Part shown: piece after piece, positions 1 to 52,857 of the stretch
Numbering within the stretch: the stretch's first letter is position 1
Layout of the letters: every line of letters starts with the position of its first letter
NCBI GenBank assembly: GCA_013152355.1
Contig: JAADGO010000127.1
Location: forward strand, 1 to 52,857
Source of the DNA: Chlorobiota bacterium
GTDB taxonomy: Bacteria > Bacteroidota > Bacteroidia > Bacteroidales > Prolixibacteraceae
Reading direction: 5' to 3'
DNA length: 52,857 nucleotides
The notes under the pieces: generated by a model
Database searches by the model: none
Told to the model about the DNA's origin: nothing
The model's input: the letters and a program-made list of their open reading frames with translations, nothing else
Program-made: the position numbers and the translations under genes

Positions 1-588
1 CATAATGCATCGACTGAGATTGTTGACGAGGCAGTTGAAAACGGTGCAAAAACATGTACCCACCTGGGCAATGGTTGCGCCAATTCAATCAACCGGCATA
101 ATAACCCGCTGTGGCCACAGTTATCAAACGATAGCCTGATGATAAGTATTATTTGTGACGGATTCCATTTAAGGCCGGAAGAGATAAGGACTTTTTTCAA
201 GGTAAAAGGGGTGGACAAAACAATTGTCACTTCCGATGTAACCAAATATGCTGCAATGAAGCCGGGGATTTATAAAAATATTGATGGCGATGATATTGAA
301 CTGACTGTTGACGGGAAAGTACAATATCCGGCACAGAAAGTACTTGCAGGGTCGGCTTCGGCAATAAATAAAGGTGTTGCACATATTATGGAGGTCACAG
401 GTTGTTCTCTGGCCGATGCTATTCAGATGGCCAGTACTAACCCGGCAAAACTGTATGGGTTAACCGACCGTGGAACACTTGAAAAAGGGAAACGAGCCGA
501 CCTGATACTATTTACCATTGGCGACACAGAATTAAAAATCTTCAAAACCTATGTTAAGGGTAAACTGGTGTATGATTCGACCAAATAA
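1..588 (+). CDS. nagA: N-acetylglucosamine-6-phosphate deacetylase, C-terminal part (5' end outside window)
   Basis: Frame open from position 1 (HNASTEIVDEAVENGAKTCTHLGNGC...); amidohydrolase motifs TSDVTKYAAMKPG and TNPAKLYGLTDRGTLEKGKRADLILF. Confidence 0.75.
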   Translation, partial: HNASTEIVDEAVENGAKTCTHLGNGCANSINRHNNPLWPQLSNDSLMISIICDGFHLRPEEIRTFFKVKGVDKTIVTSDVTKYAAMKPGIYKNIDGDDIELTVDGKVQYPAQKVLAGSASAINKGVAHIMEVTGCSLADAIQMASTNPAKLYGLTDRGTLEKGKRADLILFTIGDTELKIFKTYVKGKLVYDSTK

Positions 589-615
589 ACAACTTCAATA
601 AATAATTCCTAATTT

Positions 616-1854
616 ATGAGTAAAAATATCGGAAGGAAGGTATTAATTGCATTAAGTGCAGTTGGCCCCGGCTTGTTCCTTATCGGATACAATATAGGTA
701 CCGGCAGTGTAACCACCATGGCAAAAACAGGTGCTGAATATGGTATGACTTTATTTTGGGCGTTGATCTTGTCGAGTGTGTTTACATTCATATTGATGGT
801 CGCCTATGGTAAAGTTACACTTGTGACCGGGAAAACTGCCCTGTATAATATTAAAACGGAATTTAAGTATGGGTGGATGCTGGCCCTTTATATTTTAGTT
901 GCTCTTATTATTGGAGAATTACTTGCTTTGATTGGCGTTATGGGCATTGTGGCCGACCTTATTCAGGAAGGTATCCGGCTGGCGTTTGGTGGAGCCATGG
1001 TCAATACTTTCTGGATTATATTATTCCTTGTCCTTGCCTTGTATGTTTTACTTTGGTTTGGGCGGTACAAATCGTTCGAAAAGGTATTGACTATTTTTGT
1101 TATTCTAATGGGGCTCTCTTTTATAGTGGTTTTTATAATGGTCAAACCCAGCCTGACATCGCTGGTAGAAGGTATGATTCCGGGAATACCTGATACTCCC
1201 GGCGCATTTGGCCTGGTGGCTGCTATTGCGGGGACAACCTGCTCAGCAGCAGTATTTATTATGCGAAGTACTATTGTTGCGGAAAAAGGATGGAAAATAA
1301 CAAATTTGAAAGATGAAAAAAGAGATGCTTTTGTTTCGGCATTTACAATGCTTTTCCTGAGTGCTGTTATTATGGCTGTTGCAGCAGGCACTTTGCATCT
1401 GATGGGGTTGAAACTGGACAATACGGTTGACATGGTTTACCTGTTTGAGCCTATTGGTGGGAAAGCAGCAGCATTTATTTTAATCCTTGGAATTGCCGGC
1501 GCAGGCCTTTCCACAATTTTCCCCATCGTGTTGATAGCCCCCTGGCTGATTTCAGACTACACAGGAAGGCCCAGGGACATGCATTCCACTTTTTCACGGG
1601 TGCTCATCTTTGTTGCTATGCTTTTTGCTTTCGGCACCGTTTTATTGGAGCAACGCCCGCCGGCTTTGATGATATTTTCACAGGCCTTCCAGGCATGTAT
1701 CCTGCCTGCAGTGGCTATACCGATATTCATTTTAATTAATCGGCAAACCATTATGAAAACACATAAAGCCACCCTGAAAGACAACATTGGAATTATGGCA
1801 GTCATACTGTTTTCATTTATGACATCGTGGTTTGCAATAACCGAGTTATTTTAG
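616..1854 (+). CDS. Nramp-family divalent metal transporter-like membrane protein
   Basis: 412 aa, multiple TM segments; N-terminus GPGLFLIGYNIGTGSVTTMAKTGAEYGMTLFW resembles Nramp TM1. Confidence 0.8.
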   Translation: MSKNIGRKVLIALSAVGPGLFLIGYNIGTGSVTTMAKTGAEYGMTLFWALILSSVFTFILMVAYGKVTLVTGKTALYNIKTEFKYGWMLALYILVALIIGELLALIGVMGIVADLIQEGIRLAFGGAMVNTFWIILFLVLALYVLLWFGRYKSFEKVLTIFVILMGLSFIVVFIMVKPSLTSLVEGMIPGIPDTPGAFGLVAAIAGTTCSAAVFIMRSTIVAEKGWKITNLKDEKRDAFVSAFTMLFLSAVIMAVAAGTLHLMGLKLDNTVDMVYLFEPIGGKAAAFILILGIAGAGLSTIFPIVLIAPWLISDYTGRPRDMHSTFSRVLIFVAMLFAFGTVLLEQRPPALMIFSQAFQACILPAVAIPIFILINRQTIMKTHKATLKDNIGIMAVILFSFMTSWFAITELF

Positions 1855-1898
1855 GATAGATTTCTTTTGTTGAAATACAAAATAGTATTATTCGCCAA

Positions 1899-1950
1899 CG
1901 GGTGCGGAGGTTTATAACCTCCGTTTTAAAGTATTGCGGTTAAAAATACC
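1899..1950. repeat. REP-like hairpin unit
   Basis: CGGGTGCGGAGGTTTATAACCTCCGTTTT followed by TTGCGGTTAAAAATACC; near-identical unit pair at 48081-48162. Confidence 0.6.
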
Positions 1951-2012
1951 CATTTCGTTATAATAATGCCTGCCTATCAAAACCAGCACCATGCTTCAGT
2001 ATGGTGTATGGT

Positions 2013-2750
2013 TTAAAGATAGAGGAATGATACGGTTGCTATTAAAGTCCCGATTATCGGGCCTGCAATGGGTATCCATGAATATTGCCAGTCGCTGCTC
2101 CCCTTATGGTTCATTGGGAGCACCCAGTGCATGATGCGCGGGCCCAGGTCACGTGCCGGGTTAATTGCATACCCTGTTGTACCTCCCAGCGAAAGGCCAA
2201 TTGCAGTAACCAGCAGTGCCACAGGCAGTGCCCCCAGGGTTCCCAGCCCTAATTTAGGGTCTTCTACCCCGGGCATATCAATACTGGGGCCGCTTAAATA
2301 AAAAATAACGAACATAAGGACAAATGTCCCGATAATCTCGCTAATCAGGTTGCTGGAGAATTTACGTATAGCCGGGCTGGTTGAGAAGCAGGCAAGTTGC
2401 CCGTCCGGGTTTTCGGTTTGGTTAAAGTGGTTTTTATATGTCAACCATACGAGGAATGCCCCGGTAGCTGCACCCAGTATTTGCGACAGGATGAATCCTG
2501 CTACTTTGCCCCATTCGAACAAACCGGCTGCTGCCAGCCCAATGGTTACTGCCGGGTTAATATGCGCTCCGGAAATAGGGCCTGCAACGGCTACCCCGAC
2601 AAAAACAGCCAGCCCCCAGCCCAGGGTTATCACAATCCAGCCACCATTGTGCCCTTTTGTACCTTTCAATACAACATTGGCAACTACTCCGTTACCCAAA
2701 AGGACAAGTAACATGGTGCCTACGAATTCTGCAGTATATTCATTCATCAT
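2013..2750 (-). CDS. glpF: Glycerol uptake facilitator / aquaporin (MIP family)
   Basis: Two NPA boxes (GAHINPAVTIG, GYAINPARDLGPR); adjacent to glpK. Confidence 0.92.
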   Translation of the reverse strand: MMNEYTAEFVGTMLLVLLGNGVVANVVLKGTKGHNGGWIVITLGWGLAVFVGVAVAGPISGAHINPAVTIGLAAAGLFEWGKVAGFILSQILGAATGAFLVWLTYKNHFNQTENPDGQLACFSTSPAIRKFSSNLISEIIGTFVLMFVIFYLSGPSIDMPGVEDPKLGLGTLGALPVALLVTAIGLSLGGTTGYAINPARDLGPRIMHWVLPMNHKGSSDWQYSWIPIAGPIIGTLIATVSFLYL

Positions 2751-2806
2751 GTATTTATTTTCTTATTTATTCGGATGCCCCTTATTAAAGGTGTTGGTTT
2801 TCTATA

Positions 2807-4312
2807 TTATTGAGCTGTATTTTCCCATTTCTTAGCCCTGGATATAGCTTTTGCCCAATCGGCCAGTAATTGCTCTTTTTCTTTTTGAGGAATATCCATT
2901 ATAAATTTACGGTCAACTGCCCATTGCCCTTTAATTTCATCTATACTGCCCCAATAATTTACAGCCAGCCCTGCCAGATAAGCAGCACCAAGTGCTGTTG
3001 TTTCAATTGTTTCGGGCCGGATCACAGGGACACCGATCATGTTTGCCTGAATTTGCATGAGCAGGTTGTTCACCACGGCACCGCCATCTACTTTCAATTC
3101 ATTGATTTTTATCCCGGCATCGGCTTCCATAGCTTTGATAACATCCACTACCTGGAATGCGATACTTTCGAGGGCCGACCGTGCAATGTGTCCCGCATTT
3201 GTGCCACGGGTTAATCCGGCGATTATGCCACGCGCATACTGATCCCAGTGAGGTGCTCCCAGCCCGGTAAAAGCAGGGACAAAATATACTCCTCCATTGT
3301 TTTCCACAGTGCGTGCGAGGGTTTCCACCTCCGAAGAATCTTTAATAATACCCAGCCCATCGCGAAGCCATTGCACCACGGCACCGCCAATAAAAATACT
3401 TCCTTCGAGGGCATAGGTTGTTTTACCACCTATTTGCCAGGCAATAGTTGTAAGCAGGTTGTTTTTCGACCGTACTGGTTTTTCCCCGGTATTGCACAGC
3501 ATAAAGCACCCTGTTCCGTAAGTATTTTTTACCGACCCCGGGGTAAGGCACATTTGTCCGAAAGTTGCAGCCTGCTGGTCGCCTGCAATTCCTGAAATAG
3601 CAATAGGCTGCCCAAAAAGTGCCTCATTGGTGTATCCGTATACTTCTGAGGATGATTTTACCTCGGGAAGTATGCCCTCAGGGATACCTAATAGTGTCAG
3701 CAACTCTTCATCCCAGGTAAGCGTATGGATGTTAAACAGCATGGTACGGCTGGCATTGGTAACGTCTGTTACATGCACATTGCCATTGGTTAGTTTGTAT
3801 ATCAGCCACGTGTCGATGGTGCCAAAGGCCAACCTGCCTGATTCTGCCTTTTCCCTTGCGCCTTCAACATGGTCAAGTATCCACCTTAGTTTTGTGCCTG
3901 AAAAATAAGAATCAACTACTAACCCGGTTTTTGCATTAATTGTTTCTCCAAGCCCCTGTTTTCGAAGTTCATCGCAGTATTCAGATGTCCGCCTGTCCTG
4001 CCATACAATGGCATTGTAAACAGGTTCTCCTGTCTCCCTGTCCCATACCACTGTGGTTTCGCGTTGGTTGGTAATGCCAATAGCCGCAATGCCCCGGCTT
4101 CCTTCTTTTGTTTTGGAAATTACTTCTTTTGCAGTCTCTAGTTGTGTTGACCATATTTGGTTGGGAGAGTGTTCTACCCAGCCTGGTTTCGGGAATATTT
4201 GTTCAAATTCTTTTTGGGCAACATGAAGTATCTTCCCTTTTTTATTAAAAAGGATTGCCCTTGAGCTTGTTGTGCCCTGGTCAAGAGCCAGTATTAATTT
4301 CTCTTTAGCCAT
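2807..4312 (-). CDS. glpK: Glycerol kinase with intact motifs
   Basis: [77 protein letters not shown]. Confidence 0.96.
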
Positions 4313-4403
4313 TGTTAAGTTAGATTAGTTTTGCAATTTATATAATTTACTTTTTGAATCTTATATTTGCCCGAATTTAATTTAGAAGCTTTTTGAAATT
4401 TGA

Positions 4404-5972
4404 TTATTCGTTTAGTATATAACCTTGTGCCAGGTTGTTATACATTTCTACCTGTTTCTTTTGCCATTCGCCATTGTAGCCCATTTCTTCAGCCATAAGT
4501 TTTGCAACTTTTGGGGCAATGCGTATGCTTTCGCGTGCATCGAGTAGCAAAGCCCTGGTCCTCCGGGAAAGGCAATCTTCAACAGTACGGGCCATTTCGT
4601 TACGTACCGCCAGGATAATCTGTGCATTGATAAGCCCAAGTTTCTCGCTTAAAAAATCGCCCATGGCGGGAGACTCTTTTATCAAATTGGTTAACAATTA
4701 TTTTTTGTCTGACCCATAATAATAAAGCGGGTCGTTTAAATCGACATCATTTTGGTATCCGTGTATTTTCAGGGCCTTTGTCACTGATTTTTTTAACGGC
4801 AATCCGGCTGTTGCCGATATTTTATTGATTACCTCTTCGGCCATTAACCTGTAGGTAGTCCATTTCCCCCCGGTAAGTGTTACCAGCCCCGATTTGGACA
4901 CCAGAATCTTGTGCCTTCTGGAGATTTCTTTGGTTTTTTTATTTTTTGAAGCAGGGGCCGCCAAAGGGCGTAGCCCGGCGAATACACTAAGCACATCCGA
5001 ACGCCTGGGTGGGGTAATAAGATAGCGACCGGCAGTTTCAAGGATAAAGTCTACCTCTTCGGATAACGGCTGGGGTTCAATTTCTGCAATATTTTTTTCA
5101 ATGTCGGTTGTGCCAACAACTACTTTATTATGCCATGGTACGGCAAATAAAACGCGCCCATCGCTGGTTTTTGGGATCATAACAGCATAATCGCCGGGGA
5201 TAAATCTTTTATCAAGTACAAGGTGTACTCCCTGGCTTGGCTTTATGATATCCTTTGCCTGCGGGTTATCCATTTTTATTATCCCATCGACAAATACGCC
5301 TGTTGCATTGAGTACTGCTTTTGAGTGGATCTTGTATTCCCTGCCTGTTTCCTGGTCGATGGCAGCGACCCCGTCAATTTTACCGTTTTTTTTGAGAAGG
5401 CTGGTTACCTTCATATAATTTATGGCTACGCCTCCGTTTTCTATAAAGGACTGGCATATATTTATTGCCAGCCTTGAATCGTCAAACTGCCCATCGTGGT
5501 AAATGACCCCGCCCCGGAGATTCTCGGCTTTTAGTGTTGGGATACTTTGTAGTGTACGCTTTTTTGTATAAGCAAGCGATTTCCCTAAACTTAGCTTTCC
5601 GGCAAGTAAATCGTATAGTTTAAGCCCGATGGTGTAAAATGGAATGCCCCACCAGTTATAGTTGGGGATAATAAACGATTGGTTTTTTACCAGGTGGGGG
5701 GCATTCTTCTTTAATAACCCTCTTTCGCGTAGTGCTTCAAGTACCAGCAAAATATCTCCCTGGGCAAGGTACCTTACCCCTCCATGTACCAGTTTGGTAC
5801 TCCGGCTTGAAGTGCCTTTGGTGAAATCGCATTGTTCGAGCAGAAGTGTTTTAAACCCGCGTGTTGCCGATTCAAGAGCTGCCCCAATTCCTGATGCACC
5901 TCCACCAATGACTATTACATCCCATAAACCATTAGCTTCTTCCAGCTTCTTTATCATTTTGTCCCTGTTCAT
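4404..5972 (-). pseudogene. glpD: Glycerol-3-phosphate dehydrogenase interrupted by one in-frame TAA
   Basis: ORFs 4698-5972 and 4404-4697 are contiguous and in the same frame: ...YYYGSDKK-*-LLTNLIKESPAMGDFLSEKLG...; the second is the GlpD C-terminal domain (RNEMARTVEDCLSRRTRALLLDA). Confidence 0.85.
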
Positions 5973-6054
5973 CTGGCTTTTATTTGAAAAATTGTTCCCT
6001 TATTTTAATTAGTCTCTAAAACTTCGATACAAAAATCATTAATTCAATACCCAG

Positions 6055-6071
6055 TACATAGTATAACGATG
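6055..6071 (+). promoter_or_regulatory. Putative PadR operator, site 1 upstream of glpD
   Basis: TACATAGTATAACGATG; near-identical copy at 6106-6122 and related copy upstream of padR. Confidence 0.5.
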
Positions 6072-6105
6072 TTGAAGTATTAGATTATTGCATTCTATAA
6101 AAAGA

Positions 6106-6122
6106 TACATTGTATAACGATG
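6106..6122 (+). promoter_or_regulatory. Putative PadR operator, site 2 upstream of glpD
   Basis: TACATTGTATAACGATG, 16/17 match to site 1, 51 bp apart. Confidence 0.5.
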
Positions 6123-6138
6123 CTTTTAGTTAAAATTT

Positions 6139-7635
6139 TTATTGGTCTTCGGGGTCGAGCCATTTTTGTGATTTTAAAACGGCTTTACTCCAGTATTTTT
6201 TGATTTTATAAACTTTTGAGCTATCCATTCCGGCATTATAAGTCCTGGCAGCTTCCCAATGTTGCTTTACCTCGTCAATACTATCCCAGAATCCAACAGC
6301 AAGGCCTGCCATATATGCACTTCCAAGGGCTGCAGTTTCAATATTTGCAGGTTGTACAATTGGCACATTAAGTATATCTGCCTGGAATTGTAAAAGCATA
6401 TCGTTTATTAAGCGGCCACTAACCCTGATCTCGGACAGTTTCAACCCTGAATCTTTTTCCATGGTATGCAGTACATCGGCGGCACTTAATGCTATAGATT
6501 CGATAACTGCCCGTGCAATGTTGCCAGTGGTAGTGCCCATGTTCAGCCCCCAGAATGTACCCCTTGCATACTGGTCCCAGTAGGGGGCACCCAACCCCGA
6601 CAGTGCCGGCACAATATATACTCCACCGTTGTCGGCCTCGGTTCGGGCCAGTTGTTCGAGTTCCTTGTCCGAATTGATCAGCCCCAATACATCGCGAAGC
6701 CATTGGATGATTGTCCCTCCTGCAAATGCGCTTCCTTCCAGGGCATAGGTTGTGTGCCCCCCGACTTGCCAGGCAACAGTTGACAAAAGGTTGTTGGTAG
6801 AAACAGGTTTATCGCCAACATTCATTAACATAAAGCTTCCGGTGTTGTAGGTATTCTCAACCATCCCTCTTTCGAGGCACATTTGCCCGAATAGTGAGGC
6901 TTGCTGGTCGCCGCAAATACCGGCAATAGGAATATTGGTGCCAAAAAGCGATTTGTCTGTGTAACCGTATACTTCGCTTGACGATTTTACTTCGGGGAGA
7001 ATATCTTCAGGGATGTTAAATATTTCGAGTAATTCTTTATCCCACTGAAGTTTATGGATGTTGAAAAGCATTGTCCTACTGGCATTTGAGACATCGGTTA
7101 CATGTACCTTGCCTTTGGTAAGTTTCCATACAAGCCAACTATCGACAGTGCCAAATGCCAGTTTCCCCGCTTCTGCTAATTCCCTGGCTCCTTCATAATA
7201 ATCAAGCATCCATTTCAGCTTTGTCCCGGAAAATATTGCATCAATCTGCAATCCTGTTTTTTCTTTTATTAAAGGCTGGTAACCTTTGGCTTTCAGTTCT
7301 TCGCAAAACTTCATAGTCCTTTTATCGTGCCAAACAATTGCCCTGCCAAGTGGCTGCCCTGTTTCTTTATTCCATACAATGGCCGTTTCGCGCTGGTTGG
7401 AGATACCTATGGAGGCGATTGCCTCGGGTTGTACCCCCGATTTAGCAATTGCTTCTTCGGCAACACTTGCCAGTATATACCATATTTCACGGGCATCTTG
7501 CTCGGCTAAACTGGTCTTTGGGAAAAATTGTTCAATTTCTTTACCTGCCGAAGAAACAAGGATACCCGATTTATCGAAGATAAAGGCTTGTGACAACGAT
7601 GTCCCCTGGATTAGTGATAGTACATATTTTTTCAT
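6139..7635 (-). CDS. Glycerol kinase paralog with degenerate catalytic motifs (putative pseudokinase)
   Basis: Full-length FGGY/GlpK similarity, but DQGTTSSR->IQGTSLSQ, YFSGTK->IFSGTK, TYGTG->[14 protein letters not shown]->VSGRLIND. Confidence 0.85.
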   Translation of the reverse strand: MKKYVLSLIQGTSLSQAFIFDKSGILVSSAGKEIEQFFPKTSLAEQDAREIWYILASVAEEAIAKSGVQPEAIASIGISNQRETAIVWNKETGQPLGRAIVWHDKRTMKFCEELKAKGYQPLIKEKTGLQIDAIFSGTKLKWMLDYYEGARELAEAGKLAFGTVDSWLVWKLTKGKVHVTDVSNASRTMLFNIHKLQWDKELLEIFNIPEDILPEVKSSSEVYGYTDKSLFGTNIPIAGICGDQQASLFGQMCLERGMVENTYNTGSFMLMNVGDKPVSTNNLLSTVAWQVGGHTTYALEGSAFAGGTIIQWLRDVLGLINSDKELEQLARTEADNGGVYIVPALSGLGAPYWDQYARGTFWGLNMGTTTGNIARAVIESIALSAADVLHTMEKDSGLKLSEIRVSGRLINDMLLQFQADILNVPIVQPANIETAALGSAYMAGLAVGFWDSIDEVKQHWEAARTYNAGMDSSKVYKIKKYWSKAVLKSQKWLDPEDQ

Positions 7636-7649
7636 CTCAATAAACCATT

Positions 7650-8021
7650 TTATCTGTTTTCCGGCATCTCCTGTTTGTTCTTCAACTTGGCAATAGCCAT
7701 GTTAAGTGCTTCAAGATAACTGCTCATTATGCTTAGATGCTCTTCCCCCTTAGGTGTTATTTTGTAGTATTTCCTGGGGATACCTACCTCTTTTTCAATC
7801 CATTCGGAGGTAACCAGCCCTTCTTTCTTCAGCCTGTTCAAAAGTGGGTATATAGTTCCTTCAGCAATCTCTAAAGAAGCAAAATGGTGGATGTCGTTTA
7901 TTAGCTCGTACCCATAACAGGATTTTGTTTTTAAAACAAGCATAATAATATATTCCAAAAGCCCCTTTTTAATCTGAGATTTCCACTTTGAAATAAAATA
8001 TGGCTCATTATCAATATCCAT
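7650..8021 (-). CDS. PadR-family transcriptional regulator
   Basis: KKGLLEYIIMLVLKTKSCYGYELINDI...EIAEGTIYPLLNRLKKEGLVTSEW...PRKYYKITPKGEEHL. ATG at 8021 preferred over the TTG at 8030 used in the ORF track. Confidence 0.92.
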   Translation of the reverse strand: MDIDNEPYFISKWKSQIKKGLLEYIIMLVLKTKSCYGYELINDIHHFASLEIAEGTIYPLLNRLKKEGLVTSEWIEKEVGIPRKYYKITPKGEEHLSIMSSYLEALNMAIAKLKNKQEMPENR

Positions 8022-8027
8022 TTGTAG

Positions 8028-8079
8028 CAAATATAAATGTTATTACATAGTTATACAAGGCACATCGTAATAATATGTA
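8028..8079 (-). promoter_or_regulatory. padR promoter with overlapping putative operators
   Basis: Minus strand: -7 TATATTTG (8028-8035) matches Bacteroidota TAnnTTTG; TTG ~20 nt upstream; operator-like TACATATTATTACGATG (minus strand, 8063-8079) and weaker TACATAGTTATACAAGG (8044-8060). Confidence 0.5.
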
Positions 8080-8195
8080 GGTTTGTTAATGATTAATTAA
8101 CTGCCAAAAGTATTCAATTAAGATGTTTTTCGTAAAAGTGCCAAAAGTTATTAAAGATGGATGGTAAAGCATTGAATAGTTACAAGAATCATATT

Positions 8196-9068
8196 CTAAT
8201 TTCCGATCATTGGGAAAAGCATCTTTATATCCTTATCGGAAGGGTATCTGCCAAATTCGCAAATTTCGAATGATTCGGCATTGGTTACTTTATCTGCTCT
8301 TTCTTTGCCATACCATTTAACCAGCGATTCCCTGACAGCAGGAGTAATTTCCTGAAACCTTTGTGCCGCCAGCCATTCTAGCCTATCTTTTTCATTATCA
8401 GGCACTTCGTTCAGTTTCCCTGCCAGCCAGGGTAGCCATTCAAAAAATTGTGATTTGTGTGCAGCCATCCCATAAACTTTTTGGCCGTATACATCAGATA
8501 TATCAATAGCTATATCCGGTTGGAAAGGCCGTGGTTTTTGAAAGTGGTCGTAAGTATAAAGGAAAACAGGGTTTTTCTTAAGGGCGGGTACATCGGGTGC
8601 CACGTTTGGTACAATTACCAGGAAAGCTGCATCCTGCACGGCAATAGCCGTATTACGATGGTCGGGGTGGTAATCATACGGGCGGGGGGTGATTACCACA
8701 TCGGCATTCCACTCACGAATCAACCTTATTATTTCCAGCCTTACTTCCAGTGTAGGCATCAATTCCGCATCGTGATGATCTAATACTTTATACGCCACTC
8801 CATACCGTTTCCCGGCTTCCCGGGCTTCTGCCATACGAATTTTCGCCAGTACGCCTCCTCCTTTGCTGTAGTGCCCTGCATCGCCATTGGTCAGAGCAAC
8901 GAACATGACATTGTGCCCCATTTGAGAGAACTTAATAGCTGTCCCTCCAGCATCTACATCAGCATCATCGGGATGGGCACCAAAAACTATAATATTTAAT
9001 TTTGAACTCTGGGCATTGGCTGTTATTGCAAACAATGCGAATAGAAATAAAAAAAAGGCCTTTTTCAT
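8196..9068 (-). CDS. Secreted PIG-L/LmbE family deacetylase
   Basis: Signal peptide MKKAFFLFLFALFAITANAQ; GAHPDDADVDAGGTAIKF and PRPYDYHPDHRNTA motifs. Confidence 0.9.
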   Translation of the reverse strand: MKKAFFLFLFALFAITANAQSSKLNIIVFGAHPDDADVDAGGTAIKFSQMGHNVMFVALTNGDAGHYSKGGGVLAKIRMAEAREAGKRYGVAYKVLDHHDAELMPTLEVRLEIIRLIREWNADVVITPRPYDYHPDHRNTAIAVQDAAFLVIVPNVAPDVPALKKNPVFLYTYDHFQKPRPFQPDIAIDISDVYGQKVYGMAAHKSQFFEWLPWLAGKLNEVPDNEKDRLEWLAAQRFQEITPAVRESLVKWYGKERADKVTNAESFEICEFGRYPSDKDIKMLFPMIGN

Positions 9069-9166
9069 GTTAGTTTAGTTCATAGATTAGTGAAAGCGAA
9101 AGGTAATAAAAATAATATTAACCTGTTTTAAACAACTTCACAGCCTCAAAGTTGAAACAACTTCAA

Positions 9167-9931
9167 TTAAAGATGATGGACCAAAGCTGACCTCCACCAG
9201 GAAAAATAATTGCTTTCCAGTTCATTTATGGTTGGGAAAGGATAGAATAAATAACCATCTTTATCCCCAATGAAAAACCCGTCTTTTATAGTCCTGTAAG
9301 CTATTTCTTTCGTCATAACCCTTAAAACTGTTTTGGTTTGCCGCCCGGGCGATTGCCGTAATTTAATTAGGCATTCCCTCAAATGGTCAGGATTGCGGTA
9401 AGGCAGTGTATTCAAAGGGGCATTAGGGTTAGTTGAAAGTTCGTTCAGCTGGAGTTCCACAAAAAATAATTTTGGGGTTGAAACCGGTTTGGTAGTATCG
9501 GTAAGGAATTTGATAAATTCAGGTGGCGGCAATTTACTGGCTACTCTTGTAGTAATCGGGATAATTTGTTGATAGAGGTGAATCATTGCTTCATCATTAG
9601 CTTCATATTTCCCGGGTGATATTTCAAGTACTTTCCCGTCATCGGTAACCAGATACAGGTTTTTCAATGCATCTAAAGGTGTTTTCTCCAGTGCCCTGTA
9701 AATCGACAGGTAAACCGACCGTTTTGGCTCTCCGTTTTCATAAGGCACCAATTTTTTATTAATATAATCTACGGGCATTTGGCATTTCTCAGGGTCAATT
9801 TCGAAAAAAATGGCTTGTTCGTGAATACGTTTTTTTGTGCCTACAGCCAGGTAACTGCCAAAATCAATTGGCTCGAGGTGCGAAACAATATGTGATTCGG
9901 GAGTTGCTACGAGGTAATAATACTTTTTCAT
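9167..9931 (-). CDS. Conserved-looking protein of unknown function, 254 aa
   Basis: Long ORF with coding-like composition; no family recognised. Confidence 0.7.
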   Translation of the reverse strand: MKKYYYLVATPESHIVSHLEPIDFGSYLAVGTKKRIHEQAIFFEIDPEKCQMPVDYINKKLVPYENGEPKRSVYLSIYRALEKTPLDALKNLYLVTDDGKVLEISPGKYEANDEAMIHLYQQIIPITTRVASKLPPPEFIKFLTDTTKPVSTPKLFFVELQLNELSTNPNAPLNTLPYRNPDHLRECLIKLRQSPGRQTKTVLRVMTKEIAYRTIKDGFFIGDKDGYLFYPFPTINELESNYFSWWRSALVHHL

Positions 9932-10144
9932 GGCATTTGGTATTTTGGTGCTGAATATTAAAGTTAAGAAATATTCAGGTTAAAGTCAACCGGTTTTAAA
10001 GGTTTTAGTCAAATGATAGCAATAACATATTATTATATATCCTTAACCAACTCTGGATTTTTCCTTTTATATTTGCTTCACAATGTTGCTGTTTTGGAAT
10101 ATCATGTTATAAAAAATAATTTAAACATTTCTCTCACCTCTTAT

Positions 10145-10176
10145 TTTGAAAATTCAGGTTTTTGTATTTATCTTTG
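10145..10176 (+). promoter_or_regulatory. Bacteroidota-type promoter upstream of TPP riboswitch
   Basis: TTTG (10145-10148) - 20 nt - TATCTTTG (10169-10176). Confidence 0.5.
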
Positions 10177-10191
10177 CCCCGATAATTTATG

Positions 10192-10272
10192 CAATGGGGT
10201 GCCTTAATATTAAGGGCTGAGATTATACCCACAGAACCTGATCCGGGTATAATTCCGGCGAAGGGAAGGGCT
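10192..10272 (+). ncRNA. TPP (THI-box) riboswitch
   Basis: GGGGTGCC...GGGCTGAGATTATACCCACAGAACCTGATCCGGGTATAATTCCGGCGAAGGGAAG: conserved CTGAGA, ACCC, GAACCTGATC.GG.TAAT.CCGGCG.AGGGA core. Confidence 0.95.
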
Positions 10273-10320
10273 AAAGGGAATTCCCTCTCCATTGGTTAAA
10301 CATTAACCAAAAAAATCAAA

Positions 10321-12713
10321 ATGAAAAAAGTTTTATTGACGCTGACTTTACAGTTGGCAGTAATTGTGGCTTTTGCACAATTTAGTTTGAAGGGCAAAGT
10401 AACCGGGCAGGGGGGCGAGCCTCTCACCGGAGCCAGTGTTGTAATTAAAAACACGTACAATGGCATTTCAACAGCAACTGATGGAAGTTTTAGTTTTAAG
10501 CTGAAAGCCGGGCAATACACCCTAGTCGCCTCATTTATTGGTTACGAAAAGAAGGAGGTTCATGTTGAATTAAATTCAGACAAAGAAATTACAATTCAAA
10601 TGAAACCGTCCAGCATTTTAACCGAGGAGGTACTTATCTCGGCAACACGGGCAAAAGACAAAACCCCCATGGCCTTTACCAATGTTACCCACAGCGAGAT
10701 TGAGTCGCGTAACCTGGGGCAGGATATTCCCTACCTGTTGACGCTTACGCCTTCGTTTGTAGCTACATCGGATGCCGGGGCAGGGATTGGTTATACCAAC
10801 TTCCGTATCAGGGGAACCGACCTTAACAGGATTAATGTTACGGTAAACGGCATACCATACAACGATGCCGAGTCGCATGGGACATGGTTTGTTGACGTAC
10901 CCGACCTGGCAGGCTCAACCGAAAATATTCAGGTACAGCGTGGGGTAGGGACTTCTACCAATGGTGCTGCAGCTTTTGGGGCAACCATTAACCTGCAAAC
11001 AGCCAACCTGAAGAAAGAAGCACATGCCGAATACCGCACAGCTTATGGCAGTTTCAATACACTTAAAAATTCGGTTTCGGTAGGCTCCGGGTTAATCGAT
11101 GGGAAATTCACAGTGGATGCACGCCTCTCAAAAGTAACCTCTGACGGGTATATCGACCGGGCTTCGAGCGACCTGAAGTCATTTTTTATTTCGGCTGGTT
11201 ACCTCCGTGAAAACACTATTCTTAAACTGAATGTTTTCTCAGGTTTTGAAGAAACTTACCAGGCATGGTACGGGCTGCCGTCAGACATGCTTGAAACGGA
11301 TCGTAAATATAACTCTGCCGGCGAATATACCGATGAGAATGGGCAAACCCGCTACTATGAAAATCAGGTCGACCACTACCAGCAAGACCATTACCAATTA
11401 CACTTTTCGCACAAGTTTACACCGAACCTCTACCTGAATACGGCAGTGCATTACACCTATGGGCGGGGGTATTACGAATCGTACAAGGGCAACCGGAAAT
11501 TAAAAGACTACCTGCTTCCGGCTGTGGCAATCGGAGGGGAAACAATTGAAAGGACAGACCTTGTCCAACGTAAATGGCTGGACAACAATTTTTACGGGCT
11601 TATTTTTTCTCTGAACTACAAGAAAGCAAAAAGTGACTTGTCCTTTGGTGGCGGTTGGAATACTTACGATGGCGACCATTTTGGGCAGGTAATCTGGGCA
11701 AGGTATGCTTCAAACAGCAACCCTAACCATGAATGGTACCGCGGCACCGGGCTGAAACGGGATTATAACCTTTTCACAAAATACAGCTACCAGCTTACAG
11801 GGCAGTTAAACCTATATGCCGACTTACAGGTACGCCATATTGATTATGAAATCGGGGGTATTGATGATGACTTACGCGACCTTACCCAATCGCATAAGTT
11901 TAATTTTTTCAATCCTAAATTAGGTATGTTTTTCCAGCCTGCCCCGAATCAGGATATTTATTTCTCGTATGCCCGTGCTAATCGTGAACCAAACCGTGCT
12001 AACTATACCGATGCCAACCCCGAAGGGCCGCAACCTGTGAAACACTTAATGACTTTGAATTGGGGTATAGTTTTAAGTCGGCAAACCTGATGCTAGGGGC
12101 TAACCTTTACTACATGAGATATAAAGACCAGTTGATCCTTACCGGGGAGATTAATGATGTAGGTGCGCCAATTATGGTAAATGTTGATAAAAGTTACCGG
12201 TCGGGTATTGAGCTTCAGGTAGGTATAAAACTGGCATCGCAACTTAAATGGGATGTGAATGCAACATTTAGTAAAAACAAAATCATTAATTTTACGGAAT
12301 TTGTTGATGACTGGGATACATGGGGGCAAAGGTCGTTTGAACTTGGGGAAACCGACCTGGCATTCTCTCCTGGCACAATTGTAAACAGCCAACTTAGTTA
12401 CAGCCCGGTAGAAAAGTTCAATATCAGGTTTATTTCATTGTTTGTCGGCGACCAGTTTATAGACAACACTTCGAGTGAAAGCCGCAAACTCGATGCTTAT
12501 TTCGTGAACAACCTGAGGGTAGACTATTCTTTTTCAACAGGATTGTTTAAAGAAATAATAATACATGCAGTGGCTAACAACCTGATGAATGTTATGTATG
12601 AATCAAATGCCTGGGTTTATTCCTATTTCTACGAAGGTAAACGTCAGAAAATGGACGGCTATTACCCACAAGCCGGAAGGTATTTTATGTTTGGCGTAGA
12701 TTTTAAATTTTAG
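10321..12713 (+). pseudogene. TonB-dependent receptor (predicted thiamin uptake), frameshifted near 12040
   Basis: ORF 10321-12090 (CarboxypepD_reg-like + plug + barrel start) continues in another frame as 12060-12713. Junction: frame 1 ...PVKH, frame 3 ETLNDFELGYSFKSANLMLG.... Confidence 0.88.
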
Positions 12714-12745
12714 GATACCCTTTAACTTTAAACAACTTCAATAAG

Positions 12746-12780
12746 TAATAATGGCACGTCCACGAGGCGTGCCATTATTA
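12746..12780 (+). terminator. Hairpin terminator after TonB receptor
   Basis: AATAATGGCACG-tccacgagg-CGTGCCATTATT, 12-bp perfect stem. Confidence 0.6.
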
Positions 12781-12949
12781 TTACATTGTGGCAGGTAGGG
12801 GACACCCAAGTCTCCGTAATTCCTGATTTTAGATTTGTTTTCTGCCCCTTTTTGCTTTCTCCTAATAACTTTAGGCACTCTTAATTTTACTTCACTTTAA
12901 GTACAGGTCGATGGTACGTTTGGGGTTGTCAATTTTGTTTGATAGCAGG

Positions 12950-13066
12950 CTGTACCGCCCTTACAGGGCTTTTGTCTGAATATCAATGCAATACACAGGG
13001 TTTCGTTACACTGCACCCTGTGCTGCCACGTGCCGGGGCATTGCCCCTGGAATTTTTAGCCGGCAC
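12950..13066. repeat. Composite palindromic intergenic repeat
   Basis: GCCCttacaGGGC; CACAGGGTttcgttacactgcACCCTGTG; GTGCCGG/CCGGCAC around GGGGCattGCCCC. Resembles dispersed repeats I recall from Bacteroidota genomes (inference). Confidence 0.5.
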
Positions 13067-13092
13067 TTAATAATATTATACGCCCTGCACAA

Positions 13093-13293
13093 TTACTCAT
13101 CCATTTCTTTCAATATCTGTTCCACCTGTTCATTGGTCTTTTGCAATTTATCTTTGCACAATTTTATCAGTACAGAAACCCGTTTTACTTTTTCTGCCAA
13201 AACATCGACATCTAATTCTTCTGTTTCAATTTGCCCCAGTATTTCTTCAACTTCAGCAATAGCCTCTTTATAAGTTATCTTTTTTGCTGCCAT
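13093..13293 (-). CDS. xseB: Exodeoxyribonuclease VII small subunit
   Basis: ITYKEAIAEVEEILGQIETEELDVDVLAEKVKR; adjacent to xseA. Confidence 0.92.
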   Translation of the reverse strand: MAAKKITYKEAIAEVEEILGQIETEELDVDVLAEKVKRVSVLIKLCKDKLQKTNEQVEQILKEMDE

Positions 13294-13297
13294 GATT

Positions 13298-14734
13298 TTA
13301 TTTTTTTATAATTTTACTTTTTACAGACCCGTCAAAAAATTTGGTTTCAAGCTCATCATCCTCCTTCAGTTTTTTTGATGATGTTACTATTCTCTGATTT
13401 TGCAGAGTGAGGGTATAGCCACGTTCGAGGATAGTTTTAGGGTCGAGTAGCTTTACCGACCTTTCGTTAAAATGAACCCTGTCGTACTCTTTTTGAAAAA
13501 AATACTGAAGCGTACTCTTCAGATTTTCATTAAAATATTTAAGTATGCCCTGCTGTTTGCTTATAATCCTGTCGTTTAAGATTCGTGCCGACAGGATATG
13601 CCTTTTTAGTTCATTTTTCCTGTTCATGAAATAAAACATCGTTTGGTTTTCCACCGAGTGGGCAATATTGCGTAATCCCCCCGACTTATTAAAGGTGTAG
13701 TTATTCACTGCAATTTTAAAATCTTTCCCGAACCTGTTTAGCCTGTTTTCATTATCAACCAAATACTTTTGCCCGGCATTAACAATCCCCGAGCTAAGCC
13801 GCTCTAGCTTTAGGGTCTCGCGTTCGATAATTTCTTTCGACAAGCCAATAATCTGGTTCTCCAGGTACAGCAACCTTTCATAAAAACGGTTGGCTCCAGC
13901 AATCAGGAACTCAGCAACGGCAGTTGGTGTTTTCATCCGGGTGTGCGCCACCATGTCGGTAATAGTATCGTCTTTTTCGTGCCCAATCCCGGTAATTACA
14001 GGTATAGGGAATTGTGTGATATTAAAAGCAAGGTCGTAATTGTCGAAACAATTCAGGTCGGCCTGGGCACCTCCTCCCCTGATGATTACAACTGCGTCAA
14101 AAAAATCTTCCTGTTCAAAAATCCGTTCAAGGGCTGCAATAATTGTTGGCACGGCATCGCTACCCTGCATAAAAGCTTCAAAAAGGCGGTGGTAAAACCT
14201 GAAGCCATATTCATTATTCTCCAACTGTTCGATAAAATCCTGGTATCCTGCTGCTGTTGCAGAAGAGATGACGGCAATATTTTGCGGGACAACAGGGAGG
14301 GGGAGTTCCTTGTTCATCTCAAAAACCCCGTTTTCAATTAACTTATTGATAATTTCCTGCCGTTGCCTGGCAAGGTCGCCCATGGTGTAGGCAGGGTCAA
14401 TATCTTTTATGTTCAAACTAAGCCCGAAAGCCTCATGGTACTCAACAGCCACCTGTACCAGTATTTTTATTCCTGAAGAAAACTCACGCCCTGTTGTAGT
14501 TTCGAAATAGGGTTTCAACATCCTGAACGTATACGACCAGATGGTTGCCCTTGAGCGTGCAATAATTTTATTGCTGTTTTGCTCTTTTTCTATTAATTCG
14601 AGGTAACAGTGCCCGCTCCTGTTTAGCTTCATCTCACTAATTTCTGCCACTATCCAAACCGTTTCCGGGAAAGCATCAGTTAATGCATCTTTTATGTGGA
14701 GGTTTAACTCGGAAAGTGTCAGTTTTGCATCCAT
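13298..14734 (-). CDS. xseA: Exodeoxyribonuclease VII large subunit
   Basis: LTLSELNLHIKDAL...VWIVAEISE, IIRGGGAQADLNCFDNYDLA, ITGIGHEKDDTITDMVAHTRMKTPTAVAEFLI. Confidence 0.95.
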   Translation of the reverse strand: MDAKLTLSELNLHIKDALTDAFPETVWIVAEISEMKLNRSGHCYLELIEKEQNSNKIIARSRATIWSYTFRMLKPYFETTTGREFSSGIKILVQVAVEYHEAFGLSLNIKDIDPAYTMGDLARQRQEIINKLIENGVFEMNKELPLPVVPQNIAVISSATAAGYQDFIEQLENNEYGFRFYHRLFEAFMQGSDAVPTIIAALERIFEQEDFFDAVVIIRGGGAQADLNCFDNYDLAFNITQFPIPVITGIGHEKDDTITDMVAHTRMKTPTAVAEFLIAGANRFYERLLYLENQIIGLSKEIIERETLKLERLSSGIVNAGQKYLVDNENRLNRFGKDFKIAVNNYTFNKSGGLRNIAHSVENQTMFYFMNRKNELKRHILSARILNDRIISKQQGILKYFNENLKSTLQYFFQKEYDRVHFNERSVKLLDPKTILERGYTLTLQNQRIVTSSKKLKEDDELETKFFDGSVKSKIIKK

Positions 14735-14740
14735 TTTTAT

Positions 14741-16384
14741 TTACCGTATTTTCATTAACTTTTGGATATATGTATGCTTGGGAGTTTTTATTTTTATAAT
14801 TACAATTCCTGGAGGTATGGATTCCAGCCCATTGATAACTATTGTATTACGGTTTGAATAGTTGTATTGTAAATATTTAATCCCATTCACTCCGAAAAGC
14901 TCGATTTGAACCTTATTTTTAAATGTGTTTTCCAGGTCTTTTAGTACTAAATGATCTTTAAACGGATTGGGGTAATATGCCCACTTTTTATCAGGCAGGT
15001 TTATGAAAATTTCTCGGCTGCCAGAAATTTGCGTAGCAATATTAAAATCAGGGATTCCATAGCCCAATAACGAGTCGGGGTTGTCGTATTGGCTGGCACT
15101 TTCTTCGATAATTTGTTTAATATCCATTGCCGGGAATCCTGGATATGCCTGCCACAGGCATGCTGCCATCCCTGCCAAAACAGGTGATGAAAAAGAGGTG
15201 CCGTTTCCTGTTGTTATCAAACCGTTTGTATTCTGCAATGCAGTGTTTTGCCCCATGGCTGCGACATTTGGTTTTACCGCCCCGCCGAAAGCAGGCCCGA
15301 AGGAGCTAAACGCTGTTTTTACCCCATTTGCATCGACTGCCCCAACCGACACAACACTATCGCCATCTGACGGGGCTATAATATAATGCCACGGGCTGTT
15401 CCCTTCGTTGCCGGCACTGCAAAAAACCAGCATCCCACGACTGGCAGCAATATTAGCAGCCCGGGTTACACGGGTTGTATTGCCATCCATTTCACTATAC
15501 GAATGATCCATTGCAGGGTCGTCAAATAAAAAGTAACCCAATGATGAATTAATTATATCGGCACCAACACTATCGGCAAACTCAGCCCCTACAACCCAGG
15601 TATCTTCTTCATTCTTGAATTCAACACTTGCATCTTCGGTACGCAATAACCAATACGATGCTTCGGGAGCAGTCCCGATCAGCAGTCCGGGCAGGTTGCC
15701 TCCCATAATTGAGAGCACCATCATGCCATGTGAGTGTTGGTTGAAAACATTCGAATCTTTATCGACAAAATCAACAGCTCCCAGTATCCGGTTATCCTGC
15801 CACAAAGAATCAAAGGATGGTAATTGGTCTACATTATAAAACCCGGCGTCCAGGATAGCAATTTGTATCCCTTTGCCTCTGAAGCCTTTACTGTGTAGGT
15901 ATTGCCCATTTATCTGTGAAACCTGCGATACAGATTTGCCATAATAGGAGGAATCGATTACCGGCGTATCATCTGTCCTCCCAAATTTCCCGTATGAAGC
16001 TGATTTATTCCCCGTATTTGTTTTGGTAGCCTCTACTTCACGGACAAAATCCAGTGCCAGCACTCTTTCCGGGAAATCTACAGAATCGGTTTTTACAGTA
16101 ACCCCGTTTAACCACTTCGAAGCATGGACATACTCTGCCCCCAGCTCCAATACGTGGCTGATATATTCCCGGTTAACAGGTAAGTCCTTTTCATCAATTG
16201 CAATATTGTATTTAACCCTTCGCTGGATTGCCCTGCCCGACAAAAATTCTTCCGGCTTATCGATACTATAAATACTGCCATTTTTATCGGTAAATCCTAC
16301 CCAGTAATATGTTTGCGCAACACTATAAAATGAAACAATAAAAAGGTTCAGGAAAATAAAAACCATACAGACATATCCTTTCAT
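14741..16384 (-). CDS. Secreted S8 (subtilisin-like) serine protease with T9SS sorting domain
   Basis: Catalytic segments IAILDAGF, QHSHGMMVLS, GNGTSFSSPVLAGM; C-terminal YPNPFKDHLVL...TYIQKLMKIR. Confidence 0.9.
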   Translation of the reverse strand: MKGYVCMVFIFLNLFIVSFYSVAQTYYWVGFTDKNGSIYSIDKPEEFLSGRAIQRRVKYNIAIDEKDLPVNREYISHVLELGAEYVHASKWLNGVTVKTDSVDFPERVLALDFVREVEATKTNTGNKSASYGKFGRTDDTPVIDSSYYGKSVSQVSQINGQYLHSKGFRGKGIQIAILDAGFYNVDQLPSFDSLWQDNRILGAVDFVDKDSNVFNQHSHGMMVLSIMGGNLPGLLIGTAPEASYWLLRTEDASVEFKNEEDTWVVGAEFADSVGADIINSSLGYFLFDDPAMDHSYSEMDGNTTRVTRAANIAASRGMLVFCSAGNEGNSPWHYIIAPSDGDSVVSVGAVDANGVKTAFSSFGPAFGGAVKPNVAAMGQNTALQNTNGLITTGNGTSFSSPVLAGMAACLWQAYPGFPAMDIKQIIEESASQYDNPDSLLGYGIPDFNIATQISGSREIFINLPDKKWAYYPNPFKDHLVLKDLENTFKNKVQIELFGVNGIKYLQYNYSNRNTIVINGLESIPPGIVIIKIKTPKHTYIQKLMKIR

Positions 16385-16460
16385 AGCACCGCCCTTTTTT
16401 AAATCAAATATACAATTGTTTTTGTAGCCTTTGCAACAAATTATTGGTTGAAAATGTGGA

Positions 16461-17264
16461 CTACTTTTGCATTTGATCTTTTATCAGATATTCAGTAGGA
16501 TTCTGTAAAAATTTTTCCGGGTCGGGGATTGACCCTTTATTGTGCTCCATTGTATTAAATTTCTCTGATTGCAGGCTGTCTAATACCTCAGGGTTAAGTA
16601 ATTCACCTTCTGCATATTTTAACGTATACAATACATTCCCTTCCTGGTCGAAATAGGCCCAATCGCCATGGCGTTGGCCCTTTTTGTAAAATGCCTCCAT
16701 TTCAACCTTCCCGTTTGGGAAATAGCTTTTGCATATTCCATCTCTTTTATTATCAATGTAATAAAATTCAATGTAAGGGTTGCCATTTTTATAATAAGCC
16801 TGGTACCTGCCTTCCTGTACACCCATCTTCCATTCTGATTCTTCCAGCAGTTCCCCGGAAGGGTAGTAGTTTTTTGACAAACCGTTTTTTACTCCGTCAG
16901 TATAATTACTTTTGGATGTAAGCCGGTTTTTTGAATAAAATTTCCACAACCCGGCCTTTTTCTTATTCAGGAAGAAGCCTTCGGCAATTTTTTGCCCTGA
17001 TGGATCAAAAAGTCTGGCGGTTGCCGAATCAGAAGTTGCTGAATAGTGGATTATTGCCTGAGGCTTTGCATTTTCGTAATACCTTTTCCATTCACCTGTA
17101 GGTTGGTTATCTTTAAAATAACCTTCATACCTCAGATTCCCGTTTGGGTAGTATTTTTTCCATAGCCCCTGGCGCAACCCGGCCTCATCAGTTTGGTTAA
17201 TTATTTCCTGTGCATAGGAAATACTGATAGCAAATAACAATAGTAACAGAATAGTTTTTTTCAT
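16461..17264 (-). CDS. Secreted MORN/YwqK-like repeat protein
   Basis: Repeated YYPNGNLRYEGYFKDNQPTGEW-type units, signal peptide. Confidence 0.8.
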   Translation of the reverse strand: MKKTILLLLLFAISISYAQEIINQTDEAGLRQGLWKKYYPNGNLRYEGYFKDNQPTGEWKRYYENAKPQAIIHYSATSDSATARLFDPSGQKIAEGFFLNKKKAGLWKFYSKNRLTSKSNYTDGVKNGLSKNYYPSGELLEESEWKMGVQEGRYQAYYKNGNPYIEFYYIDNKRDGICKSYFPNGKVEMEAFYKKGQRHGDWAYFDQEGNVLYTLKYAEGELLNPEVLDSLQSEKFNTMEHNKGSIPDPEKFLQNPTEYLIKDQMQK

Positions 17265-17287
17265 TAAATCAAAAATTTAAAGTGTGC

Positions 17288-18622
17288 TTAAACAATCCCC
17301 TGTGCCAGCATTGCATCGGCTACTTTAACGAATCCACCAATATTTGCCCCTTTTACATAATCTACTTTTCCCCCGTTGGTGCCATAGCTTACGCAGGTAT
17401 GGTGAATAGCATCCATAATATGTTTGAGCCGTTCGTCTACTTCATCGTGTGGCCAGTTGATACGCATATTGTTTTGCGACATTTCGAGGCCCGATACGGC
17501 AACACCCCCGGCATTGACAGCCTTCCCCGGAGCGAAATCGATTAAATTACCAAGGTATTCAACGGCTTCGGCCGTACAACCCATGTTTGAAGTCTCGGCA
17601 AAAAGGAAACACCCGTTTTTTACCAGGTTCTTAGCATCGTCAAGCCCCACTTCGTTTTCGGTAGCACATGGCATGGCAATATCTACGGTTGCCTCCCATG
17701 GCCTATGGCCTGGAATAAATGCAGCCCCAAATTCTTCGGCATACGGTTGCACAATATCGTTGTTTGTAGCACGTAGCTCAAGCAGGTAGTCAACCTTGTC
17801 GCCCGATATCCCCTCTGCATCATAAATGTATCCGTCAGGGCCGGAGATAGTTACTACTTTGCCACCCAGTTCATTTATTTTTGAGATTGCCCCCCAAGCA
17901 ACATTGCCAAATCCTGATATCGCAAAAGTATGCCCTTCAATATCTTTCCCCATCCGTTTGAGCATGTGCTGTGTAAAATAAACAGCGCCAAACCCTGTCG
18001 CTTCGGGGCGTATCAAACTTCCTCCCCAGCCCAGGCCTTTGCCGGTAAGTACTCCTGTAAATTCATTCTTCAAACGTTTATACTGCCCGAACAGGTAGCC
18101 TATTTCACGGCCGCCAACGCCAATATCGCCGGCAGGCACATCAGTATTAGGGCCGATATGCCTGAACAATTCGCTCATAAAAGATTGGCAAAACTGCATG
18201 ATCTCGTTGTCTGATTTCCCTTTCGGGCTGAAATCGGAGCCGCCTTTACCTCCCCCCATTGGAAGGGTAGTAAGGCTGTTCTTAAAAGTTTGTTCAAACC
18301 CTAAGAATTTCAGAATACTTAATGTTACACTTGGGTGGAACCGAAGCCCCCCTTTATAAGGGCCTAACGCCGAATTAAATTCGACCCGGTAGCCTCTGTT
18401 GACATGTACTTCCCCCTTATCATCGACCCAGGGTACACGAAACATGATAACACGTTCGGGTTCGACTATACGTTCTAATATCTTTATTTTTTGATACCGC
18501 GGATTTTTTTTATAGAAATCCCAAACTGATTCGATAACCTCCTCTACGGCCTGGTGGAATTCATTTTCACCAGGAGTCCTGGCTTCGAGGTTTTCCATGA
18601 AATCATTTAAGTCTGCCTTCAT
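17288..18622 (-). CDS. gdhA: NADP-type glutamate dehydrogenase
   Basis: GGLRFHPSVTLSILKFLGFEQTFKNSLTTLPMGGGKGGSDF; ~444 aa. Confidence 0.95.
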   Translation of the reverse strand: MKADLNDFMENLEARTPGENEFHQAVEEVIESVWDFYKKNPRYQKIKILERIVEPERVIMFRVPWVDDKGEVHVNRGYRVEFNSALGPYKGGLRFHPSVTLSILKFLGFEQTFKNSLTTLPMGGGKGGSDFSPKGKSDNEIMQFCQSFMSELFRHIGPNTDVPAGDIGVGGREIGYLFGQYKRLKNEFTGVLTGKGLGWGGSLIRPEATGFGAVYFTQHMLKRMGKDIEGHTFAISGFGNVAWGAISKINELGGKVVTISGPDGYIYDAEGISGDKVDYLLELRATNNDIVQPYAEEFGAAFIPGHRPWEATVDIAMPCATENEVGLDDAKNLVKNGCFLFAETSNMGCTAEAVEYLGNLIDFAPGKAVNAGGVAVSGLEMSQNNMRINWPHDEVDERLKHIMDAIHHTCVSYGTNGGKVDYVKGANIGGFVKVADAMLAQGIV

Positions 18623-18886
18623 TGATAACTGTTTTTTTAAAGGTCTAAAGTTATGTAAGTTAACTTTTATCCAATAAAAAAAATACGATAAATCATCAAA
18701 CTATTAAAATGCTGGCTTGCAGATGTTTGTAGCTGCGAAACAGATGTTTAACAACACTATGTGACAATCGTTAGGATTTTATGAGCCGGGTTTTAGATGT
18801 TTGCCGGGTTTCTTTTCCTTTATGGAAGAGTTTTCTGCCCACAACAATTTGAATTGATCCTTGAGGATGGCGATATAAAAAAATAA

Positions 18887-18919
18887 AAAGCCTTCTCTGA
18901 TTTGTTCAGAGAAGGCTTT
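18887..18919 (-). terminator. Intrinsic terminator downstream of groEL
   Basis: AAAGCCTTCTCTGA-tttgt-TCAGAGAAGGCTTT, T-rich tract on the minus strand. Confidence 0.8.
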
Positions 18920-18974
18920 AAAAGTATTGTGTTTTAGAGACTGTAAACACATAAGTCCCTTAGTTTTCCGGCTA

Positions 18975-20621
<1,647 letters not shown>

Positions 20622-20640
20622 CTAATTTTTAATTTTTTAA

Positions 20641-20919
20641 TTATTGGATATACAAAACGTCACTTTGTGACATTAACAGGTACTCTGTTCCGTCAATGGT
20701 TAACTCTGTACCTGAATATTTTCCGTAGAAAACAACATCTCCGGGTTTTAATTCCATTGGTTCATCCTTTTTATCAGCACCAACAAGTACAACATTCCCC
20801 ACTTGTGGTTTTTCTTTTGCTGAATCGGGGATTATGATCCCACTTGAAGTTTTTTCCTCTGCTTCCTGTGCTTGGACAAGGATCTTACCTGCAAGGACTT
20901 TACCTTTTAAATCTGCCAT
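20641..20919 (-). CDS. groES: Co-chaperonin GroES
   Basis: MADLKGKVLAGKILVQAQEAEEKTSSGIIIPDSAKEKPQVGNVVLVG; ATG at 20919 preferred over the longer ORF. Confidence 0.93.
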   Translation of the reverse strand: MADLKGKVLAGKILVQAQEAEEKTSSGIIIPDSAKEKPQVGNVVLVGADKKDEPMELKPGDVVFYGKYSGTELTIDGTEYLLMSQSDVLYIQ

Positions 20920-21099
20920 TTTTTTGAACATTTTATTGTTAGACATTAATTTTAAAATCGACATCCTACCCAATCATATATTGTGCCAATCCAATAATCA
21001 CTGAAATATTGCTAATTGAAAGGACAAATTAGCGCAATACTAATCCTTATCTGCTGAACGACTGTTTGTATGTGCCTGAATACCAGTAATTTAAAAATA

Positions 21100-21125
21100 T
21101 GTCAGTTTTTGTGACATGGTGTCAG
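21100..21125. promoter_or_regulatory. TGTCA/TGACA inverted-repeat array upstream of groESL
   Basis: TGTCAGttttTgTGACATggTGTCAG: three TGTCA-type pentamers in alternating orientation. Confidence 0.35.
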
Positions 21126-21200
21126 TTTGAATTCCCAGGCTTTTCTCGGGAAAGTGTTTAAAAATATGGCACAATCTTTCAATTCTATGCAATTTGATAC

Positions 21201-21235
21201 AAAAAAAGCCACTTAAAAATGAAGTGGCTTTTTTT
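21201..21235 (-). terminator. Bidirectional-looking intrinsic terminator downstream of secG
   Basis: AAAAAAAGCCACTT-aaaaatg-AAGTGGCTTTTTTT. Confidence 0.85.
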
Positions 21236-21253
21236 AAATATCTTTTATTATTG

Positions 21254-21616
21254 TTACTGACTGCTTTTCGGCGTACCCTGATTAGTTTTTGTATTGTTCT
21301 CGGGTACTGCTGTCGGGAAATTAGGCACCTGTGTAGGGTCAATGGCATTCTCAATCTGGTTTTGTATCCTCGATTGCTCACCCCCGGCTCCACCACGTGG
21401 GATAAATGCCGAACCCAAAACAGCCAGGAGAAGTAAAGCCCCTGCTAAACCCCAGGTTGCTTTTTCTAAGAAGTCGGTAGTTTTACGAACGCCCATAACC
21501 TGCCCTGACGACTGGAAATTACTGGCTAAACCGCCTCCCTTTGAGTCTTGTACCAACACGATAAGTACGAGTAGGATACAAACTATAAATATTAAAACGG
21601 TAATTAACGTGTACAT
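21254..21616 (-). CDS. secG: Preprotein translocase subunit SecG
   Basis: VLIVLVQDSKGGGLASNFQSSGQVMGVRKTTDFLEKATWGLA. Confidence 0.93.
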   Translation of the reverse strand: MYTLITVLIFIVCILLVLIVLVQDSKGGGLASNFQSSGQVMGVRKTTDFLEKATWGLAGALLLLAVLGSAFIPRGGAGGEQSRIQNQIENAIDPTQVPNFPTAVPENNTKTNQGTPKSSQ

Positions 21617-21618
21617 AA

Positions 21619-22216
21619 TTATTGTGGTAAATTGTTTTTTAACTCACTAACTTTATCAATACGGCTTGCAAAGTAACTACTTTTTTCCGGGAATTTCAAA
21701 CTTAATTTTTCAAAAGCTTCAATTGCTTTATCGTATTTTTTTTGCTGAATGAGGATATTGGCCAATGTCTCGGTAATGATTTCATCATTTTCGGAAATAC
21801 TTTTCTCTGCAATATCGGTATTTGGTGTTACCTCTTCTCTGTTATGGTTTAACTTAATAGATGGTTGCAGGCGTATAAAAGAATCAATCAGGCTGTTTTT
21901 AATTTTTCCTGTGCCGGGTGCCTCCGGGCTGCTGTCATCAAGGCTGTAGTCCCGGGTGTCTGTTTCGTGGAATAATTCTTTTTTACTTTCAGGATAAAGG
22001 TAGCTGTGCAATTTTTTACGGTCGGCAATAAAAACAGCTGCTTTTTGCAATTCCGATTCAAATTCTTTATGCCCGACAACTTTCAGGTTTTTTAAATACA
22101 ACATCCATGCAGTTTGAAAAAAAGGGAATTCCATTGTCAGTGTTTTTAACCCCTCCAATGTTTCCATGCTCAAAAGCCCCGGGTCTAATATATCTGTATA
22201 AATCTTCGTTGTCCAT
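21619..22216 (-). pseudogene. Bacteroidota protein of the lptE-secG operon, 1-nt frameshift near 22185-22190
   Basis: ATG at 22216 reads MDNEDLYRYI in one frame; homologous-looking continuation DPGLLSMETLEGLKTLTMEFPFFQTAWMLYLKNL is in another. Removing one T from TATATTAGAC joins them. Confidence 0.7.
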
Positions 22217-22217
22217 T

Positions 22218-22743
22218 TTACCAGTCAGCAATAGTGGCATTAAATATATCTTCGGTTAGTTTCTCAATTATGATGTTTACCAACTCCTCTTCAACACTGT
22301 CCAATGATGCCGAAGTATCGTAGTCTTCATACCCGGAAAAAGACTTTTCGAAATCAAGGTCGTGGTTTTTATTGTTGATGTATTTAACATTGATTGTGAT
22401 TGTAAGCCTGTTCTGGGCAGCAAGGTCCTTTTTCTGAATTGCCGTAGGGCGGATTTCATAGTTTGAAATATACCCCGAGAACTCCAGGTCGCCGCCTTCA
22501 TTCACTTCATTGAGCGATGTTTGCCTGCGTAGCTTTTCTCTCAGCCCCTCCGTCAGGCTTTGGCTAAGGTCCGGGTAAATTAGTTTAGCTCGGTTTTGGG
22601 AAAAAGGCAACTGAAAATGTTTTTACATCGGCAGGAAGGTTTGCCCCTGTGAATGAGTAGGAAATTTTACATGATTGAAATCCTGAGAAAGTAATAAAAA
22701 CCACTAAAATGGTTAACAAATTATACCTGATGATCTTATCCAT
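22218..22743 (-). pseudogene. lptE: LPS assembly lipoprotein LptE-like, 1-nt frameshift near 22590-22600
   Basis: ATG at 22743: MDKIIRYNLLTILVVFITFSGFQSCKISYSFTGANLPADVKTFSVAFFPKPS*; second frame gives NRAKLIYPDLSQSLTEGLREKL.... One extra A in TTTTTCCCAAAACCG separates FFP and NRA. Confidence 0.8.
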
Positions 22744-23968
22744 TGATATTGTATTCTTTTATTTTCCTGTATAAAGTCCGCTCTGAGATCCCTAGCTCCT
22801 GGGCGGCATATTTCCTTTTTCCTTTGTGTTTTTCCAATGCTTTGGTAATCAATTCTATCTCTTTTTCCTCAAGTGAAAGCGATTCTTCAATAAATTCTTC
22901 CGTGTCTTGAATATTTTCTTTGTCCAGGTGTTCTATGTGAATAGGTTTTGCAGGTTTCTCCTCATGGACATAGCCCATGCTCTCGTCACGGTATAATCTT
23001 CTGATAATATGGGAATGGTCGTCAGCCAGGTGTTTATTGCTTTCATTTCCCATAAGGTCGAGTACCAGTTTTTTCAGGTCGTGCATATCTTTTTTCATAT
23101 CGAATAATACCTGGTACAGGATTTCTCTTTCGCTGCTGAATGCTTTTTTTTCGGGAGCCCTGAATATTGCAGGAAGGTTTCCTGCCCCTGATGCCGGCAG
23201 GTAGGGTTTTAATGTGTCGGCCGAGATATTCCTTTCACGTTCGATTATTGATATCTGCTCGGTAACATTTTTTAATTGCCTGACATTTCCGGGCCAGCTG
23301 TAATTTAAAATCAGTTTCCGGGCTCCTTCATCGAGTATTACAGGGGGCATCCTGTATTTCTCAGCAAAATCGCGGGCAAACTTCCTGAATAAAAGGAGTA
23401 TATCTTCTGCCCTTTCGCGGAGTGGTAAAACATGTATCGGGACAGTATTTAACCTGTAATACAGGTCTTCCCTGAATTTATTTTCTTCAATAGCTTTAGA
23501 GAGGTCAATATTAGTTGCTGCAATAATCCGAATATTCGATTTAATAACCTGGGACGACCCAACCTTAATAAATTCACCGGTTTCGAGTACCCTTAACAGC
23601 CGTACTTGCGTAGATAAGGGCAATTCACCAACTTCATCTAAAAATATTGTGCCTCCGTCAGCTTCCTGGAAATAGCCTTTCCGGGTGGAGTGGGCACCCG
23701 TAAATGCCCCTTTTTCGTGGCCAAACAATTCTGAATCGATCGTACCTTCAGGTATTGCCCCACAGTTAACTGCTATGTATTTCCCATGCTTGCGTGTCGA
23801 ATGTTGATGAATAATCTGTGGAAATATTTCTTTTCCGGTTCCACTTTCTCCACTTATTAAAACTGAAAGGTCAGTTGGGGCAACCTGTACTGCCACTTCA
23901 ATAGCCCGGATTAGCCCGGGCGAGTTGCCAATTATCCCAAACCTTTGTTTAATCCCCTGAATATCCAT
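22736..23968 (-). CDS. Sigma-54 interaction domain (AAA+) transcriptional regulator with Fis-type HTH
   Basis: GESGTGKE, GAFTGA, Walker B IFLDEVGEL, C-terminal RKYAAQELGISERTLYRKIKEY. Confidence 0.93.
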   Translation of the reverse strand: MDIQGIKQRFGIIGNSPGLIRAIEVAVQVAPTDLSVLISGESGTGKEIFPQIIHQHSTRKHGKYIAVNCGAIPEGTIDSELFGHEKGAFTGAHSTRKGYFQEADGGTIFLDEVGELPLSTQVRLLRVLETGEFIKVGSSQVIKSNIRIIAATNIDLSKAIEENKFREDLYYRLNTVPIHVLPLRERAEDILLLFRKFARDFAEKYRMPPVILDEGARKLILNYSWPGNVRQLKNVTEQISIIERERNISADTLKPYLPASGAGNLPAIFRAPEKKAFSSEREILYQVLFDMKKDMHDLKKLVLDLMGNESNKHLADDHSHIIRRLYRDESMGYVHEEKPAKPIHIEHLDKENIQDTEEFIEESLSLEEKEIELITKALEKHKGKRKYAAQELGISERTLYRKIKEYNING

Positions 23969-24087
23969 GTACTAACAATTATAATTATTTGCAAAGTTAT
24001 AATTTTTAGCGGTCATTGCCCCGTTATGAAAGGGAATTAACCTTTTTTTGATTTCTTGGCTTATCTTTGTTAAAAATATTCAATTCA

Positions 24088-24825
24088 ATGAAATTTATAG
24101 GAATCATACCTGCCCGTTATGCCTCTACCCGTTTCCCGGGTAAACCCCTGGCTGATATTAATGGCAAACCAATGATACAACTTGTTTATGAAAAAGCAAA
24201 AACTGCATTAAATAATATTTGGGTTGCAACAGACGATAAACGGATTTTTAATGCTGTTATAGGGTTTGGGGGTAAAGTAATACTGACTTCACCTGAACAC
24301 AAAAGCGGAACCGACAGGTGTGCCGAAGCTGCTGAGGTAGTGGCAAAGAATATTAATTTTGATGTGGTTGTTAATATTCAGGGCGATGAACCTTTTATTG
24401 ATCCGGGGCAAATAAAAAAGTTAATAAATAACTTTGATAAACACACCCAGATAGCAACTTTGATAAAACCCATTAATGTTGACGAAGATTTAACAAACCC
24501 CAATAAACCCAAAGTAGTTATTGGGCTGGATGGCAGTGCATTGTATTTCAGCCGCTCCCCGATACCTTATCTTAGAGATGCAGCACCCGGCAATTGGGTT
24601 GGGCAAGCAGGTTTTTGGAACCATGTGGGGATGTATGCCTACAAAGCCGGTGTTTTACAGGAAATTACAAAGTTGAAACCCGGCATCCTGGAGCAGGTGG
24701 AAGCATTGGAACAGCTAAGGTGGCTTGAAAACGGCTATAAGATTAAAACGGTACGTACCAATATTGATAGTTTTGGGATTGATACCCCTGAAGATTTGAA
24801 GGACGCATTGCAACGTTTTCAATAA
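24088..24825 (+). CDS. kdsB: 3-deoxy-manno-octulosonate cytidylyltransferase
   Basis: IIPARYASTRFPGKPLADINGKPMIQ; NIQGDEPFI; RSPIPYLRD. Confidence 0.96.
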   Translation: MKFIGIIPARYASTRFPGKPLADINGKPMIQLVYEKAKTALNNIWVATDDKRIFNAVIGFGGKVILTSPEHKSGTDRCAEAAEVVAKNINFDVVVNIQGDEPFIDPGQIKKLINNFDKHTQIATLIKPINVDEDLTNPNKPKVVIGLDGSALYFSRSPIPYLRDAAPGNWVGQAGFWNHVGMYAYKAGVLQEITKLKPGILEQVEALEQLRWLENGYKIKTVRTNIDSFGIDTPEDLKDALQRFQ

Positions 24826-24850
24826 AATAACTATCACTATCAAACAAAAA

Positions 24851-24882
24851 ATCCCGGCTGCTGATGCTAACCGGGATCCTTT
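24851..24882 (+). terminator. Probable terminator after kdsB
   Basis: ATCCCGG-ctgctgatgctaa-CCGGGAT followed by CCTTTTC. Confidence 0.5.
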
Positions 24883-25190
24883 TCTAATCTAACTAAACCA
24901 AATTTATGAAAAAAACTTCTTTATGTGTATAAAAACATCTTTTAATTGGTATGTTTTTAATGCTTTCAACTTTAAATGATACAAATATATTTAACAAATG
25001 TTGTGCCAAATGGCAATTATAGAAAGCCTCTTTACAAAAATAAATGGTAGTTTTTCGAGATTCCCTTTATAAGATGTTTTTCAGGGGCTTAAAAATCAAT
25101 ACGCAAATAATTCAAAAAATAAATACCTTTGCGGAAATTTCAGGGTTTCCCTGAAACGTTGAAATAAAATTTAAGGATAAAGGCAGGTAA

Positions 25191-26978
25191 ATGAATAAGA
25201 TCAGGAATTTTTGCATTATTGCTCATATCGACCATGGGAAAAGTACCCTGGCCGACCGGTTGCTCGAAATGACGAAAACTGTGGGAGAACGCGAAATGCA
25301 TGACCAGGTACTTGACGATATGGAGCTGGAAAAAGAACGGGGTATTACCATTAAAAGCCATGCAATCCAAATGGATTATCAATACAAAGGTGAATTATAT
25401 AAGTTAAACCTTATTGATACTCCGGGGCATGTTGACTTTTCGTATGAGGTTTCGCGGTCGATAGCTGCCTGTGAAGGTGCATTGTTAATAATTGATGCAA
25501 CACAGGGTATCCAGGCTCAGACTATCTCAAACCTTTATCTGGCAATTGAACACGACCTGGAGATTATTCCTGTCCTTAATAAAATGGACCTGCCCAATGC
25601 AATGCCGGAGGTTGTCGAAGACCAGATAGTCGACCTGATTGGGTGCGGCAAAGAAGATATTATTCAGGCAAGCGGGAAAACCGGGCTGGGTGTTGCCCAG
25701 ATACTGGAGCGGATCGTAGAACAGGTGCCTCCACCCAAAGGAGACCCGGAAGCTCCATTGCAGGCACTCATCTTCGATTCTGTATTTAATCCTTTTCGTG
25801 GGATTATTGCCTATATTAAAATTGTTAACGGCAAAATTAACAAAGGCGGGCTGGTTAAGTTTGTAGCCACAGAAAAACAATACTATGCCGATGAGATAGG
25901 TATTTTAAAACTGGCACTTAATCCCCGTGAAACATTGAGCACGGGCGATGTTGGATACATCATTTCAGGGATTAAAATAGCACGTGAGGTAAAAGTAGGT
26001 GATACAATTACTTATGTAAAAAACCCATGTGATAAAGCAATAGAAGGGTTTGAAGAGGTCAAGCCAATGGTATTTGCAGGTATTTACCCTATTGACCCCG
26101 ATGATTATGAAGACTTGCGGGCGGCTATGGACAAATTGCAGCTGAACGATGCATCTCTTACTTTTGAGCCGGAATCATCGGCAGCACTTGGGTTTGGCTT
26201 CCGTTGCGGCTTCCTGGGCCTGCTCCACATGGAGATTATCCAGGAGCGGCTCGAACGTGAATTCGACATGAATGTTATCACTACTGTACCCAATGTTTCT
26301 TACCGTGCCCATTTAACCTCCGGTTTGGTAGAGGAGGTGTACAATCCATCGGGGATGCCTGCATCCACTTTAATTGATATGATCGAGGAACCTTATATCA
26401 GGGCCAGTATTATTACTGCTTCTGAATATATCGGATCGGTGATGAACCTTTGCCTCGATAAGCGGGGAGCCCTGATCAGTCAGAATTACCTTACTGCTGA
26501 ACGTGCCGAATTGGTATTCAACATGCCGCTTGGTGAGATTGTGTTTGACTTTTACGATAAACTAAAAAGTATATCAAAAGGTTATGCATCGTTCGATTAC
26601 CACATGAGCGGCTATAAACCGGCAAAACTTGTCCGTTTAGATATTTTACTGAATGGCGAAATGGTGGATGCATTGTCGACATTAATCCATTTCGACAATG
26701 CCTATAATTTTGGGCGGCGTATGTGCGAAAAACTTAAAGAGCTGATACCGCGCCAGCAGTTCGATATTGCTATCCAGGCTGCAATCGGGGCAAAAATTAT
26801 TGCCCGCGAAACAGTTAAAGCAGTGAGGAAAGACGTAACCGCAAAATGCTATGGCGGCGATATTACCCGGAAACGGAAACTCCTGGAGAAACAGAAAAAG
26901 GGTAAGAAGCGCATGAAGCAGGTCGGTAATGTCGAGGTGCCACAAAAGGCTTTCCTCGCTGTATTGAAACTGGATTGA
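25191..26978 (+). CDS. lepA: Elongation factor 4
   Basis: [27 protein letters not shown]-terminal [24 protein letters not shown]. Confidence 0.98.
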
Positions 26979-27014
26979 TAAAATGAAAACGGTAATAAGC
27001 AGCTTCTTGGCAAA

Positions 27015-27704
27015 TTATAAAATCAGTTTGTACCCTTTCCCGTGGACATTTATAATTTCCACCCCGGGCTCATCTTTTAAATGTTTTCGGAGTTTGGTGA
27101 TGTATACGTCCATACTCCGGGCATTGAAGTAATTGTCGTCAATCCATATAGATTTAAGTGCGAAATTCCTTTCCAGTATTTTATTGGCATTCTGGCAAAG
27201 TAATTTAAGCAGGTCCGACTCTTTTGTCGTTAACTTAACTACCTCCGTACCACCGGAAAGGGTTTGCTTCAGTGTGTCGAATGTGTATTTCCCCAGTTTA
27301 AACACCAGTTGGTTGTTCCCCTGTGTTTCCTGTGACGTACGCCGCAAAATAGCCTCAACCCTGAAAATTAACTCCTCCATACTAAACGGCTTGGTAATAT
27401 AGTCATCAGCCCCCAGCTTAAACCCTTCAATTACATCTTCCTTCAGGTTTTTCGCCGTTAAAAAAATAATAGGCATATCGGCATTGACCATGTGGATATC
27501 TTTTGCCAGTGAAAAACCATCTTTTTTTGGCATCATAATATCTAATATGCAAATATCATAATGGTTTTTCATAAAGCCTTTGTATGCGAGTTCTCCGTCA
27601 GGGTAGAGGTCTGCATCATACCCTTTTACGAAGAGGTACTCTTTTAGTAATAACCCTAAGTTTTCATCGTCTTCTGCAAGCAGTAATTTTACATTTCGTT
27701 CCAT
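27015..27704 (-). CDS. OmpR-family response regulator
   Basis: LLAEDDENLG...DICILDIMMPKKDG...LTAK; winged-helix C-terminus SMDVYITKLRKHL. Confidence 0.94.
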   Translation of the reverse strand: MERNVKLLLAEDDENLGLLLKEYLFVKGYDADLYPDGELAYKGFMKNHYDICILDIMMPKKDGFSLAKDIHMVNADMPIIFLTAKNLKEDVIEGFKLGADDYITKPFSMEELIFRVEAILRRTSQETQGNNQLVFKLGKYTFDTLKQTLSGGTEVVKLTTKESDLLKLLCQNANKILERNFALKSIWIDDNYFNARSMDVYITKLRKHLKDEPGVEIINVHGKGYKLIL

Positions 27705-27706
27705 GC

Positions 27707-29293
27707 TTATTTAATATTTAATGGAAAATATAAACTAAATGTTGTCCCTTTATTCAGTACGCTTTCAACTTTTATTTTACCGTTGTGGGTATCAATAATT
27801 TTTTTCACATAGCTTAACCCCAGCCCAAATCCTTTTACATTATGTATATTGCCCGTTGGCACACGGTAAAATCGTTCAAAAATCTGCCCCAGGTGTTCTT
27901 TTGGTATCCCAATGCCTTTATCCTTAATGCGTATTATTACAAATTCTTTTTTTGTTTCGGTCGATATTTCAATTTCCGGTATCCCCTTGCTGTATTTTAC
28001 AGCATTATCGAGCAAGTTATAAATAACATTTGTTATATGTACCTCATCGCCCTTAATTTCTGCTGGTTCTGCCTTTAAATCCGATTCTAAAGTGCCATCT
28101 TTACTTTTAACCCTAAGCCTGAAATTGTCAACCACACTGGCAGTCAGCATATTGAGGTTAAGCCTTTTAAGCCGGAGTTTCATGCGCCCCTCGTTGAATA
28201 CTGCCATTTGCAACACTTTCTCCACCTGGAAGCTTAATCGTTTACTCTCCTGGTTAATCACCTTGGATACATGTTCAATGGTTTTGGGCGTATTGGCCAC
28301 ACTCCCGTCTGCCAACATCTGGCTGGCAAGCGAAATAGTCGAGATGGGCGTTTTTAGTTCATGGGTCATATTATTAATAAAATCATTTTTTATCATCGAC
28401 AGCTTCTTCTGCCTCAAAATGATCAAAATGGTGTATATAAATATCCCTACCAGTAAAGCACTGAGGATGATCGTTGGGATTACCAGGATACCCGACTCAT
28501 TTAGCAGGAATCGCGACCTTTTTGGGAAATATGCATAAAGGTAATTAGGCTTTAAATTGTATACATCGCCTGTGAAAAGCACATCATGGTATTCAATATT
28601 CCGGTTACTGGGGCTGTAATCCTTACCCCCGATTATTAGTTTTTCTTTTCCCTGGGCGAAAGTTTTTACAGCAAATTTATAATCCAGGTGTATTCCTGAT
28701 TTAGCGAACTCTTCTTTTAATAGATTGTCAATATATGCCGAATCAACACGTTCCTCAATTGGCCTGTCCCTGAAAAATATTTTTTGTAATAAATCGACCT
28801 TCTCTTTTAGCCGCTGCTGCATTATTTGTTTTTGCCGCAGGTTATAATCATGATGCCTGTCAAAAGCTGAAGGGAAATCGCCAGGCCGGCCACGTGTGTT
28901 TTTCTCCAGTAATATGGTTGTATCTGAAAAGCTAAAAGTGAAACTGCCTCCGTAGTTACTACCTCTGTAATTACTAAACGACCGTTTGGAGTAACTGAAC
29001 TGAATGCTGATATCCTGTTGCCCCAATTGCCTCGGGAAATTATTGAAACTGGGGGCAGTAAAATTATTCAACCCTGCCATGGGCTGGTTAAATACCTCCT
29101 GTTCAAGGAGTTCCTCTGTTTCATGTATTTCAATCCGATGTATGGCCTCACGCAAAGCATTAGTTACCGTTTTATCGAATTGCTCCTCCTTGATATCCGA
29201 TGCCTTTTTAATGGAATTGAACTGTACAAATATTAATCCTCCCATTACCAAAGCCATCGTAATAATCAATGTCGTCAACATACTTCTGCTCAT
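27707..29293 (-). CDS. Sensor histidine kinase
   Basis: H-box NNMTHELKTPISTISLASQML; NLLDNAVKYSKG; GFGLGLSYVKKII; two TM segments. Confidence 0.94.
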   Translation of the reverse strand: MSRSMLTTLIITMALVMGGLIFVQFNSIKKASDIKEEQFDKTVTNALREAIHRIEIHETEELLEQEVFNQPMAGLNNFTAPSFNNFPRQLGQQDISIQFSYSKRSFSNYRGSNYGGSFTFSFSDTTILLEKNTRGRPGDFPSAFDRHHDYNLRQKQIMQQRLKEKVDLLQKIFFRDRPIEERVDSAYIDNLLKEEFAKSGIHLDYKFAVKTFAQGKEKLIIGGKDYSPSNRNIEYHDVLFTGDVYNLKPNYLYAYFPKRSRFLLNESGILVIPTIILSALLVGIFIYTILIILRQKKLSMIKNDFINNMTHELKTPISTISLASQMLADGSVANTPKTIEHVSKVINQESKRLSFQVEKVLQMAVFNEGRMKLRLKRLNLNMLTASVVDNFRLRVKSKDGTLESDLKAEPAEIKGDEVHITNVIYNLLDNAVKYSKGIPEIEISTETKKEFVIIRIKDKGIGIPKEHLGQIFERFYRVPTGNIHNVKGFGLGLSYVKKIIDTHNGKIKVESVLNKGTTFSLYFPLNIK

Positions 29294-29489
29294 GCCACAA
29301 AGATAATTTTAAAAACATCCTGATAATTAACCTCTTAACATTATTTAACAACCCTGCAGGAAAATAATCCTTGCCTGGCCGTTTTATTATTAAGATTCAG
29401 GAAGAAAGCAAAAAACCATAACAAATACGAATTTAATTAATTTACAGGAATTAACATTTAGGAGGGTATTTGAAATTTACCTTTTATTG

Positions 29490-29648
29490 AAGTTGTTTAA
29501 AGTTAAATTGAAAACCTGCGAGCAACATCTTGATTCCATTGGACTTCAGCTAATTTTCCTTCCATAGCTTTGGCTATGCAAGAAAAACTTTGCCACTGAA
29601 AATCAATATGTCACTCTCGAAAATCCACTTTAACTTTAAACAACTTCA
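29490..29648. mobile_element. MITE/foldback-like element with perfect 20-bp TIRs
   Basis: TGAAGTTGTTTAAAGTTAAA ... TTTAACTTTAAACAACTTCA; the two ~78-nt arms align as an imperfect palindrome with apex CATAGC-tttg-GCTATG. Confidence 0.75.
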
Positions 29649-30208
29649 TTTCCAAACAGCACCTCTTCTATAACCTTTGGGAAATGTTGGTATTCCAGTT
29701 GATGGACTTTCTTAGCAACATCTTCCGGTTTGTCTGATGGTGTTACGGCGCATTTTGCCTGAAAAATTATTGCACCTTCGTCATACCGGCTATTTACAAA
29801 GTGGATTGTTATGCCTGATTCTGTTTCTTTATTCTCAACAATTGCATTATGCACTTTCATACCATACATTCCCTTGCCTCCATATTTTGGCAACAGGGCC
29901 GGATGGATATTAATAATTGTAAAGTTCTCAATCAGGTTTTCAGGGATCAACCATAAAAATCCGGCCAGCACAATAAGATCAACTCCCCTTGATTTCAGCA
30001 GGGTAACCACCTCATCTGTATTCATTAAAGATTCACGCTCAAGAATAAAGGTGGGGATTCCAAGTTTCCTGGCTCTTTCAAGCACATAAGCATTTTTGTT
30101 GTTCGAGAAAAGCGAATCAATCTCCGCTTTGCCTTTATCTTTAAAATATTCTATTATATTTTGTGCATTAGTCCCTGACCCTGAGGCAAATATAGCTATC
30201 TTCTTCAT
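29636..30208 (-). CDS. purN: Phosphoribosylglycinamide formyltransferase
   Basis: IAIFASGSGTNAQNII; NIHPALLPKYGGKGMYG; stop codon lies inside the right TIR of the foldback element. Confidence 0.93.
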   Translation of the reverse strand: MKKIAIFASGSGTNAQNIIEYFKDKGKAEIDSLFSNNKNAYVLERARKLGIPTFILERESLMNTDEVVTLLKSRGVDLIVLAGFLWLIPENLIENFTIINIHPALLPKYGGKGMYGMKVHNAIVENKETESGITIHFVNSRYDEGAIIFQAKCAVTPSDKPEDVAKKVHQLEYQHFPKVIEEVLFGNEVV

Positions 30209-30396
30209 TCTTTATCTTTTTTTTAATGAAAAACTCGAATCTTCGATTAAAATATTCAAGTTTAATCAGTTGTAATGGCCTGTAAACAGGCTGTAAAAGT
30301 ATTTTTTATTTTTTTTCTTTGATTTATAAACGGTAAATTTATTACTTTGCACCGATTTTTTTAAATAACATTAAGTATTAACCAAAAATTAGAGTT

Positions 30397-30633
30397 ATGT
30401 CTGACATAGCAGCAAAAGTAAAAGCGATTATTGTTGATAAATTGGGTGTTGAAGAAAGTGAAGTTACTAACGAGGCTTCTTTTACCAATGACTTAGGAGC
30501 GGATTCACTGGACACAGTTGAGTTAATTATGGAGTTCGAAAAAGAGTTTGATCTTGCTATTCCTGACGACCAGGCAGAAAAGATATCCACTGTTGGAGAA
30601 GCGATCCAACACATTGAAACAAGTGTAAAATAA
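30397..30633 (+). CDS. acpP: Acyl carrier protein
   Basis: [27 protein letters not shown]. Confidence 0.97.
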
Positions 30634-30656
30634 TTTAAATACAGAATTGTATATTT

Positions 30657-31898
30657 ATGGAATTAAAGCGGGTAGTTGTTACCGGACTTGGAACGATAAA
30701 TCCTTTAGGTAACTCAATTGACGAATTTTGGAGGAATCTGAAGGATGGAGTAAGCGGAGCAGCACCTATAACTAAATTTGATGCCTCAAAACACCGGACT
30801 CACTTTGCCTGTGAAGTAAATGGTTTTGATGCGGCCGATTTTATGGAACGCAAAGATGCCCGTAGGTACGATTTGTATACACAATACGCACTTGCTACTT
30901 CGCAACTGGCAATGAGTGATTCGGGACTTGACCTTGACAAAATTGACAGAGACAGGGTTGGTGTTATATGGGGGGCAGGTATAGGTGGGCTGCAAACATT
31001 CTTTGACGAGGCACGTGCCTACAAAGATGAAAATCCGCGGTTTACCCCTTTCTTTATTCCTAAAATGATTGCTAATATTGCCGGAGGTTTAATATCTATA
31101 CAGTATGGGTTCAGGGGGCCTAATTTCACCACTGTAAGTGCCTGCGCATCGGCCTCTCATGCATTGATCGAAGCTTTTAATCTGATCCGCCTGGGGAAAA
31201 CCAAAATTATGGTCTCCGGTGGCTCCGAAGCTGCTATAAATGAAGCAGGAATAGCCGGGTTTAATTCAATGAGGGCAATTTCAACACGGAACGATGACCC
31301 AAAAACAGCTTCGCGCCCTTTCGATAAAGGCAGGGACGGGTTTGTGATGGGTGAAGGTTCGGGTGCTCTTATTTTGGAAGAGTATGAAAATGCGGTCGAA
31401 AGAGGTGCTAAAATCTATGGTGAAATAATTGGCGGCGCTATGTCGGCAGACGCCTTCCACATGACCGCCCCCGACCCGGACGGAAAAGGTGCTACTCTGG
31501 TGATGAAATGGGCCATTGAGGACGCAGGGTTGAAGCCCGAAGATATTGATTACGTTAATGTACACGGTACATCCACTCCTCTTGGCGACATAGCAGAACC
31601 AAAAGCTATTATTAAGGTCTTTGGCGAGCACGTTTATAAGTTGAGCATTAGTGCTACAAAATCAATGACCGGACACTTACTGGGTGCTGCCGGTGCAGTT
31701 GAGAGTATCGCTTCTATCCTTGCCCTTAAAAATGGTATCATCCCTCCAACCATTAACCATTTTACTGATGACCCGGAAATTGATAATAATTTAGACTTTA
31801 CATTTAATAAAGCTAAAAAACGGGACATAAACATAGCATTAAGCAATACTTTTGGTTTTGGCGGGCACAATGCCACCATCGTTTTCAAGAAATTCTAG
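30657..31898 (+). CDS. fabF: Beta-ketoacyl-ACP synthase II
   Basis: VVVTGLGTINPLG; VSACASASHAL; VHGTSTPLGD; TKSMTGHLLGAAG. Confidence 0.97.
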   Translation: MELKRVVVTGLGTINPLGNSIDEFWRNLKDGVSGAAPITKFDASKHRTHFACEVNGFDAADFMERKDARRYDLYTQYALATSQLAMSDSGLDLDKIDRDRVGVIWGAGIGGLQTFFDEARAYKDENPRFTPFFIPKMIANIAGGLISIQYGFRGPNFTTVSACASASHALIEAFNLIRLGKTKIMVSGGSEAAINEAGIAGFNSMRAISTRNDDPKTASRPFDKGRDGFVMGEGSGALILEEYENAVERGAKIYGEIIGGAMSADAFHMTAPDPDGKGATLVMKWAIEDAGLKPEDIDYVNVHGTSTPLGDIAEPKAIIKVFGEHVYKLSISATKSMTGHLLGAAGAVESIASILALKNGIIPPTINHFTDDPEIDNNLDFTFNKAKKRDINIALSNTFGFGGHNATIVFKKF

Positions 31899-31907
31899 GA
31901 ATCTGCT

Positions 31908-32684
31908 GTGGTAAGAAAAATAGCACAAAGAATAAAACTCTTTTCTTCTCCAAGAAAAGAGTTTTATTTGTTTTTAAAAGATTTGCTAGGCTTTTTCCCT
32001 AAGAACCTTAAGATTTACGACATTGCATTTATTCATAAATCAGCATCAGTTACCGATTCGCAGGGCAACTATGTAAACAATGAACGCCTGGAATATTTGG
32101 GCGATGCGGTTTTGGGGGCTGTAATTGCCGATTTCCTTTACAACCGTTTTCCGCAGGAAGATGAAGGGTTCCTTACCAAAATGAGGTCGAAACTGGTGAA
32201 CCGTGAATTCCTTACCAAGCTGACATTTGATATGGGGATCAATGTTTTTATCGATTCGAATACCAAAAATACTCTCGACAAAAGCCATATTTACGGCGAT
32301 GCCCTCGAAGCTTTAATTGGAGCCATTTACCTTGACAGGGATTACAAGGCTGCAAAATATTTTATCACCAAAAAGATCCTGTCGCAATACGTCAACCTCA
32401 ATAAAATTGAACAGGTCGACAGTAACTTTAAAAGCAAGCTGATTGAGTGGAGCCAGAAATACAAAAAGCAGTTAAAATTTGAAACTATCGAAGAGTCTCC
32501 CGACGATAGTAAATACCCCTCATTTATCGCTACCGTTGAGATTGAAGGTAAAATAGTAGGGAAAGGAGTTGGCCCGTCAAAAAAAGAAGCTCAACAAAAT
32601 GCGGCCCGGGAAACACTGAAGGCTCTTGATAAAGCCCTGAAAAAAGACAGCCCATGGTATGGCAAAGGGGGTGAGGTTGGCTAA
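31908..32684 (+). CDS. rnc: Ribonuclease III (GTG start)
   Basis: NERLEYLGDAVLGAVIADFL; dsRBD GKGVGPSKKEAQQNAARETL. Confidence 0.96.
   Translation: MVRKIAQRIKLFSSPRKEFYLFLKDLLGFFPKNLKIYDIAFIHKSASVTDSQGNYVNNERLEYLGDAVLGAVIADFLYNRFPQEDEGFLTKMRSKLVNREFLTKLTFDMGINVFIDSNTKNTLDKSHIYGDALEALIGAIYLDRDYKAAKYFITKKILSQYVNLNKIEQVDSNFKSKLIEWSQKYKKQLKFETIEESPDDSKYPSFIATVEIEGKIVGKGVGPSKKEAQQNAARETLKALDKALKKDSPWYGKGGEVG
31931..31968 (+). promoter_or_regulatory. 17-bp perfect hairpin inside 5' coding region of rnc
   Basis: AATAAAACTCTTTTCTT-ctcc-AAGAAAAGAGTTTTATT followed by TGTTTTT. Confidence 0.6.
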
Positions 32685-32809
32685 ATAGTAGTTTTCAGAG
32701 GCCTTTTTAACAGCAGCATAAACAACCTCAATATCTTTTTTTTGACGATTCAGATTTTTCCGGTTACATTTACATTAATTGTTGATGTCTACTGTCAGCT
32801 TTTTTATCT

Positions 32810-35281
32810 ATGGCAACATTATTTGCTGATGTAATATTACCCCTTCCGTTACACGATTATTTTACTTACCGTGTACCGCCTCCGTTTGAAAAAAAAATTC
32901 ATGCCGGGCAACGGGTGATTGTACAGTTCGGTAAAAAGAAATTTTATTCGGCACTTGTTACGGCTATCCACAATAAACCCCCAGAGGGGTTCGAGGTAAA
33001 AGATATTCATTCTATACTGGATGAAGAAGCAGTTATCTTCCCTCAGAATATCGACTTGTGGAAATGGATTGCCGAGTACTATTGTTGCACCCTGGGCGAT
33101 GTGATGAGGGCAGCTTTCCCATCGGGTATGAAAATGGAGAGCCAGACGAAAGTTGCAGCAATTGGAGAAGTGGATGAAGCTTCGCTTTCGGAGGCTGAAA
33201 TGGTTATTTTCCGGAACTTACGCGAAAGGCCGATAGCTATTCATGAACTGCAAAAAAAACTGGGTAGGTATTTTTCTTTTACGGGGTTGAAATCACTGAT
33301 CGGTAAAAAGGTTATTTCTGTAGAAGAAGAAATAGCCGCAAAATACAAACCAAAATCAGAACCTTTTATTTCTATTCATCCGGATATAAAAACGGAAGCA
33401 GTCCTGAATGAGAAGATCGAATCACTGGGCAGGGCAAAAAAACAAAAAGAGTTATTACTTCATTTCTGTAAACTGGCAGGCCCTTTTTCAAAAAATGAAA
33501 TAAAAGAGCTTAGCCGCAAAGAGTTATTCAAAGAGGCAGGTTTTAGCGTTGCCATTTTAAAAGGGCTGGTTTCAAAAAAAATATTAAAAGTACATTTACG
33601 TACCATATCCAGGCTTACAGCTCCACGGGTCGAACAGGGTGGGTTGTACCTTCTGAATCCGTTTCAGGAAGAGGCATTGGCTAAGGTTAAAAGGGAGTTT
33701 GCAAACAAGCAGGTGGTACTTTTACATGGGGTAACATCCAGTGGTAAAACCGAATTGTATTCGCACCTCATCGAAGAGGCTATTAAAAAAGGGCAACAGG
33801 TATTGTACCTGGTGCCTGAAATAGCTTTAACCACCCAGATTACCAGCCGGCTGAAACGATATTTCGGGGCTAAAGTCGGGGTTTTCCATTCGAAAATGAG
33901 CGACCACGAGCGGGTTGAAATATGGGAGAAAGTATTGGGTTTCTACAACCGGCGCGAAGGTTCGTATCAAATAATACTTGGTGCCAGGTCTTCACTGTTT
34001 TTACCATTCAGCAACCTGGGGTTAATTGTGGTAGACGAAGAACACGAAAACAGCTATAAACAATTCGACCCGGCACCAAGGTATAATGCCCGCGACATGG
34101 CGGTTGTACTTGGATACCAAAACAAAGCAAAAGTACTGCTTGGTTCTGCAACGCCATCCTTTGAATCCTATTTCAATGCAAAAGCCGGCAAATTCGGATT
34201 GGTGGAGTTAGAAAAACGGCATGGCGAAATGGAAATGCCTGAAATTATTGTTGCAGATATCCGGCGGGCTTACAAACGGAAGGAGATGAAGTCATTTTTA
34301 ACACCTGCTCTTTTTGAGCGGGTAGAAACGGCCCTTGAAAAACGGCAGCAGGTTATCCTTTTTCAAAACAGGCGGGGGTATGCTCCATTTATTGAGTGTA
34401 TGAATTGCGGGTGGATTCCTAAATGTGAAAAATGCGATGTCAGCCTTACCTACCATAAATTTAAAAAGCAGTTGACCTGCCACTATTGTGGTTTTTATTT
34501 GAAAATGCCCGAAAATTGCCACGATTGCGGGTCTCCTGATATTAAAACCAGGGGTATGGGGACAGAAAAAATTGAAGATGAGCTAAAACAATTGTTCCCA
34601 ACTGCCAGGATTGCACGGATGGACCTTGACTCGACCCGTTCGAGGACAGCTTTTGAGAAGTTGGTGTACAACCTCGAAAACCGCAAAACCGATATTTTGG
34701 TTGGGACACAGATGGTAACCAAAGGGCTTGATTTCGACTATGTTAGTGTAGTTGGGATACTGAATGCCGACAACCTGATTAATTTCCCCGATTTCAGGGC
34801 TCACGAGCGAAGTTACCAGCTCATTGCCCAGGTAAGCGGCCGGGCAGGGCGTAAGCACAAACAGGGAAGTGTAGTCATCCAAACCTCGCAACCCGACCAC
34901 CCGATTATTGCGGAAATCATGGAAAATGCATATTTGCAGACTTTCTCGCGCCAATTAAATGAGCGGAAATTCTTTAAATACCCTCCCTATTTCCGTTTAA
35001 TCAAAGTAGTTGTGAAACATAAGGACATTGCAAAAGTAAGCAGGGCATCATCGCAACTGGCAACAAAATTAAGGGATAAAAACTACTTTATAGTGTTAGG
35101 TCCCGAGTTCCCGTTGGTCAGCCGTATTAAAAACTGGCACCAGAAAGAGATATGGTTGAAGATTGACAGGGCCGGGCAATTGGCAGAGTCGAAAAAATAT
35201 TTGGTACAATGTGTCCATTTTGTAAAACACCTGCCAGGCAATAGCGGGGCAATATTTAATATTGACGTTGACCCAATGTAG
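32810..35281 (+). CDS. priA: Primosomal protein N' (PriA helicase)
   Basis: LLHGVTSSGKTELY; VVDEEHENSYKQ; zinc-binding C.NCG..P.C..CD..LTYH. Confidence 0.97.
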   Translation: MATLFADVILPLPLHDYFTYRVPPPFEKKIHAGQRVIVQFGKKKFYSALVTAIHNKPPEGFEVKDIHSILDEEAVIFPQNIDLWKWIAEYYCCTLGDVMRAAFPSGMKMESQTKVAAIGEVDEASLSEAEMVIFRNLRERPIAIHELQKKLGRYFSFTGLKSLIGKKVISVEEEIAAKYKPKSEPFISIHPDIKTEAVLNEKIESLGRAKKQKELLLHFCKLAGPFSKNEIKELSRKELFKEAGFSVAILKGLVSKKILKVHLRTISRLTAPRVEQGGLYLLNPFQEEALAKVKREFANKQVVLLHGVTSSGKTELYSHLIEEAIKKGQQVLYLVPEIALTTQITSRLKRYFGAKVGVFHSKMSDHERVEIWEKVLGFYNRREGSYQIILGARSSLFLPFSNLGLIVVDEEHENSYKQFDPAPRYNARDMAVVLGYQNKAKVLLGSATPSFESYFNAKAGKFGLVELEKRHGEMEMPEIIVADIRRAYKRKEMKSFLTPALFERVETALEKRQQVILFQNRRGYAPFIECMNCGWIPKCEKCDVSLTYHKFKKQLTCHYCGFYLKMPENCHDCGSPDIKTRGMGTEKIEDELKQLFPTARIARMDLDSTRSRTAFEKLVYNLENRKTDILVGTQMVTKGLDFDYVSVVGILNADNLINFPDFRAHERSYQLIAQVSGRAGRKHKQGSVVIQTSQPDHPIIAEIMENAYLQTFSRQLNERKFFKYPPYFRLIKVVVKHKDIAKVSRASSQLATKLRDKNYFIVLGPEFPLVSRIKNWHQKEIWLKIDRAGQLAESKKYLVQCVHFVKHLPGNSGAIFNIDVDPM

Positions 35282-35352
35282 AATGATGAAGTTGAGGGGC
35301 ATTTCCCAGCCTCTCAAAAATTATTACATTTGTAGCACTTAATTAAGTATGT

Positions 35353-36354
35353 GTGGAAAAAGCTAAAGTAGGAGAAATATTCAACAAATTTGAAAAGCTT
35401 CGGGCTATAGTAATAGGCGATGCAATGGTTGATGCCTACCTGTGGGGAAAGATAGAAAGGATTTCACCGGAGGCTCCAATACCGGTTGTGTCGGTTACCG
35501 ACCGCGAAAACCGTTTGGGAGGGGCTGCTAATGTTTCGCTAAATATTCAGTCGCTGGGGGCAACCCCGATTTTATTTTCGATTATTGGCAACGATGATAA
35601 GGGGAAGGTTTTTTTAGACCTCCTGGAAAAATGGAATATATCTACAGAGGGGATTCTTATTGACCCGGGACGTAATACAACCGTAAAAAACAGGGTGATC
35701 AGCAATGGGCAACACATTGCCCGGGTAGATGAAGAATCGACAAAATATATTTCTCCTGATTTGGAAACGCAGCTTATCGATTCGGTTATTAAAACAGTTG
35801 GACAACAGGAGATTGACGTAGTTATATTCGTTGACTACGACAAAGGGGTTATCACCCCTGAGGTCATCAGGAGGATAACAGCCTTAGCCAATGAAAAAGG
35901 TATTTATACAGCTGCTGACCCTAAGAGAAGGAATTTTAAATTATACAGAGACATAGGCCTCTTTAAACCCAATTTCAAAGAGTTCAAAGAAGGAGTCAAA
36001 TCAGATGTGGTGAAAGGCGACCTGAGTACACTCAGGCAGATTGCGGATGAATACAAACGAAAAAAGAATTTTAGATTGATTTTTATTACTTTGTCGGAGT
36101 TAGGCGTTTTCATTAGCAATGGTGTTGAAGAATCATATTTCCCTGCAAACATCCGTTACATTGCTGACGTGTCGGGGGCAGGAGATACGGTAATTAGCGT
36201 GGCAAGCTTGTGCCTTGCAGCCGGGTTGCCGTTAAAAATCCTGGCTATGATGTCGAATATCGCCGGTGGCCTTGTTTGCGAGAAAGTTGGCGTTATGCCA
36301 ATTGATAAGAAACAATTGAAAAAGGAAGTTGCCAAAAGCATTCCTGCAATATAA
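35353..36354 (+). CDS. PfkB-family D-glycero-beta-D-manno-heptose-7-phosphate kinase-like protein (GTG start)
   Basis: VIGDAMVDAYLWGKIERISPEAPIPVVSVTDRENRLGGAANVSLNIQSLGA; DVSGAGDTVIS. Confidence 0.9.
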   Translation: MEKAKVGEIFNKFEKLRAIVIGDAMVDAYLWGKIERISPEAPIPVVSVTDRENRLGGAANVSLNIQSLGATPILFSIIGNDDKGKVFLDLLEKWNISTEGILIDPGRNTTVKNRVISNGQHIARVDEESTKYISPDLETQLIDSVIKTVGQQEIDVVIFVDYDKGVITPEVIRRITALANEKGIYTAADPKRRNFKLYRDIGLFKPNFKEFKEGVKSDVVKGDLSTLRQIADEYKRKKNFRLIFITLSELGVFISNGVEESYFPANIRYIADVSGAGDTVISVASLCLAAGLPLKILAMMSNIAGGLVCEKVGVMPIDKKQLKKEVAKSIPAI

Positions 36355-36445
36355 CCGGGTTCAACGTTACAATTAACAAATTTTATAAACCTCTTTTCTT
36401 TGAAAATATTAACTTTGAAACCGACCGAAAAAAACTTTGTAATCT

Positions 36446-37249
36446 ATGGGAAAAATTATTGCACTGGCCAATCAGAAAGGGGGAGTTGGAAAAACCACAA
36501 CAACCATAAACCTTGCTGCCAGCCTGGCTGTCCTCGAACAAAAAGTACTTATTGTTGATGCCGACCCGCAGGCAAATGCCACATCGGGAATTGGGTTTGA
36601 TGTAAAAAAGGTTCAATCCAGTATTTACGAATGTATAATTGACGAGGTTGACCCGAAAAAGATTATCCTGAAATCGGATATCGACAATCTTGACCTGATC
36701 CCTTCGCACATCGACCTGGTTGGAGCCGAGATCGAGATGCTTAACCTGCCAAATCGGGAAAAAGTACTAAAGCATTCACTGGAAAAGTTAAAAGACGATT
36801 ACGATTTTATCCTGATAGACTGTTCTCCTTCTTTAGGATTAATAACCGTTAATTCACTAACAGCAGCCGATTCGGTAATTATTCCGGTACAGTGTGAATA
36901 CTTTGCGCTTGAAGGATTAGGTAAATTGTTGAATACGATCAAAATAATTCAGAACAGGCTAAACCCATCGTTAGAGATAGAGGGATTCTTACTTACCATG
37001 TTCGACCCGCGGCTTAATTTGTCAAACCAGGTTTACGAAGAGGTGAAAAGGCATTTCCAGGAGATGGTTTTTGAAACTGTTATCCGGCGGAACGTAAAAC
37101 TAAGTGAGGCCCCTGGTTATGGAAAGCCTGTTATACTATACGATGCCAGTTCCAAAGGTGCTATAAACCACATGAACCTGGCCCGGGAGATTTTACAAAG
37201 GAATTCGCTTACGAAACTGACGAGCGACCAAAAAGTATTTAACGTTTAA
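36446..37249 (+). CDS. parA: Chromosome partitioning ATPase ParA
   Basis: IALANQKGGVGKTTTTINLAASLA; DADPQANATSG. Confidence 0.96.
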   Translation: MGKIIALANQKGGVGKTTTTINLAASLAVLEQKVLIVDADPQANATSGIGFDVKKVQSSIYECIIDEVDPKKIILKSDIDNLDLIPSHIDLVGAEIEMLNLPNREKVLKHSLEKLKDDYDFILIDCSPSLGLITVNSLTAADSVIIPVQCEYFALEGLGKLLNTIKIIQNRLNPSLEIEGFLLTMFDPRLNLSNQVYEEVKRHFQEMVFETVIRRNVKLSEAPGYGKPVILYDASSKGAINHMNLAREILQRNSLTKLTSDQKVFNV

Positions 37250-37259
37250 TCGCATTTTT

Positions 37260-38132
37260 ATGGGCAAAAGAAATGTTTTAGGCAGAGGTTTAGGCGCATT
37301 AATCGATGATGCCAATAAAATGAACGAAGGGGGAGGGCATGGCACTTACGATGTCGAGATGAGCCTGATTGAAGTAAACCCTTTTCAACCGCGTTCGAAT
37401 TTCAATAGTGAGGCATTGGAAGAACTCTCCATATCGATTAAAGAGATTGGGCTAATCCAACCACTTACCCTGCGTAAAGCTGCCGAAAACAGGTATCAGA
37501 TCATTGCAGGGGAAAGGCGCTTCAGGGCAGCCCAGATGGCAGGGCTGAAAAGGATACCCGCTTATGTCAGAGAAGCCAATGACGATAGTATGCTCGAAAT
37601 GGCATTGGTTGAGAATATTCAACGCGAAGACCTCGATGCTATTGAAATAGCGTTTAGTTACCACCGTTTAATTGAGGAGTGCAACCTGACACAGGAAGAA
37701 CTGAGCAGCCGTGTAGGGAAAAAACGGTCGACCATTGCCAATTACCTGCGGTTATTAAAATTACCGCCCCTCATCCAAAAAGGCATTCGGGAGAAACATA
37801 TAACAATGGGGCATGCAAGGGCTCTTGTCAATATTGAAGATGCAGATACCCAGGTGGATATATTTGAGCAAACGGTAAAGAATGATTATTCGGTACGCAA
37901 AGTAGAAGAGATTGTCAGTAGCCTTAATAGGGGGAAAAGGGGAAGTACAACGGCGCAGGGTAAAGCTTCGATACCTGAAAAATACCTTGCCGTTAAAAAA
38001 TCGCTGTCAGGTTTTTTCAGGTCGCCCGTTTCATTTTCAATCAACAATAAAGGGAAAGGGAAAATCGTTATCCCTTTCAAGTCGGTTGATGACTTTGAAC
38101 GTATCGTTGAATTGCTGAAAAAGCAGGAATAA
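37260..38132 (+). CDS. parB: Chromosome partitioning protein ParB
   Basis: GRGLGALI; NPFQPR; GERRFRAAQMAGLKRIPAYVR; ENIQREDLDAIE. Confidence 0.96.
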   Translation: MGKRNVLGRGLGALIDDANKMNEGGGHGTYDVEMSLIEVNPFQPRSNFNSEALEELSISIKEIGLIQPLTLRKAAENRYQIIAGERRFRAAQMAGLKRIPAYVREANDDSMLEMALVENIQREDLDAIEIAFSYHRLIEECNLTQEELSSRVGKKRSTIANYLRLLKLPPLIQKGIREKHITMGHARALVNIEDADTQVDIFEQTVKNDYSVRKVEEIVSSLNRGKRGSTTAQGKASIPEKYLAVKKSLSGFFRSPVSFSINNKGKGKIVIPFKSVDDFERIVELLKKQE

Positions 38133-38181
38133 AACCAGCTTGGGTTACTGTATTATTACTTAAATAAGTATTGAAAAAGAA

Positions 38182-38778
38182 GTGATGTTGAAAACAATGG
38201 GCAGGATTAGTATTGTACTGTTTTTATTATTGGTGATAACCGTACCTTTAAATGCCCGGGAAACCGTTAAGGATACCATCTCAACACAAAAAAAAGTCCA
38301 TTCGCCACACAAAGCCACCATATACTCATTAATATTGCCGGGGTTGGGGCAGGCATATAATAAGAAATACTGGAAGATACCGCTTATTTACATCGGATTC
38401 GGTGCAATTGGTTACTCGATCAACTGGAACAACGGATATTATCAGATTTTTCAGAAAGCCTATAAGGATTTAACTGATAGTGACGATAGTACTACATCCT
38501 ATGAAGAGTTATTTAATCCGGGAGACCTGAATAACCCAACAAGGTATTCGCAGGTGAAGGATCAGTTAAGCAGGGGTGCCGACTATTACAGGAGGAACAG
38601 GGATTTGTTGATAATTAGTGCGTTTGGCTTTTATGCACTCAATATTATTGATGCAAGTGTCGATGCCCACCTTTTCGATTTTGATGTTAGCGATGACCTG
38701 ACTTTTAACTGGCAGCCATCAATAATCCGGTTTGATAGTCAAAATATCTTTTGTATAAATTGCACCATTAATTTTTAA
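38182..38778 (+). CDS. DUF5683-like membrane protein
   Basis: HKATIYSLILPGLGQAYNKKYWKIPLIYIGFGAIGYS; position after parB. Confidence 0.8.
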   Translation: MMLKTMGRISIVLFLLLVITVPLNARETVKDTISTQKKVHSPHKATIYSLILPGLGQAYNKKYWKIPLIYIGFGAIGYSINWNNGYYQIFQKAYKDLTDSDDSTTSYEELFNPGDLNNPTRYSQVKDQLSRGADYYRRNRDLLIISAFGFYALNIIDASVDAHLFDFDVSDDLTFNWQPSIIRFDSQNIFCINCTINF

Positions 38779-38783
38779 TAAGA

Positions 38784-40400
38784 TTGAATATGAGGGAGAA
38801 GGCCTGCATTTTAGCAGTTGTTACACTTTTATTGGCTACCGCTAATTTACAAGGAACAACAAAAGACGGACTAAAGCAGATAAAACAAATAAGGGTAGTT
38901 GCTTTAGATACATCAGGGTACACGCATGAGTACATAGAGCCCGATGAAAACCTAAACGATATTTTTGAGGAGAAGATTGATAACCTCATTGGCTCCTGGT
39001 ACATAAAAAACAGTTTTTTTAATGATAGTAACTTAAGTGCCGAGAATAATTTCCCGGGGGAAGCCTTACCCGATTCGGTTTATATACAACGGCTACAGAA
39101 GATTGATGCCCCCATCGACCTTTCGTACAATAAGGTTGTCCGGAATTTCATTGCATTATATACCCTGAAAAGAAGGGAGCAGGTGGAGGTAATGCTCGGG
39201 CTTTCGGCCTATTACTTCCCGATTTTTGAGGAGGTACTGGATAAATACGAATTGCCACTTGAACTTAAATACCTCCCGATTATTGAATCTGCATTAAACC
39301 CAAGGGCAAGGTCGAGGGCCGGGGCTACAGGGCTTTGGCAATTTATGTACGGAACAGGGAAAATGATGGGGCTGGAGATCACCAGCTTTGTTGATGAACG
39401 CCGCGATGCACTTAAATCAACAGAAGCCGCAGTGAAATACTTGAAACAACTGTACGATGTATACCAGGACTGGTATCTGGTGATTGCTGCATATAATTGT
39501 GGCCCGGGAAATGTAAATAAGGCCATCAGAAGGTCGGGCGGCAAAAAGAATTATTGGTCGGTTTATTACCGGTTGCCCAGGGAAACCAGAGGTTATGTCC
39601 CGGCATTTATTGCTGCTACCTATGTGATGAATTATTACCTTGAGCATAATTTAGTGCCGCGTTTCCCCGAATTCCCAATATTAACAGATACGCTGATGAT
39701 TAACAATTACCTGAACCTTAACCAGGTTGCTTCAACGGTTGATATCGAAATTGAACAACTCAGGGAGTTGAACCCTATGTACAGGAGAGATGTTATCCCG
39801 GCAAAACAGGGGAAACCTTACCTCCTTAGGTTGCCACAGGATAAAATTGCCCAATTCATTGATAATGAGGAGTCTGTTTTTAACTTTGAACGTGAAAAAT
39901 ATTTCCCGGATAACGCACTGGTACAACCGACATCCAGAAACTCTACCCATTATACCCCGATTGACATAAAGGGTAAGTCGAAAGTATATTATAAAGTAAA
40001 GGCAGGCGATAATATCGGATTTATTTCAAGTTGGTTCAATGTACGGGCATCCGATTTAAGATATTGGAACAATGTTTACCGTAACCTGATAAGGGTTGGG
40101 CAAAAGATGGTTATTTATGTTCCTAAAGGTAAAAAAGAATATTACAGTAAGGTTGACGGGATGTCGTTTGAAGCCAAACAGTGGATGATTGGTAAAGCCC
40201 CTGACTCAGCAAAAAAAAGCAAACCTGTACTTATCAACCCCAACTATGTTTATTATACAGTCAGGAAAGGCGATAACCTTTGGACAATTGCAGGGAAGTT
40301 CCCCGGGGTTACAAACAAAGACCTTATGCGGCTGAATAATATTACTGATGCAAGAAACCTGTACCCGGGGCAAAAATTGAAAATCAAAAGAAAGGCATGA
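38784..40400 (+). CDS. Lytic transglycosylase (MltD-like) with two LysM domains
   Basis: SLT segment LPIIESALNPRARSRAGATGLWQFMYGTGKMMGL; LysM YTVRKGDNLWTIAGKF. Confidence 0.93.
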   Translation: MNMREKACILAVVTLLLATANLQGTTKDGLKQIKQIRVVALDTSGYTHEYIEPDENLNDIFEEKIDNLIGSWYIKNSFFNDSNLSAENNFPGEALPDSVYIQRLQKIDAPIDLSYNKVVRNFIALYTLKRREQVEVMLGLSAYYFPIFEEVLDKYELPLELKYLPIIESALNPRARSRAGATGLWQFMYGTGKMMGLEITSFVDERRDALKSTEAAVKYLKQLYDVYQDWYLVIAAYNCGPGNVNKAIRRSGGKKNYWSVYYRLPRETRGYVPAFIAATYVMNYYLEHNLVPRFPEFPILTDTLMINNYLNLNQVASTVDIEIEQLRELNPMYRRDVIPAKQGKPYLLRLPQDKIAQFIDNEESVFNFEREKYFPDNALVQPTSRNSTHYTPIDIKGKSKVYYKVKAGDNIGFISSWFNVRASDLRYWNNVYRNLIRVGQKMVIYVPKGKKEYYSKVDGMSFEAKQWMIGKAPDSAKKSKPVLINPNYVYYTVRKGDNLWTIAGKFPGVTNKDLMRLNNITDARNLYPGQKLKIKRKA

Positions 40401-40582
40401 TGCAGGGGCAACCCGTTACCAAAGTTAATTCATAAAGCATAGTACCTCCTTGCTGTGGCATTGCCGGGAGAGAAGCCTCTCATGGATACTTTATTCTGCA
40501 CAACAAACCTTAAAATCATATCCTGTTTTTTTAGCGAATCTCCTTTTTTCATTTTATTTTTACGAGTTATGTAGTACTGCTT

Positions 40583-42025
40583 ATGAAACCGGTAAAAATT
40601 TTTCTGTTTTTTATTTCAATCTTACTGATTCTTGCCGTAGCCTCCTGGTTCGTACCTGCCGAAGGGTACAATCTCCTGGGTTGGGAGGTACGTTTCTTTA
40701 AATTCCCGGTAGAACACAAACCTGCTGTTAATTATATAGATACCATATCTGAAAACACCGCACCTGAAAAAGAAGAAGTGGGAATCCCTGATAAATTTTT
40801 GGCGGGAACAGATACAGCCTCCCAAACTAAAAGAAGGTTGCCGGTAAAAAAGTACGATACTGCCCAATCATTAATCTACCCGTCAGATTCTATAGAAGAT
40901 AACTTGGTTTTATTTAATGAGAAGATTAAACGTATCGATTCGTTGGGAAAACCTTTGAGGATTATGTATTATGGCGATTCCCAGATAGAAAATGACCGGA
41001 TAACTTCGGCTTTCAGAAATAGATTACAGGAAAGGTATGGTGGTTCGGGGAGAGGCTTAGTCCCGGTTTCAGATATTTATAACTCTGCCAACAATTTTGT
41101 AATGGCCGTTTCCGATAACTGGGAGGAAACGACTGTGGTGGGGGCAAGAGGAAAAAAACTGGATGTTGGGTTGTTGGGTCAATCATTCAGGGTAACCCAC
41201 TCAAAAGCAGCTGCCGATTCAACTACCGCATGGGTAAATATCAGGAGCCTTCAACCTCAAAAGCCCGGGGGCTACACGGTTGCCTGTATATTTTACATGG
41301 CACACGGTAAATCATCAATTGAGATTACCCTGGATGAGAGAAGGCAATATGCTCAAAAGCTCTCAACAAAAGGCTATATAAATGAACTTCGGCTTAACCT
41401 TGGAGCTACACCGGAAATGATGAAGGTAGTATTTAGTACGAACTCGGAAATAACCGTTTATGGGTTATCCCTTGAATCGCCAAAAGGAATTATTGTTGAT
41501 AATATTGCGCTCCGGGGCAGGGCATTCCCCGGCTTCTCGATGATGGATACCACAAGGTTCAAACAAATGGCAAATCTGATAAAACCATCATTTTTAATCC
41601 TTCATTACGGGGTGAATGTTGTCCCGAATGTGCGCAATAATTATTCATATTATAAAAAACAACTAAAAGGAGAAATAGCATACATACATAAACAATTGCC
41701 CAAAGTGCCGTTATTATTGATTAGCTCTTCCGACATGGCTCATAAGGTAAACGGGAGGATGCAATCGTATAGCAATATTAGTGCTGTGGTACAAGCACAA
41801 AAAGAGGCAGCCCTGGAGAGCGGGTGTGCTTTCTGGAACCTGTTTAATGCAATGGGGGGGAGTGGCACTATGATTGGATGGGTGGAGAAACAGCCGCCTC
41901 TGGGCAATAAAGATTATGTGCATTTTACAATGCTGGGAGCAAGGAAGGTCGGGAATCTATTTGCCACCGAATTTTTAAAGTATCTCGAAGGTAGCGAGAC
42001 TAATGAATTGATAGCCAATGAGTGA
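40583..42025 (+). CDS. SGNH/GDSL-hydrolase-like protein, membrane anchored
   Basis: IMYYGDSQIENDRITSAFRNRLQERYGG; overlaps downstream MBOAT gene by 8 nt. Confidence 0.8.
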   Translation: MKPVKIFLFFISILLILAVASWFVPAEGYNLLGWEVRFFKFPVEHKPAVNYIDTISENTAPEKEEVGIPDKFLAGTDTASQTKRRLPVKKYDTAQSLIYPSDSIEDNLVLFNEKIKRIDSLGKPLRIMYYGDSQIENDRITSAFRNRLQERYGGSGRGLVPVSDIYNSANNFVMAVSDNWEETTVVGARGKKLDVGLLGQSFRVTHSKAAADSTTAWVNIRSLQPQKPGGYTVACIFYMAHGKSSIEITLDERRQYAQKLSTKGYINELRLNLGATPEMMKVVFSTNSEITVYGLSLESPKGIIVDNIALRGRAFPGFSMMDTTRFKQMANLIKPSFLILHYGVNVVPNVRNNYSYYKKQLKGEIAYIHKQLPKVPLLLISSSDMAHKVNGRMQSYSNISAVVQAQKEAALESGCAFWNLFNAMGGSGTMIGWVEKQPPLGNKDYVHFTMLGARKVGNLFATEFLKYLEGSETNELIANE

Positions 42026-43547
42026 TTCTTTAAAAGAGATAGTCAACCAGTTGCTGATTTATTCACCGGAGCAACCCATTTTGTACACACGTCCGGTATT
42101 CTGGGGGTTGTTTGCAATAATTATGGGGTTATATTCATTCTTTTATAAAAAAAATTCCCTGCGTAACTTCTACCTGCTCGCCATAAGTTTATTCCTGTAT
42201 TACAAGACAAATGGAAGTTTCCTTTTCCTGTTAGTCTTCTCAGCAGTATTAAATTATATTTTCGGGCTTTTACTCCGCCCCGGCAGGAAAAAAGTTTTAC
42301 GGAAAGTATTCCTGGCTACTGGTATTGCTCTGAACTTGCTGGTTCTGGCTTATTTCAAATATGCTTATTTCTTCACCAGTTCATTTAATCAGTTTTTCCA
42401 TACGCAATTTGAGGTAGTCAACTGGCTTATTTTATGGGAAAATAAACTCAGCGGCTCTTCGTTTGATGCTTCAGTAATTCTATTGCCTGTAGGCATTTCA
42501 TTCTATACCTTCCAGGCTATAAGTTATATTGCCGATGTGTACAAACAAAGGGTTGAACCCGTAAAAAATATATTTGATTTTAGTTTTTACCTGGCTTTCT
42601 TCCCACAACTGGTAGCCGGGCCAATAGTTCGGGCATCAGCCTTTATTCCCCAGCTTTATAAGAAATATCAACTGACGAAGGCTGAATTCGGGCATGGGCT
42701 TTTCCTTATTTTAAAGGGCCTGGTAAAGAAGATCATTTTTGCAGATTATATCGCTGTGAATTTTGTCGACCGCGTATTTAATTCACCACTATCCTATTCA
42801 GGGGTCGAAAACATACTGGCTGTTTACGGTTATTCGCTTCAAATATATTGTGATTTCTCCGGGTACACCGATATTGCCATCGGGGTGGCACTGCTTATGG
42901 GTTTCAAATTGCCCATTAACTTTAATGAACCATATAAAGCAATCAGCCTGACAAATTTTTGGCGGCGCTGGCACATCTCGCTATCCCTGTGGTTGCGCGA
43001 TTACCTGTATATCCCTTTAGGGGGGAGCAGAAAAGGAAACTTCAGGACCTATGTGAATTTAATGATCACTATGGTTTTAGGGGGGTTGTGGCATGGTGCT
43101 AATTTACAATTTGTTATATGGGGGGCCATCCACGGGGTAGGATTGGTACTGGATAAAGTATGGCGTAAAATAACCGGACATCAACCTTATAAATTAAGGT
43201 GGCTGAAATACCTGGGTGTTTTTATAACATTTAACCTGGTTACATTTGCCTGGGTCTTTTTCAGGGCACAAAGCTGGGAAATTGTCAAACAATTCTTTTA
43301 TCAGGTTAAGTATCATTTCGATATTGGCATTTTACCAGGTATAATCAATGCCTATGCTTCTCCTTTTAGCATTGCCTTACTTGGGTATATCCTTGTATGG
43401 TTGCCTTTCAAAAGGAAAGAAAAAATACGTGGGTGGTTTATTAAAACCCCCACATTTGTAAAGTTGTTGATTACATTGCTGGTAGTGTTCCTGTTGTACC
43501 AGGCTACCAGCTCCCAGTTGCAGCCATTTATTTATTTTAGGTTTTAA
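42018..43547 (+). CDS. MBOAT-family O-acyltransferase (DltB/AlgI-like)
   Basis: FFPQLVAGPIVRASAFIPQ; SLTNFWRRWHISLSLWLRDYLYIPLGGSRKG; LGGLWHGANLQFVIWGAIHG. Confidence 0.95.
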   Translation: MSDSLKEIVNQLLIYSPEQPILYTRPVFWGLFAIIMGLYSFFYKKNSLRNFYLLAISLFLYYKTNGSFLFLLVFSAVLNYIFGLLLRPGRKKVLRKVFLATGIALNLLVLAYFKYAYFFTSSFNQFFHTQFEVVNWLILWENKLSGSSFDASVILLPVGISFYTFQAISYIADVYKQRVEPVKNIFDFSFYLAFFPQLVAGPIVRASAFIPQLYKKYQLTKAEFGHGLFLILKGLVKKIIFADYIAVNFVDRVFNSPLSYSGVENILAVYGYSLQIYCDFSGYTDIAIGVALLMGFKLPINFNEPYKAISLTNFWRRWHISLSLWLRDYLYIPLGGSRKGNFRTYVNLMITMVLGGLWHGANLQFVIWGAIHGVGLVLDKVWRKITGHQPYKLRWLKYLGVFITFNLVTFAWVFFRAQSWEIVKQFFYQVKYHFDIGILPGIINAYASPFSIALLGYILVWLPFKRKEKIRGWFIKTPTFVKLLITLLVVFLLYQATSSQLQPFIYFRF

Positions 43548-43562
43548 ATAACAGTTTCTTAA

Positions 43563-44975
43563 TCAAAACCCCAACCGGCAAACAGCTTCAGGGGTGGTCA
43601 GCCCTTCAAATTCCTCCAATGTCACAAAGCCCGATTTAATAGCGGCTTCTTTAATCGTAATTTTTTCAGATGCCGCTTTTTCGATAATCAGTCCGGCTTT
43701 TGAATACCCGATTTTAGGGATTAGGGCAGTTGCCGTTGCTGTCGAATTTTCAACGTTCTGCCTGCATCTTTCTTCGTTGGCAGTCATCCCTAAAATACAG
43801 TGCTCCCTGAAGATTGCCGTTGCATTAATCATGATGGATAAACTTTCCAGTAATGAATGGGCAATAAGGGGTAAAAACTGGTTCAGTTCTAAGTTACCCA
43901 GGCTACAAGCCTGTGCAATTACCATGTCGTGGCCCATGGTCAGCATGGCAGCTTGTGCAACTGCTTCGGGTATAACAGGGTTTACTTTCCCCGGCATGAT
44001 GGAGGACCCTGCCTGCATTTGGGGTAAATTGATTTCGCCCAATCCTGCATCAGGGCCGCTGGAAAGGAGCCGTAAGTCGTTGCTTATTTTTAAAAGGCTC
44101 GAAGCAGCAGCTTTTAAAATACCTGAAACCTCTACAAAAACATCGGTATTCTGAGTGCTGTCAATCAGGTTTTCACTTCGTGCCAGCCCGATATTGGTAA
44201 TTTCGCGCAGCCTGTCGGTTACCCTGAAGATGAACTGGCGTGGCGCCCCCATGCCTGTGCCGATTGCTGTGCCTCCAAGATTGACGGACCTTAGCCTTTC
44301 TTCGCATTTGTATATCCGCCAGCGGTCGCGGTTAAAGGCTTCGGCATAAGCACTCATTTCCCTGCCAAGGGTTGTCAGTACAGCATCCTGTAGCTGTGTG
44401 CGCCCGATTTTTACAATGTGGGCAAACTCCTTTTCTTTTTGTTGGAATGCCTCCTGCAACTCCAGTACGTTTTGTTCCAGCTCCCGGAATAACCTTATTG
44501 CTGCAATTTTTAGTGCGGTAGGGTAGGTGTCGTTAGTTGACTGGTGCAGGTTTATATCGTCTAACGGGGAAATAAAATCGTATTCTCCCGGTTTTCTACC
44601 TGCATGGCGGAGTGCCTGGTTGGCAATCACCTCATTTATATTCATGTTGGTAGAAGTTCCCGCGCCGCCCTGCAATGCATCTACAATAATATGTTTGTTC
44701 AATGCCCCTTCGGCCATTTCGCTGCAAGCCTGCAAAATAAAGGATGCTTTTTCTTTATTTTCCCAAAACCCAAGCAGGTCGTTGGTTTGCGCACAAGCCA
44801 GTTTAACTGCGCCGAAAGCTTTCACCAACTCAGTATGGACAGGCTTCCGGGCAATAGGGAAATTCTCAACTGCCCGGGCAGTGTGGATACCCCAAAGTGA
44901 ATCAATAGGTATATTTTTGCTTCCTAAAAGGTCGGTTTCAGTCCTGTAATTTTTCATCTTGTAAAAAATAAACAA
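43563..44975 (-). CDS. aspA: Aspartate ammonia-lyase
   Basis: signature GSSIMPGKVNPVIPE; ETDLLGSKNIPIDSLWGIHTARAVENF. Confidence 0.94.
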   Translation of the reverse strand: MFIFYKMKNYRTETDLLGSKNIPIDSLWGIHTARAVENFPIARKPVHTELVKAFGAVKLACAQTNDLLGFWENKEKASFILQACSEMAEGALNKHIIVDALQGGAGTSTNMNINEVIANQALRHAGRKPGEYDFISPLDDINLHQSTNDTYPTALKIAAIRLFRELEQNVLELQEAFQQKEKEFAHIVKIGRTQLQDAVLTTLGREMSAYAEAFNRDRWRIYKCEERLRSVNLGGTAIGTGMGAPRQFIFRVTDRLREITNIGLARSENLIDSTQNTDVFVEVSGILKAAASSLLKISNDLRLLSSGPDAGLGEINLPQMQAGSSIMPGKVNPVIPEAVAQAAMLTMGHDMVIAQACSLGNLELNQFLPLIAHSLLESLSIMINATAIFREHCILGMTANEERCRQNVENSTATATALIPKIGYSKAGLIIEKAASEKITIKEAAIKSGFVTLEEFEGLTTPEAVCRLGF

Positions 44976-45041
44976 GTTCGTTAAAAGGTCTCAGAATTGA
45001 CTCCGGTTTTTTACAGATTCCCCGCTTTACCCGGAATATCT

Positions 45042-46439
45042 TTAACAATATACATCATCTTTTCCTTGTTCCACCCTGTTTACCAATTTTATTGCCCGTT
45101 GTTTTACAAGCCCGCTCATTGAGTCAATCGAATCCTGAATTAGTTTGATGCCCACTGTTTTTGTTTTTGGGGAGGCATAGTTATGGAGGTATTCCATAAA
45201 CGAAGACAGGGCATTGGGTGCGCAGTGCAGTTTTATATCGCCCGGTTTTGCCAGGTCCATAAAATCTTGCCCGGTACGCCCAAGGCGGTAACAGGCTGTA
45301 CAGAATGAAGGTATGTAGCCCATTGACGCCACATCGCTGATCACCTCGTCTAACGGGCGGTGGTCGCCTAAACTAAACTGCCCGGAAATATCGTCTTCTG
45401 TTTCACTGTTGTACCCTCCCGGGTTTGTACGGCTGCCGGCAGAAATCTGGCTGACACCCAATGCAAAAGTCTCACGCCGCATTTTGGCAGTTTCACGTGT
45501 CGACATGATAATTCCTGTATAAGGAACAGCAAGGCGCAGGATGGCAACAATTTTACGGAAATCAATATCGGAAACAGCAAACGGTGGGTGTGAGGCTAAG
45601 TCGCTGCCTGTTGCCGGCTCCAGCCTGGGTACGCTTATCGTATGCGGGCCAATCCCGAATTTCTCTTCCAGCTCCCGGATATGCTGCATCATTGCCAGTA
45701 TTTCGAATCGGTAATCAAACAATCCGAAAAGGATACCGATCCCCACATCATCAATCCCGGCTTCCATGGCACGGTGCAATGACCAGCCCCTCCAGTTATA
45801 ATCTTTCTTTTTACCACCAATATGGACTTTGCTATATGTTTCACGGTGGTATGTTTCCTGGAATATCTGGTAAGTCCCGATACCCTCACTTTTTAAAGCC
45901 TTGAATTCTTCGGTTTTGAGGGGTGCAACATTCACATTAACCCTTCTTATTTCTCCATGCTCCGACTTTACACCGTATATGGTTTTTATTGAATCCAGCA
46001 CATATTGGAAGCCCCGGGTTGGGTACGACTCGCCAGCCACCATTAATATACGCTTGTGCCCCTGGTTTATTAATATTTGTACCTCGCGGGCAATTTGTTC
46101 CTGAGTTAGTGCATTTCGTACTATTGCTTTATTCGTAGCCCTGAATGCACAATACAGGCATTCGTTTGCACACAGGTTGGAAATATACAAAGGGGCAAAC
46201 AGGACAAGCCGTTTCCCATAAATTGTTTCTTTTACTTTATTGGCAGTATTGAAAAGCTCTTTTATCAGTTCCGGGTCGCTGATACCCGTTAACACTGCAA
46301 CATCGTCCATGCTGAGCCCTTTCATCTCGGCAGCTTTGGCGAGCACTTCTTTTACTTTTACAGCATCAGCAACTTTATGGGCTTCCAAAACTTCCCATAT
46401 TTTTTTCTCATTGATAAAATCGGCAGGTACGTTGTACAT
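45042..46439 (-). CDS. hydG: [FeFe]-hydrogenase maturase HydG
   Basis: Radical SAM CANECLYC (CX3CX2C) and C-terminal CX2CX22C (CTACYRLGRTGQDFMDLAKPGDIKLHC). Confidence 0.94.
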   Translation of the reverse strand: MYNVPADFINEKKIWEVLEAHKVADAVKVKEVLAKAAEMKGLSMDDVAVLTGISDPELIKELFNTANKVKETIYGKRLVLFAPLYISNLCANECLYCAFRATNKAIVRNALTQEQIAREVQILINQGHKRILMVAGESYPTRGFQYVLDSIKTIYGVKSEHGEIRRVNVNVAPLKTEEFKALKSEGIGTYQIFQETYHRETYSKVHIGGKKKDYNWRGWSLHRAMEAGIDDVGIGILFGLFDYRFEILAMMQHIRELEEKFGIGPHTISVPRLEPATGSDLASHPPFAVSDIDFRKIVAILRLAVPYTGIIMSTRETAKMRRETFALGVSQISAGSRTNPGGYNSETEDDISGQFSLGDHRPLDEVISDVASMGYIPSFCTACYRLGRTGQDFMDLAKPGDIKLHCAPNALSSFMEYLHNYASPKTKTVGIKLIQDSIDSMSGLVKQRAIKLVNRVEQGKDDVYC

Positions 46440-46479
46440 GGATTCTTTATTTAACTTTAAACAACTTTTATGCAGGTAA

Positions 46480-46731
46480 TTACTTTTTTGCTAATCCTGA
46501 TTTTACAGATATCCCCTGAATGGCCCCCAGTTTCCCGGTTATGCTCCCCAATTCATCAGGAGTGGCATCAATAACGAGGGTGATAATTGAAGTGTCCCCT
46601 TTGGCATTGGGCAGCCCGGTCCGTGCAAGGATCAGGTTTGAGAACTCACTTAAAATGGTGTTGACGATTCCGGCACACTTTTCACGGTCGTCAATAATAA
46701 TTCCAACAAAACCAATACGTTTATTATTCAT
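46480..46731 (-). CDS. TM1266-type ACT-domain regulator of [FeFe]-hydrogenase system
   Basis: MNNKRIGFVGIIIDDREKCAGIVNTILSEFSNLILARTGLPNAKGDTSIITLVIDATPDELGSITGKLG; between hydG and hydE. Confidence 0.85.
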   Translation of the reverse strand: MNNKRIGFVGIIIDDREKCAGIVNTILSEFSNLILARTGLPNAKGDTSIITLVIDATPDELGSITGKLGAIQGISVKSGLAKK

Positions 46732-46967
46732 ACTATTAAAGTTTACGCGGGAAAGTGGAACAGGTAGGGTATAAGGATAAACCAGCAGTTTTTGCTTCTT
46801 TATCCTCCCTAAAGTCAGCCCAAAAGCCTTCCCGCAGGATTTTGGCTCAAAAATACACAGAACTTTTACAATTGATTATGATAATTACCCGGTTTATTTT
46901 ATGTTATTAAATATAAATTGTACCGGATTTGATTGTAGTTTACCAGGAGCAATTAATTTTGCTGTGT

Positions 46968-48053
46968 ATGAAAATGATTGAAGATATTTTAACGAAGAAG
47001 GATCTTACCAGGCAGGATTTGATATTACTGCTTCAGGCAAAAGGAGACGACAGGAGGAAATTGTTTGAAAGGTCATCGCAGGTAAAAAAAGAGGTGGTTG
47101 GCAACAAAGCCTATTTCCGGGGATTGATCGAGTTTTCAAATATTTGCTCTAAAGATTGCCTTTACTGTGGAATCAGGAAAAGTAATGAAAAAGTATTCCG
47201 TTACGAAGCAACCGATGAGGAAATACTGGAGGCGTGTGATTTTGCTTACCGTAACCGTTTTGCCTCGGTTGTTTTACAATCGGGCGAGTTGTCGTCTCCG
47301 GCATTTACAAAACGGGTAGCCAGTTTGCTGAAGCAGATTAAGAAGCTGTCGGACAATGGGTTGGGGATTACTTTGAGTTGTGGGGAGCAGACGCGTGAAA
47401 CGTATGCACTTTGGAGAGAAAGTGGTGCCCACCGCTATTTGTTGCGCATTGAATCATCTGACCCCGGTTTGTATTATAAAATCCATCCTCAAGACGAAAG
47501 GCATTCTTTTGAAAAAAGGTTAGAGGCTTTGAGTTTGTTAAGAGAAACCGGTTACCAGGTTGGTACGGGGGTAATGATTGGTTTGCCATTCCAGACAATG
47601 GAGAGCCTGGTTAACGATTTAGTGTTTTTTAAGGAACAGGATATTGATATGTGTGGGATGGGCCCCTACATCGAGCATGAGGATACACCTTTGTACAAAT
47701 ACCGTGGGGAGTTAATGCCCAAACAGGAAAGGTTTGACCTGACTTTAAATATGATTGCTTCGTTACGTTTGTTAATGCCCGATATTAATATGGTCGCTGC
47801 CACTGCATTGCAGGCAATTGACCCTGCCGGGCGCGAAAAGGCTCTGGCTGTCGGGGCAAATGTAATTATGCCTAACCTAACGCCCTGCGAGTACCGGAAA
47901 GAATACCAGTTGTATGAAGACAAACCCTGCCTGGATGAAGATGCCGAGCTTTGCCGCAATTGCCTGGAGGCCCGGGTAGAGCTGGCTGGGAGCGAGATAG
48001 GTTATGGCGAATGGGGCGACTCAAAACACTATTTTACCAGAATGGGCCTCTAA
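46968..48053 (+). CDS. hydE: [FeFe]-hydrogenase maturase HydE
   Basis: FSNICSKDCLYCGIRKSNEKVFRY; VVLQSGE; GMGPYIEHEDTPL. Confidence 0.92.
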   Translation: MKMIEDILTKKDLTRQDLILLLQAKGDDRRKLFERSSQVKKEVVGNKAYFRGLIEFSNICSKDCLYCGIRKSNEKVFRYEATDEEILEACDFAYRNRFASVVLQSGELSSPAFTKRVASLLKQIKKLSDNGLGITLSCGEQTRETYALWRESGAHRYLLRIESSDPGLYYKIHPQDERHSFEKRLEALSLLRETGYQVGTGVMIGLPFQTMESLVNDLVFFKEQDIDMCGMGPYIEHEDTPLYKYRGELMPKQERFDLTLNMIASLRLLMPDINMVAATALQAIDPAGREKALAVGANVIMPNLTPCEYRKEYQLYEDKPCLDEDAELCRNCLEARVELAGSEIGYGEWGDSKHYFTRMGL

Positions 48054-48080
48054 GAAGCTGTCTGAGCTTTGTTTTTTTAC

Positions 48081-48162
48081 CGGGTGCGGAGGTTTTTAAC
48101 CTCCGTTTATGTGGATCAAAATTGCTGTTATTCAGCGGGTGTTGCGGTTTTTAACCGCAAAT
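48081..48162. repeat. Pair of REP-like hairpins
   Basis: CGGGTGCGGAGGTTTTTAACCTCCG (48081-48105) and CGGGTGTTGCGGTTTTTAACCGCAA (ends 48160). Confidence 0.7.
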
Positions 48163-48196
48163 CTGTAAGTTGAAAACTTCCACACCCATAAAGTTA

Positions 48197-49519
48197 CTAT
48201 TGAATTAGTATCTTCCTGGTTGCGACTCGCCTCTTATTTTCAATTTTAAACAGGTATGTGCCTGCTTTAAAATTAGTCAAAGGCAAATTTGTAATCTGAT
48301 TCACTATCCGTCTATTCAATATAAGCCTTCCTTTTAGATCATAAACCTGTAAATAACAATTCTCGGGATTCTCTACATTTATTGTAACCTGCTTATGAGC
48401 AGGATTTGGGAATATAGTTAAATTGGCAAGTTCAAATTTTTCAATTCCTGTACTTTCTCCCAAATAATAATAGTATGCCTTAGTGTCAAGCTTAAGTTGG
48501 CCTGACTGGCTATCCCAGTTATATTTGCTATCCAGTCGCACCTTGCCATTAAAATATGAATAGGTATTTAACTCTAACGGGTCCCATTCGGTAGTTTGAG
48601 GATTCCACGAATACCTGCCGGATGTGTCAATAAGTCCTTCCCCATTGTAACTTCTAAATGACATTTGCGAAAGGAACCAGGTATGTTCGGTCTGGTTTCT
48701 ACCATAATTTGTAGTAACATCCTTTAGCTTATCTTCATGGTATTGATTAACACTTTTTGATATTGTATCCCAACCCGATGTCCCATAATTCCAGAGAAAG
48801 ATATACGTTGAATCGTTGTAATCGCCGGTATAGTAATTTACAATCCTCGATTGAGTCAACCATTTGGATTGTTGCTCATCCCATGTGAAAAAATCACTTT
48901 GAACCCTGTTCCCGTTCTCATCAAAATGATAAACATTTTTACTTGAATTTTTCCATGCCGAGATGTTAGTATCAAATAAATAATTTATCGAACAGGTATC
49001 GTTCCCCTGCGTATCGAAATAATTTATATCCCTGAAAGCATATAACCAACTGCTAGACAATGAATCCTGCCTATATGTGATAATGGAATCGGGAGGTGAA
49101 AAACCGGAAAAATACTTTTCTTCTTTTAATAATAGCACCCATGATGAGTCAATCCAGTCATAGGAGGTCATAATCTGTTTATTTTGTTCGTGTTCAAAGT
49201 CCATTTTAAAATCACGGATTGAATCGGCAGTAAGGGTACTTTTCAACGAACCCGGTGAATAGCCCGGTATGAAAATATCACTGGTTATTAAATACCAGAT
49301 AATAGATTTAAGGTCTTTCGTCCCATTCTGGCCACTTGTTGATTCTTTGTCAAAAGTTTTTACCACATCTTTATGATCGGGTTGAGATGCCAAAGATGAA
49401 TAATCGGAGGACGGATAAACCAATATTCCTAATGGCTCGTTATTTGATGCTGCTGCTGAAGAAAACAGTATTGAGACGTAAACTACGAAGGCAATAATCA
49501 TCTGTGCGTTTTTTTTCAT
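48197..49519 (-). CDS. Secreted repeat protein with T9SS C-terminal sorting domain
   Basis: Repeats of type DEQQSKWLTQSRIVNYY / GTSGWDTISKSVNQY; C-terminus LTIFPNPAHKQVTINV...ATRKILIQ. Confidence 0.85.
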   Translation of the reverse strand: MKKNAQMIIAFVVYVSILFSSAAASNNEPLGILVYPSSDYSSLASQPDHKDVVKTFDKESTSGQNGTKDLKSIIWYLITSDIFIPGYSPGSLKSTLTADSIRDFKMDFEHEQNKQIMTSYDWIDSSWVLLLKEEKYFSGFSPPDSIITYRQDSLSSSWLYAFRDINYFDTQGNDTCSINYLFDTNISAWKNSSKNVYHFDENGNRVQSDFFTWDEQQSKWLTQSRIVNYYTGDYNDSTYIFLWNYGTSGWDTISKSVNQYHEDKLKDVTTNYGRNQTEHTWFLSQMSFRSYNGEGLIDTSGRYSWNPQTTEWDPLELNTYSYFNGKVRLDSKYNWDSQSGQLKLDTKAYYYYLGESTGIEKFELANLTIFPNPAHKQVTINVENPENCYLQVYDLKGRLILNRRIVNQITNLPLTNFKAGTYLFKIENKRRVATRKILIQ

Positions 49520-49622
49520 GATGGTTAATTTTGCATGTGTGTATAAAACTACTGAAAATCAGGCTGTTTTCAATATGTCTGATATAATTTAAAATGATTC
49601 TTGCTTCTATTCTTCTTTTTTC

Positions 49623-49745
49623 GATGCCGGAGGTATCACATATTTATAGAAACAGGCAAATACAAAGGAGTACGACCCCGGCTGGGGTCGCATATTTGGC
49701 AATATTTATTACCTTGCTGTAAATATGCAAACCCTCCGGGTTTAG
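49623..49745. repeat. Cluster of REP-like hairpins
   Basis: CCGGAGGTATCACATATTTATAGAAA; CGACCCC-ggct-GGGGTCG-CATATTT; AAACCC-tcc-GGGTTT. Confidence 0.6.
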
Positions 49746-49802
49746 GTTAAAACTATTGTAAAAATAAAGTTTAAACAGCTTCTAAGTTTTGTTTTTTGTG
49801 AG

Positions 49803-50729
49803 ATGCAGATAAAATATAATACCATTACGATCCTTGGGGCAACTGCTTCCGGGAAAACCGGACTGGCGGCACAGCTGGCAGCAAGGTTAAATGGCGAAGT
49901 TATATCGGCCGATTCACGCCAGGTATACAGAGGTATGGATATAGGTACCGGGAAAGACTACGGTGATTATATTGTTGACGGCAAGGAAATACCCTGCCAT
50001 TTAGTGGATATTGTCGATGCAGGGTATCAATACAACGTTTTCGAATACCAGCGCGATTTCCTGAAGGTTTTTGAAGATATTACTTCCCGTGGGAAATTGC
50101 CGGTGATTTGTGGTGGTAGCGGTATGTATATCGAAGCTGTTTTAAAAGATTATAAATTAATACAGGTGCCGCATAATGAAAAGTTAAGGGAAGAGCTATC
50201 GGGCAAAACTTTGCAGGAACTTTCGGAGATACTGAAGGGGTTAAGGGCTGATTTGCATAATATTACTGATATTGAAAATGAGAAGCGGGCATTACGGGCC
50301 ATCGAAATAGAGGCTTATTATAAAGAGAATCCTGAAATTGATGTAAGAATGCCTGAAATCAACAGCCTCAATATAGGTGTTAAATTCGACAGGCTTTCGC
50401 GAAGGAGGCGGATCACCGCCCGGCTGGAGCAACGCCTGAAGGAGGGGATGCTGGATGAGGTTCAAAAACTATTAGGCAGCGGTATAAAACCAGAGGCATT
50501 GATTTATTACGGGCTGGAATACAAATACCTCACGCAACATCTGACCGGGGAGATTACCTACAAAGAGATGTTTGAAAAACTGAACACTGCCATCCACCGG
50601 TTTGCCAAACGCCAAATGACCTGGTTCCGGCGGATGGAACGGCAGGGTACTGTCATCCATTGGCTTGATGGTTATATGCCCATGGAGGAGAAGCTGGAGC
50701 GGGTAACGGGTTTACTTTACAAAGATTGA
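49803..50729 (+). CDS. miaA: tRNA dimethylallyltransferase
   Basis: ILGATASGKTGLAAQLAARLNGEVISADSRQVYRGMDIGTGKD; RFAKRQMTWFRR. Confidence 0.97.
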   Translation: MQIKYNTITILGATASGKTGLAAQLAARLNGEVISADSRQVYRGMDIGTGKDYGDYIVDGKEIPCHLVDIVDAGYQYNVFEYQRDFLKVFEDITSRGKLPVICGGSGMYIEAVLKDYKLIQVPHNEKLREELSGKTLQELSEILKGLRADLHNITDIENEKRALRAIEIEAYYKENPEIDVRMPEINSLNIGVKFDRLSRRRRITARLEQRLKEGMLDEVQKLLGSGIKPEALIYYGLEYKYLTQHLTGEITYKEMFEKLNTAIHRFAKRQMTWFRRMERQGTVIHWLDGYMPMEEKLERVTGLLYKD

Positions 50730-50795
50730 GTTTATAGACGGGCACTATTTATAGTGGAATCATAACTGCCGGCTACATTCGGTGAATAATCCCTG

Positions 50796-51524
50796 CTAAC
50801 GGGCCTTCCAAACAAGCCTGGCCCTTACCAGGTCTGCCCCATCGCTTTCGCGGATTACGCTGCAAATATGGTTGTTTTCATCAATGAATTGCTTTTTCAC
50901 GGCAAGCCGGTCGTTTGGCATACCTTCTTTTACAAAATTTATCTCGTATTCTGCCAGTTCATTATTTTCATGGAAGTCGAAACAGTAGCTGTCAATAATG
51001 CGTTCGATGTAGCGGGCAGTGCTGAAATGCTGATTGATATCTATTTCATTGAACCTGACAGTTGTAAACTCAGGGTTGTCTGATGAATCGGGGCTTTTTA
51101 CTTTTCCGGCATCTTTACCAAAAATACTCTCTCCGTAGGTTTGGAAATGTGTCAGTTGGTTTAGGCGGTGAATCTTTTTTGTTTCAATATTTAATGCCAG
51201 CCAACTGCTTGTAGCCTCAATAATACGTTGCCCTTTTGTATCGGTAAACAGGAAATCACGGTAGCCATAAAACCCGTCTGTCCCACGCGACCATGTCTCC
51301 AGCTTGAAACTTTCCTTCCATTTGGGGCGTTGTTTTATTTTCACCAACAATCGTGAAAGTATCCAAAATAACTGCCCTTCGCGTAACTGGTCGTAACCAA
51401 AACCCATCATATTGGCATGTTCCCACGCCATTTCCTGCATTTGGTAAAACATAAACGATGTGGATAGTTTCCCAAACCTGTCGATGTGAAATGATTTAGT
51501 CGTTAGTTGTTTTTCAAGCTTCAT
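50796..51524 (-). CDS. Acyl-ACP thioesterase (FatA/B-like)
   Basis: FHIDRFGKLSTSFMFYQMQEMAWEHANMMGFGY; WSRGTDGFYGYRDFL; ATG at 51524 (MKLEKQ) preferred. Confidence 0.88.
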   Translation of the reverse strand: MKLEKQLTTKSFHIDRFGKLSTSFMFYQMQEMAWEHANMMGFGYDQLREGQLFWILSRLLVKIKQRPKWKESFKLETWSRGTDGFYGYRDFLFTDTKGQRIIEATSSWLALNIETKKIHRLNQLTHFQTYGESIFGKDAGKVKSPDSSDNPEFTTVRFNEIDINQHFSTARYIERIIDSYCFDFHENNELAEYEINFVKEGMPNDRLAVKKQFIDENNHICSVIRESDGADLVRARLVWKAR

Positions 51525-51620
51525 CTTAAATCTTTTTTCGTAAAACTTTTGTGCTAAATTATTGTTCCATTTTGAAAAACTATTACGATTAACCATTTTT
51601 GCAGCAAATAAATATTTAGG

Positions 51621-52400
51621 ATGAGCGATATTGTCATAAAAAATGCAAAGCAGATTGAAGGGATAAGGAATAGCAGCCGGCTTGCTGCCAGTGCTTTGGA
51701 TTTTGTCGAAGAATATATCCGGCCCGGTATTTCATCCGGGTTCCTTGATCAGAAAATAGAAGGATTTATTATCAGCCATGGGGCAACACCCGCCACCAAA
51801 GGCTACAACGGGTACCCAAAATCGAGTTGTATCTCGCTTAACGAGGTGGTTTGCCATGGTATCCCTTCAGAAAAAATTATCTTAAAAGAAGGGGATATCT
51901 TAAATATAGACATTACTACTATTTTAAACGGGTATTACGGCGACACCTCCCGGATGTTTATGGTTGGAGAAGTAAGCCCCGCTGCCTTAAACCTGGTTGA
52001 AGTAACAAAACATTGCCTTGACCTGGGTATTATGCAGGTTTTCCCGGGCAATTATTTTGGCAATATTGGCTTCGTAATAAACAGGTATGCCAAATCGAAA
52101 GGCTACTCGGTTGTTTACGAATATTGCGGGCACGGCGTAGGGTTGCAATTCCATGAGGCACCCCAGGTCGACCATGCAGCAAGGCGCAATTCCGGTGAGC
52201 TGATGAGGCCGGGAATGACTTTTACCATTGAGCCCATGATCAATGCCGGAAGAGCATCGACTGTTATTGATAAAAAGGACGGCTGGACTGCCCGCACTGC
52301 CGACAATAAACTATCAGCCCAATTTGAACATACAGTGCTGGTAACGAATTCAGGCTTTGAGGTATTAACCGATATCCATGAAGAATATTCCCATATATAA
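51621..52400 (+). CDS. map: Methionine aminopeptidase, type I
   Basis: CISLNEVVCHGIPSE; NIDITTILNGYYGDTSRMFMVG; YCGHGVGLQFHEAPQV. Confidence 0.96.
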   Translation: MSDIVIKNAKQIEGIRNSSRLAASALDFVEEYIRPGISSGFLDQKIEGFIISHGATPATKGYNGYPKSSCISLNEVVCHGIPSEKIILKEGDILNIDITTILNGYYGDTSRMFMVGEVSPAALNLVEVTKHCLDLGIMQVFPGNYFGNIGFVINRYAKSKGYSVVYEYCGHGVGLQFHEAPQVDHAARRNSGELMRPGMTFTIEPMINAGRASTVIDKKDGWTARTADNKLSAQFEHTVLVTNSGFEVLTDIHEEYSHI

Positions 52401-52535
52401 AAACGCATAATAAACGTAAAGCCTGCTTGCAGTAGGCATGGATAATTTTTAAACAGCATCTATGTTTTAGTATGGTTGACAGCCCAATGAAGTTGTTTGA
52501 AAATAGTATATTTACCCCTGTAAAGTTAGTATGAT

Positions 52536-52857
52536 ATGTCATTTATTATTGAAGAAAAAGACCTTGAGAAAATTATAATGGTTGGCGACAGGGTATTGGT
52601 AAAACCCAAAAACCCGTTGGATAAAACAAAAACCGGGTTGTACCTGCCTCCTACTGTCCAGGAAAACGAGAAAGTCCATAGTGGCTATATTGTAAAAATT
52701 GGCCCGGGCTACCCCATTCCGACAATGACCGATGAAGACGAACTCTGGAAAGACAACAGGGAAGAAGTGAAATATGTGCCTTTGCAAGCCCGTGTCGGCG
52801 ACCTGGCGGTTTACCTGAGTAAAAGTGGCTACGAAATTGAATTCAATAAAGAACGGT
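52536..52857 (+). CDS. Second, divergent GroES-like co-chaperonin (runs off window)
   Basis: MVGDRVLVKPKNPLDKTKTGLYLPPTVQENEKVHSGYIVKIGPG...VGDLAVYLSKSGYEIEF. Confidence 0.75.
   Translation, partial: MSFIIEEKDLEKIIMVGDRVLVKPKNPLDKTKTGLYLPPTVQENEKVHSGYIVKIGPGYPIPTMTDEDELWKDNREEVKYVPLQARVGDLAVYLSKSGYEIEFNKER

Follow-up and report, generated by a model that had tools for sequence, protein, structure and literature searches.

The 19-bp palindromes that occur in four copies within the window (the whole stretch of 52,857 nucleotides analysed) are predicted from sequence comparison to be the operators of an adjacent PadR-family regulator controlling glycerol genes, a reading to which a probability of about 0.88 can be assigned. 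A PadR-controlled glycerol regulon had been put forward in a sequence-only reading of the same DNA, and the proposal now finds strong comparative support, given that the operator precedes glpD, glpT and glpAB in the genomes with this PadR and is missing wherever a glp locus lacks this regulator. All the genes involved lie on the minus strand of the window. The padR gene (7650..8021), which encodes a 123 aa PadR-family regulator (PF03551, 72.5 bits against a cut-off of 27), is followed after 14 bp by glpK2 (6139..7635), a glycerol-kinase paralog with FGGY_N/C domains and altered nucleotide-binding motifs, regarded as a predicted pseudokinase. Beyond an intergenic gap come glpD (4404..5972) for a G3P dehydrogenase, glpK (2807..4312) for a glycerol kinase with intact motifs (TIGR01311, 751 bits), and glpF (2013..2750) for a glycerol facilitator (MIP, PF00230). 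The glpD gene is interrupted by an in-frame TAA (4698-4700, minus strand), on either side of which the reading frame stays open; relatives have an uninterrupted glpD of 520-522 aa. The stop codon reflects either a nonsense mutation or an error in the assembly. Elsewhere in the window, a TPP riboswitch (10185-10284, plus strand; Rfam RF00059, 58.6 bits) lies upstream of an outer-membrane receptor-like ORF that starts at 10321 and is apparently split into 10321-12090 and 12060-12713 (overlap 12060-12090), which suggests a frameshift.

Direct reading of the sequence confirmed the four motif copies first noticed, namely TACATAGTATAACGATG (6055-6071) and TACATTGTATAACGATG (6106-6122) in the glpK2-glpD gap, TACATATTATTACGATG on the minus strand of 8063-8079, identical to the first site at 15 of 17 positions, and TACATAGTTATACAAGG (8044-8060). 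Their positions were right, but the unit was not a 17-mer: the true element is the 19-bp palindrome TACATWGTNNNNCNATGTA, with the form ACAT-N9-ATGT, of which the 17-mers are off-centre portions. When scored with a position weight matrix (PWM), the best predicted operator of the window is the glpD-proximal one of the glpK2-glpD gap (6055..6073; score 18.1, one mismatch to TACATWGTNNNNCNATGTA), with a distal one 51 bp away from it (6106..6124; 13.8). The operator that covers the -33 element and the spacer in the padR promoter (8044..8062; 17.2), previously taken for a weaker copy, is instead the second-best site of the window, and a second predicted operator adjoins it upstream of padR (8061..8079; 15.1).

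The position of these sites relative to promoter elements points to a mode of action. Sigma-A promoters of Bacteroidota show a -7 consensus TAnnTTTG (PMC9723704), and a box of this type, TATATTTG, was read from the sequence in the padR-glpK2 promoter (8028..8035, minus strand), 20 bp on from the -33 TTG. The site at 8044-8062 contains this TTG (8056-8058), as had been predicted, and ends 9 bp before the box, the same arrangement as in relatives. A TAnnTTTG box starts 8 or 9 bp past the palindrome at 37 of 73 sites, as compared to 6.6% of shuffled downstream 60-mers with such a box anywhere, and the -33 region is overlapped at about half of the sites. In the window's glpD promoter, no convincing -7 box was found. 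Since a protein bound on the -33 element would block RNA polymerase, repression is the likely mode of control by PadR. The spacings of twin sites (51, about 88-90 and about 110-129 bp) share no helical phase by eye, and no looping is therefore claimed; the second glpD site of Marinifilaceae, about 85-130 bp further downstream, may be an auxiliary operator.

The specificity of the motif was addressed with a weight matrix derived from the promoters of six distant padR genes without nearby glp genes, and from nothing else. With this matrix, the four window sites occupy ranks 1-4 (13.8-18.1), followed by a next best score of 7.0 in the 52.9-kb window, and intergenic-like random sequence yields about 0.012 sites per kb at scores of at least 14. 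In column-permuted palindromic matrices, the mean best score did not exceed 8.9 for glpD (22.9 observed) and 6.3 for glpA (18.9 observed). The possibility that the copies are due to chance or to a dispersed repeat deserves mention because TACATNNTATNACGATG with two mismatches stays at background level in the window's own genome (25 matches versus 34 for reversed controls), and searches with two or three mismatches gave counts equal to those of reversed controls and were uninformative. The pattern alone would consequently prove nothing, whereas the cross-genome comparison does: exact TACATNNTATNACGATG has three matches in the entire 3,384,859-base genome, every one at the padR/glp locus of the window, and, together with the matrix and permutation tests, the conservation of the sites at orthologous promoters rules this explanation out, leaving it a negligible probability. 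The motif is not common away from glp genes and is kept in relatives, two expectations of the sequence-only reading that were borne out. One further site of the same genome (C126:2573, score 18.1) falls within a large ORF with an apparently SusC-like start and was set aside as a chance match.

Loci with padR-glpK2 were read in 24 genomes, comprising the window, one genome of the same family (G066) and 22 Marinifilaceae (including Ancylomarina, Marinifilum breve and Labilibaculum), which are related to one another, so that the counts are not independent. All 24 carry one or, usually, two sites before glpD, and also before glpT where this gene follows; paired sites upstream of glpD are again seen in Marinifilaceae, 85-130 bp apart, and glpT of this family carries a PadR site as well. 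The prediction extends to an unlinked, anaerobic glpAB operon: in 19 of the 19 Marinifilaceae genomes with glpA, the highest-scoring match within the 4-kb locus is located 33-252 bp upstream of glpA, with scores from 10.5 to 23.6. GlpA, GlpB and GlpT were identified with NCBIfam models, all scoring above the cut-off, and neither glpA nor glpT was found in the window's own genome. One glp cluster (L233 and L234) contains two glpD genes, both of which have two PadR sites of their own. Between the operators and glpD, Marinifilaceae also have a conserved 48-aa ORF (MEDxRFDxxxGNRLYxFFLDIL...GSIWExWEKEL), absent from the window, which was located 23-62 bp before glpD or glpT (L052, L053, L054 and L218-L231), the copy before glpT being diverged; a small regulatory protein is a possible product.

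The control of padR by its own product, as first proposed, is supported for part of these genomes. Sites proximal to padR are found in the window, G066, Marinifilum and a genus of the window's family (g10), but they are absent from Ancylomarina and weak in Labilibaculum, and autoregulation is thus not universal. This PadR is present in five genomes of genus g10, and the four loci read share the order padR-glpK-glpD-glpF, in which GlpK is normal, glpK2 is missing and a single site precedes padR; GlpK2 is thus not strictly required.

A search with the PadR protein covered about 900 genomes. The relatives of the window PadR in the PDB are PadR proteins (best 5h20, 2.8e-23), and the length of 111-123 aa fits the PadR-s2 subfamily, characterized by a single C-terminal helix for dimerisation. 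Six distant homologs (L138-L143), with 50-57% identity, are encoded away from glp genes, and directly ahead of each of these padR genes lies a clean 19-bp palindrome such as TACATTGTATTACTATGTA. It is the occurrence of the same palindrome before padR genes without glp neighbours that ties the operator to PadR. In these six loci of Bacteroidia, the gene after padR, where tested, matches Pfam HAAS above the curated cut-off, except for one just below, and a second copy of the palindrome lies about 960-980 bp away in five of the six; such PadR-HAAS pairs with a shared palindrome are predicted to form a regulon. The PadR tree, built on about 120 columns, has a support too weak to date the recruitment of PadR. 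A different glycerol regulator, either of the GlpR/DeoR or the FNR/CRP type, could alternatively bind the palindrome, with PadR as an incidental neighbour. In the window, the interval from padR to glpF contains no ORF for a DeoR-type or GlpP regulator; the DeoR-domain proteins present elsewhere in the same genome would favour this alternative. However, besides the palindromes of padR genes without nearby glp genes, this explanation has to face the glp loci without this PadR, which lack the palindrome: in close relatives devoid of this PadR, 17 glpD loci gave zero sites with scores of at least 8, and a control set of 76 other glp loci (908 kb) gave a single match of at least 12, away from any glp gene start. 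A regulator other than PadR is accordingly considered very unlikely.

The gene directly after padR in all 24 genomes is a full-length glpK2. Its 24 orthologs share the replacement of TYGTG by TYNTG and of G[LI]TRG by GLNM, as well as a one-residue deletion at the DGG nucleotide motif, whereas none of the neighbouring GlpK copies has these changes, their TYGTG and DGG being intact. At the same time, all 24 retain the motifs of the glycerol pocket (QRET, the IVW tryptophan and GDQQ), and the early idea of a pseudokinase is backed at the motif level. Asp245 is kept in all the orthologs and Asp10 in most, and some residual kinase activity may persist. GlpK2 reaches 631 bits against TIGR01311 (cut-off 590), and automatic annotation would therefore name it GlpK. 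An AlphaFold model (pLDDT 69), with a poorly predicted C-terminal half, was set aside. The GlpK2 sequences form a single clade (support 100), in which the branch of the window is longer than that of glpK, and the window protein has additionally exchanged Asp10 for Ile and Arg17 for Gln and reads SG in place of GG within the DGG motif, as would be expected for a decaying duplicate devoid of function. Such decay is nevertheless highly improbable for a gene that is full-length in 24 genomes and shows dN/dS values of 0.01-0.035 (Marinifilaceae pairs, with large synonymous distances), lower than those of GlpK in nearly all pairs with both measured and mostly lower than those of GlpD. Most likely, GlpK2 is a constrained protein under strong purifying selection that is no longer an ordinary kinase.

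Taken together, PadR would bind palindromes covering the -33 region and the spacer in sigma-A promoters and so repress the glpD-glpK-glpF operon as well as padR-glpK2, with glpT and glpAB as further targets in Marinifilaceae, until glycerol or glycerol-3-phosphate, the presumed inducer, relieves this repression. As for the signal, GlpK2, co-transcribed with PadR, might be a kinase-derived glycerol sensor that reports to PadR in the manner of Gal3, a tentative but plausible proposal, and the simplest interpretation of this protein, with slightly less than an even chance. With a glycerol pocket but an abnormal ATP turnover, GlpK2 would bind glycerol, perhaps together with a nucleotide, and would then bind or release PadR; such a sensor could have originated when a bifunctional GlpK, as in the genus with padR-glpK-glpD-glpF, was joined by a dedicated non-catalytic copy. 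The other reading, somewhat below even odds, is that PadR itself senses glycerol or G3P, GlpK2 being a second kinase, weakly active or of different specificity, with no role in sensing. Ligand binding by the regulator itself is known from small, LmrR-like PadR proteins, LmrR binding drugs at the dimer interface, and both genus g10, in which PadR and a glp operon do without GlpK2, and the conserved aspartates of GlpK2 are in keeping with direct sensing. Harder to reconcile with it are the identical changes at the nucleotide-site motifs in all 24 orthologs and the tight linkage of glpK2 to padR in every one of them, despite a normal glpK nearby.

Glycerol regulation is poorly described in Bacteroidota, for which a regulator, an operator, a list of targets and a candidate sensor are now proposed. 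Full-text searches of the open-access literature retrieved no report of glycerol genes controlled by a PadR protein, nor of a bacterial glycerol-kinase pseudoenzyme as a regulator; the predicted PadR glycerol regulon would be new as far as searched, within a regulator family that is already known. If GlpK2 is indeed a sensor, some annotations of a 'second glycerol kinase' would correspond to regulators.

Among the known systems, GlpR (DeoR family) and GlpP control glpD, glpK, glpF, glpT and glpA in response to G3P. Their regulons overlap in target genes with the one described here, whereas the regulator family and the operator are unrelated, and a kinase paralog within the locus is a feature of the present system. 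The PadR-s2 repressors (LmrR of Lactococcus, cdPadR1 of C. difficile and the bcPadRs) are likewise small winged-helix PadR proteins with palindromic operators, one of them over their own promoter, but their targets are efflux or phenolic-acid genes instead of glycerol genes. The order of the operator also differs: known PadR operators, with those of cdPadR1 and LmrR described, share a common motif ATGT-N8-ACAT (PMC5050560), as opposed to ACAT-N9-ATGT here, the reported form being common but not defining. The PadR-HAAS pairs have the same operator sequence and a PadR with 50-57% identity, and differ in their HAAS-type neighbour in place of the kinase paralog and in the lack of nearby glp genes. 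Finally, in the GAL switch of yeast, Gal3 reports galactose to Gal80. Gal3 is a non-enzymatic galactokinase paralog from a bifunctional ancestor (PMC3048525), and the likeness to the present locus consists of a kinase paralog, altered in its catalytic site, beside a regulatory circuit, with some relatives having a single active kinase beside the regulator. If the sensor reading is true, bacteria would have arrived convergently at the logic of the yeast GAL switch by coupling a catalytically altered metabolic kinase to a repressor of a single domain, with glycerol as the substrate and PadR as the regulator.

Follow-up and report, generated by a model that had tools for sequence, protein, structure and literature searches.

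Why does a cluster of glycerol genes that already contains a canonical glycerol kinase carry, next to a PadR-family regulator, a second kinase gene with altered motifs? This gene, here termed glpK2, lies in the 52.9-kb stretch of DNA that was analyzed (the window) and occupies positions 6139-7635 of the minus strand, starting with ATG and encoding 498 amino acids with no internal stop codon. The cluster, also on the minus strand, has the order padR, glpK2, glpD (split by a TAA codon), canonical glpK, and glpF. The padR gene (7650-8030, minus strand; the likelier ATG is at 8019-8021) is located 14 nt upstream of glpK2, and its product contains the PadR domain PF03551 (72.5 versus 27 bits). The canonical glpK (2807-4312, minus strand) encodes 501 amino acids with all motifs intact, and a glpF-like gene (2013-2750, minus strand) encodes a MIP-family channel of 245 amino acids. 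The glpD reading frame for the DAO domain of glycerol-3-phosphate dehydrogenase (4698-5972, minus strand) ends at an in-frame TAA (4698-4700), directly followed in the same frame by a TTG codon and by the remainder of the gene, which carries the DAO_C domain (4404-4697, minus strand). This interrupted gene is the single glpD of the window genome, and glpD is intact in the Marinifilaceae loci described below; the TAA is either a nonsense mutation, the sign of a split gene, or an assembly error.

Family membership of GlpK2 was assessed with the NCBIfam models TIGR01311 and NF000756, using curated cut-offs and full-length coverage. The scores of the window protein were 685.4 bits (cut-off 498) and 631.3 bits (cut-off 590.35), a domain search covered both FGGY_N and FGGY_C, and the sequence identity with the canonical GlpK of the same locus was 56%. 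As GlpK2 passes the curated GlpK cut-offs, automatic annotation will label it "glycerol kinase". An AlphaFold2 model based on an alignment of relatives adopted the GlpK fold with a mean pLDDT of 91.4 and a pTM of 0.90, and its top structural matches were solved glycerol kinases, including 1gla and 1bot, with TM scores of 0.87 to 0.95. The motifs of the window protein read SLIQGTSLSQA, DAIFSGTK, TYNTGSF, LNMGT, and, with one residue missing, VSGR; NQRET and GDQQA are intact, and IVWQ reads IVWH. The initial annotation had described a full-length GlpK paralog of 498 codons with degenerate motifs and a preserved fold, and each of these points was borne out: all motif differences that it listed are present in the translated reading frame, which is intact, and model and structural matches agree on the fold.

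A scan of a genome collection identified four clear orthologs, sharing 61 to 64% identity with the window protein, in Ancylomarina, Marinifilum, Labilibaculum, and a Marinifilaceae metagenome-assembled genome. Within the family of these genera, GlpK2 was present in 23 of 60 genomes; these 23 orthologs are 71 to 91% identical to the Ancylomarina copy and 61 to 65% identical to window GlpK2. The search pattern used for GlpK2 recovers all 24 known copies. GlpK2 was not found in 60 relatives of the window genome; the pattern matched the window alone among 394 genomes of its order, GlpK2 occurred in the window alone among 296 genomes of its class, and a plasmid search returned no match at 60% identity or higher. 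A relative from the same genus has a plain glpD-glpK-glpF cluster that lacks padR and glpK2. In a tree of 150 GlpK sequences, the 24 GlpK2 proteins formed one clade with a support of 100, in which the window copy was sister to the rest; its end branch measured 0.88, compared with 0.34 for the canonical GlpK encoded alongside it. Both horizontal transfer and an old duplication followed by losses fit the origin of GlpK2. Three loci from the genus or family of the window (L105, L106, and L110) encode a divergent GlpK-like group with the motifs ILSIDQSTT and CTYGTGCF; these proteins are 49 to 51% identical to GlpK2, have kept Gly267 and Asp410, and are possibly a different polyol kinase.

We then compared the active-site residues of the 24 GlpK2 proteins (window plus 23 orthologs) with those of 126 other GlpKs. 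The numbering is that of E. coli GlpK including Met1, the E. coli sequence having been compared with PDB 1bo5, and we take the functional roles of the residues to be those in the E. coli enzyme. Four changes at the ATP site were common to 24/24 GlpK2 proteins, namely, G267N in the phosphate-2 loop (codon AAC, 6844-6846, minus strand), T369N and R370M, which convert LTRG into LNMG (6538-6543, minus strand), and a one-residue deletion in the adenosine loop at Asp410, in the window from VDGG to VSG (6418-6420, minus strand). Gly267 and Asp410 are present in 126/126 of the other GlpKs and Arg370 in 124 of them. The replacements of Ser16 by Ile, Val, or Leu, of Val337 by Glu, of Ala244 by Cys, and of His48 by Gln were likewise found in all 24. 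Thr14, Arg84, Glu85, Trp104, the catalytic base Asp246, Gln247, Thr268, Gly311, and Gln315 are unchanged in every GlpK2; among the glycerol contacts, R84, E85, W104, D246, Q247, and F271 are kept and Y136 varies. Judged by these residues, the GlpK2 family has a remodelled ATP site and a largely intact substrate site.

The window copy has additional losses, D11I, R18Q, Y136I, and C270S, and a total of 12 changes at otherwise nearly invariant sites versus 0 to 4 in each ortholog. The phosphate-1 residue Asp11 is Ile in the window copy alone (codon ATC, 7609-7611, minus strand); it is present in 23 of the 24 GlpK2 proteins and was lost in none of the other 149 GlpK and GlpK2 sequences. At position 18, 18 GlpK2 proteins have Lys, 5 have Arg, and the window copy has Gln (codon CAA, 7588-7590, minus strand); at the glycerol-contact position 136, 17 have Phe, 6 have Tyr, and the window copy has Ile (codon ATA, 7234-7236, minus strand). 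The codons ATC and ATA are each at least two bases away from any Asp or Tyr codon, respectively, so D11I and Y136I are not single-base errors; chance or sequencing error as the source of the motif changes is ruled out by these two-base changes together with the 24 orthologs. Loss of Asp11 is expected to abolish activity in an actin-like ATPase fold. With regard to Asp11 and Gly267, the residues by which a GlpK would be recognized, position 267 is Asn throughout GlpK2 and position 11 is Ile in the window; the loss of catalytic residues that marks a pseudokinase comprises D11I, R18Q, G267N, and the loop deletion in the window copy and the ATP-loop part alone in the 23 orthologs. The window copy is thus the only one that is probably kinase-dead and a true pseudokinase. 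Since 23 of 24 proteins keep the phosphate-1 Asp, the term "kinase-dead" used in the initial annotation does not apply to the whole family and is justified, if at all, only for the window copy with its D11I, Y136I, and R18Q. As a check, the initial annotation had proposed a search for orthologs with the same substitutions beside padR; G267N, R370M, and the Asp410-loop deletion were present in 24/24 loci with padR adjacent, and D11I, Y136I, and R18Q are restricted to the window.

Codon-model likelihood analyses gave an omega of approximately 0.02 for GlpK2 in Marinifilaceae versus 0.03 for their canonical GlpK. Forcing omega to 1 on the window branch caused a loss of 45 lnL units; as dS is saturated on this branch, we used the rejection of neutrality and left the point estimate of omega aside. 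A neutral pseudogene is thereby ruled out as an average over the window branch; the rejection does not extend to the latest segment of that branch. The 12 changes at nearly invariant sites and the long end branch fit a further functional shift; window glpK2 may also have experienced a recent relaxation, to which the glpD nonsense codon adds some weight. Together with the ATP-site changes common to 24/24 copies, the strong purifying selection, seen in dN/dS, the check that the initial annotation had proposed, shows that this annotation was largely right in considering the gene to be more than simple decay. GlpK2 is therefore a paralog kept by selection despite its losses, with the proviso that dS on the window branch is saturated.

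The same padR gene is located directly upstream of glpK2, in the same direction, in 24/24 loci. Both genes were present in 23 of the 60 family genomes; in the other 37, which lack GlpK2, no PadR match exceeded 50% identity. Beyond this pair, the cluster is less constant, with glpT and two further genes inserted, a changed gene order, or a second glpD. A canonical GlpK accompanied GlpK2 in every genome found to carry it, and in nearly all cases the two were part of one cluster. In two loci (L156 and L157), the canonical glpK is flanked by two glpD genes, each with its own upstream palindromes of the type described next. The pairing of the GlpK paralog with PadR, noted initially for a single locus, consequently extends to constant adjacency, perfect co-occurrence, and common operator-like palindromes. 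This comparative evidence lends real support to the putative PadR partnership that the initial annotation had suggested.

Comparison of upstream regions revealed the 19-bp palindrome TACATWGTNNNACWATGTA, of which perfect copies exist in Marinifilaceae loci. In 331 kb from the 24 loci, 39 of 39 sequences with up to two mismatches were upstream of glpD (26), padR (7), or glpT (6), and with up to three mismatches this was the case for 57 of 61, the consensus having been derived from the same loci as those counted. More independent figures come from 11 glp loci without padR and glpK2, which showed only the background level (4 in 147 kb), and from the entire window, which contains four matches with up to three mismatches where about one is expected; the 64 palindromes at this threshold genome-wide, in 3.38 Mb, serve as a background figure only. 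Two of the four matches are in the padR promoter (8044-8062, two mismatches, and a weaker one at 8061-8079, three mismatches) and two in the gap between glpK2 and glpD, upstream of glpD (6055-6073, two mismatches, and 6106-6124, three mismatches). Palindromes of this type precede glpD in 23 loci; upstream of padR, matches with up to three mismatches were detected in 8 of 24 loci, and the copies are degenerate in most Marinifilaceae. A further possible palindrome, found on contig C126 within a SusC-type gene, was discounted.

The padR-glpK2 promoter of the window has a Bacteroidota-type -7 box, TATATTTG (8028-8035, minus strand), 20 nt after a -33-like TTG at 8056-8058. The palindrome at 8044-8062 overlaps the stretch from this TTG to TATATTTG, as would be expected for a repressor site at the predicted promoter core. 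The operators reported for the PadR proteins LmrR and bcPadR1 have the form ATGT-N8-10-ACAT and are located at the regulators' own promoters (PMC3506622). The palindrome found here reads ACAT-N9-ATGT. Because of this reversed order of the tetranucleotides and the degenerate copies upstream of padR, we treat PadR as the putative binding protein of the palindrome. In the window (8019-8035) and in most Marinifilaceae loci, the -7 box ends about 6 to 7 nt before the padR ATG, and given this short distance the padR-glpK2 transcript may have little or no leader. In Marinifilaceae loci, a conserved reading frame of about 48 codons (MED-RFD...NRLYDFFLDIL...GSIWEFWEKEL) precedes glpD, downstream of the palindrome and about 170 to 190 nt upstream of the gene (e.g., L010, L158, L160, and L167), and a similar small reading frame is present about 200 nt upstream of glpT, also downstream of the palindrome, in L165, L167, L169, and L171. 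The corresponding gap of the window does not contain the 48-codon frame.

Considering the altered ATP site and the invariable adjacency of padR, GlpK2 probably senses glycerol or takes part in regulation and does not serve as an ordinary enzyme. We tentatively propose that padR and glpK2 form an autoregulated module that controls the glycerol genes, with GlpK2 as its likely ligand-sensing partner. In this proposal, the two genes would be an inherited regulatory unit placed before the glycerol operon (glpD, glpK, glpF, and sometimes glpT), and PadR would most likely repress its own promoter and those of glpD and glpT by way of TACATWGTNNNACWATGTA-type sites, whose positions coincide in part with the promoter core. 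Since GlpK2 has a remodelled ATP site but preserves its fold, its catalytic base, and the larger part of the glycerol site, a slow or non-turning-over sensor appears most likely; GlpK2 would sense glycerol or glycerol plus nucleotide, and the ligand-bound protein would alter how active PadR or the canonical GlpK is. From the sequences at hand we infer that PadR may bind the palindromes, that GlpK2 may bind glycerol, and that it may act on PadR or GlpK. In the window genome, GlpK2 would have gone further and has probably become a true pseudokinase, in which the loss of Tyr136 could weaken glycerol binding. A stricter version, in which GlpK2 is an FGGY pseudokinase turned into the ligand-sensing subunit of PadR, so that GlpK2 carrying glycerol would bind PadR and switch the entire glp regulon, seems rather doubtful to us. 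PadR proteins can bind effectors alone, and GlpK2 could therefore be merely a co-transcribed enzyme.

The last consideration leads to the main competing explanation for the Marinifilaceae proteins, namely, an active kinase with a changed nucleotide or polyol preference (another NTP, dihydroxyacetone, or another polyol) that is co-regulated with the glycerol operon, the window copy alone being degenerate. Orthologs that keep Asp11 and the catalytic base may indeed still be kinases: Asp11 (23/24), Asp246, Arg84, Glu85, Thr268, Gly311, and Gln315 are preserved, the fold is intact in the model and the structural matches, and the phosphate-1 loop of the orthologs, DQGTS-[VI]-S-[KR], resembles that of active FGGY pentulose kinases, among which loops of the DQGTS-[VI]-S-K kind occur. 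However, the Gly267 common to all other GlpKs is Asn in every GlpK2, the adenosine loop is shortened throughout, and the strict tie is to padR and not to a new transporter or catabolic gene, which suggests regulation. The window copy has lost Asp11 and Tyr136, yet shows constraint when averaged over its branch, and an active kinase is unlikely for this copy. Overall, we regard an active kinase of changed specificity as somewhat unlikely.

GlpK2 might instead tune the canonical GlpK through mixed dimers or tetramers, the link to padR reflecting shared autoregulation only. E. coli GlpK is oligomeric and allosterically controlled, and the presence of a canonical GlpK in every GlpK2 genome is in accordance with such an arrangement; the linkage of glpK2, however, is tighter to padR (adjacent in 24/24) than to the position-variable glpK, and we consider this explanation improbable. 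Still less probable is that window GlpK2 is a dispensable relic of a decaying operon, in which D11I, Y136I, R18Q, C270S, and the glpD nonsense codon mark a recent relaxation. The 12 changes at nearly invariant sites, the long end branch, and a glpD broken by TAA with no second copy found in the genome speak for decay, but the 498 codons have remained open, omega = 1 was rejected by 45 lnL units (on a branch with saturated dS), and padR, the promoter boxes, and four operator-like sites are retained.

The proposed sensor module has partial counterparts among known systems. GlpK2 shares with glycerol kinases such as E. coli GlpK and the Elizabethkingia GlpK in complex with ADP and glycerol (PDB 6ude, 55% identical to window GlpK2) the full-length two-domain fold (TM 0.87 to 0.95 to solved GlpKs), the catalytic base, and Arg84, Glu85, and Trp104. 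It differs from them by G267N, R370M, and the Asp410-loop deletion in 24/24 proteins and by its constant padR neighbor, and the window copy differs further in lacking Asp11 and Tyr136. With LmrR and bcPadR1/2, the regulator has in common the PF03551 domain and ACAT/ATGT palindromes at its own promoter (PMC3506622), whereas here the tetranucleotides are reversed with a 9-nt spacer, are found at glycerol genes, and accompany a regulator paired with a kinase-like gene. The trigger enzyme GlpQ of Mycoplasma pneumoniae (PMC3178575) embodies the idea of a glycerol-pathway protein that reports a metabolite level to transcription. GlpQ is an active enzyme with an unknown regulator partner, whereas GlpK2, the candidate here, combines an altered active site with a putative regulator encoded beside it. 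The term "trigger enzyme" might describe a working mode of GlpK2, for which the present data provide genetic linkage. Our search of the literature on glycerol genes and PadR proteins did not reveal such a kinase-PadR mode of control, and searches for a glycerol-kinase pseudoenzyme, for PadR with glycerol kinase, and for Marinifilum glycerol kinase returned nothing relevant.

Bacterial pseudokinases of the FGGY (sugar-kinase) type have hardly been described. The GlpK2 locus offers a clean test case, as it combines a clade-wide paralog, defined changes in the ATP site, a linked regulator, and candidate operators; among natural relatives, some carry the padR-glpK2 module and others lack it. For the bacteria that harbor it, the padR-glpK2 locus predicts how one group of Bacteroidales may control its use of glycerol.
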